A DNA stretch of 45,858 bases, from positions 1-45,858 of the forward strand of contig CALUQZ010000012.1 in the NCBI GenBank assembly GCA_944323055.1, in the 5' to 3' direction. The notes under the pieces were generated by a model. It made no database searches and was not told the DNA's origin. It saw only the letters and a list, made by a program, of their open reading frames with translations. This document shows, piece after piece, positions 1 to 45,858 of the stretch. Each line of letters opens with the position of its first letter. The first letter of the stretch is position 1. Origin of the DNA: an uncultured Acholeplasmatales bacterium (lineage in GTDB: Bacteria; Bacillota_I; Bacilli_A; Acholeplasmatales; Anaeroplasmataceae). Both the position numbers and the translations under genes were made by a program.

Positions 1-1
1 A

Positions 2-145
2 AATTCAAGATTAGGCTTATATAAACAATGTGGCTTAAGCATAGTTAATTATATATTATCACCAAAGATACTAGAAACAAGAAATAGCAAAAGAGGTAGG
101 CCAGGACTGGTCAACCCCTTAAACTACTACCTAAGTAGTTTGTGA
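2..145 (+). CDS. ltrA: Group II intron reverse transcriptase/maturase, C-terminal fragment
   Basis: An open frame entering from the left edge encodes the last 47 residues of a protein ending in RGRPGLVNPLNYYLSSL. An LETRN..KRGRPGLVNP-type tail is characteristic, from memory, of bacterial group II intron maturases. The stop codon TGA at 143-145 lies 14 bases before domain V, the usual arrangement for a protein encoded in intron domain IV. No HNH endonuclease cysteines are visible in this tail, so the protein may lack an endonuclease domain, but only the tail can be seen. The catalytic YADD motif would lie outside the window. Confidence 0.75.
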   Translation, partial: NSRLGLYKQCGLSIVNYILSPKILETRNSKRGRPGLVNPLNYYLSSL

Positions 146-159
146 ATAATATAAATGTA

Positions 160-190
160 GCGCCGTATACGAGACCCGTACGTACGGTGC
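160..190 (+). ncRNA. Group II intron domain V catalytic hairpin
   Basis: Bases 160-167 (GCGCCGTA) pair with 183-190 (TACGGTGC, with one G-U pair). The CGC catalytic triad is at 161-163. A two-base bulge (CG, 181-182) interrupts the 3' strand, and the upper stem 168-171/177-180 closes a short loop. Triad, two-base bulge and size match domain V of bacterial group II introns. The next hairpin, from about 193 to 225, fits domain VI. Confidence 0.82.
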
Positions 191-227
191 AATGGGAGGG
201 ACAAAGTCAAAACTTTTCTCTACCCTA

Positions 228-1265
228 TTACAGTAAATCTATTTCTTTTTTTAACTCACTAATTATATTTTTTTCATCTATTTTTCTAATTATTTTACCT
301 TTTTTAAACAAAATAGCCTCACCTTTGCCACCAGCTATACCAATATCGGCATCTTTAGCTTCACCTGGCCCATTAACCGCACAACCCATAATGGCGACAG
401 TTATATTTTTATTTATATGACTTAAATATTCTTCAATTTCTTTAGCTATTGGTATCATATTATATTGAATTCTACCACAAGTAGGGCAACTTACTAAATT
501 AGCAACATTAGATGCTAAATTTAAATTTTTTAAAATTTCTTTAGCTGCTCTTATTTCAAGTAGTGGGTCATCTGTTAAAGATACTCTAATTGTATTACCA
601 ATTCCTAAATTTAATATTTTGCTAATACCTATAGAACTTTTAATTAATCCAGAAAAAGCAGTCCCTGATTCCGTAATCCCTATATGAAGAGGGTATGGGA
701 ATAATTCACTAGCTAATTTATAACTTTCATAGGCTAAATCAATATCACTAGCTTTTAAAGATAGACAAATATTATAAAAATTTAAATCTTCTAAAATTTT
801 AATATGTCTTCTAGCAGCTTCAACAATATCTTCAGGAGTTTTATTTAAATCTTTAGGTAAAGAACCACTATTTACACCTATTCTAATAGGTATGTTTCTT
901 TCTTTACATAAATTTACTATTTCTGTTATTTTATTTTTATCAGTTATATTACCAGGGTTTAATCTTATTTTATCTGCTCCATTTAAAATAGATAGAATAG
1001 CTAAATTAGGATCAAAATGAATATCACATACTAAAGGTATATTGATATTCTTTTTTATTTCTTTTAAACTTTTAGCATCATTTTCGTCAAAGATAGCTAC
1101 TCTAATAATTTCACAACCGGCCTCTTCTAATGCTTTAATTTGTTTAATTGTATTTAAAGTGTCACTTGTTTTAGTATTAGTCATACTTTGAATATAAACT
1201 TTATTATTACCACCAAAATCTAAATTTTTTACTTTAAACTGTTTAGTTTCTTCGCGCATATACAT
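228..1265 (-). CDS. ispG: 4-hydroxy-3-methylbut-2-en-1-yl diphosphate synthase (flavodoxin)
   Basis: IspG (GcpE) carries out the sixth step of the MEP isoprenoid pathway, reducing MEcPP to HMBPP with a [4Fe-4S] cluster. The 345-residue product has the N-terminal TIM-barrel part (QSMTNT at about 26-31, DIHFDP at 81-86) and the cluster ligands: C260 and C263 in SCPTCGR, C295 in MGCAVNGPGE, and E302. The start at 1265 is supported by an AGGTGA site seven bases upstream; a second Met lies two codons downstream. The C-terminus is roughly full length for the short bacterial form. The TAA stop (228-230) sits on the 3' terminus of an antisense group II intron, so the last codon or two may have been altered by insertion. 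It is divergent from the ATPase operon. Confidence 0.95.
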   Translation of the reverse strand: MYMREETKQFKVKNLDFGGNNKVYIQSMTNTKTSDTLNTIKQIKALEEAGCEIIRVAIFDENDAKSLKEIKKNINIPLVCDIHFDPNLAILSILNGADKIRLNPGNITDKNKITEIVNLCKERNIPIRIGVNSGSLPKDLNKTPEDIVEAARRHIKILEDLNFYNICLSLKASDIDLAYESYKLASELFPYPLHIGITESGTAFSGLIKSSIGISKILNLGIGNTIRVSLTDDPLLEIRAAKEILKNLNLASNVANLVSCPTCGRIQYNMIPIAKEIEEYLSHINKNITVAIMGCAVNGPGEAKDADIGIAGGKGEAILFKKGKIIRKIDEKNIISELKKEIDLL

Positions 1266-1284
1266 TTTTGCATCACCTGTTTAA

Positions 1285-1293
1285 ATTATAGCA
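1285..1293 (-). promoter_or_regulatory. Extended -10 promoter of ispG
   Basis: Read on the minus strand, TGCTATAAT (1293 to 1285) is a perfect extended -10 element about 20 bases upstream of the ispG start. No good -35 hexamer is visible, which is usual for extended -10 promoters. Confidence 0.6.
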
Positions 1294-1390
1294 CAATCTA
1301 TTTAATAAATACTAGTATAATGAAATATGATAGATATTTATTGTCTAAAAATAGCCCTTTTTGTTAAAGTGCTTTCATAATATTAACTGA

Positions 1391-1419
1391 TTGTAAATTG
1401 TTATTATTAGTGGTAGAAT
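1391..1419 (+). promoter_or_regulatory. Promoter of the ATPase operon
   Basis: TTGTAA (1391-1396) is followed after exactly 17 bases by TAGAAT (1414-1419), which is preceded by TGG (an extended -10 feature). It lies about 50 bases upstream of atpB and is the only convincing promoter seen for the seven-gene operon. Confidence 0.6.
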
Positions 1420-1467
1420 ATTTAATCGTAAATTGCAAATTGCAAAGAGAATTCGAGGTGTTTGTAA

Positions 1468-2304
1468 TTGAGTAAAAAAAGGAAGAAAATAAGTTTAATT
1501 ATTTATTTTAGTTTAATTATCATCTTGTTAGTAGCCTCTTTATTAGTTCCTGGTTATGATTCTGGAGAATCAATTCAAGATGCTATGCAAGATGCAGTAT
1601 TGCATGAACATAATAAGATAAGTTTATTTGGAATGCTTGTAAATCCAGGCTTAATATCAAGTTATGTTGTAACAATAGTTTTATTGTTGTTTGCTTTAAT
1701 ATTACGACTATTTGTAATACCCCGATTTAAATATGAGCCGGGTAAATTTCAAATGGTCATTGAAGGAGTAGTAGGCTTATTTGATGATATGGCTAAAAGT
1801 TATAGTCCACATCATAATAGATTTTTAGGTCCTTATATTTTTGGGGCTGCTGCCTATATTTTCTTTGGTACTTTATTTGAACTAGTAGGTATCCAAATTA
1901 CCGCTATTACTGGTGTTCCGATGTCATTACCGGCTCCTTTATCTGATATTAATGGAGCTATCATGATTGGCTGTTTATCTTATTTAGTCATTATGTTTGG
2001 CGGTATTAGAGCTAATAAGGCTAAGGGTATTGTTTTAACATTAAAAGAGTTTTCTTTACCTATATCAATGTCATTTAGATTATTTGGTGCTTTACTTAGT
2101 GGTTTATTAGTTACGGAGTTGGTTTACTATTATACAGCTTTAAGTTTTGCATTACCGGTTGTTGTTGGTGTTTTATTTACTTTAATTCACGCAATTGTTC
2201 AAACATATGTCCTTACGATGTTAACAGCTATGTATTATGGTGAAGTATCGGAAGTTAAAGAGAAAAAGAAGAAAAATAAAAAGCCTAAAGAGGCATTAGC
2301 ATAG
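1468..2304 (+). CDS. atpB: ATP synthase subunit a (Fo)
   Basis: Subunit a forms the stationary half-channels of the Fo motor. The 278-residue product has several membrane helices and the conserved region SLPISMSFRLFGALLSG (about 196-212), which contains the essential arginine of the a subunit (FRLFG). The C-terminus is very lysine-rich. The start is a TTG at 1468, chosen because GAGGTG (1455-1460) lies seven bases upstream and no ATG fits. It is the first gene of the operon; no atpI precedes it. Confidence 0.93.
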   Translation: MSKKRKKISLIIYFSLIIILLVASLLVPGYDSGESIQDAMQDAVLHEHNKISLFGMLVNPGLISSYVVTIVLLLFALILRLFVIPRFKYEPGKFQMVIEGVVGLFDDMAKSYSPHHNRFLGPYIFGAAAYIFFGTLFELVGIQITAITGVPMSLPAPLSDINGAIMIGCLSYLVIMFGGIRANKAKGIVLTLKEFSLPISMSFRLFGALLSGLLVTELVYYYTALSFALPVVVGVLFTLIHAIVQTYVLTMLTAMYYGEVSEVKEKKKKNKKPKEALA

Positions 2305-2313
2305 GAGATAATC

Positions 2314-2712
2314 ATGAAAAATTTCAAAAAAATAAGTTACAGTTTAATTGCTGTTATTGCAGTGCTTGCTGCTGCATTAGTAGTATTAGTAGTATTTAAA
2401 AATTTAGATGGTAATGGTTTAAATTATGCCATGAGTAATTTAAGTGGTGTGGCTGATTTAGCTAATGAGACAGCTGTTGTTGATAATACTGATGGATTTA
2501 AAGCAATTGGTGCTGGGGTAGCCTTAGGTCTTGCTGCTTTAGGTGGTACTATTGCTATGGGTGTTGCTACCGCAAAAGCTAGTGAAAGTATTAGTAGACA
2601 ACCAGAAGCTGAAGGAAAGATTCGTTCTACTTTCATGTTAGGTTTAGTATTTATTGAAACAGTAGTTATTTACGCTTTAATTATCGGTATCTTAATTATC
2701 TTCGTTTTATAG
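2314..2712 (+). CDS. atpE: ATP synthase subunit c with N-terminal hydrophobic extension
   Basis: This is the rotor-ring subunit. The normal two-helix hairpin occupies about residues 62-132: the first helix, the polar loop ESISRQPEAEGKI, and the second helix with the ion-carrying carboxylate in VFIETVVIY. The product has 132 residues against about 70-90 in most bacteria. The extra N-terminal part (about 1-60) holds one hydrophobic segment (about 8-28) that could be a cleaved signal or an extra helix, followed by a polar linker. The glutamine of Na+-type c rings appears replaced by Met in helix 1, which suggests proton coupling (inference). The start has AGGAGAT six or so bases upstream. Confidence 0.92.
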   Translation: MKNFKKISYSLIAVIAVLAAALVVLVVFKNLDGNGLNYAMSNLSGVADLANETAVVDNTDGFKAIGAGVALGLAALGGTIAMGVATAKASESISRQPEAEGKIRSTFMLGLVFIETVVIYALIIGILIIFVL

Positions 2713-2723
2713 TAGGTGGTAGT

Positions 2724-3230
2724 ATGTTTTTAGCAGATATTCCTTTAAATATCGATTGGCAACAAATTTTACTTCACTTGCTTAATTTTGTCATTTTAGT
2801 AGGTGGTCTTTACTTTTTATTGTATAGTCCGGTTAAAAAGTTTATGCAAAAAAGAAAAGAACATTATGATAAAATGGATAATAATGCTAAAACTAATTTA
2901 GCTAATGCTAAGCAAAAAGAAGAAGAAATTGATGAAAAACTAAATAATTTAGATGTTTTATTACAAGATAAAAGAAAACAAGCTGAAACTGAACTTGCTG
3001 ATTATAAAGCTAAACAAATAGCAGAAGCTAATTTAGAAGCCGAAGCTATTATAGCAAAAGCCCAAGTTAGCGCAAAATATGAAAGAGAAAAGTTATTAGA
3101 TAGCGCAAATAAAGAAATTAAAGATTTAGTTACAGAAGCAACTAAAAAAGTTGTTTCTAGCAGTACTAGTGAGATATTTGATCAATTTCTAGAATCAACT
3201 AAGGTAAGTGATCAAGATGAAAATAATTAA
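2724..3230 (+). CDS. atpF: ATP synthase subunit b (peripheral stalk)
   Basis: This 168-residue protein has a single N-terminal membrane helix (about 15-35) followed by a long charged coiled coil rich in Lys, Glu and Ala, the usual build of subunit b, which connects Fo to F1. The C-terminus (SEIFDQFLES) is ordinary b; no delta-like domain is attached, unlike the b-delta fusions of mycobacteria. The start has AGGTGG upstream. The stop lies inside the next gene, an overlap of 14 bases with its preferred start. A separate atpH would normally follow here and is absent. Confidence 0.93.
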   Translation: MFLADIPLNIDWQQILLHLLNFVILVGGLYFLLYSPVKKFMQKRKEHYDKMDNNAKTNLANAKQKEEEIDEKLNNLDVLLQDKRKQAETELADYKAKQIAEANLEAEAIIAKAQVSAKYEREKLLDSANKEIKDLVTEATKKVVSSSTSEIFDQFLESTKVSDQDENN

Positions 3231-4944
3231 TGCAGTTTTATATTCAAATGTTAAGCCAAATGAAACCCAAGAAGCTAAAATTTTGGAGTTTTTAGAAAAA
3301 AGATATGGTGATGTCACCTTATCTTTTATTCTTGATACAAATATTAGAGCTGGCTTTATTTTAGAAGTTGGATCAGATATATATGATTGGACTACTCGTG
3401 GTCGTTTAGAACAATTAGTTAATGAAATTAATGAAATTGATAAAAATCAAAATATTATTCCTATTATAAAAGCTACAGTTGATAACTTTAAACCAAAATC
3501 AGTACCAAGACAGATGGGTAGTGTCGTTAGTGTTATTGATGGGGTTGTTACAATTAAAGGACTTGAACAAGTAAAATATGGCGAAATAGTTATGTTTTAC
3601 AGTGGTGTTAAAGGAATGATAATGGGCATTAATGAATACTCAAGTCAAGCTATTTTATTCGGTTCAAATGAAGATGTTAGCGAAGGTATGGCTGTTTATA
3701 GAACAAATAAGACAGCTGGGATTGGAGCTAGCGATAATTATTTAGGTAGAGTAGTTGATTCGCTTGGTAATCCGATTGATGGACTTGGTGATATTAGTGC
3801 TTCAACTTATTTACCCATTGAACAAAATGCTCCGACAATTATTGATAGAATGCCTGTTAACAGACCGCTTGAAACGGGAATTCTAACAATTGATGCGATG
3901 TTTCCAATAGGTAAGGGACAAAGAGAATTGATTATAGGTGACCGTCAAACTGGTAAGACAAGTATAGCTATAGATACTATTTTAAATCAAAAAGGTAAAG
4001 ATGTTGTTTGTATATATGTAGCTATTGGGCAAAAAGCTTCAAGTGTAGCTAGATTAGTAGAGACATTAAGACAAAAAGATGCTTTAGAATATAGTGTCGT
4101 TGTAGCTTCCTTTGCTAGTGATGAATCATCTTTACAATATATTGCTCCTTATTCGGCTACTGCTTTAGCTGAATATTTTATGCACAATGGTAAAGATGTT
4201 TTAATTGTATATGATGATTTATCTAAACATGCTATAGCTTATCGTACAATTAGTTTATTACTTGGTAGAGCTCCTGGTAGAGAAGCCTATCCTGGTGATG
4301 TTTTCTATCTTCATTCAAGACTTTTAGAACGCAGTGCACAACTTAGTTTAGAATTAGGTGGTGGCAGTATTACTGCTTTACCGATTGTTGAAACACAATC
4401 TAGTGATGTTTCTGCCTATATTCCGACTAATATTATTTCTATTACAGATGGTCAAATCTTTTTAGAAAGTGACCTATTCTTTAGTGGACAAAGACCGGCT
4501 ATTAACATTGGTTTATCTGTGTCAAGAGTAGGTGGAGATGCTCAAACAAAAGCAATTAAGAAAGCTACAGGAACTTTAAGGCTTGATTTAGCTCAATATA
4601 GAGAAATTGAAGTTTTCACTCAATTTGCTAGTGATCTAGATGAAGCTACTAAAGAAGAATTAGTTTATGGTGCTTGTTTAATGCAAGTTTTAAGACAAGG
4701 GTTGCATAAACCTTTAAAACAATATGAAGAAGTTATTATTTTAGTTATTGCTTTAGCTCATCTTTTTGTTAAAGTCCCGCTAAATAAGATATCTGATGTT
4801 AAAGATAAAGTTTTAAAATATTTTAATGATGAACAAAATTACATTTGTCATGCTTTAGAAGAAAATAAAGTTTTAACATTAGAGATAAAAGATGATATTA
4901 TAAATAATGCTAAAACCTTTATTTCTAATTATCTAGGTGAATAA
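3217..4944 (+). CDS. atpA: Fusion of ATP synthase delta C-terminal domain and subunit alpha
   Basis: The first 75 or so residues match the C-terminal domain of subunit delta/OSCP: an LEFLEKRYGDVTLSFILD strand-helix unit, then GFILEVGSDIYDWTTRGRLE, the counterpart of the GGfvvrvgd.viDgSvrgrLe signature. From about residue 80 the chain is ordinary alpha: beta-barrel domain, P-loop GDRQTGKTS, and SVSRVGGDAQ. The delta N-terminal helical domain, which normally docks on the alpha N-terminus, is absent here and in the flanking genes. The fusion is one uninterrupted frame. ATG at 3217 is preferred; a GTG at 3208 is possible, with AAGG at 3201-3204. No strong internal ribosome site for a separate alpha was seen. 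Alpha identity is certain; the delta part is a profile-level judgement. Confidence 0.9.
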   Translation: MKIINAVLYSNVKPNETQEAKILEFLEKRYGDVTLSFILDTNIRAGFILEVGSDIYDWTTRGRLEQLVNEINEIDKNQNIIPIIKATVDNFKPKSVPRQMGSVVSVIDGVVTIKGLEQVKYGEIVMFYSGVKGMIMGINEYSSQAILFGSNEDVSEGMAVYRTNKTAGIGASDNYLGRVVDSLGNPIDGLGDISASTYLPIEQNAPTIIDRMPVNRPLETGILTIDAMFPIGKGQRELIIGDRQTGKTSIAIDTILNQKGKDVVCIYVAIGQKASSVARLVETLRQKDALEYSVVVASFASDESSLQYIAPYSATALAEYFMHNGKDVLIVYDDLSKHAIAYRTISLLLGRAPGREAYPGDVFYLHSRLLERSAQLSLELGGGSITALPIVETQSSDVSAYIPTNIISITDGQIFLESDLFFSGQRPAINIGLSVSRVGGDAQTKAIKKATGTLRLDLAQYREIEVFTQFASDLDEATKEELVYGACLMQVLRQGLHKPLKQYEEVIILVIALAHLFVKVPLNKISDVKDKVLKYFNDEQNYICHALEENKVLTLEIKDDIINNAKTFISNYLGE

Positions 4945-4946
4945 AT

Positions 4947-7646
<2,700 letters not shown>

Positions 7647-7648
<2 letters not shown>

Positions 7649-7671
7649 ATCCGAGTATATCGGATTTTTTT
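7647..7671 (+). terminator. Rho-independent terminator of the ATPase operon
   Basis: AAATCCGA (7647-7654) pairs with TCGGATTT (7660-7667) around a five-base loop and is followed by a T run to 7671. It begins within the atpC stop codon. Confidence 0.85.
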
Positions 7672-7679
7672 ATTATATT

Positions 7680-7826
7680 GACACTTGATAATGTTTTTAA
7701 GTAGTTTTTATAAATCTCTTTTAGTAAATATGATTTACCACATCGTCTAATTCCAGTTATAACTTTAGGAAATCCATTATTTTCACTTTTAATTAGTTCT
7801 TTTAAATATTTTTCTCTTTGAATCAT
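7680..7826 (-). pseudogene. N-terminal remnant of an AAA ATPase (AAA_14/DUF4143 type)
   Basis: Reading on the minus strand from ATG 7826 (with AAAGGTGAT upstream), about 45 residues resemble the start of the AAA_14/DUF4143 family ATPases, including a Walker A-like stretch VITGIRRCGKSYLL at about 21-34. The similarity then stops and the frame runs into the atpC terminator and atpC itself, giving only 62 codons against roughly 400 for the family. The gene has lost everything after the P-loop, apparently by deletion next to the ATPase operon. No other piece was recognised nearby. Function is presumably lost; only the start and its ribosome site survive. Confidence 0.65.
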
Positions 7827-7840
7827 AAAATCACCTTTTT

Positions 7841-7854
7841 TGTAGAATTCTACA
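7841..7854. promoter_or_regulatory. Perfect 14-bp palindrome upstream of the ATPase remnant
   Basis: TGTAGAATTCTACA is a perfect palindrome about 15 bases upstream of the remnant's start codon. Its position suggests an operator or other control site of that gene (inference). Confidence 0.4.
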
Positions 7855-7998
7855 CTTTTGTTAAAAATAAAAATAGAGAAGTTGTTAAATTAATAGACAA
7901 ATTATTTATAGCTGGGAAAGAATTTAGAAATGATAAATTGATAGCACTACACAGATAAAGTGTAATCTTTTATTTATAAAAATATGTTATGAAAGCGC

Positions 7999-8025
7999 TT
8001 GACAAAGTGGCGGGGGGGGTATAAT
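7999..8025 (+). promoter_or_regulatory. Promoter with poly-G spacer upstream of the surface-protein operon
   Basis: A consensus -35 (TTGACA, 7999-8004) and a consensus -10 (TATAAT, 8020-8025) are separated by only 15 bases, of which 8012-8019 are eight consecutive G. The optimum spacing is 17, so the promoter as sequenced should be weak. The tract is exceptional in this AT-rich DNA and can change length by slipped-strand pairing. The -35 is overlapped by TGAAAGCGCTTGACA (7990-8004), a cre-like palindrome that does not fit the right half of the CcpA consensus. Confidence 0.72.
8012..8019 (+). repeat. Homopolymeric G8 tract in promoter spacer
   Basis: Eight consecutive G lie between the -35 and -10 elements. 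Tracts of this kind in promoter spacers are the classical substrate of phase variation; two added bases would give the 17-base optimum. Confidence 0.85.
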
Positions 8026-8049
8026 TCACTTGCTAATGGAGGGAAAATT

Positions 8050-8607
8050 ATGCGTAGAAAATTTAGAATTTTTTCAACTTTGACCGCTATGGTATTAGTT
8101 TTAATTGTTATGTGTGTTGGTATTTGGGCAGCAACACAAGCAAGTGTTACAAGTACAGGTGGTAATTTAACTTTTACAGCAGGTTCTGATGTCTTTGCTA
8201 CTGTAGATTTAGATGCTAGTGGTGCTGGTACTTCAACTACATTAGATGAAACTTTCACTTTTTCAGGTAGTGAAACAAATGCTGAAGCAGCAAAATCAGT
8301 TGTATTACCAGATTTTACATTTAGTAGTGAAAACCAAACTTATACATTTACTATAGCTGTAACTAACACTTATAGTGGCTCTGATGAAACATATAATTTA
8401 AATGCTTCACTTCAATTGACTGAAGTAGATGAGTCAAATCAATTTACGGTTCAAGTTAATAGTGTAGATTATTCAACACCATTAAATCAAACAATTGCTA
8501 AAGGTGCAAATAAAACATTCACTGTAACAGTAACTTATACGGGTGACTTTGCTACATCTGCAACTGGTAGTATTAATTTTATTTTGCAATTAACAAAAGG
8601 GGTATAA
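8050..8607 (+). CDS. Small secreted surface protein, SipW-dependent type (TasA/camelysin-like)
   Basis: This 185-residue protein has an N-terminal signal segment: basic start MRRKFR, hydrophobic core at about 10-26, and GIWAATQASV at the likely processing site. The rest is a Thr/Ser/Asn-rich, beta-strand-type domain with no cysteine after the signal. Composition, size and the adjacent SipW-type signal peptidase resemble TasA, CalY and related fibre-forming proteins, but no diagnostic motif proves this. ATG 8050 is chosen because GGAGGG lies just upstream; the frame's extension to 7999 runs through the promoter and cannot be translated. It is the first gene after the poly-G promoter, and the two following genes are probably cotranscribed. 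Confidence 0.75.
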   Translation: MRRKFRIFSTLTAMVLVLIVMCVGIWAATQASVTSTGGNLTFTAGSDVFATVDLDASGAGTSTTLDETFTFSGSETNAEAAKSVVLPDFTFSSENQTYTFTIAVTNTYSGSDETYNLNASLQLTEVDESNQFTVQVNSVDYSTPLNQTIAKGANKTFTVTVTYTGDFATSATGSINFILQLTKGV

Positions 8608-8648
8608 TTAAATAATTAATATGAATAAGCATAAAGGAAGGGATATAT

Positions 8649-9425
8649 ATGAAATTAGCTAAAAATAAGTTTTTATCATGTATATTGAATCTTGTTATAG
8701 ACCTTCTCTTTATGCTTGTTTTATTATTTGCTATTGCTATGGCTATAACAACATTATCAACATATAATACAATTTTTGGATATCGTCTTGGTATTGTTAG
8801 TTCTAAAAGTATGGAAAACAGTGATTTGTTTGTTGGAGATATTGTTTTTCTAAAGTCCGAGGAGACTTATCAAGTTGGTGATATTATAGCCTTTTATCGT
8901 GCTCCTTCTTTGTATAATGAAGATAATATTGATAGAAATGATTATAAGAATTATCCTATATGGATTCATGAAGTAGTAGATATACAAATTGATGAAAATG
9001 GTAATTATTCCTATTTAACTAAAGGTAGCAGCAATGTATTAGATGATATGTTTTATGTTCCTCAAAATTTTGTTATTGGTTCAGGTGAAAAACTATCACC
9101 ATTTTTGAATAGTACTGTTCAATTTATTATTTCTAGAATTGGTATTATATGTTTAGTTATAGTTCCATGTATTATAATGTTAATATATTTATCTTGGGAA
9201 TTAGTCATGTTACTAACTGAAGAACCAGATTACAAGAGATTTAGATATAAGGGAAGATATTATAATCTTTTAGAGAATAAAAATACTAATAAATTAAACT
9301 TAAATCAGAATGTAATTAAAGTCGGTTTAATTCCTTATAATAAATATAATTTAGATATGAGTAAATACCCATCTAAAATTAAAATAAATATTAAAGTAAA
9401 TGGTAAGGGTGTGATAAAGAAATGA
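8649..9425 (+). CDS. Signal peptidase I, SipW/ER type
   Basis: A membrane-bound signal peptidase of 258 residues. An N-terminal helix (about 13-35) precedes the catalytic serine in SSKSMENSD (about residue 56) and the GDIVFLKS and GDIIAFYR strands. Where bacterial Lep enzymes have a lysine, this one has WIHEVVD, so the pair is Ser-His, as in SipW and the ER signal peptidases. A second hydrophobic segment (about 158-190) is followed by an unusually long, basic, cytoplasmic-type tail of about 65 residues of unknown role. It is dedicated by context to the secreted proteins encoded on both sides. AAGGAAGGGAT precedes the start, and the end overlaps the next gene by four bases (ATGA). Confidence 0.88.
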   Translation: MKLAKNKFLSCILNLVIDLLFMLVLLFAIAMAITTLSTYNTIFGYRLGIVSSKSMENSDLFVGDIVFLKSEETYQVGDIIAFYRAPSLYNEDNIDRNDYKNYPIWIHEVVDIQIDENGNYSYLTKGSSNVLDDMFYVPQNFVIGSGEKLSPFLNSTVQFIISRIGIICLVIVPCIIMLIYLSWELVMLLTEEPDYKRFRYKGRYYNLLENKNTNKLNLNQNVIKVGLIPYNKYNLDMSKYPSKIKINIKVNGKGVIKK

Positions 9426-10711
9426 GAACAAAAATCCGCTTAATAACAACAATATTAAGTTTATCTTTAGTGTGTATATGTGTAGTATTTGGCGTTTCTT
9501 TATCACTTAAAGCTGCTAGTAATATAGATATATCTGGTGGAGGTGGTGGTTTATCATTTACGCCAGAGATAAGTATTGATGATCAAAAAAACATACTAGA
9601 GGCTTCAGGTTTTCATGCAACAGGTGATAGGATTACTTTGCAAATGGAAGATGATTATACTTCTATTACTCAAGATGCCAATTTGGAAGCCAAAAATAAT
9701 GCCATAAATAATAAAATATTGAGTTTTGAATTATATAAAAAAATAGACTGTGATACCCAATTAGAAATATATGAATTACAAATAGTTTTGGACTTTTCTA
9801 AGTTTAATATAGTTAGATATGCTGGCGAATTTTTATTACACTATAATTATGTAGTTTTTTATACAAACGAGTCAAACTATCATATTAATATGTATAATTT
9901 TTATTCTGGTGAAAACTTAGGAGAATATATTTTAACATTGGGAAATGGTGGTTTTTCTATTAATATTGATACTAATAATATAACTTATACATATAAAATA
10001 ATTCTAAATAGTGTTAATTATGATGATGTTGATGATTTGTACTTACCTAATAATTGTTTTAATATAGAAGAAGTTATATCTATCAATGATCAAAATAATC
10101 AAACACCTAATGTTATTTATTTGGATTTTTCAAATACTAATATTATAGTTGAGAAAAATAGTGATGGGGAATTGGTTTTAAATGGAATAGCTTATGGTTC
10201 TGATATAGGCAGTTCAGCACCTCCAGAAGAAATCAGTCTATCTAATATTCCGCATTTTCATATAATAGGTTCTACTAATAGTCAATATGAAGCAGCTATG
10301 GTATTAGTAAAGGATTACATAACAAGTGGGCATGATAATTATGAAATGTCGATATATAGTAAAAATGGTGCTTATAGTTATTCTATATTAGCTAAATTAA
10401 GTTATTTAAATGGATTAGTTGTTGATGTTGTTGATGATACATATTATAGTGATAGTAATTTAAATGATACACAAAGAAAAGCTATTTTAGATATGTGTTA
10501 TTGGGTAGTAACTAATTTAGATAATATTAATATAGCTATTTATCATCAAAAAGTAAATGATGATATGTCATTTAATACTAGTGCTAGATATGAAGTAAAC
10601 TATGAGTTAGATTCAAATAAAGGGGCAGGTTGGTATAGAGCTTATTATACTAGTGATAATACATTAATAGGTTATTTTAATAGTAATAATTATCAAATAA
10701 GTTTTACTTAA
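9422..10711 (+). CDS. Large secreted protein of the SipW cluster, function unknown
   Basis: 429 residues with an N-terminal signal segment (hydrophobic core about 8-28, then SLKAASNIDISGGGGG, a processing region like that of the first gene of the cluster). The mature part is rich in Asn, Tyr, Asp and Ile, has no recognised domain and carries no C-terminal membrane helix or LPXTG-type sorting signal. The start overlaps the signal peptidase stop (ATGA), so the two are translationally coupled and this protein is probably a substrate of that enzyme. No terminator of its own follows; the terminator in the glnA leader may end the transcript. It could be a minor fibre subunit or anchor, but the sequence does not show this. 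Confidence 0.68.
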   Translation: MRTKIRLITTILSLSLVCICVVFGVSLSLKAASNIDISGGGGGLSFTPEISIDDQKNILEASGFHATGDRITLQMEDDYTSITQDANLEAKNNAINNKILSFELYKKIDCDTQLEIYELQIVLDFSKFNIVRYAGEFLLHYNYVVFYTNESNYHINMYNFYSGENLGEYILTLGNGGFSINIDTNNITYTYKIILNSVNYDDVDDLYLPNNCFNIEEVISINDQNNQTPNVIYLDFSNTNIIVEKNSDGELVLNGIAYGSDIGSSAPPEEISLSNIPHFHIIGSTNSQYEAAMVLVKDYITSGHDNYEMSIYSKNGAYSYSILAKLSYLNGLVVDVVDDTYYSDSNLNDTQRKAILDMCYWVVTNLDNINIAIYHQKVNDDMSFNTSARYEVNYELDSNKGAGWYRAYYTSDNTLIGYFNSNNYQISFT

Positions 10712-10727
10712 AAGTTTTAAAAAATAA

Positions 10728-10756
10728 TTGACATCAGTTTATTTGTTTGTTATTAT
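10728..10756 (+). promoter_or_regulatory. Promoter of glnA
   Basis: TTGACA (10728-10733), a 17-base spacer, then TATTAT (10751-10756). The predicted start of transcription (about 10763) is at the first leader hairpin, roughly 90 bases before the glnA start codon. Confidence 0.72.
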
Positions 10757-10762
10757 ATTTGC

Positions 10763-10827
10763 GAGCAAGGGAGCTCTATTAAATATCAATTATGCAAGGT
10801 TGCAAGTTCTTTTTTGCAACCTTTTTT
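10763..10827 (+). ncRNA. glnA leader: two hexaloop hairpins plus terminator (ANTAR-type antitermination candidate)
   Basis: Hairpin 1 is GAGC (10763-10766), hexaloop AAGGGA, GCTC (10773-10776). Hairpin 2 is TGC (10793-10795), hexaloop AAGGTT, GCA (10802-10804). Both loops have A at position 1 and G at position 4, the rule for RNA sites bound by ANTAR-domain antiterminators such as EutV and NasR. The second hairpin uses bases of the 5' arm of the terminator (10796-10805), so the two structures exclude each other. The second stem is only three pairs, which is weak. No ANTAR protein is encoded in the window. Confidence 0.55.
10796..10827 (+). terminator. Leader terminator (attenuator) upstream of glnA
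   Basis: AAGGTTGCAA (10796-10805) pairs with TTGCAACCTT (10814-10823) and is followed by T to 10827. It lies between the glnA promoter and its start codon, so transcription of glnA requires readthrough. It may also end transcripts from the upstream surface-protein operon. Confidence 0.8.
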
Positions 10828-10852
10828 AATTGTTAAAATTAAAGGAGATAAA

Positions 10853-12205
10853 ATGAAAAATTACACTAAAGAAGACATTAGAAAAATTTGTAAAGAAGAA
10901 GATGTACATTACATAAGAATGCAATTTACAGACATTATGGGCATTGTTAAGAATGTTGAAATTCCTATTACTAGACTTGAAGATGCTCTAGATAATAATG
11001 TTATGTTTGATGGTTCTTCAATTGAAGGTTTTGTTCGTATTTATGAAGCTGATATGTTCTTACATCCAGATTTAAATACTTTCTTAGTATTAAATTGGGA
11101 AGATAACTCATATGGCAAAGTAGCTAGATTTATTTGTGATGTTTATCGCCCTGGTAAAAATGGTAAACATGTACCATTTGAAGGTGACCCTAGAGGTATT
11201 TTAAAGAAGAATTTAGCAAGAATGAACACAGAAGGATTTAAAGCATTTAATGTTGGTTTAGAACCAGAATTCTTCTTATTTAAACTAGATGCCAATGGTA
11301 AACCTACTTTAGAATTTAATGACAATGGGGGTTATTTTGATCTTTCACCTATTGATTGTGCTGAAGATTGTAGACGTGATATTGTTGCTGAATTACAAAG
11401 AATCGGCTTTGTAATTGAAGCAGCTCATCATGAAGTTTCTATGTCACAACATGAAATTAATTTCCGTTTTGACAGTGCACTTGAGGCTTGTGATAATGTC
11501 CAAACATTTAAAATTGTTGTTAAAAATGTAGCTAAGAGACATGGTTTACACGCTACTTTTATGCCAAAACCTATTTATGGCATAAATGGTTCAGGTATGC
11601 ATTCTAATTGTTCTTTAGTGACTAATGATGGTAAAAATGCTTTTTATGATGAAAATACCGCTAATCAATTATCAGAAACTGCCAATAAATGGATTAATGG
11701 TATTTTAGATCATGCTAAAGGTTTCTGTTTAATTACTAATCCAACTGTTAATTCATATAAAAGAATAGTTCCTGGTTTTGAAGCCCCATGTTATATTTCA
11801 TGGTCTGACAGTAACCGTTCAACTATGATAAGAATACCAGCTGCTAGAGGGTTAAAAACGAGAACGGAAATTAGAAGTGTTGATGTAACGGCTAATCCAT
11901 ATTTAGCTATGTCTGCTATTTTAGCTGCTGGTTTAGATGGTATTAAAGGTAATTGTAAAGAATATAAACCTGTTTATGATAACTTATTTGCTATGAATGA
12001 TTCCCAAAGAGAAAAAATAGGTGTTTATAGCTTACCTGCTGATTTAAATGAAGCTATAAAAGAATTTTTAAAGGATGATGTCATCATGAAAGCAATGGGT
12101 AGTCATGTTTGTGAAAAATTAGTTCAAGCTAAAAAAATTGAATGGGATAATTATCGCCGGCAAGTAACAGCTTGGGAAATTGAAAACTATATTATGAGAT
12201 ATTAA
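10853..12205 (+). CDS. glnA: Glutamine synthetase type I
   Basis: Makes glutamine from glutamate, ammonia and ATP in the cytoplasm. The 450-residue length fits the GSI-alpha form of Bacillota. Visible landmarks are FDGSSIEGF (about 55-63), EPEFFLF (about 135-141) and the metal/nucleotide region [16 protein letters not shown]. The adenylylation tyrosine segment of the GSI-beta form was not recognised. The start ATG 10853 has AAAGGAGA at the right distance; an upstream extension of the frame to 10814 falls within the leader terminator and is not used. The leader suggests control by antitermination according to nitrogen supply. It is monocistronic, ending in a strong terminator. Confidence 0.96.
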
Positions 12206-12218
12206 TAAATATATAATT

Positions 12219-12268
12219 AAGGTCTTGTTTTACTAGAAATAATGTTTTCTAGAAACAAGACCTTTTAA
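12219..12268 (+). terminator. Terminator after glnA
   Basis: A long hairpin: AAGGTCTTGTTT (12219-12230) pairs with AAACAAGACCTT (12253-12264), and inside it CTAGAAA pairs with TTTCTAG around a six-base loop, with a two-base bulge (TA). A short T run follows. Confidence 0.8.
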
Positions 12269-12334
12269 TTTATAAAGATATTAAAATTACTAAAAAAGTT
12301 GTAAATACAATAAAATTAGTAAATTCTTATTAAA

Positions 12335-12365
12335 CTTATTTAAAGCACCATCAATAACATTAAAT
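12335..12365. repeat. Direct repeat, left copy (31 bp) bracketing the AbiE island
   Basis: An exact 31-base copy of 13604-13634, beginning CTTATTTAAAGCACC. Similarity continues on the left (TAAATTCTTATT at 12320-12331 and 13598-13609) if an eight-base difference is allowed. The DNA between the copies is visibly richer in GC than anything else in the window. Confidence 0.85.
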
Positions 12366-12500
12366 AGAAGATAAAAGGCACTGCGTTAGCTCACGGACCT
12401 CCGGCGGAAAGACAGCATACGTTTTATAGATATGTACCGTGGGAAAACTTATCGTTTTGTATTTACCACAGACTTTGCAGTAATGCTTATGCTTTTTCAC
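12366..12500 (-). pseudogene. Decayed small zinc-ribbon protein
   Basis: A minus-strand frame starting with GTG at 12500 reads VKKHKHYCKVCGKYK, similar to a family of small gut-Clostridia proteins that begin with HYCxVCGxYxANEKFS (recalled from memory). After this the family sequence continues only by switching frame (NDKFS) and back (HIYKTYAVF), where cysteines expected in the second knuckle appear as tyrosines. It therefore looks like a broken copy. It overlaps the end of the AbiEii relic and runs out at the direct repeat. Low confidence as a defined gene; useful as evidence that the island is decaying. Confidence 0.4.
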
Positions 12501-12900
12501 ACCTTGACCTTACAGCTGTCATACAGATTGTGAACTGCCGCCATAATGGTATCCCAGCTTAAATTTGATGCATAGGAAAACTTCTTTTGGTATGCTGTCC
12601 ATAGGTTCTGCATGACCGGACTATTTTTTACTTCATCAAAGATTTGGGTGGCTTCTGCAAGGTGACGTTAGTTCCCTTGATAGTCACATCTAGGTCCATT
12701 GTAGAGCGAGCATCTAGACCCACCATCGCTGCTACCAGCATACCGCCTTTGAGAATGAATTTATCTCGATATGCCGAGAGGGAGATGCGCTCTAGGAACC
12801 GCTCCATCATGTGCTCCCGCATTAGAATCTGCGCGTCTGCTGCGTTTTTCCTGGATAGGTTGCGAATCAAATCTTTCAACTGCCTTGCTGTTTTTATCAT
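12497..12900 (-). pseudogene. abiEii: AbiEii/AbiGii-type nucleotidyltransferase toxin, internally deleted
   Basis: The start (ATG 12900, overlapping the antitoxin stop by four bases) reads a normal AbiEii N-terminus including FILKGGMLV and TMDLDVTIKG, the nucleotidyltransferase motifs. At about 12665 the sequence jumps: in a different frame it continues as AEATQIFDEVKNSPVMQNLW and YQKKFSYASNLSW to a TGA at 12497-12499, which resembles the C-terminus of the same family. About 165 residues of the roughly 290 expected are missing and the junction is out of frame, so the intact-looking frame makes only 90 residues. The toxin should be inactive. Codon use (CTG, GCG, CGC) differs strongly from neighbouring genes. 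Confidence 0.75.
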
Positions 12901-13490
12901 AAGAGCACCTCCAAATATTGTCGTAAAATCTTTTCGACCCGGAACAATTTTGCATAGTACATCAGTGTTCGAAGATTCTTATCCTTCCGTCTAGCATACG
13001 CTTTCAATGCACCCTGGAAGGTCTGTATCTCAATGTGGTTCCGACTACGGAGAAGGTCGCAAATCGTTCGTTCCATATCGTAGACTAATACATCATGGCC
13101 GAAAGGCGTCTGCATTGTAATCAGGCCAACCTCATGTAGCTCCGCTTTGATCGTAAAGACCTGTGTACCTTCCTCCTTCAGTTTGGTTGGGTTATAACCG
13201 GTTTTGACCGTGACTGTATATTGCAGGGGTTCTCGGTCTGTCAGATTATGGAAGAACAACGCCGTGTCATGGGAAAAGACAACCTGAGAAAAACGAAGGT
13301 GCAGCAAATACATTGCATCCAACCAGGTATCTTTAGAGAGATACATTCCATGCGCCACGCGCTCCAAACCCCTTGACCGCACATAATTATAAAAAACAGG
13401 TTTTGAAATTCCGGCAGACACCGCCTGCTCGGTGCGCAGCAACCCATCCTGGGTTTTTAGCAGATGGTCAAGCTGTTCAAATTGGCTCAT
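12897..13490 (-). CDS. abiEi: AbiEi-type antitoxin / transcriptional regulator
   Basis: A 197-residue AbiEi-family protein of type IV toxin-antitoxin systems (AbiE), which give abortive phage resistance. The N-terminus is a winged-helix-type domain (LLKTQDGLLRTEQAVSAG, then RGLERVAHGMYL), followed by the family's C-terminal domain (VYDMERTICDLLRSRN). The frame looks complete and undamaged. GGAAGTGAG precedes ATG 13490. It lies upstream of, and overlaps, the damaged toxin gene. AbiEi proteins repress their own promoter; a matching inverted repeat is present upstream. GC-rich codon choice marks it as transferred DNA. Confidence 0.88.
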   Translation of the reverse strand: MSQFEQLDHLLKTQDGLLRTEQAVSAGISKPVFYNYVRSRGLERVAHGMYLSKDTWLDAMYLLHLRFSQVVFSHDTALFFHNLTDREPLQYTVTVKTGYNPTKLKEEGTQVFTIKAELHEVGLITMQTPFGHDVLVYDMERTICDLLRSRNHIEIQTFQGALKAYARRKDKNLRTLMYYAKLFRVEKILRQYLEVLL

Positions 13491-13509
13491 GGTCTCACTT
13501 CCTTTTGTA

Positions 13510-13531
13510 CTAATATTATAATCGATATTAG
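13510..13531 (-). promoter_or_regulatory. Inverted-repeat operator over the abiE promoter
   Basis: CTAATAT (13510-13516) and ATATTAG (13525-13531) form an inverted repeat, and a minus-strand TATAAT (13520-13515) lies within it, about 25 bases upstream of the antitoxin start. Its position fits autorepression by AbiEi (inference); the -35 is weak. Confidence 0.5.
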
Positions 13532-13603
13532 TTCAAAAGTAAAATCAAACCAGTAGATAAATAAGAAATTACCGTAGACTACCCCATCTCTTTATACTAA
13601 ATT

Positions 13604-13634
13604 CTTATTTAAAGCACCATCAATAACATTAAAT
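13604..13634. repeat. Direct repeat, right copy (31 bp) bracketing the AbiE island
   Basis: Identical over 31 bases to 12335-12365. Together the copies frame about 1.24 kb of foreign DNA, consistent with att-like ends or a target duplication produced when the island arrived. No integrase lies between them. Confidence 0.85.
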
Positions 13635-13773
13635 TGTATATCTAAGGACTATAAAATGGCCTTTTCTTTACTATAAAGAGATTAGGAATGATAAAAAACT
13701 TCATAGTCTTTTTTTTGTTATTGATAATTAATTTTATAAATTAAGCTTCTATCTTTTTATTAGTTTAATAAAA

Positions 13774-13782
13774 TGCTATAAT
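13774..13782 (+). promoter_or_regulatory. Extended -10 promoter of the lipoprotein gene
   Basis: TGCTATAAT, a perfect extended -10, lies about 25 bases before the start of the lipoprotein gene. No clear -35 is present. Confidence 0.55.
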
Positions 13783-13804
13783 TTACTAGAAATGAGTGAT
13801 TATT

Positions 13805-14896
13805 GTGTTGAAACAAATAGCATTGTTAAGTTTATTATTTTTAGTATTTCTTACGGCTTGTTCTCATGAAAAAGTAGAAGTTACTTTTATGGTAAATGAT
13901 GAGATTTATAAGCAAGTTGAAGTTATTAAAGGTAAAACTGTTAGCGAACCAGAAAGATTAACAGATGGTATTTGGCAAGATTTTAGTTATTGGTCAACAA
14001 CTTTAGATGGTGAAAAATTTGATTTTAATACCCCTATTGATAGTAACCTAACTTTATATGCTATATTTACTAATTTAGAAGGAGACCCTTATCAAAATAT
14101 TAGTAAAGAAGAGTTTTACGAAGATTATGAGGCAGCCTCATCATATACAGATGCTTATTGGAGGACTAAACATGGATTTATGTCAGGTCAATTAGAAATG
14201 CCTGAACAAGAACCTAATATAGCTTTACGTAAAGAAGAAGATGGTTTGTTTTTGCGTAATACTGATACTCATTACACAGATTTAAATAATGCTTGGGAAA
14301 TTTATGATGTTAATGGTACTTTAGTAACAACAATTTATAGAGGGGCAGCTTATATAGGTTTAGAAGAAGTAGCGGCATATTTATTTGCTTTTGGGGATGT
14401 GCCAGCTAATTATGTAGAAGATAAAAATATGGACCCTCATGACTCTATTTGGGGTGAATATTTAAGATTAAATAACACCTATTTTAGTGGTGATACTTCA
14501 AGATATCCGTATGAACCAGAATTGCCAGATATTACAGGTATTCGCAATGGTAATTTACGTTATTATGAAATTGATTTTGGAACTACAGGTACTGATTGTG
14601 ATCCGTCATATCCTAGTGTTATATATAATGATGGTGATAAGATAACTCGTGGGGCAGCTAGACTTTGTTACACTAGATATTATAAAGACGGAACTTTTAT
14701 TACTGATGTTAATGAAAGATATGTGTTTTATACTTATAATCATTATAATGATTTTCAAGAATATTTAAATTATTATGGTGGTTGGGGTGAAATGTTTGGT
14801 AATATTACAGGTGGTGGAGAAATATCAAGCAAAGTTGATTATAATCCTACTCCTTATGTAGAAACTAAAATGGTAAGTTTTAGTACATTAAATTGA
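13805..14896 (+). CDS. Lipoprotein with Listeria-Bacteroides (InlB B-type) repeat
   Basis: About 363 residues. A lipoprotein signal (LSLLFLVFLTAC, lipobox LTAC) is followed by one repeat unit of the Flg_new/InlB B-repeat type at about 27-88 (VTFMVNDEIYKQVEV ... WSTTLDGEKFDF ... LTLYAIF). The remaining 270 residues, rich in aromatic and acidic residues, were not recognised; a ribonuclease/barnase-like or adhesin role cannot be argued from what is visible. GTG 13805 is used as start; TTG 13808 is equally possible, and an in-frame GTG at 13796 lacks a ribosome site. It begins a group of genes on the plus strand after the foreign island. Confidence 0.75.
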   Translation: MLKQIALLSLLFLVFLTACSHEKVEVTFMVNDEIYKQVEVIKGKTVSEPERLTDGIWQDFSYWSTTLDGEKFDFNTPIDSNLTLYAIFTNLEGDPYQNISKEEFYEDYEAASSYTDAYWRTKHGFMSGQLEMPEQEPNIALRKEEDGLFLRNTDTHYTDLNNAWEIYDVNGTLVTTIYRGAAYIGLEEVAAYLFAFGDVPANYVEDKNMDPHDSIWGEYLRLNNTYFSGDTSRYPYEPELPDITGIRNGNLRYYEIDFGTTGTDCDPSYPSVIYNDGDKITRGAARLCYTRYYKDGTFITDVNERYVFYTYNHYNDFQEYLNYYGGWGEMFGNITGGGEISSKVDYNPTPYVETKMVSFSTLN

Positions 14897-14907
14897 AAGG
14901 AAATAAT

Positions 14908-15084
14908 ATGATAGAAGATCCTAACATTTTATTATCATATATCAATACTAAATTAAGGGATGAATATGATTCATTAGTAGATTTAACAGAGTCATTAAAT
15001 TTAGATATTGATTTAATAAATAAAAAATTAAATAGTATTAATTATTATTATGATGCTTTAGAAAATAGGTTTATTAGGAGGTAA
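14908..15084 (+). CDS. DUF4250 family small protein
   Basis: A 58-residue protein (MIEDPNILLSYINTKLRDEY...) that matches the pattern of DUF4250: a DPxxLLSxxNTKLRD start and a YYYDALENRFI end. Function unknown for the family. ATG 14908 with AAAGGAAA upstream is preferred over the in-frame start at 14893. The ribosome site of the next gene (AGGAGG) lies in its last codons. Confidence 0.82.
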   Translation: MIEDPNILLSYINTKLRDEYDSLVDLTESLNLDIDLINKKLNSINYYYDALENRFIRR

Positions 15085-15089
15085 GAAAT

Positions 15090-15539
15090 ATGGCAGATTT
15101 AAAAGCATTTACAATGGGAGCTAATGTTGTAACATCTTATAAAAATAAAAAGTTTTGTGCAATGACTTGTGCGTGGGCAATGATGTGTGATTACGATAAA
15201 TTAATGATGTTATTAGGTAATCAATCTGATACAGGAAGACAAATTAAAAAAGGTGATATTATAGGTGTTTCAGCCCTTAGTAAAGGACAAGCGACTATTG
15301 CTAAACATTTTGGGGATAATCATAGTTTATCTTTTCCTAAATTTAATCAACATTATTTAGAAAAGAAAGGCGATACTTATGTTGTTAAGGGAGCTAAAAC
15401 AAAGATGATATGTGAAGTTTTAGATGTATTGCATTTACCTGGTATTGAAAAAGATAATTTATTATATTTACAGGTGATTAAAGCTGATGTTGATGAAAAA
15501 AAGGAATTTTTAGATGCTAAGGATTTAAGTGAGGAATAG
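15090..15539 (+). CDS. Flavin reductase-like (FMN-binding split barrel) protein
   Basis: 149 residues. The region AMTCAWAMMCDYDKLMMLLG and the following GVSALSKGQ, HFGDNHS and LPGIEKDNLLYLQVI fit the flavin reductase/split-barrel family, which binds FMN and often acts as an NAD(P)H:flavin oxidoreductase partner. The substrate cannot be told. It starts five bases after the DUF4250 gene and ends just before the PHP gene, so the three are probably cotranscribed. Confidence 0.7.
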   Translation: MADLKAFTMGANVVTSYKNKKFCAMTCAWAMMCDYDKLMMLLGNQSDTGRQIKKGDIIGVSALSKGQATIAKHFGDNHSLSFPKFNQHYLEKKGDTYVVKGAKTKMICEVLDVLHLPGIEKDNLLYLQVIKADVDEKKEFLDAKDLSEE

Positions 15540-15540
15540 G

Positions 15541-16365
15541 ATGTTAAAAGCTAATTATCATACACATACAAAATTATGTAATCATGCAGTAGGAATGCCA
15601 GAAGATTACGTGTTAAAAGCTATTGAATTAGGGTTTAAAGAATTAGGTATGTCTTGTCATGCCCCAGTCCCTAGAGATTTTATGTCAGAAGAAGAATATA
15701 TTAATAATTGGCTACAAAGAAATATGACACTTGAGGAATATTATACTATTTATTTACCAGCTTTAGATGAAGTTATAGCTAAATATGGTAAACAAATAAA
15801 AATATATAAAGGTCTAGAAACTGAATATATTCCAGGTCATGAAGAATATTATATAGGCCTTTTGGCTAATTTAGATTATTTAAATTTAGGAATTCATTAT
15901 TTTTTATCTGACGGTATTGAAAAAAACAGCTATGATGATGTCGATTATAAAACAATTTATGATTATGCTAATGTCGCAGTTATGGCTATGAAGACGGGTT
16001 TATTTAAATGCTTAGTACATCCTGATCTTTTTTATTTCAATTATAAAGATGAAAATGGCAAACAAACATTTGATAAACATTGTAAAGCTGTTACAAATTT
16101 AATATGTAAGACGGCTAGTGATTTAGGAGTGTATTTAGAAGTTAATGCCAATGGTTTAGCTAATTCTAAAAAATATGGATTTAAAGATGAGTGGTTATAT
16201 CCTAGAAAAGAATTTTGGAAAATAGCTAAAACTTATCCTAATTTAAAGATTATTATTGGAGCTGATGCTCACGATATGGCTAAATTATATTCAGAGGATG
16301 TTAAAAAAGTTGAACAATTTTGTGCTGATTTAGGTCTTAAAGTTTTAGATTTTATGGAAATATAA
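15541..16365 (+). CDS. Histidinol-phosphatase-type PHP domain phosphoesterase
   Basis: 275 residues. NYHTHTKLCNHA at the N-terminus is the first metal-binding motif of the PHP superfamily; further ligands are in GLETEY, LVHPDLF and GADAHDM near the C-terminus. The overall pattern is that of HisK-type histidinol-phosphatase, but no other histidine biosynthesis gene is nearby, so the true substrate is open. ATG 15541 is preferred, with AGGAATAGG just upstream; a GTG at 15529 is the alternative. Confidence 0.78.
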   Translation: MLKANYHTHTKLCNHAVGMPEDYVLKAIELGFKELGMSCHAPVPRDFMSEEEYINNWLQRNMTLEEYYTIYLPALDEVIAKYGKQIKIYKGLETEYIPGHEEYYIGLLANLDYLNLGIHYFLSDGIEKNSYDDVDYKTIYDYANVAVMAMKTGLFKCLVHPDLFYFNYKDENGKQTFDKHCKAVTNLICKTASDLGVYLEVNANGLANSKKYGFKDEWLYPRKEFWKIAKTYPNLKIIIGADAHDMAKLYSEDVKKVEQFCADLGLKVLDFMEI

Positions 16366-16387
16366 ATCTATAAGGAGGTGGTTCCTT

Positions 16388-19300
16388 GTGAATATAGATA
16401 ATTTGTTAAAGGAAGAATTAATAAGAAAAAAAGCTAGATTAATTAATGAAAGTAAGGCAAAAGAAAAACCTCTTGTCATTAGTGATGAGGATATTTTAAA
16501 ACTAGTTAAGTATAAGCCGCAAACAAAAGAAGAGTTTAATAAGTTAGTAAAAGTAGATTATCGTTATACTCAAGAGTTCTTAGATATTATTAGTGCTATT
16601 AGTAAAGAAACTAATAATTTAAGAGATTTAACTTTAGAAGTTAGTAATACTTTAAAAGAATTAGAAAAGAAATTAGTAGAAATAAATAAAAGAAATCGTT
16701 TATTATACTTACCTAAATTACCGGCTGCTTCATATGATTTAAATTCTACTAGTAATGACCCATTTGATTTGTTATTTAGAAGAAAATCTTTTAGAATCAC
16801 TAATGCTAATCAAGAAAGTTTTAAATTATTTAATGCTGTTTATCGTGACGCCTCAAAAATATATCGAGATAAAGGTATTAAAGATTTATATGTTGGCTAT
16901 CCGTTTATTAAAGGCAAAATAGCAGATGATTTTTATGTTCATGCCCCTTTAGCTTTATTTCCTATTAGTATAGAAAAAGGGATAGATTATATTAGATTAA
17001 AATTAGATACTTCAAGAGAAGTTACATATAATTCTCATTTAATTTTAGCTAATTATAAGTTTAATGAAATTAATAAGAGTTTACCAAATTGTCAAATTGA
17101 GGAACTGAATCTAGCTACTTTTTTAAAAGATTTAATTGATTTTTATGAAAATGAAGGTATTCATTTTTATGCTGTTCATAAGGAATTAACCCCTTTTGTC
17201 CAAGTTAGGGCAGAAAATTTAAAATATTATAGAATAGGTGATTATAGTATTGAATCTTATGCCGTATTAGCGCGGTTTTCTTCATATTCAACAGTCTTAC
17301 AAAAAGACTTTGAACAGATGCTTACTAATAAGGTTATTACTAATAATTTGTATAAACTTTTAGCTAGTGAAACAGCTAATTTTAATTCAGATACTGTTTA
17401 TGATGGTGAATTAGACTATGTTGGTGAGTTAAATAGCTCACAAGAAGAAGTGTTACGCACAATTTTAAACAAAGATGCGGTAGTTGTTGAAGGTCCTCCA
17501 GGTACTGGTAAATCGCAAACGATTACTAGTTTAGTTACTAATTTTGTTTTACAAGATAAATCAGTTTTATTAGTATCAGAAAAAAAGGCGGCTTTAGATG
17601 TTGTTTATTCTAGATTAGGTATTTTAAATAAATTTGCCTTACAGATAGATGATATTAATGATAAAGATAGTTTTTATAATTCTTTAGTTAATATTTTTAA
17701 AGATGATGATGTTAAAAATTTAAAAAGTAATCAAGAAGAATTAATAGATGTTAATAATAAGATTAATGTTATTATAAATAAATTTAAAAGAATAGATAAT
17801 ACTTTTTATGAACAAAATGATTACGGGGTAGCACCAGCTAGTATTTATTTAGAAACAAAGAGTTTTAATTTAGATAAGCCAGGTGAAAAGATTTTATATA
17901 ATGCTTTAAACAAAACACTAAGTCATTTTAATTTTACGGATTTATTGTATCAAGATATTAAAGATAGTTATGATAAATTTAGTGATATTGGTCTTTTAAA
18001 GAAGGAATTAGTTTATAAAAAATATGATAATTCTTTTATATCTTATTTAAAAGATGATTTATCTGATTATGAATTAATAGATGTATCTAGTGAAGGTAGA
18101 AATTTAGCTAGAGAAATTGAAGCATTTAGACAAAAAAGCTCTTTTAGGAGAATGTTTAAAGGAAAAATAAAAAAGAGTGTTAATAATTATGGTAAAAAAT
18201 ATTTTAGTAAAATTAATAAACAAATAAGAAAAAGTTTAATTGAAAATGGCTTAGATATAACAGATTTAGATGATTATTTAAGTTATGTAGATGGTAAAAA
18301 AATATATTCTACTTTAACAAAAGCTAATAAATATTATTTAAATGCATTAGAAGCTGTAATTAAAGAAAATGAACATGATATAGCTTTAGCTAATCAAAAA
18401 CTTTTAAATTATATTTTATATAACTATATTACAGTATATGAACAAAATAATGCGGATGCTTTAACTGATGTTCATAATTATAATGAATTATATAATACCT
18501 TAGATAGTTTATATCAAAAGAAACAAGCTATTGTGTTAAATATTGTTTATAATAAATTATTACAAGGTATTAAAAATATTAAACAAAGTGATAAATGGGA
18601 TGAACTAAATCATAATGTCGTTTCAGCTAAACGGAAATATAATTTAAGCCGTTTTTTAAATAGATATTATAGTTTATTTGATGATAACATTAAAATCTTT
18701 TTAATGACACCAGAAGTAGTTTCTGAAGTATTCCCTTTATTTCAAAAAAGCTTTGATTTAGTTATCTTTGATGAAGCAAGCCAGTTATATATTGAAAAGA
18801 GCATACCTACTATTTTTAGAGCGAAAAAATTAGTTGTTGCTGGTGATAGTAAACAACTAAGACCATCAAGTTTAGGTTCAGGTCGTTTAGAATATGATGT
18901 TGATGAGTATGATGAAGATAATATAGCTTTAGAAGAAGAAAGCTTACTTGAACTTGCTAAATATAAAATATTACCACCATTAGTATTAAATTTTCATTAT
19001 CGTTCTAAATATCAAGAATTGATTTCATTTTCAAATTATGCTTTTTATGATGATGATTTATATATTTCTCCTAATACTACAGATAAAGCTTATAATGCTA
19101 TTACAGTATATAAAATTGATAATGGTTTATGGATTAATCGTTCAAATAGACCAGAGGCAATTAAAGTTGTTAGTTTATTAAAAAATATAATTGAAACTAG
19201 AAAAAATAATGAGACAATAGGTATTATAACCTTTAATAGTCAACAAAGAGATATAATTGAAGATGAAATAGATCTTTTATGTAATAAAGATAGTGATTTT

Positions 19301-20041
19301 GCTAGTGCTATTAAAAGTGAATATAATCGTAAACAAGATGGTGAAGATATTGGCCTTTTTGTTAAGAATATTGAAAATGTTCAAGGTGATGAAAGAGACA
19401 TTATTATCTTTTCAATTGGATATGCTAAAAATGAGTATGGCAAATTAGTTCATAATTTTGGTTGGTTAAATCAAAAGGGTGGCGAAAATAGATTAAATGT
19501 TGCTATTACAAGAGCTAAACAACACGTCATTATTGTGACCTCTATTATGCCGTATGATTTAAAAATTGAGCAGACTACTAATAATGGTCCGCGTTATTTA
19601 AAGAAATATTTAGAATATTGTTTTGCAGTATCTAATAATGATGCTAAACAAGCTAAAGCTACTTTATATTCATTAAGAGAAATGAATATACTACCTAAAA
19701 CAAAAGAACAAGCTTTACTACAAGAAGTTTATCAAGAAATAAGAAGAAGAGGCTTTACATGTTTAGCTAATGTAGGTATTGGTAAATATAGTATAGCTTT
19801 AGCTATTAAACAAGATGATAAATATATTTTAGGTATTGAATTTGATACTATGCTATTTAAAAACATCAAAAATGAACGTGAAAGAGATTATTCACGCCGT
19901 AAATACATGGAAGCTAGAGGTTGGCGAATATATCGAATTTGGATTATGAATTGGTGGCGTAATAAAGATCTAGAAATTGATAATATTTGTTCTTATGTAG
20001 CTAGTATTTGTAAAAATAATACTTATTTAATAGAAGATTAA
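16388..20041 (+). CDS. SF1-family helicase with Vsr-like (MTES_1575) C-terminal domain
   Basis: A 1217-residue protein. An N-terminal region of about 350 residues of unclear fold precedes an SF1 (AAA_11/AAA_12, Upf1/Dna2-like) motor: Walker A GPPGTGKS at about 369, motif II VIFDEAS at about 794, GDSKQLRPS, NFHYRSKY, and NVQGDERDIIIFS and NVAITRAKQHVII near 1000-1050. The last 110 residues resemble the Vsr-fold MTES_1575 nuclease domain (GIEFDT ... RKYMEARGWRIYRIW). The canonical catalytic Asp of the IDLA strand reads IALA here, and the CDG/YH positions also differ, so cleavage activity is doubtful. GTG 16388 follows a strong AAGGAGGTGG site. Related fusions occur near defence genes; a role in DNA repair or anti-phage defence is inference. 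Confidence 0.82.
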   Translation: MNIDNLLKEELIRKKARLINESKAKEKPLVISDEDILKLVKYKPQTKEEFNKLVKVDYRYTQEFLDIISAISKETNNLRDLTLEVSNTLKELEKKLVEINKRNRLLYLPKLPAASYDLNSTSNDPFDLLFRRKSFRITNANQESFKLFNAVYRDASKIYRDKGIKDLYVGYPFIKGKIADDFYVHAPLALFPISIEKGIDYIRLKLDTSREVTYNSHLILANYKFNEINKSLPNCQIEELNLATFLKDLIDFYENEGIHFYAVHKELTPFVQVRAENLKYYRIGDYSIESYAVLARFSSYSTVLQKDFEQMLTNKVITNNLYKLLASETANFNSDTVYDGELDYVGELNSSQEEVLRTILNKDAVVVEGPPGTGKSQTITSLVTNFVLQDKSVLLVSEKKAALDVVYSRLGILNKFALQIDDINDKDSFYNSLVNIFKDDDVKNLKSNQEELIDVNNKINVIINKFKRIDNTFYEQNDYGVAPASIYLETKSFNLDKPGEKILYNALNKTLSHFNFTDLLYQDIKDSYDKFSDIGLLKKELVYKKYDNSFISYLKDDLSDYELIDVSSEGRNLAREIEAFRQKSSFRRMFKGKIKKSVNNYGKKYFSKINKQIRKSLIENGLDITDLDDYLSYVDGKKIYSTLTKANKYYLNALEAVIKENEHDIALANQKLLNYILYNYITVYEQNNADALTDVHNYNELYNTLDSLYQKKQAIVLNIVYNKLLQGIKNIKQSDKWDELNHNVVSAKRKYNLSRFLNRYYSLFDDNIKIFLMTPEVVSEVFPLFQKSFDLVIFDEASQLYIEKSIPTIFRAKKLVVAGDSKQLRPSSLGSGRLEYDVDEYDEDNIALEEESLLELAKYKILPPLVLNFHYRSKYQELISFSNYAFYDDDLYISPNTTDKAYNAITVYKIDNGLWINRSNRPEAIKVVSLLKNIIETRKNNETIGIITFNSQQRDIIEDEIDLLCNKDSDFASAIKSEYNRKQDGEDIGLFVKNIENVQGDERDIIIFSIGYAKNEYGKLVHNFGWLNQKGGENRLNVAITRAKQHVIIVTSIMPYDLKIEQTTNNGPRYLKKYLEYCFAVSNNDAKQAKATLYSLREMNILPKTKEQALLQEVYQEIRRRGFTCLANVGIGKYSIALAIKQDDKYILGIEFDTMLFKNIKNERERDYSRRKYMEARGWRIYRIWIMNWWRNKDLEIDNICSYVASICKNNTYLIED

Positions 20042-20057
20042 AGAGAGGATAATTAAT

Positions 20058-20300
20058 ATGTGGGTTTTATATTTATTTATAGCTTTAGTAGTATTATTAA
20101 TTATTTTAAAACTATTAAAGTTCAGTTTAAAAACAATAATTAAAATAGCCATTAACACCTTAATTGGTTTAGTTGTTGTGTATTTATTAAATTTAATTCC
20201 AGGTGTTGATATTCCACTTGAATGGTGGTCTGGATTAATTGTAGGGGTTTTCGGTATTCCGGGAGCGATTGTGTTGTTAATAATTAGTTTCATTATTTAA
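20058..20300 (+). CDS. BofA family integral membrane protein
   Basis: 80 residues, with an N-terminal hydrophobic helix followed by INTLIGLVVVYLLN and GVFGIPGAIVLLI, the pattern of the BofA family (PF07441). In spore formers BofA inhibits processing of pro-sigma-K; no sporulation gene is visible here, and BofA-like proteins also occur in non-spore-formers. AGAGAGGATAATT precedes the start. It is followed after one base by the M16C peptidase gene. Confidence 0.72.
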   Translation: MWVLYLFIALVVLLIILKLLKFSLKTIIKIAINTLIGLVVVYLLNLIPGVDIPLEWWSGLIVGVFGIPGAIVLLIISFII

Positions 20301-20301
20301 T

Positions 20302-23160
20302 ATGAAATATACATTAATTAAAGAAAAATTCATTAAAGAAATTAATTCTAAAGTATCTTTATATCTTCATAATCAAACTAAAGCTCATATTTGTACAATT
20401 TCTAATGATGACAATAATAAAGTATTTACGATTGGTTTTAAAACACCAGCTTATAAAAATACTGGACTAACTCACATCTTAGAACATAGTGTTTTATGTG
20501 GTTCTAGAAAATATAATGTTAAAGATCCTTTTGTTGAGCTTTCAAAAGGTTCTTTAAATACTTATTTAAATGCTATAACATTTGCTGATAAAACATTATT
20601 TCCGTGTGCTAGTACTAATTTACAAGATTTTAAAAATTTAACTGATGTGTATTTAGATGCGGTATTTTATCCTAATATTTACAAATATAAAGAAATATTT
20701 TATCAAGAAGGACATCATTTAAATATTTTAAATAAAAATGATGAATTAACATATAATGGTGTAGTTTATAACGAAATGAAAGGGGCATATTCAAACCCTG
20801 AACAAAAGCTAACCGATTTGATTATGGAATCTTTATTTAAAGATACTAATTATAGGTTTAACTCTGGTGGTAATCCATTAAATATAGTAGATTTAACCTA
20901 TGATGAATTTATTAATTATCATAAGAAATATTATCATCCTTCTAATAGTTTTATTTATTTATATGGTAATTTAGATTTTACAGAAAGATTAAATTATTTA
21001 GATGAGAATTATTTATCTAATTTTTCATATCAAGAAATAGATAATGAGATTATTAAACAAGAAGTTTATGATAAGCCTATAAATGTAATAGATTATTACG
21101 AAGTTAGTCCTAATGAAAAGTTAGAAAACAAAACTTTTTTAACTTATAATGTTTGTTTAAAAGATAATAAAAATCAAAAAGAATTATTAGCAATATCATT
21201 AATAATATCTATTTTATTTAAAGTTGAAGGTGCTCCTTTAACTAAAAAGATAATAGATAATAAATTAGCTGAAGATGTCTATGTTTCTTTTAATAGTGAT
21301 ATTTTACAACCAGTTATAAGTATTACTTTAGTTAATTCTAATTATGATAAAAAAGATGATTTTATTAAATTAATTGATAGTTCTATAAAGGAATATATTA
21401 ATACTGGTTTACCACATAAAGATATCTTAAATTTAATGGATTTTAATGAATTTAAGTTAAGAGAAAGTTATTTTTCTAGTACTCCTTTAGGTCTTAATTA
21501 TATTATCACTAGTTTTTCTTCGATTTTATATGATAATTTAGATCCTTTTAGTAGTTTATGTTACATTAAACATTATACTAATTTAAGAGAAGACATTCAT
21601 AATAATTATTTTGAAGATTTATTAGCAAAAACTATCTTATATAATAATCATAAGTCTTATGTAGCTTTAATTCCTAAAGTTAATATTATAGATAAAGAAA
21701 AAGAAACATTAAAAGGAATAAAAGAAAAATTAAGTGAAGAAGAAATAGAAAACTTAATTAAATTCAATCAAGATTTAATTAAATTTAAAACAAGAAAAGA
21801 AGATAAGAAAGATTTAAATTCTATTCCTAAATTAAAAAAAGAAGATTTAAATTATTTACCTACAAAGCTTAATTTAGAAGTTATAGATGCTAAATATCCT
21901 TTAACTTTTAGTAATTATTTTACTAATGATATTAATTATATTTCTTATTTATTTGATTTATCTAATTTTAATGAAGAAGATTTAAAATATACCTTTTTAT
22001 TAACTAATTTATTATTATCTATTGATACTAAAAATTATAATTATCAAGAACTAAATCAATTAAAATTAGCTTTAACAGGCTCTTTTTCTTATAAAGTAAA
22101 TACTTTAACTAAAAAAGATAATACTTATAAAGTCTATTTAATAATTAATTTTAGTTATTTAAATACAAAAGCTAAAGAAGTATTTAAATTAGTTAAAGAA
22201 GTTAGTTTTAATACTATATTTACAGATGATAAAAGATTAGAAGAACTACTTAAAGAGCTAAAAGCAACAATCTCTTATAGTTTAGCAGATAGTAGTGTTT
22301 ATTTAGCTTTAAATAAAGCTTTAGCTTGTTTTAATGAGGAAAGTTATATTAATGATTTGTTTAATGGCATTAGTAGTTATAATTTTATTAAAGAATTATG
22401 TGATAATTATGATAAATTAAAAAATCAAATAATTAATAAACTAGAAAGAATCTATTCTTTAGTATTTAATAAAAAACATTTTAGAGCGCATATTACAGCT
22501 AATGATATTTCATCTAAAGACTACATTGATTGTTTTTTTGAAAAATTAAAAGATAATGATTATAATTCTAAAATTATATTTAAACCTAATTTAAAAAATA
22601 TAGCTTATACTACAACTTTTGATGTTAATTATAATGTTTTAGTAGCTAAATATAGTAACAAATATCAAGATTATCTTAGTTTATTAGAAAACATAATTAA
22701 TTATGATTACTTATGGCCAAAAATAAGGGCTTTAGGTGGAGCTTATGGTGCTATGTTAATAACTAGTAAAGAGAACTATTTAGTTTTTGCAAGTTATAGT
22801 GATCCTCATATTCATAAAACGATTGAAGCATTTAAAAATGTGGTAGATTTTATTGAACATATAAATTGTAGTGAAGATGAACTTTTAAAATATAAAATTG
22901 GTGTTATAGGTAGTAAAAGTTTTCCATTACATGTAAGGTCTATGGGTTCTAAAGCTTTCTTTAATTATCTTAAAGGGTATAGTTATGATGATTTTGTTAA
23001 ACAAAGAAAAGCTATTATTGACTGTGATGTTAATAAATTAAAAGAGTTAAATAAATTATTTAAGGAAGCTTTAGCTAATAGTGCTATTTGTGTTATTGGG
23101 GCTAAAGAAAAAATAGAAGAGAATAAAGAGTTATTTGATGATATTTTAGAATTAAAATAA
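20302..23160 (+). CDS. M16C family zinc peptidase (presequence-protease type)
   Basis: 952 residues, the normal length for the single-chain, four-domain M16C peptidases (PreP/CymG-like). The inverted zinc motif HILEH is at residues 58-62, the third ligand is in YNEMKGAYSNPE at about 157, and the conserved ALGGAYGA-type region is present near the C-terminus (IRALGGAYGA, about 809-818). Such enzymes degrade peptides in the cytoplasm. ATG 20302 lies one base after the BofA-like gene and has no clear ribosome site of its own, so it may depend on translational coupling. The codon choice is extremely AT-rich. Confidence 0.88.
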   Translation: MKYTLIKEKFIKEINSKVSLYLHNQTKAHICTISNDDNNKVFTIGFKTPAYKNTGLTHILEHSVLCGSRKYNVKDPFVELSKGSLNTYLNAITFADKTLFPCASTNLQDFKNLTDVYLDAVFYPNIYKYKEIFYQEGHHLNILNKNDELTYNGVVYNEMKGAYSNPEQKLTDLIMESLFKDTNYRFNSGGNPLNIVDLTYDEFINYHKKYYHPSNSFIYLYGNLDFTERLNYLDENYLSNFSYQEIDNEIIKQEVYDKPINVIDYYEVSPNEKLENKTFLTYNVCLKDNKNQKELLAISLIISILFKVEGAPLTKKIIDNKLAEDVYVSFNSDILQPVISITLVNSNYDKKDDFIKLIDSSIKEYINTGLPHKDILNLMDFNEFKLRESYFSSTPLGLNYIITSFSSILYDNLDPFSSLCYIKHYTNLREDIHNNYFEDLLAKTILYNNHKSYVALIPKVNIIDKEKETLKGIKEKLSEEEIENLIKFNQDLIKFKTRKEDKKDLNSIPKLKKEDLNYLPTKLNLEVIDAKYPLTFSNYFTNDINYISYLFDLSNFNEEDLKYTFLLTNLLLSIDTKNYNYQELNQLKLALTGSFSYKVNTLTKKDNTYKVYLIINFSYLNTKAKEVFKLVKEVSFNTIFTDDKRLEELLKELKATISYSLADSSVYLALNKALACFNEESYINDLFNGISSYNFIKELCDNYDKLKNQIINKLERIYSLVFNKKHFRAHITANDISSKDYIDCFFEKLKDNDYNSKIIFKPNLKNIAYTTTFDVNYNVLVAKYSNKYQDYLSLLENIINYDYLWPKIRALGGAYGAMLITSKENYLVFASYSDPHIHKTIEAFKNVVDFIEHINCSEDELLKYKIGVIGSKSFPLHVRSMGSKAFFNYLKGYSYDDFVKQRKAIIDCDVNKLKELNKLFKEALANSAICVIGAKEKIEENKELFDDILELK

Positions 23161-23228
23161 GATGTTGTTTATGGCTTAGTAATAGTATTATTAGAATTTT
23201 TGTTCATTAGAAAAATATAAAAAATAAC

Positions 23229-23254
23229 GAGTAGTACCTTAGTTGATACTACTC
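23229..23254. terminator. Hairpin between convergent genes, probable bidirectional terminator
   Basis: GAGTAGTA (23229-23236) pairs with TACTACTC (23247-23254) around a ten-base loop, with A-rich sequence before and T-rich sequence after. It lies between the ends of the M16C gene and the minus-strand TIGR04076 gene. Confidence 0.65.
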
Positions 23255-23257
23255 ATT

Positions 23258-23563
23258 TTAGTCTATTCTTTCTAGTAAAAAAGAAACAGGTCTTAGTCCG
23301 TCATTACAAGATACTATGGCACTATTTTCATTTTTTAGCCAATTGTCAAATATTTTATTGCCGCCACTGCTTAAAGCTAAGGCATAGGGATAGATATTTA
23401 ACCAAGCACTCTCACATAAATCTTTTGGTTTATTATAGCCATCAAATAGATAAGTCATACCTTCTTTATAAGGACAAGGATTTTTAGTTTGGGGGAGTTC
23501 ATAAATATCGATTAAATCAGTATGAGAACATTTTTTTATAATAGTTATTTTAATTTTGTACAC
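23258..23563 (-). CDS. TIGR04076 family protein
   Basis: About 101 residues. The IKITIIKKCSH start, the CPYKEGMTYLF motif, the CESAWLNIYPYALALSSGG segment and the CNDGLRPVSFLLERID end match the TIGR04076 family of short, cysteine-containing proteins of unknown function. GTG 23563 is the preferred start because GGTG lies five to six bases upstream; a TTG at 23575 would extend it by four residues. It is the only minus-strand gene in this part of the window and has its own weak promoter. Confidence 0.72.
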   Translation of the reverse strand: MYKIKITIIKKCSHTDLIDIYELPQTKNPCPYKEGMTYLFDGYNKPKDLCESAWLNIYPYALALSSGGNKIFDNWLKNENSAIVSCNDGLRPVSFLLERID

Positions 23564-23584
23564 TTTAATCACCAAATTTATTTT

Positions 23585-23590
23585 ACTATA
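23585..23590 (-). promoter_or_regulatory. Probable -10 of the TIGR04076 gene
   Basis: TATAGT on the minus strand, about 22 bases upstream of the GTG start. The -35 is not convincing. Confidence 0.35.
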
Positions 23591-23649
23591 ATTAAGTACT
23601 AGATACTATATTAACATAAAAATTTAATGATTTTTTTAGATAAACGTAT

Positions 23650-23655
23650 TATAAT
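23650..23655 (+). promoter_or_regulatory. Probable -10 of tatD
   Basis: A consensus TATAAT 23 bases before the GTG start of tatD, and close to where a transcript for the following four genes would begin. No consensus -35 was found. Confidence 0.4.
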
Positions 23656-23678
23656 ATACAAATAAGTGAGGTGGTTTT

Positions 23679-24440
23679 GTGATTGATTCACATTGTCATT
23701 TGTTTGATTTAGCTTTTATTAATGATGTATATGAAACAATTGATAGAGCTAAAGAAGTTAATGTTAGAAAGATATTGTTAGTAGGTTTTTCTAATAGTAC
23801 TAATATAGCTAGTTTAGAATTAGCTAAAAAATATCCTAGTTATTTATATCCAACTTGTGGAGTTCATCCTAGTGAAATTACGGAAAATTATTTAGAAGAT
23901 ATTTTAAATTTAGAAAAAATTATAAAGAATAATAAAGTTTATGCAATTGGAGAGTGTGGACTTGATTATCATTATGATACATTATATAAGGAAGAACAAA
24001 AAAAGGCGTTAGAAGAACAAATAAAATTAAGTATAAAATATGATTTGCCACTTGTAATACATTCAAGGGATGCTATTAGTGATACGTATAACATTTTAAA
24101 AAAATATCCGAAAGCTTATGGTGTAATGCATTGTTATAGTGGCAGTAAGGAAATGGCTTTAGAGTTTTTAAAACTTGGGTTTTATATCAGTTTAGGTGGT
24201 CCGGTAACTTTTAAGAATGCTAGGGTGCCTAAAGAGGTTGCTGAAGTAGTCCCGCTTGATAAGTTGTTAATTGAAACTGATAGTCCTTATTTAGCTCCTA
24301 CGCCTTTTAGAGGTAAGAGGAATGAGCCAAGTTATTTACCTTATATATTAAAAGAAATAAGTGAAATTAAAAAAATAGAAATTGATAAGTTAGAAGAGCA
24401 ATTAGAAAATAATACAATAAAATTATTTAGATTGGAGTAA
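23679..24440 (+). CDS. tatD: TatD family metal-dependent hydrolase (DNase)
   Basis: 253 residues of the TatD/YcfH family of metal-dependent nucleases. All landmarks are present: DSHCHLFD at 3-10, GECGLDYHYD at about 89-98, VIHSRDA, GVMHCYSGS and ETDSPYLAP. The length is normal. GTG start with GAGGTGG upstream. It is followed after four bases by the HtrA-like gene, probably in one transcript. Confidence 0.93.
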   Translation: MIDSHCHLFDLAFINDVYETIDRAKEVNVRKILLVGFSNSTNIASLELAKKYPSYLYPTCGVHPSEITENYLEDILNLEKIIKNNKVYAIGECGLDYHYDTLYKEEQKKALEEQIKLSIKYDLPLVIHSRDAISDTYNILKKYPKAYGVMHCYSGSKEMALEFLKLGFYISLGGPVTFKNARVPKEVAEVVPLDKLLIETDSPYLAPTPFRGKRNEPSYLPYILKEISEIKKIEIDKLEEQLENNTIKLFRLE

Positions 24441-24444
24441 GAAA

Positions 24445-25629
24445 ATGAAAAGAAAAATATGTGCTTTTATGATGGGTATAGTTTTGCTTTTAAGTTTAGC
24501 TAGTTGTAATTTATCTTTTACAAATCCTAATTTTGATATTAGTTCAGTTCTGACAGACGATGCTAATTATGAAATTATTCAGACTAATATTACTAAAACT
24601 GTAGAAGAGGTTAAAAAGAGTTGTGTTGGTGTTTATGTAGAACTTGATAATTCGGCTTCTATTGGTTCTGGTGTCATTTATAAAATGATTGATAAAAACA
24701 CTAATGAGGATGCAACTGAAGATAGCACAGATGTGTTATGTTATGTTGTAACAAATGAACATGTTATAAATAGTACAGGTAGTTCAAGAGCTAGTTATTA
24801 TGTTTATTTAGGAAATGATGATTATATTAAAGCTGATCCGGTTGGCAGTGATGCTACTAATGATTTAGCAGTTTTGACTTTTAGTGTCGATTTAACTGAT
24901 TATGATTTAACAGCTTGTGAAATGTTTGAAGATGAATCTAATTTAGCTTTAGTAGGTAACTTTTGTATAGCTATTGGTTGTCCACTTGATTTAAATAACT
25001 ATAATTATGTTTCTATTGGTAATATTTCTAAAGTATCATTAGGGGAAATTATGCATACGGCAGCTATCAATCCTGGTAATAGTGGTGGTGCGTTATTTTC
25101 TGTTAATGGTAAGTTAATTGGCATTAATGCTAGAAAAAATACAATTATTGAAGAAGGTAGTGAATTAGTACCTATTGAAGGTATGGGGTATGCTATTCCA
25201 ATTTGGACAGCTAAAAAAGTAATTAGTGATATTGAAACAAATAATCAAGCTATTATTAGACCTACTTTAGGAGTAACAGTTCAAACTGTTAATGTCACAT
25301 TAAATGAGGAAGATAAAAATAGATTGCCTAATACAATTATAAATGATGATGAAGGTGCCTATAACGATTTAAAACAAGGTGTAGTAATAACAGCAGTAAC
25401 TATTGATGGTAATGCTTATAAAGCTAAATCAAATGATGACTTAGCTGAAGGTGGTTTAAGAGTAGGTGATGTTATATACAAAGTAAATGACACAGTAATT
25501 ACTCGTAATGATGATATTTCTTATGAAATAGGTATAACTATGCCAGGTGATAAGATGAATATAGTTGTATTTAGACAGCTTACTGATGGTTGGCATGCTT
25601 TTAATTATGAAGTTGTTATGAATGCGTGA
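24445..25629 (+). CDS. HtrA/DegP-like trypsin-type serine protease, lipoprotein
   Basis: 394 residues. A lipoprotein signal with lipobox LASC (cysteine at 21) is followed by an S1C protease domain with His in VTNEHVI, Asp in TNDLAVL and Ser in INPGNSGGALF, then one PDZ domain (about 280-390: TLGVTVQTV ... GLRVGDVIYKVN ... DISYEIG). It probably acts outside the cell, anchored to the membrane, in protein quality control. Most Gram-positive HtrA proteins are anchored by a membrane helix; the lipid anchor is a variant. The end overlaps the region of the next gene's start. Confidence 0.9.
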   Translation: MKRKICAFMMGIVLLLSLASCNLSFTNPNFDISSVLTDDANYEIIQTNITKTVEEVKKSCVGVYVELDNSASIGSGVIYKMIDKNTNEDATEDSTDVLCYVVTNEHVINSTGSSRASYYVYLGNDDYIKADPVGSDATNDLAVLTFSVDLTDYDLTACEMFEDESNLALVGNFCIAIGCPLDLNNYNYVSIGNISKVSLGEIMHTAAINPGNSGGALFSVNGKLIGINARKNTIIEEGSELVPIEGMGYAIPIWTAKKVISDIETNNQAIIRPTLGVTVQTVNVTLNEEDKNRLPNTIINDDEGAYNDLKQGVVITAVTIDGNAYKAKSNDDLAEGGLRVGDVIYKVNDTVITRNDDISYEIGITMPGDKMNIVVFRQLTDGWHAFNYEVVMNA

Positions 25630-25634
25630 TAATT

Positions 25635-26801
25635 ATGGTTAATTTATTAAGAAAGATATTTATTAAAGATTATCAAGATGTAAATAATAGTAAAGTTAGA
25701 AATGCCCATGGTACTTTAGCAAGTATCGTGGGTATTGTTTCAAATTTTACTTTATTTTTATTAAAATTAATTATTGGTTTAATAGCTAAATCAGTATCTA
25801 TTATAGGTGATAGTTTTAATAATTTGGCTGATATGGCTTCATCTAGTATCAACTTATTAGGATTTAAAATAGCTAATAAGCCAGCGGATAAAGAACATCC
25901 TTATGGGCATGCTAGATTTGAATATATTGCAGGGCTTATAATATCAGTAATTATTATTGTTTTTGGCATTCAAGTCTTAACAGATTCCATAGATGCCATT
26001 ATAAATAATACAAAAACAGAAATAGATGTAATTACTTTAATTATATTAGCTATAGCTATAATAGTTAAATTATGGCAAGGTTATTTTTATCGTAAAATAG
26101 GAAAGACAATTAATTCAGTTTCTTTGATTGCTTCAAGTCAAGATTCTATAAATGATGTGTTATCTACTAGTGCTATTTTTGTCGGTAGTTTAGTTATTTA
26201 TTTTGTCCCTGATATGCCGTTTTCTTTAGATGGCGTTTTAGGTATTATAATAGCTTTACTCGTTTTATTTTCAGGTATTAAAATGGTTAAAGAAACGGCA
26301 GATCCTTTAATTGGTATTAATCCGGATCATGAATATGTTAAACAAATTATAAATGATATTTTAGCTTATAAAGGTGTTTTAGGGGTTCATGATATAAGAT
26401 GTCATATGTATGGTCCTACTAAGAGTTTTATGACTGTTCACGTTGAAGTGTCAGCTAATGAAAATATCTTAGAGGCACATGATGAAATAGATAATATAGA
26501 AAGAGAAATTAGTGAAAAATATAATATTGAACTTACAATACATATGGATCCGATTGAAACGGATAATGAGTATGTTAATTCATTAAAAGAAGAGGTAGGT
26601 AAGGTTATTTTACCTTTAGGTTTATCTTTTCATGATTTTAGAGTAGTTGAAGGTCATACGCATACTAATGTGTTATTTGATGTAGTTATTCCTAGAGAAA
26701 ATAAAATAACCGATAAAGAAGTTTTAGCTCTTTTAAAACAAACTTTTAAAGATCGAAACTTATATTTTGTTGTTCATTTTGATGGTGATTATTTTGATTA
26801 G
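25635..26801 (+). CDS. Cation diffusion facilitator family transporter
   Basis: About 388 residues. An N-terminal six-helix membrane domain carries GDSFNNLADMASS in helix 2 and ASSQDSINDVLS in helix 5, the CDF metal-site segments, and HPYGHARFEY between helices 2 and 3. The cytoplasmic part holds the usual ferredoxin-like domain, and the chain continues beyond the standard length of about 300 with a second such segment. The family exports divalent metals (Zn, Mn, Fe, Co); in helix 2 the family's first Asp position reads DSFNN, so the exact metal cannot be told. ATG 25635 is preferred over GTG 25626; neither has a strong ribosome site. Confidence 0.88.
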   Translation: MVNLLRKIFIKDYQDVNNSKVRNAHGTLASIVGIVSNFTLFLLKLIIGLIAKSVSIIGDSFNNLADMASSSINLLGFKIANKPADKEHPYGHARFEYIAGLIISVIIIVFGIQVLTDSIDAIINNTKTEIDVITLIILAIAIIVKLWQGYFYRKIGKTINSVSLIASSQDSINDVLSTSAIFVGSLVIYFVPDMPFSLDGVLGIIIALLVLFSGIKMVKETADPLIGINPDHEYVKQIINDILAYKGVLGVHDIRCHMYGPTKSFMTVHVEVSANENILEAHDEIDNIEREISEKYNIELTIHMDPIETDNEYVNSLKEEVGKVILPLGLSFHDFRVVEGHTHTNVLFDVVIPRENKITDKEVLALLKQTFKDRNLYFVVHFDGDYFD

Positions 26802-26823
26802 TTCTATAATTCATTTAAAAAGA

Positions 26824-27489
26824 ATGGCTAAGGGTTATGTTTTAAGTGATAATGAGTTAGCACAAATAAAGGCTTTTTTAGGTTATAGTTTTAATTTATA
26901 TGTATCATTACCATTAGGAATTATATTTATTTTATTAATAACAGTAACTATTTTATTTGTTTTAAATATAACTATGATAGCTATTCTTTTATTATTTTTA
27001 ATAATTTTAATAGCTTTTTATACATTGCCAGTATTTTTTTTGTTATATCGTAAATTATATAATAAAGCTTTAATTAGTTGTTTAAAAGTAAAGTTAAATA
27101 GATTTGTTAATAAAAGTTTAATTTATACTAGTTATAAAGTTCATTCAAATTATCAAATAACTAAGGATAAAGTATATTTTTTCTATGATGATTATTATTT
27201 TTATATAGTAGAAGATTTATTAATTAGGGAAGGTAAGTTTTGTTATTTAGATACTAATAGTTTAAATAAAGATATAATTAGCTTTAAATTAAGTGATATT
27301 ATATCTTTTGTAGTTGATAATAGGTTAGTATATAATAAAGATACTTTTCAAGATTTACTAAATAAAAATGTAGATACTAAAGAGTATGCTAAAATTGATT
27401 TAAAGAATTTTAAATCAATAGGAATTGGATATGAAGTAGGTTTAGTATTAAATGAAAAAATACCTTATTTAAATGAATATGATAAATAA
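26824..27489 (+). CDS. Membrane protein of unknown function
   Basis: About 221 residues, not recognised. Two adjacent hydrophobic helices (about 25-65) are followed by a soluble domain rich in Tyr, Phe, Lys and Asp (SNYQITKDKVYFFYDDYYF) that resembles the YcxB-like or PH-type domains of membrane-attached Bacillota proteins, though no motif settles this. The start is uncertain: ATG 26824 is used, and ATG 26782 would overlap the CDF gene by 20 bases. Ribosome sites are weak for both. Confidence 0.55.
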   Translation: MAKGYVLSDNELAQIKAFLGYSFNLYVSLPLGIIFILLITVTILFVLNITMIAILLLFLIILIAFYTLPVFFLLYRKLYNKALISCLKVKLNRFVNKSLIYTSYKVHSNYQITKDKVYFFYDDYYFYIVEDLLIREGKFCYLDTNSLNKDIISFKLSDIISFVVDNRLVYNKDTFQDLLNKNVDTKEYAKIDLKNFKSIGIGYEVGLVLNEKIPYLNEYDK

Positions 27490-27543
27490 TATAAATAAAT
27501 TTTATTTATGCTTATATATTAGAAGCTGTTTTTTAAAAAAAGC

Positions 27544-27572
27544 TTGTGTTTTATTGTTAAATATATTATAAT
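27544..27572 (+). promoter_or_regulatory. Promoter of rpsF-ssb-rpsR
   Basis: TTGTGT (27544-27549), a 17-base spacer, then TATAAT (27567-27572). The transcript would begin with a structured leader of about 60 bases. Confidence 0.65.
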
Positions 27573-27578
27573 AGTCAA

Positions 27579-27629
27579 GCGTTTAGACGCCCTTGCCTAA
27601 AAAGAATTAGGCCAAAGTCCATAAGGAGG
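27579..27629 (+). ncRNA. Structured rpsF leader that can sequester the ribosome site
   Basis: Hairpin GCGT/ACGC (27579-27590) is followed by a second element in which GCCTAA (27595-27600) pairs with TTAGGC (27607-27612), and the outer CCTT (27591-27594) can pair with AAGG (27623-27626), part of the AAGGAGG ribosome site of rpsF. A ten-base 3' internal loop lies between. The position fits autogenous control by S6:S18, but the CCG element known from that leader was not seen. Confidence 0.45.
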
Positions 27630-27636
27630 TAAAAAA

Positions 27637-27924
27637 ATGAAAAAATATGAAGTTATGTTTATTCTTCGTTCTAATCTAGAACAAGATGTTATTAAAGCTG
27701 AAGTTGCTAATGTAAGTAACATTTTCACTAATAACAATTCTCAAGTTTTAGAAGTAAAAGAATGGGGTCTTAGAGAATTAGCTTACGAAATCGAAAAAAT
27801 GCGTAAAGGTTATTATGTATGGATGAAAGTAGAAGCTACACCTAAAGCGGTCGAAGAATTTAATCGTATTGTAGGTTATAACGAAAACATTATTCGTTAC
27901 ATTGTTGTAAAAGACGGTGAATAA
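27637..27924 (+). CDS. rpsF: 30S ribosomal protein bS6
   Basis: 95 residues (MKKYEVMFILRSNL..., LRELAYEIEKMRKGYYVWMK), a normal bS6. It pairs with S18 on the 30S platform. AAGGAGG precedes the start, and the upstream leader may regulate it. It is the first gene of the conserved rpsF-ssb-rpsR operon. Confidence 0.97.
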   Translation: MKKYEVMFILRSNLEQDVIKAEVANVSNIFTNNNSQVLEVKEWGLRELAYEIEKMRKGYYVWMKVEATPKAVEEFNRIVGYNENIIRYIVVKDGE

Positions 27925-27926
27925 AA

Positions 27927-28418
27927 ATGAATAAAGTTTTCTTAACTGGTCGTATTACGAGAGACCCAGAAATTCGTTATTCATCTACAGGGGTAGCGAT
28001 GTTATCATTTTCTTTAGCTGTTGATAGACAAGTTAGAGATGCTAGTGGAGCTAGACAAGCAGATTTCTTCAATTGTACAGCTTTTAGAAATCAGGCTGAG
28101 TTTATTTCACGTTATATTAAAAAAGGCTATATGTTGGCTGTTGAAGGTAGATTACAAACAAGAACATATCAAGCACAAGATGGTTCAAATCGTTATGTTA
28201 CTGATATTATTTGTGATCAAGTTGAAAATTTAACACCACGTCAAGCTCAAGATACAACGCGTGATAATTCTCAATCACCATTCCCATCTAACAACAACTA
28301 TCAGGCACCTAGTTATAATCCGCCAAGAACAGATAATAACTTTGGAGCTCCAAGTTATAATAGTAATGATGATGATATGCAAGCTATTAATATTGATGAT
28401 GATGAATTACCATTTTAG
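27927..28418 (+). CDS. ssb: Single-stranded DNA-binding protein
   Basis: 163 residues: an OB-fold domain ([18 protein letters not shown] to about 110), a disordered linker rich in Asn, Pro and Ser, and the acidic C-terminal tip DDDELPF that recruits replication and repair proteins. Starts two bases after rpsF. Confidence 0.97.
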
Positions 28419-28432
28419 AAAGGAGAATAATT

Positions 28433-28675
28433 ATGCAAAATAAAGAAAAACGCGATTATGTTCGTCGTCCTAGAAAAAAAGAATGTTATTTTACTAAAAA
28501 TAAAATTGAACATATTGATTTCAAAGATGTTGAATTATTAAAGAAATTTATCACTGAAAGAGGTAAAATTCTTCCACGTCGTGTAACAGGTACTAGTGCT
28601 AAATATCAAAGAAAACTAGCTATAGCTATTAAAAGAGCACGTCATATGGCCTTACTTCCATTCGTAAAAGAATAG
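28433..28675 (+). CDS. rpsR: 30S ribosomal protein bS18
   Basis: 80 residues, with the typical [19 protein letters not shown] segment and [21 protein letters not shown] end. AAGGAG precedes the start. Last gene of the operon, followed by a terminator. Confidence 0.96.
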
Positions 28676-28684
28676 TTAATGAAG

Positions 28685-28711
28685 CTGATACTTTAATGTG
28701 TCAGTTTTTTT
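28685..28711 (+). terminator. Terminator after rpsR
   Basis: CTGATAC (28685-28691) pairs with GTGTCAG (28698-28704), with one G-U pair, and is followed by a T run to 28711. Confidence 0.8.
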
Positions 28712-28751
28712 ATTATCACAAGACCTTATATAATTATTTGTCGTGCTTTAA

Positions 28752-28780
28752 TTGTAAAAATGACTATAAATTGGTATAAT
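28752..28780 (+). promoter_or_regulatory. Promoter of the gdpP-rplI to tsaC operon
   Basis: TTGTAA (28752-28757), a 17-base spacer, then TATAAT (28775-28780) preceded by TGG, an extended -10. Nothing between the following genes through 36162 looks like another strong promoter or terminator. Confidence 0.7.
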
Positions 28781-28800
28781 TAAACAATGAGGTGAAGCTT

Positions 28801-31227
28801 ATGGTCTATCTTTTATTATCGGTTTTGTTTTTTGGCACATCAAGTGTATTATGGTATTTTTATAGTTTAAGACTTGATACTTATTTAGTTTTTTTAATAT
28901 TTGCGTCTATAACAATGCTTTTAGGAGTAATGATATTATTTTATTACTTTTATTTAAAAAAAGATAAAGAAGTCAAAAAATTAAAAAACCAAATTGAAAT
29001 ATGGTCAGATACTACTTATCATATTAATGCAGCTGGTGATATGGCTTTTCAAATGTTACCTATAGGTATTTTAATATATGATAAGAATTTTACGATTAAA
29101 TGGTTTAATGATTATGCTCAAAGTTGTTTAAAAAAGAGCTTGAAGGATGTTAATATAGTAGATATTAATGAAGGATTAAAAAGATTTATTTTAAATAATG
29201 ACGATAGTTTTATTTTAAAACTTAATGATAAGACTTATGAGTTTAATGCTAAAAGAGAAAATAGAATTCTTTATTTTTTTGATATAACAAAAGAAACAGA
29301 ATTACAAGTTAAATATAATAATAATATTTTAGCTATAGGTGTTATTATTGTAGACAACTTAGAAGAAAGCTTAAAAAAATATGATTTACAAGAAAAAACG
29401 ACAATTAGTGGTCAAATTTTTGGGGAAATAGCTAAATGGGCAGCTAGTTATAATTGTTTTTTTGAAACTTTAGATGATGATAGAATTTTAGTTGTTAGTA
29501 CAAGAGAAGAATTAAATAAAATGATTGAAAATAAATTTGACATTTTAGAAAAAATTAGAGCGTTATCAAAAGCTAGTAGATTAAAAACAACTATTAGTAT
29601 AGGTATTGCCTCTTATGATTCTTTTCCGGTTAAAGTTGGTGAACTAGCAGTAAATGCGGTCGAGTTAGCTGAAAAAAGAGGTGGAGACCAAGCTGTTGTC
29701 AATTTAGAGGATAATAAAGTTCAATTTATTGGTGGTCAAGTTAATGCTGTTGAGAAAAACACTTTAGTATCTGTTAGAAGTGAGACTAATGCTATTAAAG
29801 ATTTAACAGAAAAAAGTGATAAAGTATTGATTATGGCTCATGATAGAGCTGATTGTGATGCTTTAGGGGCTATGATTGGTATGTATGAAATTATAACTAG
29901 TTTTAAAGCTACAGCTAAAATTGCTTTAAGTTATGATAGATTAGATATTACAGCTAAAAAAGCCTATGATTTACTTATAAAAGATGATCCAAGTTTTGAG
30001 AGTAATATATTAGATGAAGAAAGAGCGCTTAACTATTTAACAGACAATACTTTATTAATTGTGTGTGATACGCAATCTCCTAATTTGGTTATGTTTAGAA
30101 GTGTTTTAGATGCAGCTACACATTTAGTTATCATTGATCATCATAGAATTTCTGATACACATTTTGCTCACTATGATACGGCTTTAATTGAAACATCGGC
30201 ATCTTCAACAGTTGAGTTAATAGCAACGATGTTAATGTTTATAAGTGAAGCTAAATTAACAAAAGTTGAAGCTACTATTATGTTAGCTGGTGTTGTTGTT
30301 GATACTAACTATTTTACATATAGAACTAATAATCATACATTTGAAGCAGTTTCTGTTTTAAAAGAGTATGAAGCAGAAATGGTAGAGGTTAAAAAGTTCT
30401 TGCGTGATACCTATGATGCAGAAAAAATTATTTCAGAAGCTATTTTGAACACAGAAATAGTATTAAATTCTTTTGCGATAGCTGTAATTGAAGATAAGAC
30501 TTATGAAGATAGGACAATTTTAGCTAAAATATCTGATAGATTATTAACAATTGCAGGAGTTGAAGCTAGTTTCACGATTGCTAAAGTTGGTGATAATGAA
30601 ATTGGCATATCAGCTCGTAGTTTAGATACAGTAAATGTACAAGCTATTATGGAAGAAATGGGTGGTGGTGGTCACTCTCAGGCTGCTGCTAATCAAATTA
30701 AAGATAAAACGGTTGCTGAAGTAAAAGAATGGTTAATAGCTATTTTAAAAAGAGATTATGAAGATTTAAAGGGTGAAGAAAAGATGAAGGTTATATTGTT
30801 AAGAGATGTAAAAGGCAAAGGTAAGAAAGATGATGTAATTGAAGTTAATAATGGTTATGGTAATTTCTTAATTAACAATAATGATGCTATTTTGTCAACT
30901 GAACAAAATCTAAAGAAATTAGAAGAAAATAAAAAACAAGAAGAAATTGAAAAAGAACAAAGAAGACAATTGTTATTAACTTTAAAACAAGAAATTGAAA
31001 ATAAAACAGTTACTATTTATATTAAACAAGGGGCAGACGGCAAATTGTTTGGTCATGTAACAACTAAACAAATTGTTGAAGAATTTGAAGCTCAAAATGG
31101 TATTAAATTAGATAAAAGAAAACTTGAATTACCAGCAGATATTAATGCTATTGGTATTTATCAAGGAGTAATTAATTTAGATAAGGATATTCAAGCTAAT
31201 TTTCAAATTAATGTTGTAGGTCAATAA
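28801..31227 (+). CDS. GdpP-type c-di-AMP phosphodiesterase fused to ribosomal protein bL9
   Basis: One frame of 808 residues. Residues 1-660 are GdpP: two membrane helices (about 5-55), a PAS-like domain, a degenerate GGDEF domain (EKRGGDQAVVN), and a DHH-DHHA1 phosphodiesterase (DRADCDAL at about 349, DHHRIS, GGGGHSQAA). From about residue 662 the chain is bL9 (MKVILLRDVKGKGKKDDVIEV ... GKLFGHVT). The last GdpP codons run in frame into the L9 start without a stop. AAAGGGTGA precedes the internal ATG 30784, so free bL9 may also be made. ATG 28801 has GAGGTGA upstream. The two genes are adjacent in most Bacillota, and from memory CDD holds a model for this fusion. Confidence 0.92.
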   Translation: MVYLLLSVLFFGTSSVLWYFYSLRLDTYLVFLIFASITMLLGVMILFYYFYLKKDKEVKKLKNQIEIWSDTTYHINAAGDMAFQMLPIGILIYDKNFTIKWFNDYAQSCLKKSLKDVNIVDINEGLKRFILNNDDSFILKLNDKTYEFNAKRENRILYFFDITKETELQVKYNNNILAIGVIIVDNLEESLKKYDLQEKTTISGQIFGEIAKWAASYNCFFETLDDDRILVVSTREELNKMIENKFDILEKIRALSKASRLKTTISIGIASYDSFPVKVGELAVNAVELAEKRGGDQAVVNLEDNKVQFIGGQVNAVEKNTLVSVRSETNAIKDLTEKSDKVLIMAHDRADCDALGAMIGMYEIITSFKATAKIALSYDRLDITAKKAYDLLIKDDPSFESNILDEERALNYLTDNTLLIVCDTQSPNLVMFRSVLDAATHLVIIDHHRISDTHFAHYDTALIETSASSTVELIATMLMFISEAKLTKVEATIMLAGVVVDTNYFTYRTNNHTFEAVSVLKEYEAEMVEVKKFLRDTYDAEKIISEAILNTEIVLNSFAIAVIEDKTYEDRTILAKISDRLLTIAGVEASFTIAKVGDNEIGISARSLDTVNVQAIMEEMGGGGHSQAAANQIKDKTVAEVKEWLIAILKRDYEDLKGEEKMKVILLRDVKGKGKKDDVIEVNNGYGNFLINNNDAILSTEQNLKKLEENKKQEEIEKEQRRQLLLTLKQEIENKTVTIYIKQGADGKLFGHVTTKQIVEEFEAQNGIKLDKRKLELPADINAIGIYQGVINLDKDIQANFQINVVGQ
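30768..30786 (+). promoter_or_regulatory. rplI: Internal ribosome site and ATG for free bL9
   Basis: AAAGGGTGA (30768-30776) lies about eight bases before an in-frame ATG (30784) exactly at the natural N-terminus of bL9. It would give a separate 147-residue ribosomal protein from within the fused frame (30784-31227). Confidence 0.65.
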
Positions 31228-31228
31228 T

Positions 31229-32563
31229 ATGCAAAATAATATTGTTATACCACAAAATGTAGAAGCAGAAAAAAGTTTAATTGGTTCTATATTATTAGAT
31301 AATCAAGTTATTACTAAAGTAGAGGGCGTTTTATTAGAACAAGATTTTTATGATAATAGAAATAAAATAATTTATTCATCTATTATTGAAATGTATAGAA
31401 ACGGCATTACTATTGATATTACGACTTTAGTAAGTGATTTAGAAAATAAAAATAATTTAACTAAAGCTGGCGGTTATGAATATTTATCAACATTAGCTGA
31501 TGAAGCCTATTCTGTAGCTAATGTTGATAGTTATATAGCTTATATAGAAGAATCTAGTTTAAGACGTAGTGCCTTAAAACTATTACAGACATTAGTTGAA
31601 AAAGGATATAATTCTAAAAATAATACATTTGATTTTTTAGAAGATATGGAAACTAGTGTTTTTGAACTATCAAAAAGGCGAAAAATAGGTTCATTTACAA
31701 ATATTAAAGATGTTACTAGTGTCGTATTAGAGACTACTGAAAAAATGTCTAAACAAAAGGAAAATGTAATAGGACTTAAAACTGGTTTTCATCAATTAGA
31801 TATGTCTACGTTAGGTTTTCAATCTGGTCAACTTATAATATTGGCAGCTCGTCCGGCTATGGGTAAATCAGCTATGGCGTTAAATTTAGCTGTAAATATT
31901 TGTAGTAAAAATAAAAATGCTAAAGCTACTTGTGCTATCTTTTCTCTTGAAATGCCTAAAGAGCAATTAGTTGAAAGAATGATAGCTAATGATAGTAAGA
32001 TAAGTATAAAAGATATTAAACGTGGTTTTTTAAAACAAAATGAATGGATTAGGTTTCAAACTGCCTGCACACATTTAAATAATTTAAATATTTATTTTAG
32101 TGATGATGCTAATGTCACAGTAGCTAAAATTAAATCAGTATGTAGACAATTAAAAGAATCAACAGGACTTGATTTTGTTGTTATTGATTATTTACAATTA
32201 ATTAATGCAGAAGGTACAAGTAGGTCAACAGTTGAAGATGTTTCAAAAATATCTAGAGCTTTAAAGCTAATGGCTTTAGAATTAGGAATCCCGGTTTTAG
32301 CTTTATCTCAACTTTCTAGAGCAGTTGAAAAAAGAGATGATAAACGACCAATTATGGCAGATTTAAGAGATTCTGGTTCTATTGAACAAGATGCCGATAT
32401 TGTTATGTTCTTATATCGTGATGATTATTATAATAAAGAACATTCTACCCGTAAAGGTGAGGCAGATTTAATTATTAGTAAAAATAGACAAGGGAATACA
32501 CATGATGGGATACCACTTATTTTTAAGGGTGAATTCTCAAGTTTTATAGATAAATTAGATTAG
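31229..32563 (+). CDS. dnaB: Replicative DNA helicase
   Basis: 444 residues. The N-terminal primase-binding domain (PQNVEAEKSLIGSILLDN) is followed by the RecA-like motor with Walker A ARPAMGKSA at about 212-220, Walker B VVIDYLQLI and the RDSGSIEQDAD motif. Normal length, no intein. Starts two bases after the bL9 stop, the standard gene order. Confidence 0.97.
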   Translation: MQNNIVIPQNVEAEKSLIGSILLDNQVITKVEGVLLEQDFYDNRNKIIYSSIIEMYRNGITIDITTLVSDLENKNNLTKAGGYEYLSTLADEAYSVANVDSYIAYIEESSLRRSALKLLQTLVEKGYNSKNNTFDFLEDMETSVFELSKRRKIGSFTNIKDVTSVVLETTEKMSKQKENVIGLKTGFHQLDMSTLGFQSGQLIILAARPAMGKSAMALNLAVNICSKNKNAKATCAIFSLEMPKEQLVERMIANDSKISIKDIKRGFLKQNEWIRFQTACTHLNNLNIYFSDDANVTVAKIKSVCRQLKESTGLDFVVIDYLQLINAEGTSRSTVEDVSKISRALKLMALELGIPVLALSQLSRAVEKRDDKRPIMADLRDSGSIEQDADIVMFLYRDDYYNKEHSTRKGEADLIISKNRQGNTHDGIPLIFKGEFSSFIDKLD

Positions 32564-32573
32564 GTGAAATTTT

Positions 32574-33638
32574 ATGAATGATAGATTAGAATTAATGGAA
32601 AAACGTTATAATGAGTTACAACAGTTAATGCAAGATGAAAATGTTGTTATGAATGTTAAACTTATAACAGCTTATGCTAAAGAAGCTAGAAGTCTTGAAC
32701 ATGTTGTTTCATTATATCAAGAACAAAAGAAACTCACTTCTTCTTTACAAGACTTAAAAGAGATGAAAAAAGAAGAAGACGAAGAAATTAGAGCGTTAGC
32801 TGATGAAGAATATGAAGCAGCCACCAAAAGAATTGCTGAAATAGAAGATGAAATTAAAATATTATTACTACCTAAAGATCCTAATGATGATAAGAATGTT
32901 ATCATGGAAATTAGAGGGGCTGTCGGTGGTGATGAAGCTAATATATTTGCTGGTGATTTATATAGAATGTATGCTAAATATGCTGAATCTAAAGGTTGGA
33001 AAATTGAAGTTTTAGATGCTATTTACTCAGAAATGGGAGGATATTCATCTATTCAATTTATGGTAAAAGGCGAAGGTGCTTATTCATTTTTAAAATATGA
33101 ATCTGGTGGTCATAGAGTACAAAGAGTTCCCCAAACTGAATCACAAGGAAGAATTCATACTAGTATAGCAACTGTCTTAGTTATGCCAGAAGCTGAAGAA
33201 ATAGATTTTGAATTAGATTTAAATGATTGTCGTATTGATACATTTTGTTCATCAGGCCCGGGTGGTCAAGGAGTTAACACAACCTATAGTGCCGTCAGAG
33301 TTACGCATATTCCGACTGGTATTGCGGTTGCATGTCAAATTCACCGTTCTCAACATGAAAATAAGGCAGCGGCTATTCAATTATTAAAAACTCGTATTTA
33401 TAATCAAATGTTAGCTGAAAAAGAAGAAAAAGAAGGTAATACTCGTAAAACTTTAGTTGGTCATGGTGAACGTAGTGAAAAGATTAGAACTTATAATTAC
33501 CCACAAAATAGGGTTACTGATCATAGAATAGGTTTTACAATTAATAGATTAGATGTCATTATGGAAGGTAAATTAGATTTAGTAATTAATGAACTTATTA
33601 ATGCTGATCAAAAAGAAAAATTAGAGGCTAGTTTATAA
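32574..33638 (+). CDS. prfA: Peptide chain release factor 1
   Basis: 354 residues. It terminates translation at UAA and UAG. The GGQ motif is at about 229-231 (SGPGGQGVNTT), and the stop-codon-reading PxT tripeptide is PQT in HRVQRVPQTESQGRIHTS, where PAT or PVT is more usual. The neighbour prmC encodes the methyltransferase for the GGQ glutamine, and the genes overlap by one base. Confidence 0.97.
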   Translation: MNDRLELMEKRYNELQQLMQDENVVMNVKLITAYAKEARSLEHVVSLYQEQKKLTSSLQDLKEMKKEEDEEIRALADEEYEAATKRIAEIEDEIKILLLPKDPNDDKNVIMEIRGAVGGDEANIFAGDLYRMYAKYAESKGWKIEVLDAIYSEMGGYSSIQFMVKGEGAYSFLKYESGGHRVQRVPQTESQGRIHTSIATVLVMPEAEEIDFELDLNDCRIDTFCSSGPGGQGVNTTYSAVRVTHIPTGIAVACQIHRSQHENKAAAIQLLKTRIYNQMLAEKEEKEGNTRKTLVGHGERSEKIRTYNYPQNRVTDHRIGFTINRLDVIMEGKLDLVINELINADQKEKLEASL

Positions 33639-34489
33639 TGAAATTAGCTAAATTTATAAAATTAAAACAAGAAGAAGCTATAACTGCACAAAAGGAAGAA
33701 AGTGCAGTTATCTTTTTACTTGAATACATTTTAGATTTAACCCCAACAGCTTTATTTGAGAGGTTAGATAAAGAAATAGATGAAGAAGAAGTTAATAAGT
33801 TTAATTTTTTATTTGAGAAGTATTTATACCATAATAAACCTATTCAATATTTAGTAGGAAAAACAACATTTTATGGTTATGATTTTTATGTAAATGAAGA
33901 TGTTTTAATTCCTCGTTTTGAGACAGAAGAATTAGTAGAAAACATATTATTCTTCTATGATAAATATTTTAAAGGTCAAAAAGTAAATGTTTGTGATATT
34001 GGTACTGGTTCAGGCGCTATTGCTATTGCATTAGCTAAAGAAGAAAAAAATATGACTTTAACAGCTACTGATATTTCAGCTAAAGCGTTAGAAGTTGCTA
34101 AAAGAAATGCTAAAAATTTAGAGACTAATATCACTTTTTTAGAAGGAGATATGTTAGAGCCACTAACAACTAAGTATGATATTTTAGTATCAAATCCACC
34201 ATATATTCCAAGTGGTGAAAATGTTGATAAATTAGTTAAAGAAAATGAACCAAATCTCGCTTTATTTGGCGGAAATGATGGGCTTAAGTTTTATAGAATA
34301 ATTTTAGCAAATGCCTCTAAATATTTAAAAGATAGAGCTATGATTTGTTTTGAACATGGTTATGATAAAAAACAAGAAATTGAAGCATTAGCTTTAAAAC
34401 ATTTCCCTAATTCTAAAGTTTTAACTTTAAAAGATTTAGAAGGAAAAGATCGAATGACTTTTGTTTTTGTAGGTGATTTTAATGAATAA
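33638..34489 (+). CDS. prmC: Release factor glutamine methyltransferase
   Basis: 283 residues. An N-terminal helical domain (QYLVGKTTFYGYDFYVNEDVLIPR) leads into a class I SAM methyltransferase: CDIGTGSGAIAIALA for SAM binding and the substrate-binding NPPY motif (VSNPPYIPS). Methylates the GGQ glutamine of release factors. Its first base is the last base of prfA, and its end overlaps tsaC by eight bases. Confidence 0.95.
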   Translation: MKLAKFIKLKQEEAITAQKEESAVIFLLEYILDLTPTALFERLDKEIDEEEVNKFNFLFEKYLYHNKPIQYLVGKTTFYGYDFYVNEDVLIPRFETEELVENILFFYDKYFKGQKVNVCDIGTGSGAIAIALAKEEKNMTLTATDISAKALEVAKRNAKNLETNITFLEGDMLEPLTTKYDILVSNPPYIPSGENVDKLVKENEPNLALFGGNDGLKFYRIILANASKYLKDRAMICFEHGYDKKQEIEALALKHFPNSKVLTLKDLEGKDRMTFVFVGDFNE

Positions 34490-35045
34490 TGTAATTATTT
34501 TCCCAACAGATACAGTTTATGGAATAGGAACTAAAATTTCTGATAAAGAAGGAATTGATTTAATTTATCAAATAAAAAAAAGACCTAAAGATAAACCATT
34601 AGCTGTTTTATGCGCTAATTTAAAACAAATTGAAGATATTTGTTATTTGACTAATGATGCTAGAGTAATAATTAATAAATTTATGCCAGGACCTTTAACG
34701 TTAATCTTAAATGCTAAAGATGAAATTATTAAAATGACAGGATTAAAGACTTTAGGTGTAAGAATTCCTAATTTAGAATTAGCTATTAATATTTTAGAAG
34801 AAAATGGTCCGATGTTTGTTACTAGTGTTAATGAATCTGGTCAAACTAGTTTAGATGATTATGAAATTATTAATAATCTATATAAGGATAAAGTTGCTAA
34901 AATATATCCTAAAACTAAAGAATCTAGTCATTTACCTTCAAGTGTTGTAGATTTAACAAAATGTGATATAATTGTGTTAAGACAAGGGGCAATTACAAAA
35001 GAAGATATATTAAAATGCCTAGGAGGACATGATGAAAGTAATTGA
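34482..35045 (+). CDS. tsaC: L-threonylcarbamoyladenylate synthase (TsaC/YrdC type)
   Basis: 187 residues of the YrdC/Sua5 fold, which makes threonylcarbamoyl-AMP for the t6A37 modification of tRNA. PTDTVYGIG at the start, KKRPKDKPLAVL, and MPGPLTLIL match the family. It is the short form without the Sua5 C-terminal domain. ATG 34482 is chosen because AGGTGAT lies just upstream; the GTG at 34473 overlaps that site. Confidence 0.92.
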   Translation: MNNVIIFPTDTVYGIGTKISDKEGIDLIYQIKKRPKDKPLAVLCANLKQIEDICYLTNDARVIINKFMPGPLTLILNAKDEIIKMTGLKTLGVRIPNLELAINILEENGPMFVTSVNESGQTSLDDYEIINNLYKDKVAKIYPKTKESSHLPSSVVDLTKCDIIVLRQGAITKEDILKCLGGHDESN

Positions 35046-36162
35046 TAATTATATCGACAAATTAATGACTTCAAAGCCAGATGAACCATTGTGGAACATT
35101 GAACAAATCAGGCAAGGAAAAAAACCACATTGGAATTATATTGATGGTTGTATGATGAATTCTTTAATTCAATTATATGAAGTTACCAATGACAAGAAAT
35201 ATTTAGAGTTTGTAAAAAACTATATTGACTATTATGTTGATGAAGATGGTAATATTTTAGGTTATAATAAAGAAAACTATTCAACAGATGATGTAGCAGA
35301 ATCTAGAATATTGTTTGATTTATACAAATATTATGGTGAAGAAAAATATAAAAAAGCTATTGAATTATCATATAGTCAAATATTAACTCATCCACGCACT
35401 AAAGAAGGTAATTTTTGGCATAAGAAGATTTACCCAAATCAAGTTTGGTTAGATGGGCTTTATATGATGCAAGTATTTTATATGCGTTATGAAACAGTCT
35501 TTAATGGCTATAAAAATTATCAAGATATTAAAAGACAATATCAAAATGTTAGAAATATCATGTTTAATGAAAAAAAAGGTCTACATTATCATGGTTATGA
35601 TTCATCAAGAGAAGCATTTTGGTGTGATAAAGAAACAGGATTATCTAAAAACTTTTGGCTTAGAGCTTGTGGATGGCATTTAGTTAGTTTAGTTGATGTA
35701 CTTGGTTATATGGATGAACAAATCTATGAAGATTATGCTTTTTATAAATCTTTATTAAAAGAAACAGTTGATGGTATCTTAAAGTATTTAGATAAAGAAA
35801 GTAATATGTTCTATCAAGTAGTAGATAAAGGGACTAAAGAAGGAAATTATTTAGAAACTAGTGGTAGTGCAATGATAGCCTATGCTTTACTTAAAGGTGT
35901 TAGGTTAAGAGTTTTACCAGATAGATATCAAAAAATTGGTCTTGCTATATTTAATGGTATATGTTCTAAATATTTAACAGTTAAAGAAGATGGTGACTTA
36001 AATTTAGGTGGTATTTGTCTAGTGGCTGGTTTAGGTCCTGAAAACAATAGAAGAAGAGATGGAACATTTAAATATTATATATCTGAACCAATAGTTGAAA
36101 ATGATGCTAAAGGAGTTGGGCCATTTATTATGGCTTATACAGAAGTTATCAGAATTAAATAG
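35032..36162 (+). CDS. GH105/GH88-type unsaturated glycuronyl hydrolase
   Basis: 376 residues with an (alpha/alpha)6-barrel pattern like YteR/YesR, enzymes that remove unsaturated galacturonic acid from rhamnogalacturonan fragments. The likely acid catalyst is the Asp in QVWLDGLYMMQVF; DDVAESRILF and FWLRACGWHLVSLVDVL match conserved segments. No signal peptide, so it acts in the cytoplasm on imported disaccharides. ATG 35032 has AGGAGG five bases upstream (35029 is the alternative), and the start overlaps the tsaC end. It is an unexpected member of a translation/replication operon; no pectin transporter or lyase is in the window. Confidence 0.85.
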   Translation: MKVIDNYIDKLMTSKPDEPLWNIEQIRQGKKPHWNYIDGCMMNSLIQLYEVTNDKKYLEFVKNYIDYYVDEDGNILGYNKENYSTDDVAESRILFDLYKYYGEEKYKKAIELSYSQILTHPRTKEGNFWHKKIYPNQVWLDGLYMMQVFYMRYETVFNGYKNYQDIKRQYQNVRNIMFNEKKGLHYHGYDSSREAFWCDKETGLSKNFWLRACGWHLVSLVDVLGYMDEQIYEDYAFYKSLLKETVDGILKYLDKESNMFYQVVDKGTKEGNYLETSGSAMIAYALLKGVRLRVLPDRYQKIGLAIFNGICSKYLTVKEDGDLNLGGICLVAGLGPENNRRRDGTFKYYISEPIVENDAKGVGPFIMAYTEVIRIK

Positions 36163-36171
36163 TTATTTAAG

Positions 36172-36205
36172 ACGTTTATGGAGATTAGTCTCTATAAACG
36201 TTTTA
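36172..36205 (+). terminator. Terminator after the GH105 gene
   Basis: A 13-pair stem (36172-36184 with 36189-36201, one G-U pair) with a TTAG loop, followed by TTTT. It ends the operon that begins at gdpP-rplI. Confidence 0.82.
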
Positions 36206-36280
36206 GCTAAATAAAGGGCTTTTTTAAACATTATTTATAAATGTAAAAATATTTTAAGATATTTTAGAAATAAATAAAAT

Positions 36281-36310
36281 TTGTAAGAATTCTAAAAAAT
36301 GAAATATAAT
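36281..36310 (+). promoter_or_regulatory. Possible distal promoter of the opp operon
   Basis: TTGTAA (36281-36286), an 18-base spacer, then TATAAT (36305-36310). It lies about 210 bases upstream of oppA in a gene-free stretch (36206-36520) that otherwise holds only the cre site and the proximal promoter. Confidence 0.35.
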
Positions 36311-36419
36311 TTAAACGAAAATTTATAGTTTTTAAAATTGTGAAATAATATTCAAAGTAAAAGGCTTTTAAGAAACGTAATATTATTATTTGTTTTAAAA
36401 AACGAATATTTTATTTTTG

Positions 36420-36434
36420 TTGAAAGCGTTTACT
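36420..36434 (+). promoter_or_regulatory. cre-like CcpA site upstream of opp
   Basis: TTGAAAGCGTTTACT agrees with the Bacillus cre consensus (WTGNAARCGNWWWCA) at 14 of 15 positions; only the last base differs. It lies 24 bases upstream of the proximal -35, so CcpA would be placed upstream of that promoter and downstream of the distal one. Confidence 0.6.
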
Positions 36435-36458
36435 TATGAAAATATTTCAAACTTTTAC

Positions 36459-36486
36459 TTGCATTGAAACTAAAAATCATTATAAT
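36459..36486 (+). promoter_or_regulatory. Proximal promoter of the opp operon
   Basis: TTGCAT (36459-36464), a 16-base spacer, then TATAAT (36481-36486), about 35 bases upstream of oppA. Confidence 0.6.
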
Positions 36487-36520
36487 AAGAATAAAATCTT
36501 AATTGGAAGGAGAGATTTTA

Positions 36521-39241
36521 ATGAAATTAGTTAAAGGTTTATTATCACTAGGCTTAACAGCTGTAGCTTGTGTGGCAGTTGTTGGTTGTGGCAGTGATAC
36601 ACAAGAAGGTAGTGGACAATATACTTATAACCAATCACTATCTACATTCCCTAATAACTGGAATCCATTCACATATCAAACAGCTACAGCTTCTGATGCA
36701 ATAAATAGTTATTGTGAATCAGGACTATATACTTTTGATTACAATGAAACACTAGATGGTTTTGAATATGTTGATCAAATGGCTAAAGGTGATCCTGTGG
36801 ATGTGACAAATCAATATGTTGGTGAAGAATGGGGTATCGAAGTTGGCGATACAGCAAGAGCATGGAAAGTTACAATTCGTAATGACCTTGTATGGGATGA
36901 TGGCACCCCAATCACAGCAGATACTATCTTGGGCTCTTATGAAAGATTACTAGCCCCAGAAGCTATGAATTATCGTGCTGATCAATACACTTATTCTGGC
37001 CAATTAGTAATTCATAATGCTCGTAATTATTTATATCAAGGCCAATATGTTGGTACACCTAGTAGAGATACTTATGATTTAGATTTAACAAATTCAGCAG
37101 TAGGTACTCCTGGCGCTGTATCAGATTTTGCTAATTTAACAAGTGAACAAAAAGCAAGTATTTACTTTAATATATCACCTACTAGAACATTAACAGCAGA
37201 TGATGCTGTTGCTCCGTTTGTTTCTGGTAATACAATTGAACAAACAGCTATTGGTGAATATTTTGCTTCTAATGGCTTTACATATGATGATGTAGTTGCT
37301 TATATAGCACAATCAATGTTAAGTGCATATTTAGCAGATTGTAATTATTCTAAAGATCAAATTGAGAGTATTATGAACGCAGAAGCTCCTGAAGAAGGAC
37401 AAACAGCATCTGAAGATTATACTACTCAACAAACTAGATTAACAGAGTTAGTAAATATGATTGATTCCCTTGATTTAGTGCCATATTCTACTATCGAAAA
37501 TAATGCACAATTAAGTCAAGCTTTCGGTTATTGTTTAAGTTGGTGGCAAACAAATATTGATGAAGAATTTGATTTCTTCGTAACACGTGATTTAATGCCA
37601 GAAGTTGATTTCTCAGAAGTTGGTGTACAAAAAGTTGATGATTATACATTCGTATTTGTTATTGATACTCCACTTGATGGTTTCTATTTGAAATACAATA
37701 TTGCATCACTTCCTCTTGTAAAATTAGACTTATATGATAGTTTAGCTTCTACATCTAATGGCGTTTATAGAAATACATATGGTACAAGCGTAGATACATA
37801 TGCTTCATATGGCCCTTATAAGCTTACAAGTTTCATAAGTGATTCTCAAATTGTTCTTGAAAGAAATGCAGAATGGTTTGGCTTTAATGATAAAGAACCA
37901 GGTGAACATTGGTATCAAACTACAAGAATAGTTACTCAATATATTGCAGATGACTCAGCAAGAGAACAAGCTTTCTTACGAGGCAACTTAGATTCATTAG
38001 GTTTAACATCTTCAAATTATGAAGATTATGCAGGTTCAGATAACTTATTCTATTCTTCATCAGAATCAACATTCTTCGTAGCTATTAACCCTATGGGTGA
38101 TAAATTAGATACTCCTACATTAGCAGATAGAGTATTGACAAATAAGAATTTCCGTCAAGGACTATCATTTGCTATTAATAGAAGTGATTATCGTGATCAA
38201 GTTACACCAACAAATAATGTTGCGACATCATTATTCTCTAACTACATTATTTCTGATCCAGAAACAGGTACTTCATATCGTTCAGAAGAAATTGCTAAAG
38301 ATGTAATTCTTGATTTCTGGGGTTTAACTGATCAAGTTGGCGAAGGAAAGAGATATGCAACTAAGGATGAGGCTATTGCATCAATTACAGGTTTTGATTC
38401 AGCTTTAGCTAAAGAACATTTTAATGCTGCAGCTAAAGAATTAATAGATAGTAAAGCATGGGATGGAACTTCTACAATAGAAATTACAATTGGTATGCCA
38501 TCTACGAGCCAAACTTATGTTAATGGTTATAATTACTTATCTAGTCAATGGGCACAAATGGTTTCTGGTACTCCATTTGAAGGTAAATTAACATTTAAAC
38601 AAGATACATCAATCGCTGATAACTTCGGTGAAGCTTTACGTAATGGTACTGTTGACATCTTATTTATGGTTGGTTGGTCAGGAAGCGCACTAGACCCATT
38701 CAATTTAATGAGTGCTTATATTGCTGATAGTCAAAGATATGATCAAGGTTCTAATTATAGACAAATGACTACTGATCTACATTTTGATTCTGTAACTGTT
38801 ACTGATAATGGTGAAAGTCGTGATTTAACAGATGTTACTTTAAGATTAAATATTTACGATTTAGCTTGTACAGCTTTAGCTGGTGGTAATGTTAACGCAT
38901 ATTTAGTTAATGAAAACGGCGAATATTTAAATGAGAATGGTCAAGTAGTAAGTGATCCGAATGAAGCTAAATCATATAGTTTTAGCGCTGGTTCATCACA
39001 AGATTATGATGTTCGTTTACAATGCTTAGCTGCTTGTGAAAGTGCTGTTTTACAACAATATACTATGTTACCATTAATTGATGATTCTTCTGCTTCATTA
39101 AAGAGTTATAAAATTAATTATTATACAGAAGAATTCGTATTTGGTATGGGCTTTGGTGGTATTCAATATTACACATACAACTATGACGATGCTGGTTGGA
39201 GTCAATATGTTGCTAGCCAAGGTGGAATATTAAGTTACTAA
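36521..39241 (+). CDS. oppA: Oligopeptide ABC transporter, substrate-binding lipoprotein
   Basis: 906 residues. A lipoprotein signal with lipobox VVGC (cysteine near 23) precedes an SBP_bac_5 fold: NWNPFTYQ, AWKVTIRNDLVWDDGTPITADTIL at about 110-133, YGPYKLTSF, and NFRQGLSFAINRSDY. OppA proteins usually have 530-600 residues; here a poorly conserved stretch of about 200 residues after the first domain (about 145-360) and further insertions enlarge it. It binds peptides outside the membrane for OppBCDF. ATG 36521 follows GGAAGGAGAG. Codon use is typical for the genome, so the size does not look like recent acquisition. Confidence 0.93.
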   Translation: MKLVKGLLSLGLTAVACVAVVGCGSDTQEGSGQYTYNQSLSTFPNNWNPFTYQTATASDAINSYCESGLYTFDYNETLDGFEYVDQMAKGDPVDVTNQYVGEEWGIEVGDTARAWKVTIRNDLVWDDGTPITADTILGSYERLLAPEAMNYRADQYTYSGQLVIHNARNYLYQGQYVGTPSRDTYDLDLTNSAVGTPGAVSDFANLTSEQKASIYFNISPTRTLTADDAVAPFVSGNTIEQTAIGEYFASNGFTYDDVVAYIAQSMLSAYLADCNYSKDQIESIMNAEAPEEGQTASEDYTTQQTRLTELVNMIDSLDLVPYSTIENNAQLSQAFGYCLSWWQTNIDEEFDFFVTRDLMPEVDFSEVGVQKVDDYTFVFVIDTPLDGFYLKYNIASLPLVKLDLYDSLASTSNGVYRNTYGTSVDTYASYGPYKLTSFISDSQIVLERNAEWFGFNDKEPGEHWYQTTRIVTQYIADDSAREQAFLRGNLDSLGLTSSNYEDYAGSDNLFYSSSESTFFVAINPMGDKLDTPTLADRVLTNKNFRQGLSFAINRSDYRDQVTPTNNVATSLFSNYIISDPETGTSYRSEEIAKDVILDFWGLTDQVGEGKRYATKDEAIASITGFDSALAKEHFNAAAKELIDSKAWDGTSTIEITIGMPSTSQTYVNGYNYLSSQWAQMVSGTPFEGKLTFKQDTSIADNFGEALRNGTVDILFMVGWSGSALDPFNLMSAYIADSQRYDQGSNYRQMTTDLHFDSVTVTDNGESRDLTDVTLRLNIYDLACTALAGGNVNAYLVNENGEYLNENGQVVSDPNEAKSYSFSAGSSQDYDVRLQCLAACESAVLQQYTMLPLIDDSSASLKSYKINYYTEEFVFGMGFGGIQYYTYNYDDAGWSQYVASQGGILSY

Positions 39242-39278
39242 TAATTTACGTGTATAAGTAGATTACTTTAAAAAGAGT

Positions 39279-39321
39279 AAGTAGGTGCAATTAGGATGAT
39301 TACACCTACTTGCTTTTGTTT
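39279..39321 (+). terminator. Intercistronic hairpin between oppA and oppB (attenuator or RNA stabiliser)
   Basis: AAGTAGGTG (39279-39287) pairs with CACCTACTT (39303-39311), the stem extending inward through AAT/ATT, and is followed by the T-rich GCTTTTGTTTT. Partial termination here would leave more oppA than oppBCDF mRNA, a common arrangement for binding-protein operons. Confidence 0.65.
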
Positions 39322-39339
39322 TAAGAAAGAGGTTATTTT

Positions 39340-40308
39340 ATGATAAAGTATATAATAAAAAGAGTGCTACTGATGTTATTTACTTTTTTCATTATCATTA
39401 GTATGTGTTTCTTTTTAGTAAAACTGTTACCAATGCCTCCAGTTGATAGTTTTGGTAAAGATGCTGCTTTAATAGAAGCTCGTCGTGTTGCTTTAGGTTA
39501 CTATGAACCATTGATTAAACAATATTTTATCTTTATTCAAAGAACGTTAATTGGTGGTGACTGGGGTGCTAGTGAGTCTGCCCAATATTTGGCATTGAAC
39601 GTAGTTGATGTATTTATGAACAGACTACCTAATACTATTTATATAAATGTTTTATCAATGATTATAAGTGTACCTGTTGGTTTGGCGTTAGGTATATTTG
39701 CTGCTTTAAAGAAGAATCGTTGGCAAGATCATTTAATCAGTATTTTAGTTATGTTATTTATATCTGTTCCTTCCTATGTTTATGCTTTCTTAGTTCAATA
39801 TTTATTTTGCTTTCAATGGCAAATTTTCCCGCAATTTATGATAGTGCCAACTACTGCAGCAGGGTATTTTTCTGCGGAAACATTTGTATCGGTTATGCCA
39901 GCTGTTTTATCACTTTCATTTGGTACAATTGCCGGATTAACACGTTATACAAGAGCTGAATTAACTGAAGTTTTAACTAGTGAATTTATGCTTTTGGCTC
40001 GCACTAAAGGTTTAACTAGAGCGCAAGCAACTACAAGACACGCACTTAGAAATGCTATGGTACCTATTTTCCCGTCTATTATTGGCCAATTTATAGGTAT
40101 TATTAGTGGTTCCTTAATCATTGAAAATATTTTCTCAATTCCGGGTGTAGGTCCTTTGTATGTACAAAGTATTACTCAACAAACACCTGATTATAATATG
40201 TTTATGTTATTAACAGCCTTCTATTGCATAATAGGTTTATTAGCAGGTATTGTTGTTGATATTTCATATGGTATTATTGATCCTAGAATAAGAATGGGGG
40301 CGAAATAA
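39340..40308 (+). CDS. oppB: Oligopeptide ABC transporter permease
   Basis: 322 residues with the OppB pattern: an N-terminal helix (IKRVLLMLFTFFIIISMCFFLVK), a conserved extracytoplasmic segment with ALGYYEPLIKQYF, five further helices and the EAA loop ARTKGLTRAQATTRHALRNA that contacts the ATPases. Normal length. AAGAGGTTATTTT precedes the start. Confidence 0.95.
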   Translation: MIKYIIKRVLLMLFTFFIIISMCFFLVKLLPMPPVDSFGKDAALIEARRVALGYYEPLIKQYFIFIQRTLIGGDWGASESAQYLALNVVDVFMNRLPNTIYINVLSMIISVPVGLALGIFAALKKNRWQDHLISILVMLFISVPSYVYAFLVQYLFCFQWQIFPQFMIVPTTAAGYFSAETFVSVMPAVLSLSFGTIAGLTRYTRAELTEVLTSEFMLLARTKGLTRAQATTRHALRNAMVPIFPSIIGQFIGIISGSLIIENIFSIPGVGPLYVQSITQQTPDYNMFMLLTAFYCIIGLLAGIVVDISYGIIDPRIRMGAK

Positions 40309-40310
40309 TT

Positions 40311-41855
40311 ATGCAAGATACAATTAAAATTGATCCTTCTCAATTTGAATTTGTTCAAAAAGAGAAATTTATAAAAGATGAAAAAATTGAAACTAAAAAA
40401 ATAGGCTATTTTAAAGATGCATTAATTAGATTTACCCGTAATAAGGCATCAGTTGCCGCTTTTGTTATAATAATTTTATTGGTAATTTATTCAATTGTTG
40501 GTCCTTATATAGGCAATCAAAATTATATTGTGAATTCTTATGATTCACGCCGCTTAGGCTATAGTTATACATTACCTAAATTATTTAATACAGGCTTTGG
40601 TTTTTGGGATGGCACTGAAAAACAAAGTGTCAATCAAAATACATATAATAGATATTATGCAATTTATGTTGAAACTAGTAGAAATGGATCTACAGAAGAT
40701 ACAACACGCAATCCAATTACAAAAGTATATTCTAATTATTTAGCTAGTGGTGTACAATATTATGATATTAGATATGATTCATATGCTGGTTTAGGTATGC
40801 AATATTTAACTGTAACCGAAGCTGAATATCTAGCGATTCAAGAATGGCAAAATGAAACAGGTATTCAAGTTATTTATCCAGCTGTAAATAATAGTTCATC
40901 TGTTCCATCTGTAGCTAATGATCCAAATATTTGGTATCAATTAAATCAAAGAAATCAACCAGACGTTACATATGATGAAAATGGTAACCCTATATTTATT
41001 GAAACATATAATACAACATCAAATGATGGTGGTTATAATTCATTGAGAATTGATGGTGATGATGGTAGTTATAAATATGCAAAACCATCAGGAAGTAGTG
41101 GATATCAAATAAGAGTAGATAAAAACGCATATTTTACTTATTGTTACGGAGGTAGTCCAAGATTTATTTTTGGTACAGATACCTCAGGTTACGATATATT
41201 TACAAGATTAGCTCGAGCAGGTAGATTTAGTTTTCTTTTAGCTATTTTTGTTTCAGCGTTAAACTTAATCATAGGTGCTCTTTATGGTGCTATTGAGGGT
41301 TATTTTGGTGGTACAATTGATTTAGTTATGGAACGTATTTGTGATATTCTAGGCAATGTTCCATTTATGGTCGTCACGACATTATTCCAGTTGCACTTAG
41401 CTAGTAAAGTCGGTGTAGTCCCATCGTTGTTATTTGCTTTCGTGTTAACTGGTTGGATTGGTACAGCTGCTACAACTCGTATGCAATTTTATCGATATAA
41501 GAACCAAGAATATGTAATGGCAGCAAGAACTTTAGGTGCATCTAATAAGAGATTGATGTTTAAACATATTTTCCCTAATGCTATAGGTACTTTAATTACA
41601 TCATCAGTATTAGTAATCCCTAGCGTAATATTTAGTGAATCTTCATTAACATATTTAGGTATTGTTAACCTAGATTCTGCTGAACAAACTTCTGTAGGTA
41701 CAATGTTGGCTAATGCTCGTGGTTCATTACAAAATTATCCACACATCATTTTATTCCCAGCCTTATTTATATCATTGTTAATGATTACGTTTAACTTATT
41801 TGGTAATGGTTTACGTGATGCCTTCAATCCTTCATTGAGAGGAGCTGATGAATAA
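40311..41855 (+). CDS. oppC: Oligopeptide ABC transporter permease with large extracytoplasmic insertion
   Basis: 514 residues against about 300-340 for most OppC. After the cytoplasmic N-terminus and the first helix (about 45-64) comes an extra segment of about 200 residues (about 75-280), rich in Tyr, Asn and Ser, predicted outside the membrane. The normal permease resumes at RFIFGTDTSGYDIFTRL (about 283) with the EAA loop AARTLGASNKRLMFKHIFPNA. The insertion might contact the enlarged OppA (inference). Its stop overlaps the oppD start by one base. Confidence 0.93.
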   Translation: MQDTIKIDPSQFEFVQKEKFIKDEKIETKKIGYFKDALIRFTRNKASVAAFVIIILLVIYSIVGPYIGNQNYIVNSYDSRRLGYSYTLPKLFNTGFGFWDGTEKQSVNQNTYNRYYAIYVETSRNGSTEDTTRNPITKVYSNYLASGVQYYDIRYDSYAGLGMQYLTVTEAEYLAIQEWQNETGIQVIYPAVNNSSSVPSVANDPNIWYQLNQRNQPDVTYDENGNPIFIETYNTTSNDGGYNSLRIDGDDGSYKYAKPSGSSGYQIRVDKNAYFTYCYGGSPRFIFGTDTSGYDIFTRLARAGRFSFLLAIFVSALNLIIGALYGAIEGYFGGTIDLVMERICDILGNVPFMVVTTLFQLHLASKVGVVPSLLFAFVLTGWIGTAATTRMQFYRYKNQEYVMAARTLGASNKRLMFKHIFPNAIGTLITSSVLVIPSVIFSESSLTYLGIVNLDSAEQTSVGTMLANARGSLQNYPHIILFPALFISLLMITFNLFGNGLRDAFNPSLRGADE

Positions 41856-44026
41856 TGGATAATAAAAAAGAAAAGAAATTAAAAGTTGATAATTTAACTA
41901 TTTCTTTTAGAACTGTAAATGGTAATGTTCAAGCTGTAAGAGGAATTTCATTTGATTTATATAAAGAAGAAACATTATGTATAGTAGGTGAATCTGGTTC
42001 TGGTAAATCAGTTACTTCTCGTGCTATATTGGGTATTTTAGCTAAAAATGCCATGATTCAAGGTGGAAAAATCTTTTATGATGGTAAAGATTTACTAAAA
42101 ATTAGTGAAGATGAGTTCCATAAAATCAGAGGCGATAAAATTGCTATGATTTTCCAAGATCCGATGTCAAGTTTAAATCCAATTATGAGAGTTGGTAAAC
42201 AATTGACAGAGGCAATGATTCTTAAAAATAGGGCTAATAGAAGAGAGGCTCGAAAAAGCTTTAATAAATTATTGGCTAAGACAGTTGAATTATTAAATTT
42301 AAATGTTACAGATAAAAATGAAATTGATAACAATAAAAAAGATGCAGAGAATTTTAATAAATTTGAAGTTAAACATTTAGAATTAGAAAGTTCTTATGAT
42401 CGTGCTAGTGAAGCTTGTGATGATTTGAATTTATATTTAAAAGATGTAATATTTAAGTTAGAAAAAAAAGCAGCCGTTAACTTTAAAAGAACAGTTGTAT
42501 ACACTAAAGAAAAAATTCTACAAATCAAAGATGAATATTATTGCCCAGACAATACAAAGTTAGTAGATTTAGTGACTGGTATAAAAGAATACTCTAAGGT
42601 AAAAAAGCCTTCAGAAGAACAAAATAAAGCTTTTTTAGATGAAATAATAAAAATTAATAATGAATTAGAAAGTATAAAAGAAGCAAATACTGTTAAATTT
42701 AACTTCTTTGCTTTAGGCTATTATTTAACATTTGTCAGTGAACAATTACCACCGTATAAGACAAGGGAAGAGTTAAATAAAGTCTTAAGAAAAGAATTAG
42801 ATAACAAATTTATGCTTGATTATATTAAAAAGATTGAGAAAGCTTTAACAATAAGTAATGAGCGTAGTTATGCTAATTCTAAATTGGCTTTAGAGGCTTT
42901 AAGGAGTTTAAAAGCGTTAGATATAGATAACACAAATATAAAAGAATATAAACGTTTAGCTAAAGATGTTGTTAAGAAAATTTTAAGTTCAATTGATGAA
43001 TTAGATATTTATAGAACTAGCCCTTGTTATACTTTTAAATATTCTATTGTAGATAATCTTAATTTGTATTTTTCAATTGATAGCAAAAATGCTAAAGAAA
43101 AGAAAAGATATGATAAAGAGAAAGCTAAGCATGATAATTTAGTTGCTAAAGGAAAAACTTTAACTTGGTCAGTTGTTCCGCAAACTGTATGGAATAAAGA
43201 AGAAATTAAAAAAGAATTATTTTCTGAATATGATTATATGATTAAATATTTAGAAAAATATATTAAAGGTTTTGAACGTAGTTTAAATGATAGAGCAGTT
43301 GATATCATTGACTTCTTTAAAGCTAAAGCTTCTGATGTTGCTACTAAAGTAACAAAAGAAGTAGCTAGAAATAAAGCTATTAAGCTAATGGAAGAAGTAG
43401 GTATTAACGAACCTCGTCGTCGTTTCAGGCAATATCCATTTGAATTTTCAGGTGGTATGCGTCAAAGAATAGTTATAGCTATAGCTTTAGCAGCTAATCC
43501 AGATATTTTAATTTGTGATGAGCCAACAACAGCTCTAGATGTAACTATTCAATCACAAATCTTAGAATTAATTACCAAGTTAAAGAAAGAAAGACACTTA
43601 TCAATCATTTTTATTACTCATGATATGGGCGTTGTAGCTAATATGGCTGATAGAATTGCTGTTATGTATGCAGGTAAGATTGTAGAAATAGGTACAAGTC
43701 AAGATATATTCTATAATCCAAAACATCCATACACATGGGCATTACTATCTTCTATGCCAGATTTAGATACAAAAGAAAAATTAGAATCAATTCCAGGTAC
43801 TCCACCTAATATGATTTATCCTCCTAAAGGAGATGCCTTTGCTGCACGTAATAAATATGCAATGAAAATCGATTTTGAAATGCAACCACCAATGTTTAAG
43901 GTATCTGATACTCATTATGCTGCAACCTGGTTATTACATCCAGATGCTCCAAAAGTATCATTACCTACTACATTAGTAGAAAGAATAAATAGAATGAAAG
44001 AGAGGGTAAAAGAAGATGCAAAATAA
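41855..44026 (+). CDS. oppD: Oligopeptide ABC transporter ATPase with about 370-residue insertion
   Basis: 723 residues against about 320-350 for a usual OppD. Walker A GESGSGKS is at 45-52 and the Q-loop [11 protein letters not shown] at about 99-109, but the signature EFSGGMRQR comes only at about 530. Between them lies a charged, helical insertion rich in Lys, Glu and Asn. Walker B ([12 protein letters not shown]) and the H-loop (FITHD) are normal, so the site looks functional. In the C-terminal OPP domain the four cysteines that bind a [4Fe-4S] cluster in several relatives are replaced ([20 protein letters not shown]). Mycoplasma Opp ATPases also carry long insertions. Confidence 0.93.
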
Positions 44027-45323
44027 TGATAAGCCATTATTAAGAGTTGATAATTTATCACAATTCTTTAAATTAGGAAACACAACTTTAAAAGCTGTTG
44101 ACCATGTCTCTTTCAATATTTCTAAAGGTGAAGTTTTTGGTTTAGTTGGTGAGTCTGGTTGTGGTAAGACAACAACCGGACGCACAATTATTAAACTTTA
44201 TAATGCTACAGGTGGTAGTGTTTATTTTGAAGATCAAAGAATAGTTGCTGGTATTCTAGATTATAAAACTAATATTAAGAATAAAAGAAAAGAAACTAGA
44301 GAAAAGATTAAGAATCTAGAAAAAGAATGTGCATCAAAAGTACAAGCAAATCCTTCTTCAGAAGCTATAATTAAAGAGGATTATCAAAAACAAATTACAG
44401 TTGTTAAAGAAGATACTAATAAATATATTCAGTCTCAAAAAGAAGAGATAAAAAAAGCATTACATGATCAAAAATGGTGTGACCATGATTATCGTAAGCG
44501 AATACTTAATCAAATTGAAGTTGAAGAAAACGAAGCTTTAGCTAAATGTAATACTGAAGAAGAACAAAATAAAATTAAAGAAACATTTGCTAATAAGCGT
44601 AAAGAAGTTAAAAGTGAACGGTTAGTAAATAAAATTCAAATGATATTTCAAGATCCTATTGCCTCTTTAAATCCACGTATGACTGTTAAGGAAATTGTGT
44701 CTGAAGGATTGGTAATTAAAGGGATTAAAGATAAAAAGTATATTGAAGAAAAAGTTTATGAAGTTCTTGAGTTAGTAGGTTTAGTTAGAGAACATGCTGA
44801 TAGATATCCACATGAATTTTCAGGTGGTCAACGGCAAAGAATTGGTATAGCTAGGGCAATTATTATGAATCCAGAAATGATTATAGCTGATGAACCAATA
44901 TCAGCTTTAGACGTTTCAATACAAGCTCAAGTTTTAAATTTATTAAATGATTTACGTAATAAATTAGGGTTAACTATTCTATTCATAGCTCATAATCTAT
45001 CAGTTGTTAAGTATTTTTCAGATAGAATTGGTGTTATGTACTTTGGAAAAATGGTTGAAATGGCTTCTTCGGAAGAATTATTTAAACATCCATTACACCC
45101 ATATACAAAATCATTATTATCTGCTATTCCATTACCAGACCCTGAATATGAAAAACAACGTGTTAGATTTGCGTATAACCCTATTGCTGAACATGATTAT
45201 TCAGTTGAACAACCTATTTTCCAAGAGGTGGTTTCTGATCACTTTGTTCTATGCAATTCAGTTGAACTAGCAAAGTATAGGGAAGAAGTTAAGAAAATAG
45301 ATTCAAAGGCAAACAATGATTAA
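44016..45323 (+). CDS. oppF: Oligopeptide ABC transporter ATPase with coiled-coil insertion
   Basis: 435 residues against about 310-330 normally. Walker A GESGCGKT is at 45-52; an insertion of about 115 charged residues (about 90-200, a likely coiled coil with [14 protein letters not shown]-type heptads) precedes the Q-loop [14 protein letters not shown] at about 208. The signature FSGGQRQR, Walker [13 protein letters not shown] and H-loop IAHNLS are normal. The C-terminal domain is short, with one remaining cysteine near the end. It overlaps oppD by 11 bases and the following gene by 8. Confidence 0.93.
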
Positions 45324-45738
45324 AAAATTTTTTACTAAACGCCGTATTGTCTTGATAATATTTTATTTTGTGTTAGGAGTGGTAATAAGTGCTTTTTGCT
45401 TATTCGCTAAAAATCCTTTTACTGCTTCTAGTACAAAAGAAGCATTACAATATTGGTCAGATATAACTATTGTAACTGCAGTTTTAGAATATGGTTTGGT
45501 TGGACTTAGTTATTGTTCACATCAAGGAGCATTTGATGGTTTGTCTTACTCTTTAAAATACATATTAGCTAAAATATTTCCTATGCCTCGTCTTGATGAA
45601 GAGGTATCAGGCACTTATGCCGATTATAAAGAGATAAGAAAAAGCAAGCGAAAACCGATACCTATTGAAGGTTTGTTTTCAGCAACGGTCTTTTTAATTA
45701 TTGCGATAGTGTGTTATATATTATACACAACTATGTGA
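45316..45738 (+). CDS. DUF3899 family membrane protein
   Basis: 140 residues with three hydrophobic segments (about 10-31, 45-66 and 116-138) and the conserved [14 protein letters not shown] region followed by [12 protein letters not shown], matching DUF3899, a family often found beside oligopeptide transporter genes in Bacillota. Function unknown. It overlaps oppF by eight bases and is the last gene of the operon. Confidence 0.75.
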
Positions 45739-45742
45739 TTTC

Positions 45743-45767
45743 GACGGGTTTATTTATTAAACCCGTC
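45743..45767 (+). terminator. Terminator of the opp operon
   Basis: GACGGGTTTA (45743-45752) pairs perfectly with TAAACCCGTC (45758-45767) around a five-base loop. The tail (TTATGTTTATTT) is T-rich but interrupted. Confidence 0.75.
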
Positions 45768-45794
45768 TTATGTTTATTTCAAGGGGGATATTAG

Positions 45795-45858
45795 ATGATC
45801 AAATTAAAAGATGTATCTAAATATTATAATTCTAATGGTATTGTAACAGTAGCCTTAG
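45795..45858 (+). CDS. ABC transporter ATP-binding protein, N-terminal fragment (runs off the window)
   Basis: ATG 45795, with AAGGGGG seven bases upstream, opens a frame MIKLKDVSKYYNSNG that continues to the right edge. The opening IKLKDVSKYY is typical of MacB/LolD-type ABC ATPases, but the Walker motifs lie outside the window. Confidence 0.65.
   Translation, partial: MIKLKDVSKYYNSNGIVTVAL

Follow-up and report, generated by a model that had tools for sequence, protein, structure and literature searches.

Promoters in which a poly-G tract separates the −35 and −10 elements of a surface-protein gene are known from the tp0126 and tpr genes of Treponema pallidum; transcription of tp0126 is best at a spacer of 17, and the poly-G tract of tprL has been recorded at lengths of 7 to 11 (PMC7864442). 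In Neisseria meningitidis, homopolymers in the core promoters of porA, fetA and opc likewise set the level of expression (PMC2791445, PMC7864442), and shortening of the −35/−10 spacing abolishes transcription of porA (PMC7864442; see also PMC2791445). Among Gram-positive commensals, Cutibacterium (Propionibacterium) acnes has a G/C homopolymer between the −10 and −35 elements at HPT_37, where the C5 and C7 alleles show a two-fold difference in expression (PMC4746626). In the gut commensal Bifidobacterium breve, slippage in poly-G tracts controls surface structures, in this case pili, and has been measured in mice (PMC9187656).

We describe here a promoter of the same general design, located in a window of 45,858 nucleotides (the whole stretch of DNA that was analysed), and we posit that its tract of eight G is probably a length-based on/off switch of the three-gene operon at 8050-10711. 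The locus differs from each of its counterparts. Length variation and its effect on the promoter have been demonstrated in T. pallidum, a spirochaete pathogen with outer-membrane cargo, and population-level switching has been proven in the Gram-negative N. meningitidis, whereas the window's site is known from its sequence. The C. acnes tract is short, precedes an enzyme gene and represents a difference between strains instead of shown switching, and the B. breve tracts lie within a reading frame and not in a promoter spacer.

The promoter and its operon

The poly-G promoter, read directly from the window, is TTGACAAAGTGGCGGGGGGGGTATAAT. The initial annotation had described consensus TTGACA and TATAAT boxes 15 bases apart with eight G in the spacer, and this is exact: the spacer (8005-8019) is 15 nt long, its final 8 nt are all G, and the tract lies flush against the −10 element (Table 1). 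With a start predicted near 8032 and an ATG at 8050, the leader would be short. The orthologues share an MR(R/K)KFR start with a Shine-Dalgarno sequence just upstream, which fixes 8050 as the start of gene 1; a 202-aa frame running from TTG 7999 through the tract was rejected in view of this shared start. A cre-like palindrome, one base out of register relative to the consensus, overlaps the −35 element and is kept in five of six species (the window's, G002, G003, G004 and G006) as AAGCGCTT or AAACGCTT. LacI-family regulators are present, none exceeding the ccpA cut-off, and the palindrome may add LacI/CcpA-type control of the operon promoter.

Table 1. Features of the poly-G promoter and the operon downstream of it, in window coordinates
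Feature	Position	Strand	Basis or remarks
Cre-like palindrome overlapping the −35, TGAAAGCGCTTGACA with AAGCGCTT	7990..8004	+	Candidate CcpA/LacI-type operator; putative function
−35 hexamer TTGACA, perfect	7999..8004	+	Sequence; identical in G002, G003, G006, G007; TTGATA in G004
Fixed 5' part of spacer, AAGTGGC	8005..8011	+	Sequence; counterparts of 9-10 nt in sister species: AAATACTAC, AAACTATAC, AAAGTATACC
G8 tract, predicted to be slippage-prone and to set spacer length	8012..8019	+	G6/G8/G8/G9 in orthologues
−10 hexamer TATAAT, perfect	8020..8025	+	Sequence; predicted start ~8031-8033
Shine-Dalgarno GGAGGG	~8038..8043	+	Sequence
Gene 1, secreted/anchored protein, 185 aa	8050..8607	+	Long hydrophobic helix at the N terminus, followed by predicted beta-strands
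Gene 2, SipW/ER-type signal peptidase I, 258 aa	8649..9425	+	TIGR02228, 56.0 bits (cut-off 51.85)
Gene 3, another predicted secreted protein, 429 aa	9422..10711	+	4-nt overlap with gene 2

The tapA-sipW-tasA operon of Bacillus subtilis joins secreted proteins and an ER-type signal peptidase in one transcription unit, and we know of no control of that operon by tract slippage. The window's operon has the same combination, and its secreted proteins show no sequence relation to TasA. Its ER/SipW-type signal peptidase, the component by which a SipW-type operon is recognised, is gene 2, which also matched SEC11A weakly in a phmmer search (E 0.008) and scored 51.8 bits with the Bacillus SipW equivalog NF046067, below the cut-off of 190. 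The operon's cargo is surface or secreted, as is usual, if not strictly defining, for promoter-spacer phase variation of the porA/tp0126 type. Genes 1 and 3 matched no TasA/camelysin or SipW-cognate model in Pfam or NCBIfam and gave no meaningful PDB profile match. The "SipW/TasA-like" label first given to the operon can therefore be kept in its SipW half, on the strength of the TIGR02228 score, and not in its TasA half, behind which there is gene order with neither a family nor a PDB match. The search of Pfam and NCBIfam returned no family match of any kind for gene 1, the orthologues of which are conserved in the signal region and divergent in the rest; a structure model built from its single sequence was of low confidence (pLDDT 55.5), too poor for judging the fold. 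Orthologues of gene 3 are 33-40% identical.

Upstream of the promoter, the F1Fo ATPase operon comes to its end, and a terminator-like site is found there at 7647-7667. Beyond the operon, the interval 10728-10823 contains a promoter-like TTGACA-17-TATTAT and then a terminator-like hairpin, and is possibly an attenuated leader of the glutamine synthetase gene that follows (ATG 10853). Elsewhere in the window, a single 811-aa ORF (28792-31227) combines a GdpP-type c-di-AMP phosphodiesterase (PAS, GGDEF, DHH, DHHA1) with a complete ribosomal protein L9 that has both its N and C domains, and an Rfam group II intron match of 41.6 bits was found at the left end (158-228).

Tract length in relatives and the wider class

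The tract had been called extraordinary for DNA this rich in A and T, and the counts agree: it is the sole G8 in the window on either strand, where dinucleotide shuffles gave a mean of 0.06 and 4 of 100 contained one, and the promoter's part of the window is 29% GC. The whole source genome (1.62 Mb in 48 contigs) has three tracts of at least seven G, and no promoter other than the window's contains one: the second tract is a G8 in a kinase-like ORF, some 190 nt away from the end of its contig, and the third a G11 on a 3.5-kb contig. Perfect TTGACA-N14-21-TATAAT promoters number 40 in this genome, and one of them has a poly-G spacer. No second copy of the operon locus was found in the source genome.

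The orthologous operon was sought in seven congeneric genomes by a search with the signal peptidase, and was present in five, G001 yielding a weak match only. Four of these five carry a poly-G promoter in the same place: TTGACA-AAAGTATACC-G6-TATAAT in G002 (spacer 16), AAACTATAC-G8 in G003 (spacer 17), AAAGTATACC-G8 in G006 (spacer 18) and AAATACTAC-G9 in G007 (spacer 18). The fifth, G004, has TTGATA-N17-TAAAAT, with an ordinary AT spacer of 17 and no G tract, and hence the tract is not required to make a promoter. Across the orthologues the position of the promoter is conserved and the length of the tract is not, and the tract can be missing where the spacer is kept at 17. The variation in tract length that the initial annotation had predicted is thus present at the orthologous site (G6, G8, G8, G8 and G9, with spacers of 15-18 between species), and the comparison of relatives finds a two-G difference between alleles, the G6 of G002 and the G8 of G006, with flanks 97-98% identical, in what are separate species representatives and not one strain. 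The locus therefore has both a homopolymer between −35 and −10, of the porA/tp0126 type, and a length difference between near-identical alleles, as would be expected of a phase-variable promoter.

Other tracts in these bacteria give mixed signs of slippage. Where paralogous promoters share a contig, their tracts can be of unequal length (G10/G9 at L141, G8/G12 at L172, and also at L122). Two pairs of near-identical promoters nevertheless agree in length (L220/L228, G10/G10, 98%; L205/L213, G9/G9, 97%), so that tracts do not change at every step; a tract length taken from a MAG assembly may be imprecise. A dam-like methyltransferase gene of G007 (L084; G007:C1, ~2019-2028, minus strand) contains a G10 tract at which the frame VKWAGG...KRQIL is broken, which, if not due to faulty assembly, would be a further indication that G tracts slip in this genus, and which makes the gene a candidate phase-variable DNA methylase. 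Missing mismatch repair was considered as a cause of tract instability and rejected: each of the 8 genomes of the genus has mutS, and slippage is therefore not aided by the absence of MutS. We also note a conserved G8/G8/G9 tract at L070, L071 and L075 (G006, G002 and G004, respectively), which forms the apparent Shine-Dalgarno sequence of a gene that resembles HAD phosphatases and starts with a codon other than ATG.

The layout is not restricted to SipW operons and occurs at multiple loci. A search of 160 genomes of the order with the pattern TTGACA-N5-15-G6-TATAAT returned 32 sites, all within the window's family, where 15 of 55 genomes had at least one, and none in the 105 genomes of other families; the reversed pattern, used as a control, gave no site in the 160. 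Sites were present in 21 of 395 genomes of a class-wide sample, and a wider scan of one genome per species in GTDB 220 gave at least 119 stretches spanning Bacilli, Clostridia, Saccharibacteria, Spirochaetia, Streptobacillus, Helicobacter and others. Isolate genomes, among them those of Streptobacillus notomytis and Blautia luti, carry the same layout. Up to nine poly-G promoters were found per genome, and most of the hosts are gut bacteria whose assemblies come from rabbit, ruminant, chicken and other animals. Within the genus, promoter spacers account for 11 of the roughly 18 tracts of at least eight G. One viral contig only carries the pattern, and phage copies were accordingly set aside as a source of population variants.

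Diverse cargo lies behind the family's poly-G promoters, including prepilin-like proteins (G001, G004), lipoproteins and other signal-peptide proteins. Signal-peptide-like N termini follow 19 of 28 of these promoters, compared with 5 of 27 perfect promoters of the ordinary kind in the same family (Fisher p = 2.5e-4, or p = 0.004 with orthologues collapsed), as judged for both sets by one crude predictor that accepts some membrane proteins, and against a small control set; the view that secreted proteins are the type of cargo placed under such a promoter is in keeping with this excess. In the wider set, among the matches listed, 87 of 116 have a predicted signal peptide and 24 a lipobox-like motif, with a control drawn from other species that makes the p value indicative only. 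About two thirds to three quarters of poly-G promoters thus precede predicted secreted, lipoprotein or membrane proteins. One case is an array in the Bacilli genome G481 (L288 and L289, G481:C6:5000-32000, with a further copy, L290, on G481:C41), in which each gene has its own poly-G promoter; seven of the promoters are near-identical with pure tracts, six of G9 and one of G8, and one more has an interrupted tract, GAGGGGGG. The encoded proteins are paralogous, beginning MKNLKMFAIGL... with a signal peptide and, where complete, ending in a hydrophobic anchor of the ILVYASLGLVSALTVGFTAKRKENN type, and the array is a candidate combinatorial antigenic repertoire.

The spacers of 174 poly-G promoters range from 13 to 20 with a mode of 18-19, compared with 16-17 for 95 ordinary promoters from three congeneric genomes; the pattern of the large scan is blind to spacers above 20, and the order and class searches, which allowed 21, found none above 20. 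It had been argued that slippage by +2 would bring the window's spacer to an optimum of 17. The arithmetic is correct, and yet 17 is not the commonest state among the assembled promoters of the class. Many assembled alleles are one or two bases beyond the usual spacing, which fits populations that are mostly in a weaker state, or else this type of promoter may have a different optimum. A negative correlation between the length of the 5' part of the spacer and that of the tract was discarded, as it is partly produced by the length limit of the pattern.

Alternatives to a length switch

Homopolymers are error-prone, and some poly-G tracts of the genus lie at contig ends, as might be expected if the tract or its length were an artefact of MAG sequencing or assembly. 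However, independent assemblies of five species carry the tract at the orthologous place, reversed-pattern controls found none, and isolates show the same layout; an artefact is consequently unlikely in the extreme, and at most the exact length would be wrong. It may also be asked whether the tract, with ATAC/GTAT flanks, is a fixed operator, constrained in length, of a metal-sensing repressor of the CsoR/RcnR type (DUF156). This family has G-tract operators, which the ATAC-Gn-TAT read in several relatives resembles, and a PF02583 protein of this type is encoded by 15 of 18 genomes tested. The window, however, has TGGC and not ATAC before its G8 tract, and tract lengths in the class run from G6 to G14, which speaks against an operator of constrained length. 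A CsoR/RcnR operator should moreover co-occur with its regulator and resemble that regulator's own operator, and this is not what was found: G001 and G005 have poly-G promoters with no detected PF02583 protein, and csoR promoters bear a different operator of their own (GTATACCCCATATAGGTATA in G030, ATATACCACTAGGGGGTATAT in G017 at L245). We hold this explanation to be very improbable.

A somewhat less remote alternative is that the G-rich spacer is constitutive, acting through rigid or A-form DNA or as the site of an unidentified regulator, and that it tunes promoter strength or the response to supercoiling while its length drifts neutrally. A constitutive spacer would explain L300, L302 and L303, where interrupted G-rich spacers of 17-18 bp (GGGAGGGG, GGGGGAGGG and GGAGGGG) precede the same types of cargo; these should not slip readily, and are perhaps derivatives locked in one state, unless it is the richness in G as such that counts. 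The displaced peak of spacer lengths also counts for it, as does the enrichment of AAA in the first bases of the spacer (64 of 174 poly-G promoters against 11 of 95 ordinary ones). Against it stand the predominance of pure tracts of 8-11, which are the rule even though the search pattern favours them, and the G004 orthologue, which manages with no tract at all. Furthermore, spacer changes of 1-2 bp usually alter the strength of sigma-A promoters, so that drift in length would not be neutral, and on balance we consider a constitutive spacer unlikely.

A proposed switch and its reach

We therefore return to the length-based switch. The anatomy of the promoter, the differences in tract length between orthologous promoters of different species and the repeated occurrence of the layout before other surface genes are direct observations; slippage within populations and its effect on transcription we infer. 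We suggest that the G8 tract would serve as the length-variable spacer of a sigma-A-type promoter driving the three genes. Slipped-strand mispairing during replication would add or remove Gs and so shift the distance between −35 and −10, and RNA polymerase would be expected to work well near a spacing of 16-18 bp and poorly outside it, such that cells of one population would express the operon to different degrees, in a manner both heritable and reversible. With its spacer of 15, the sequenced allele should then be weak or off, and the operon should be turned on when one to three Gs are added. Beyond this locus, we lean slightly towards the view that in uncultured Bacilli and Clostridia of the gut, poly-G spacers place surface proteins in genome-wide, multi-locus "phasomes", the G481 array included.

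The mechanism itself is known from porA and tp0126, while the host group, the cargo and the multi-locus extent appear to be new. In the open-access literature we found no report of phase variation in the Anaeroplasmataceae and, from titles and term counts, none of a poly-G promoter switch in that family or on a SipW-type operon. Of more interest than the window's site itself is how widely the class extends among gut bacteria, and this bears on why multi-locus phase variation is known mainly from pathogens (PMC11868660). Since a simple pattern detects the class, switching can be measured directly in metagenome reads that are already available. If the proposal is true, apparent commensals would display combinatorial surface variation, and at the locus described here one tract would switch a whole secretion module together, the substrates along with their signal peptidase.
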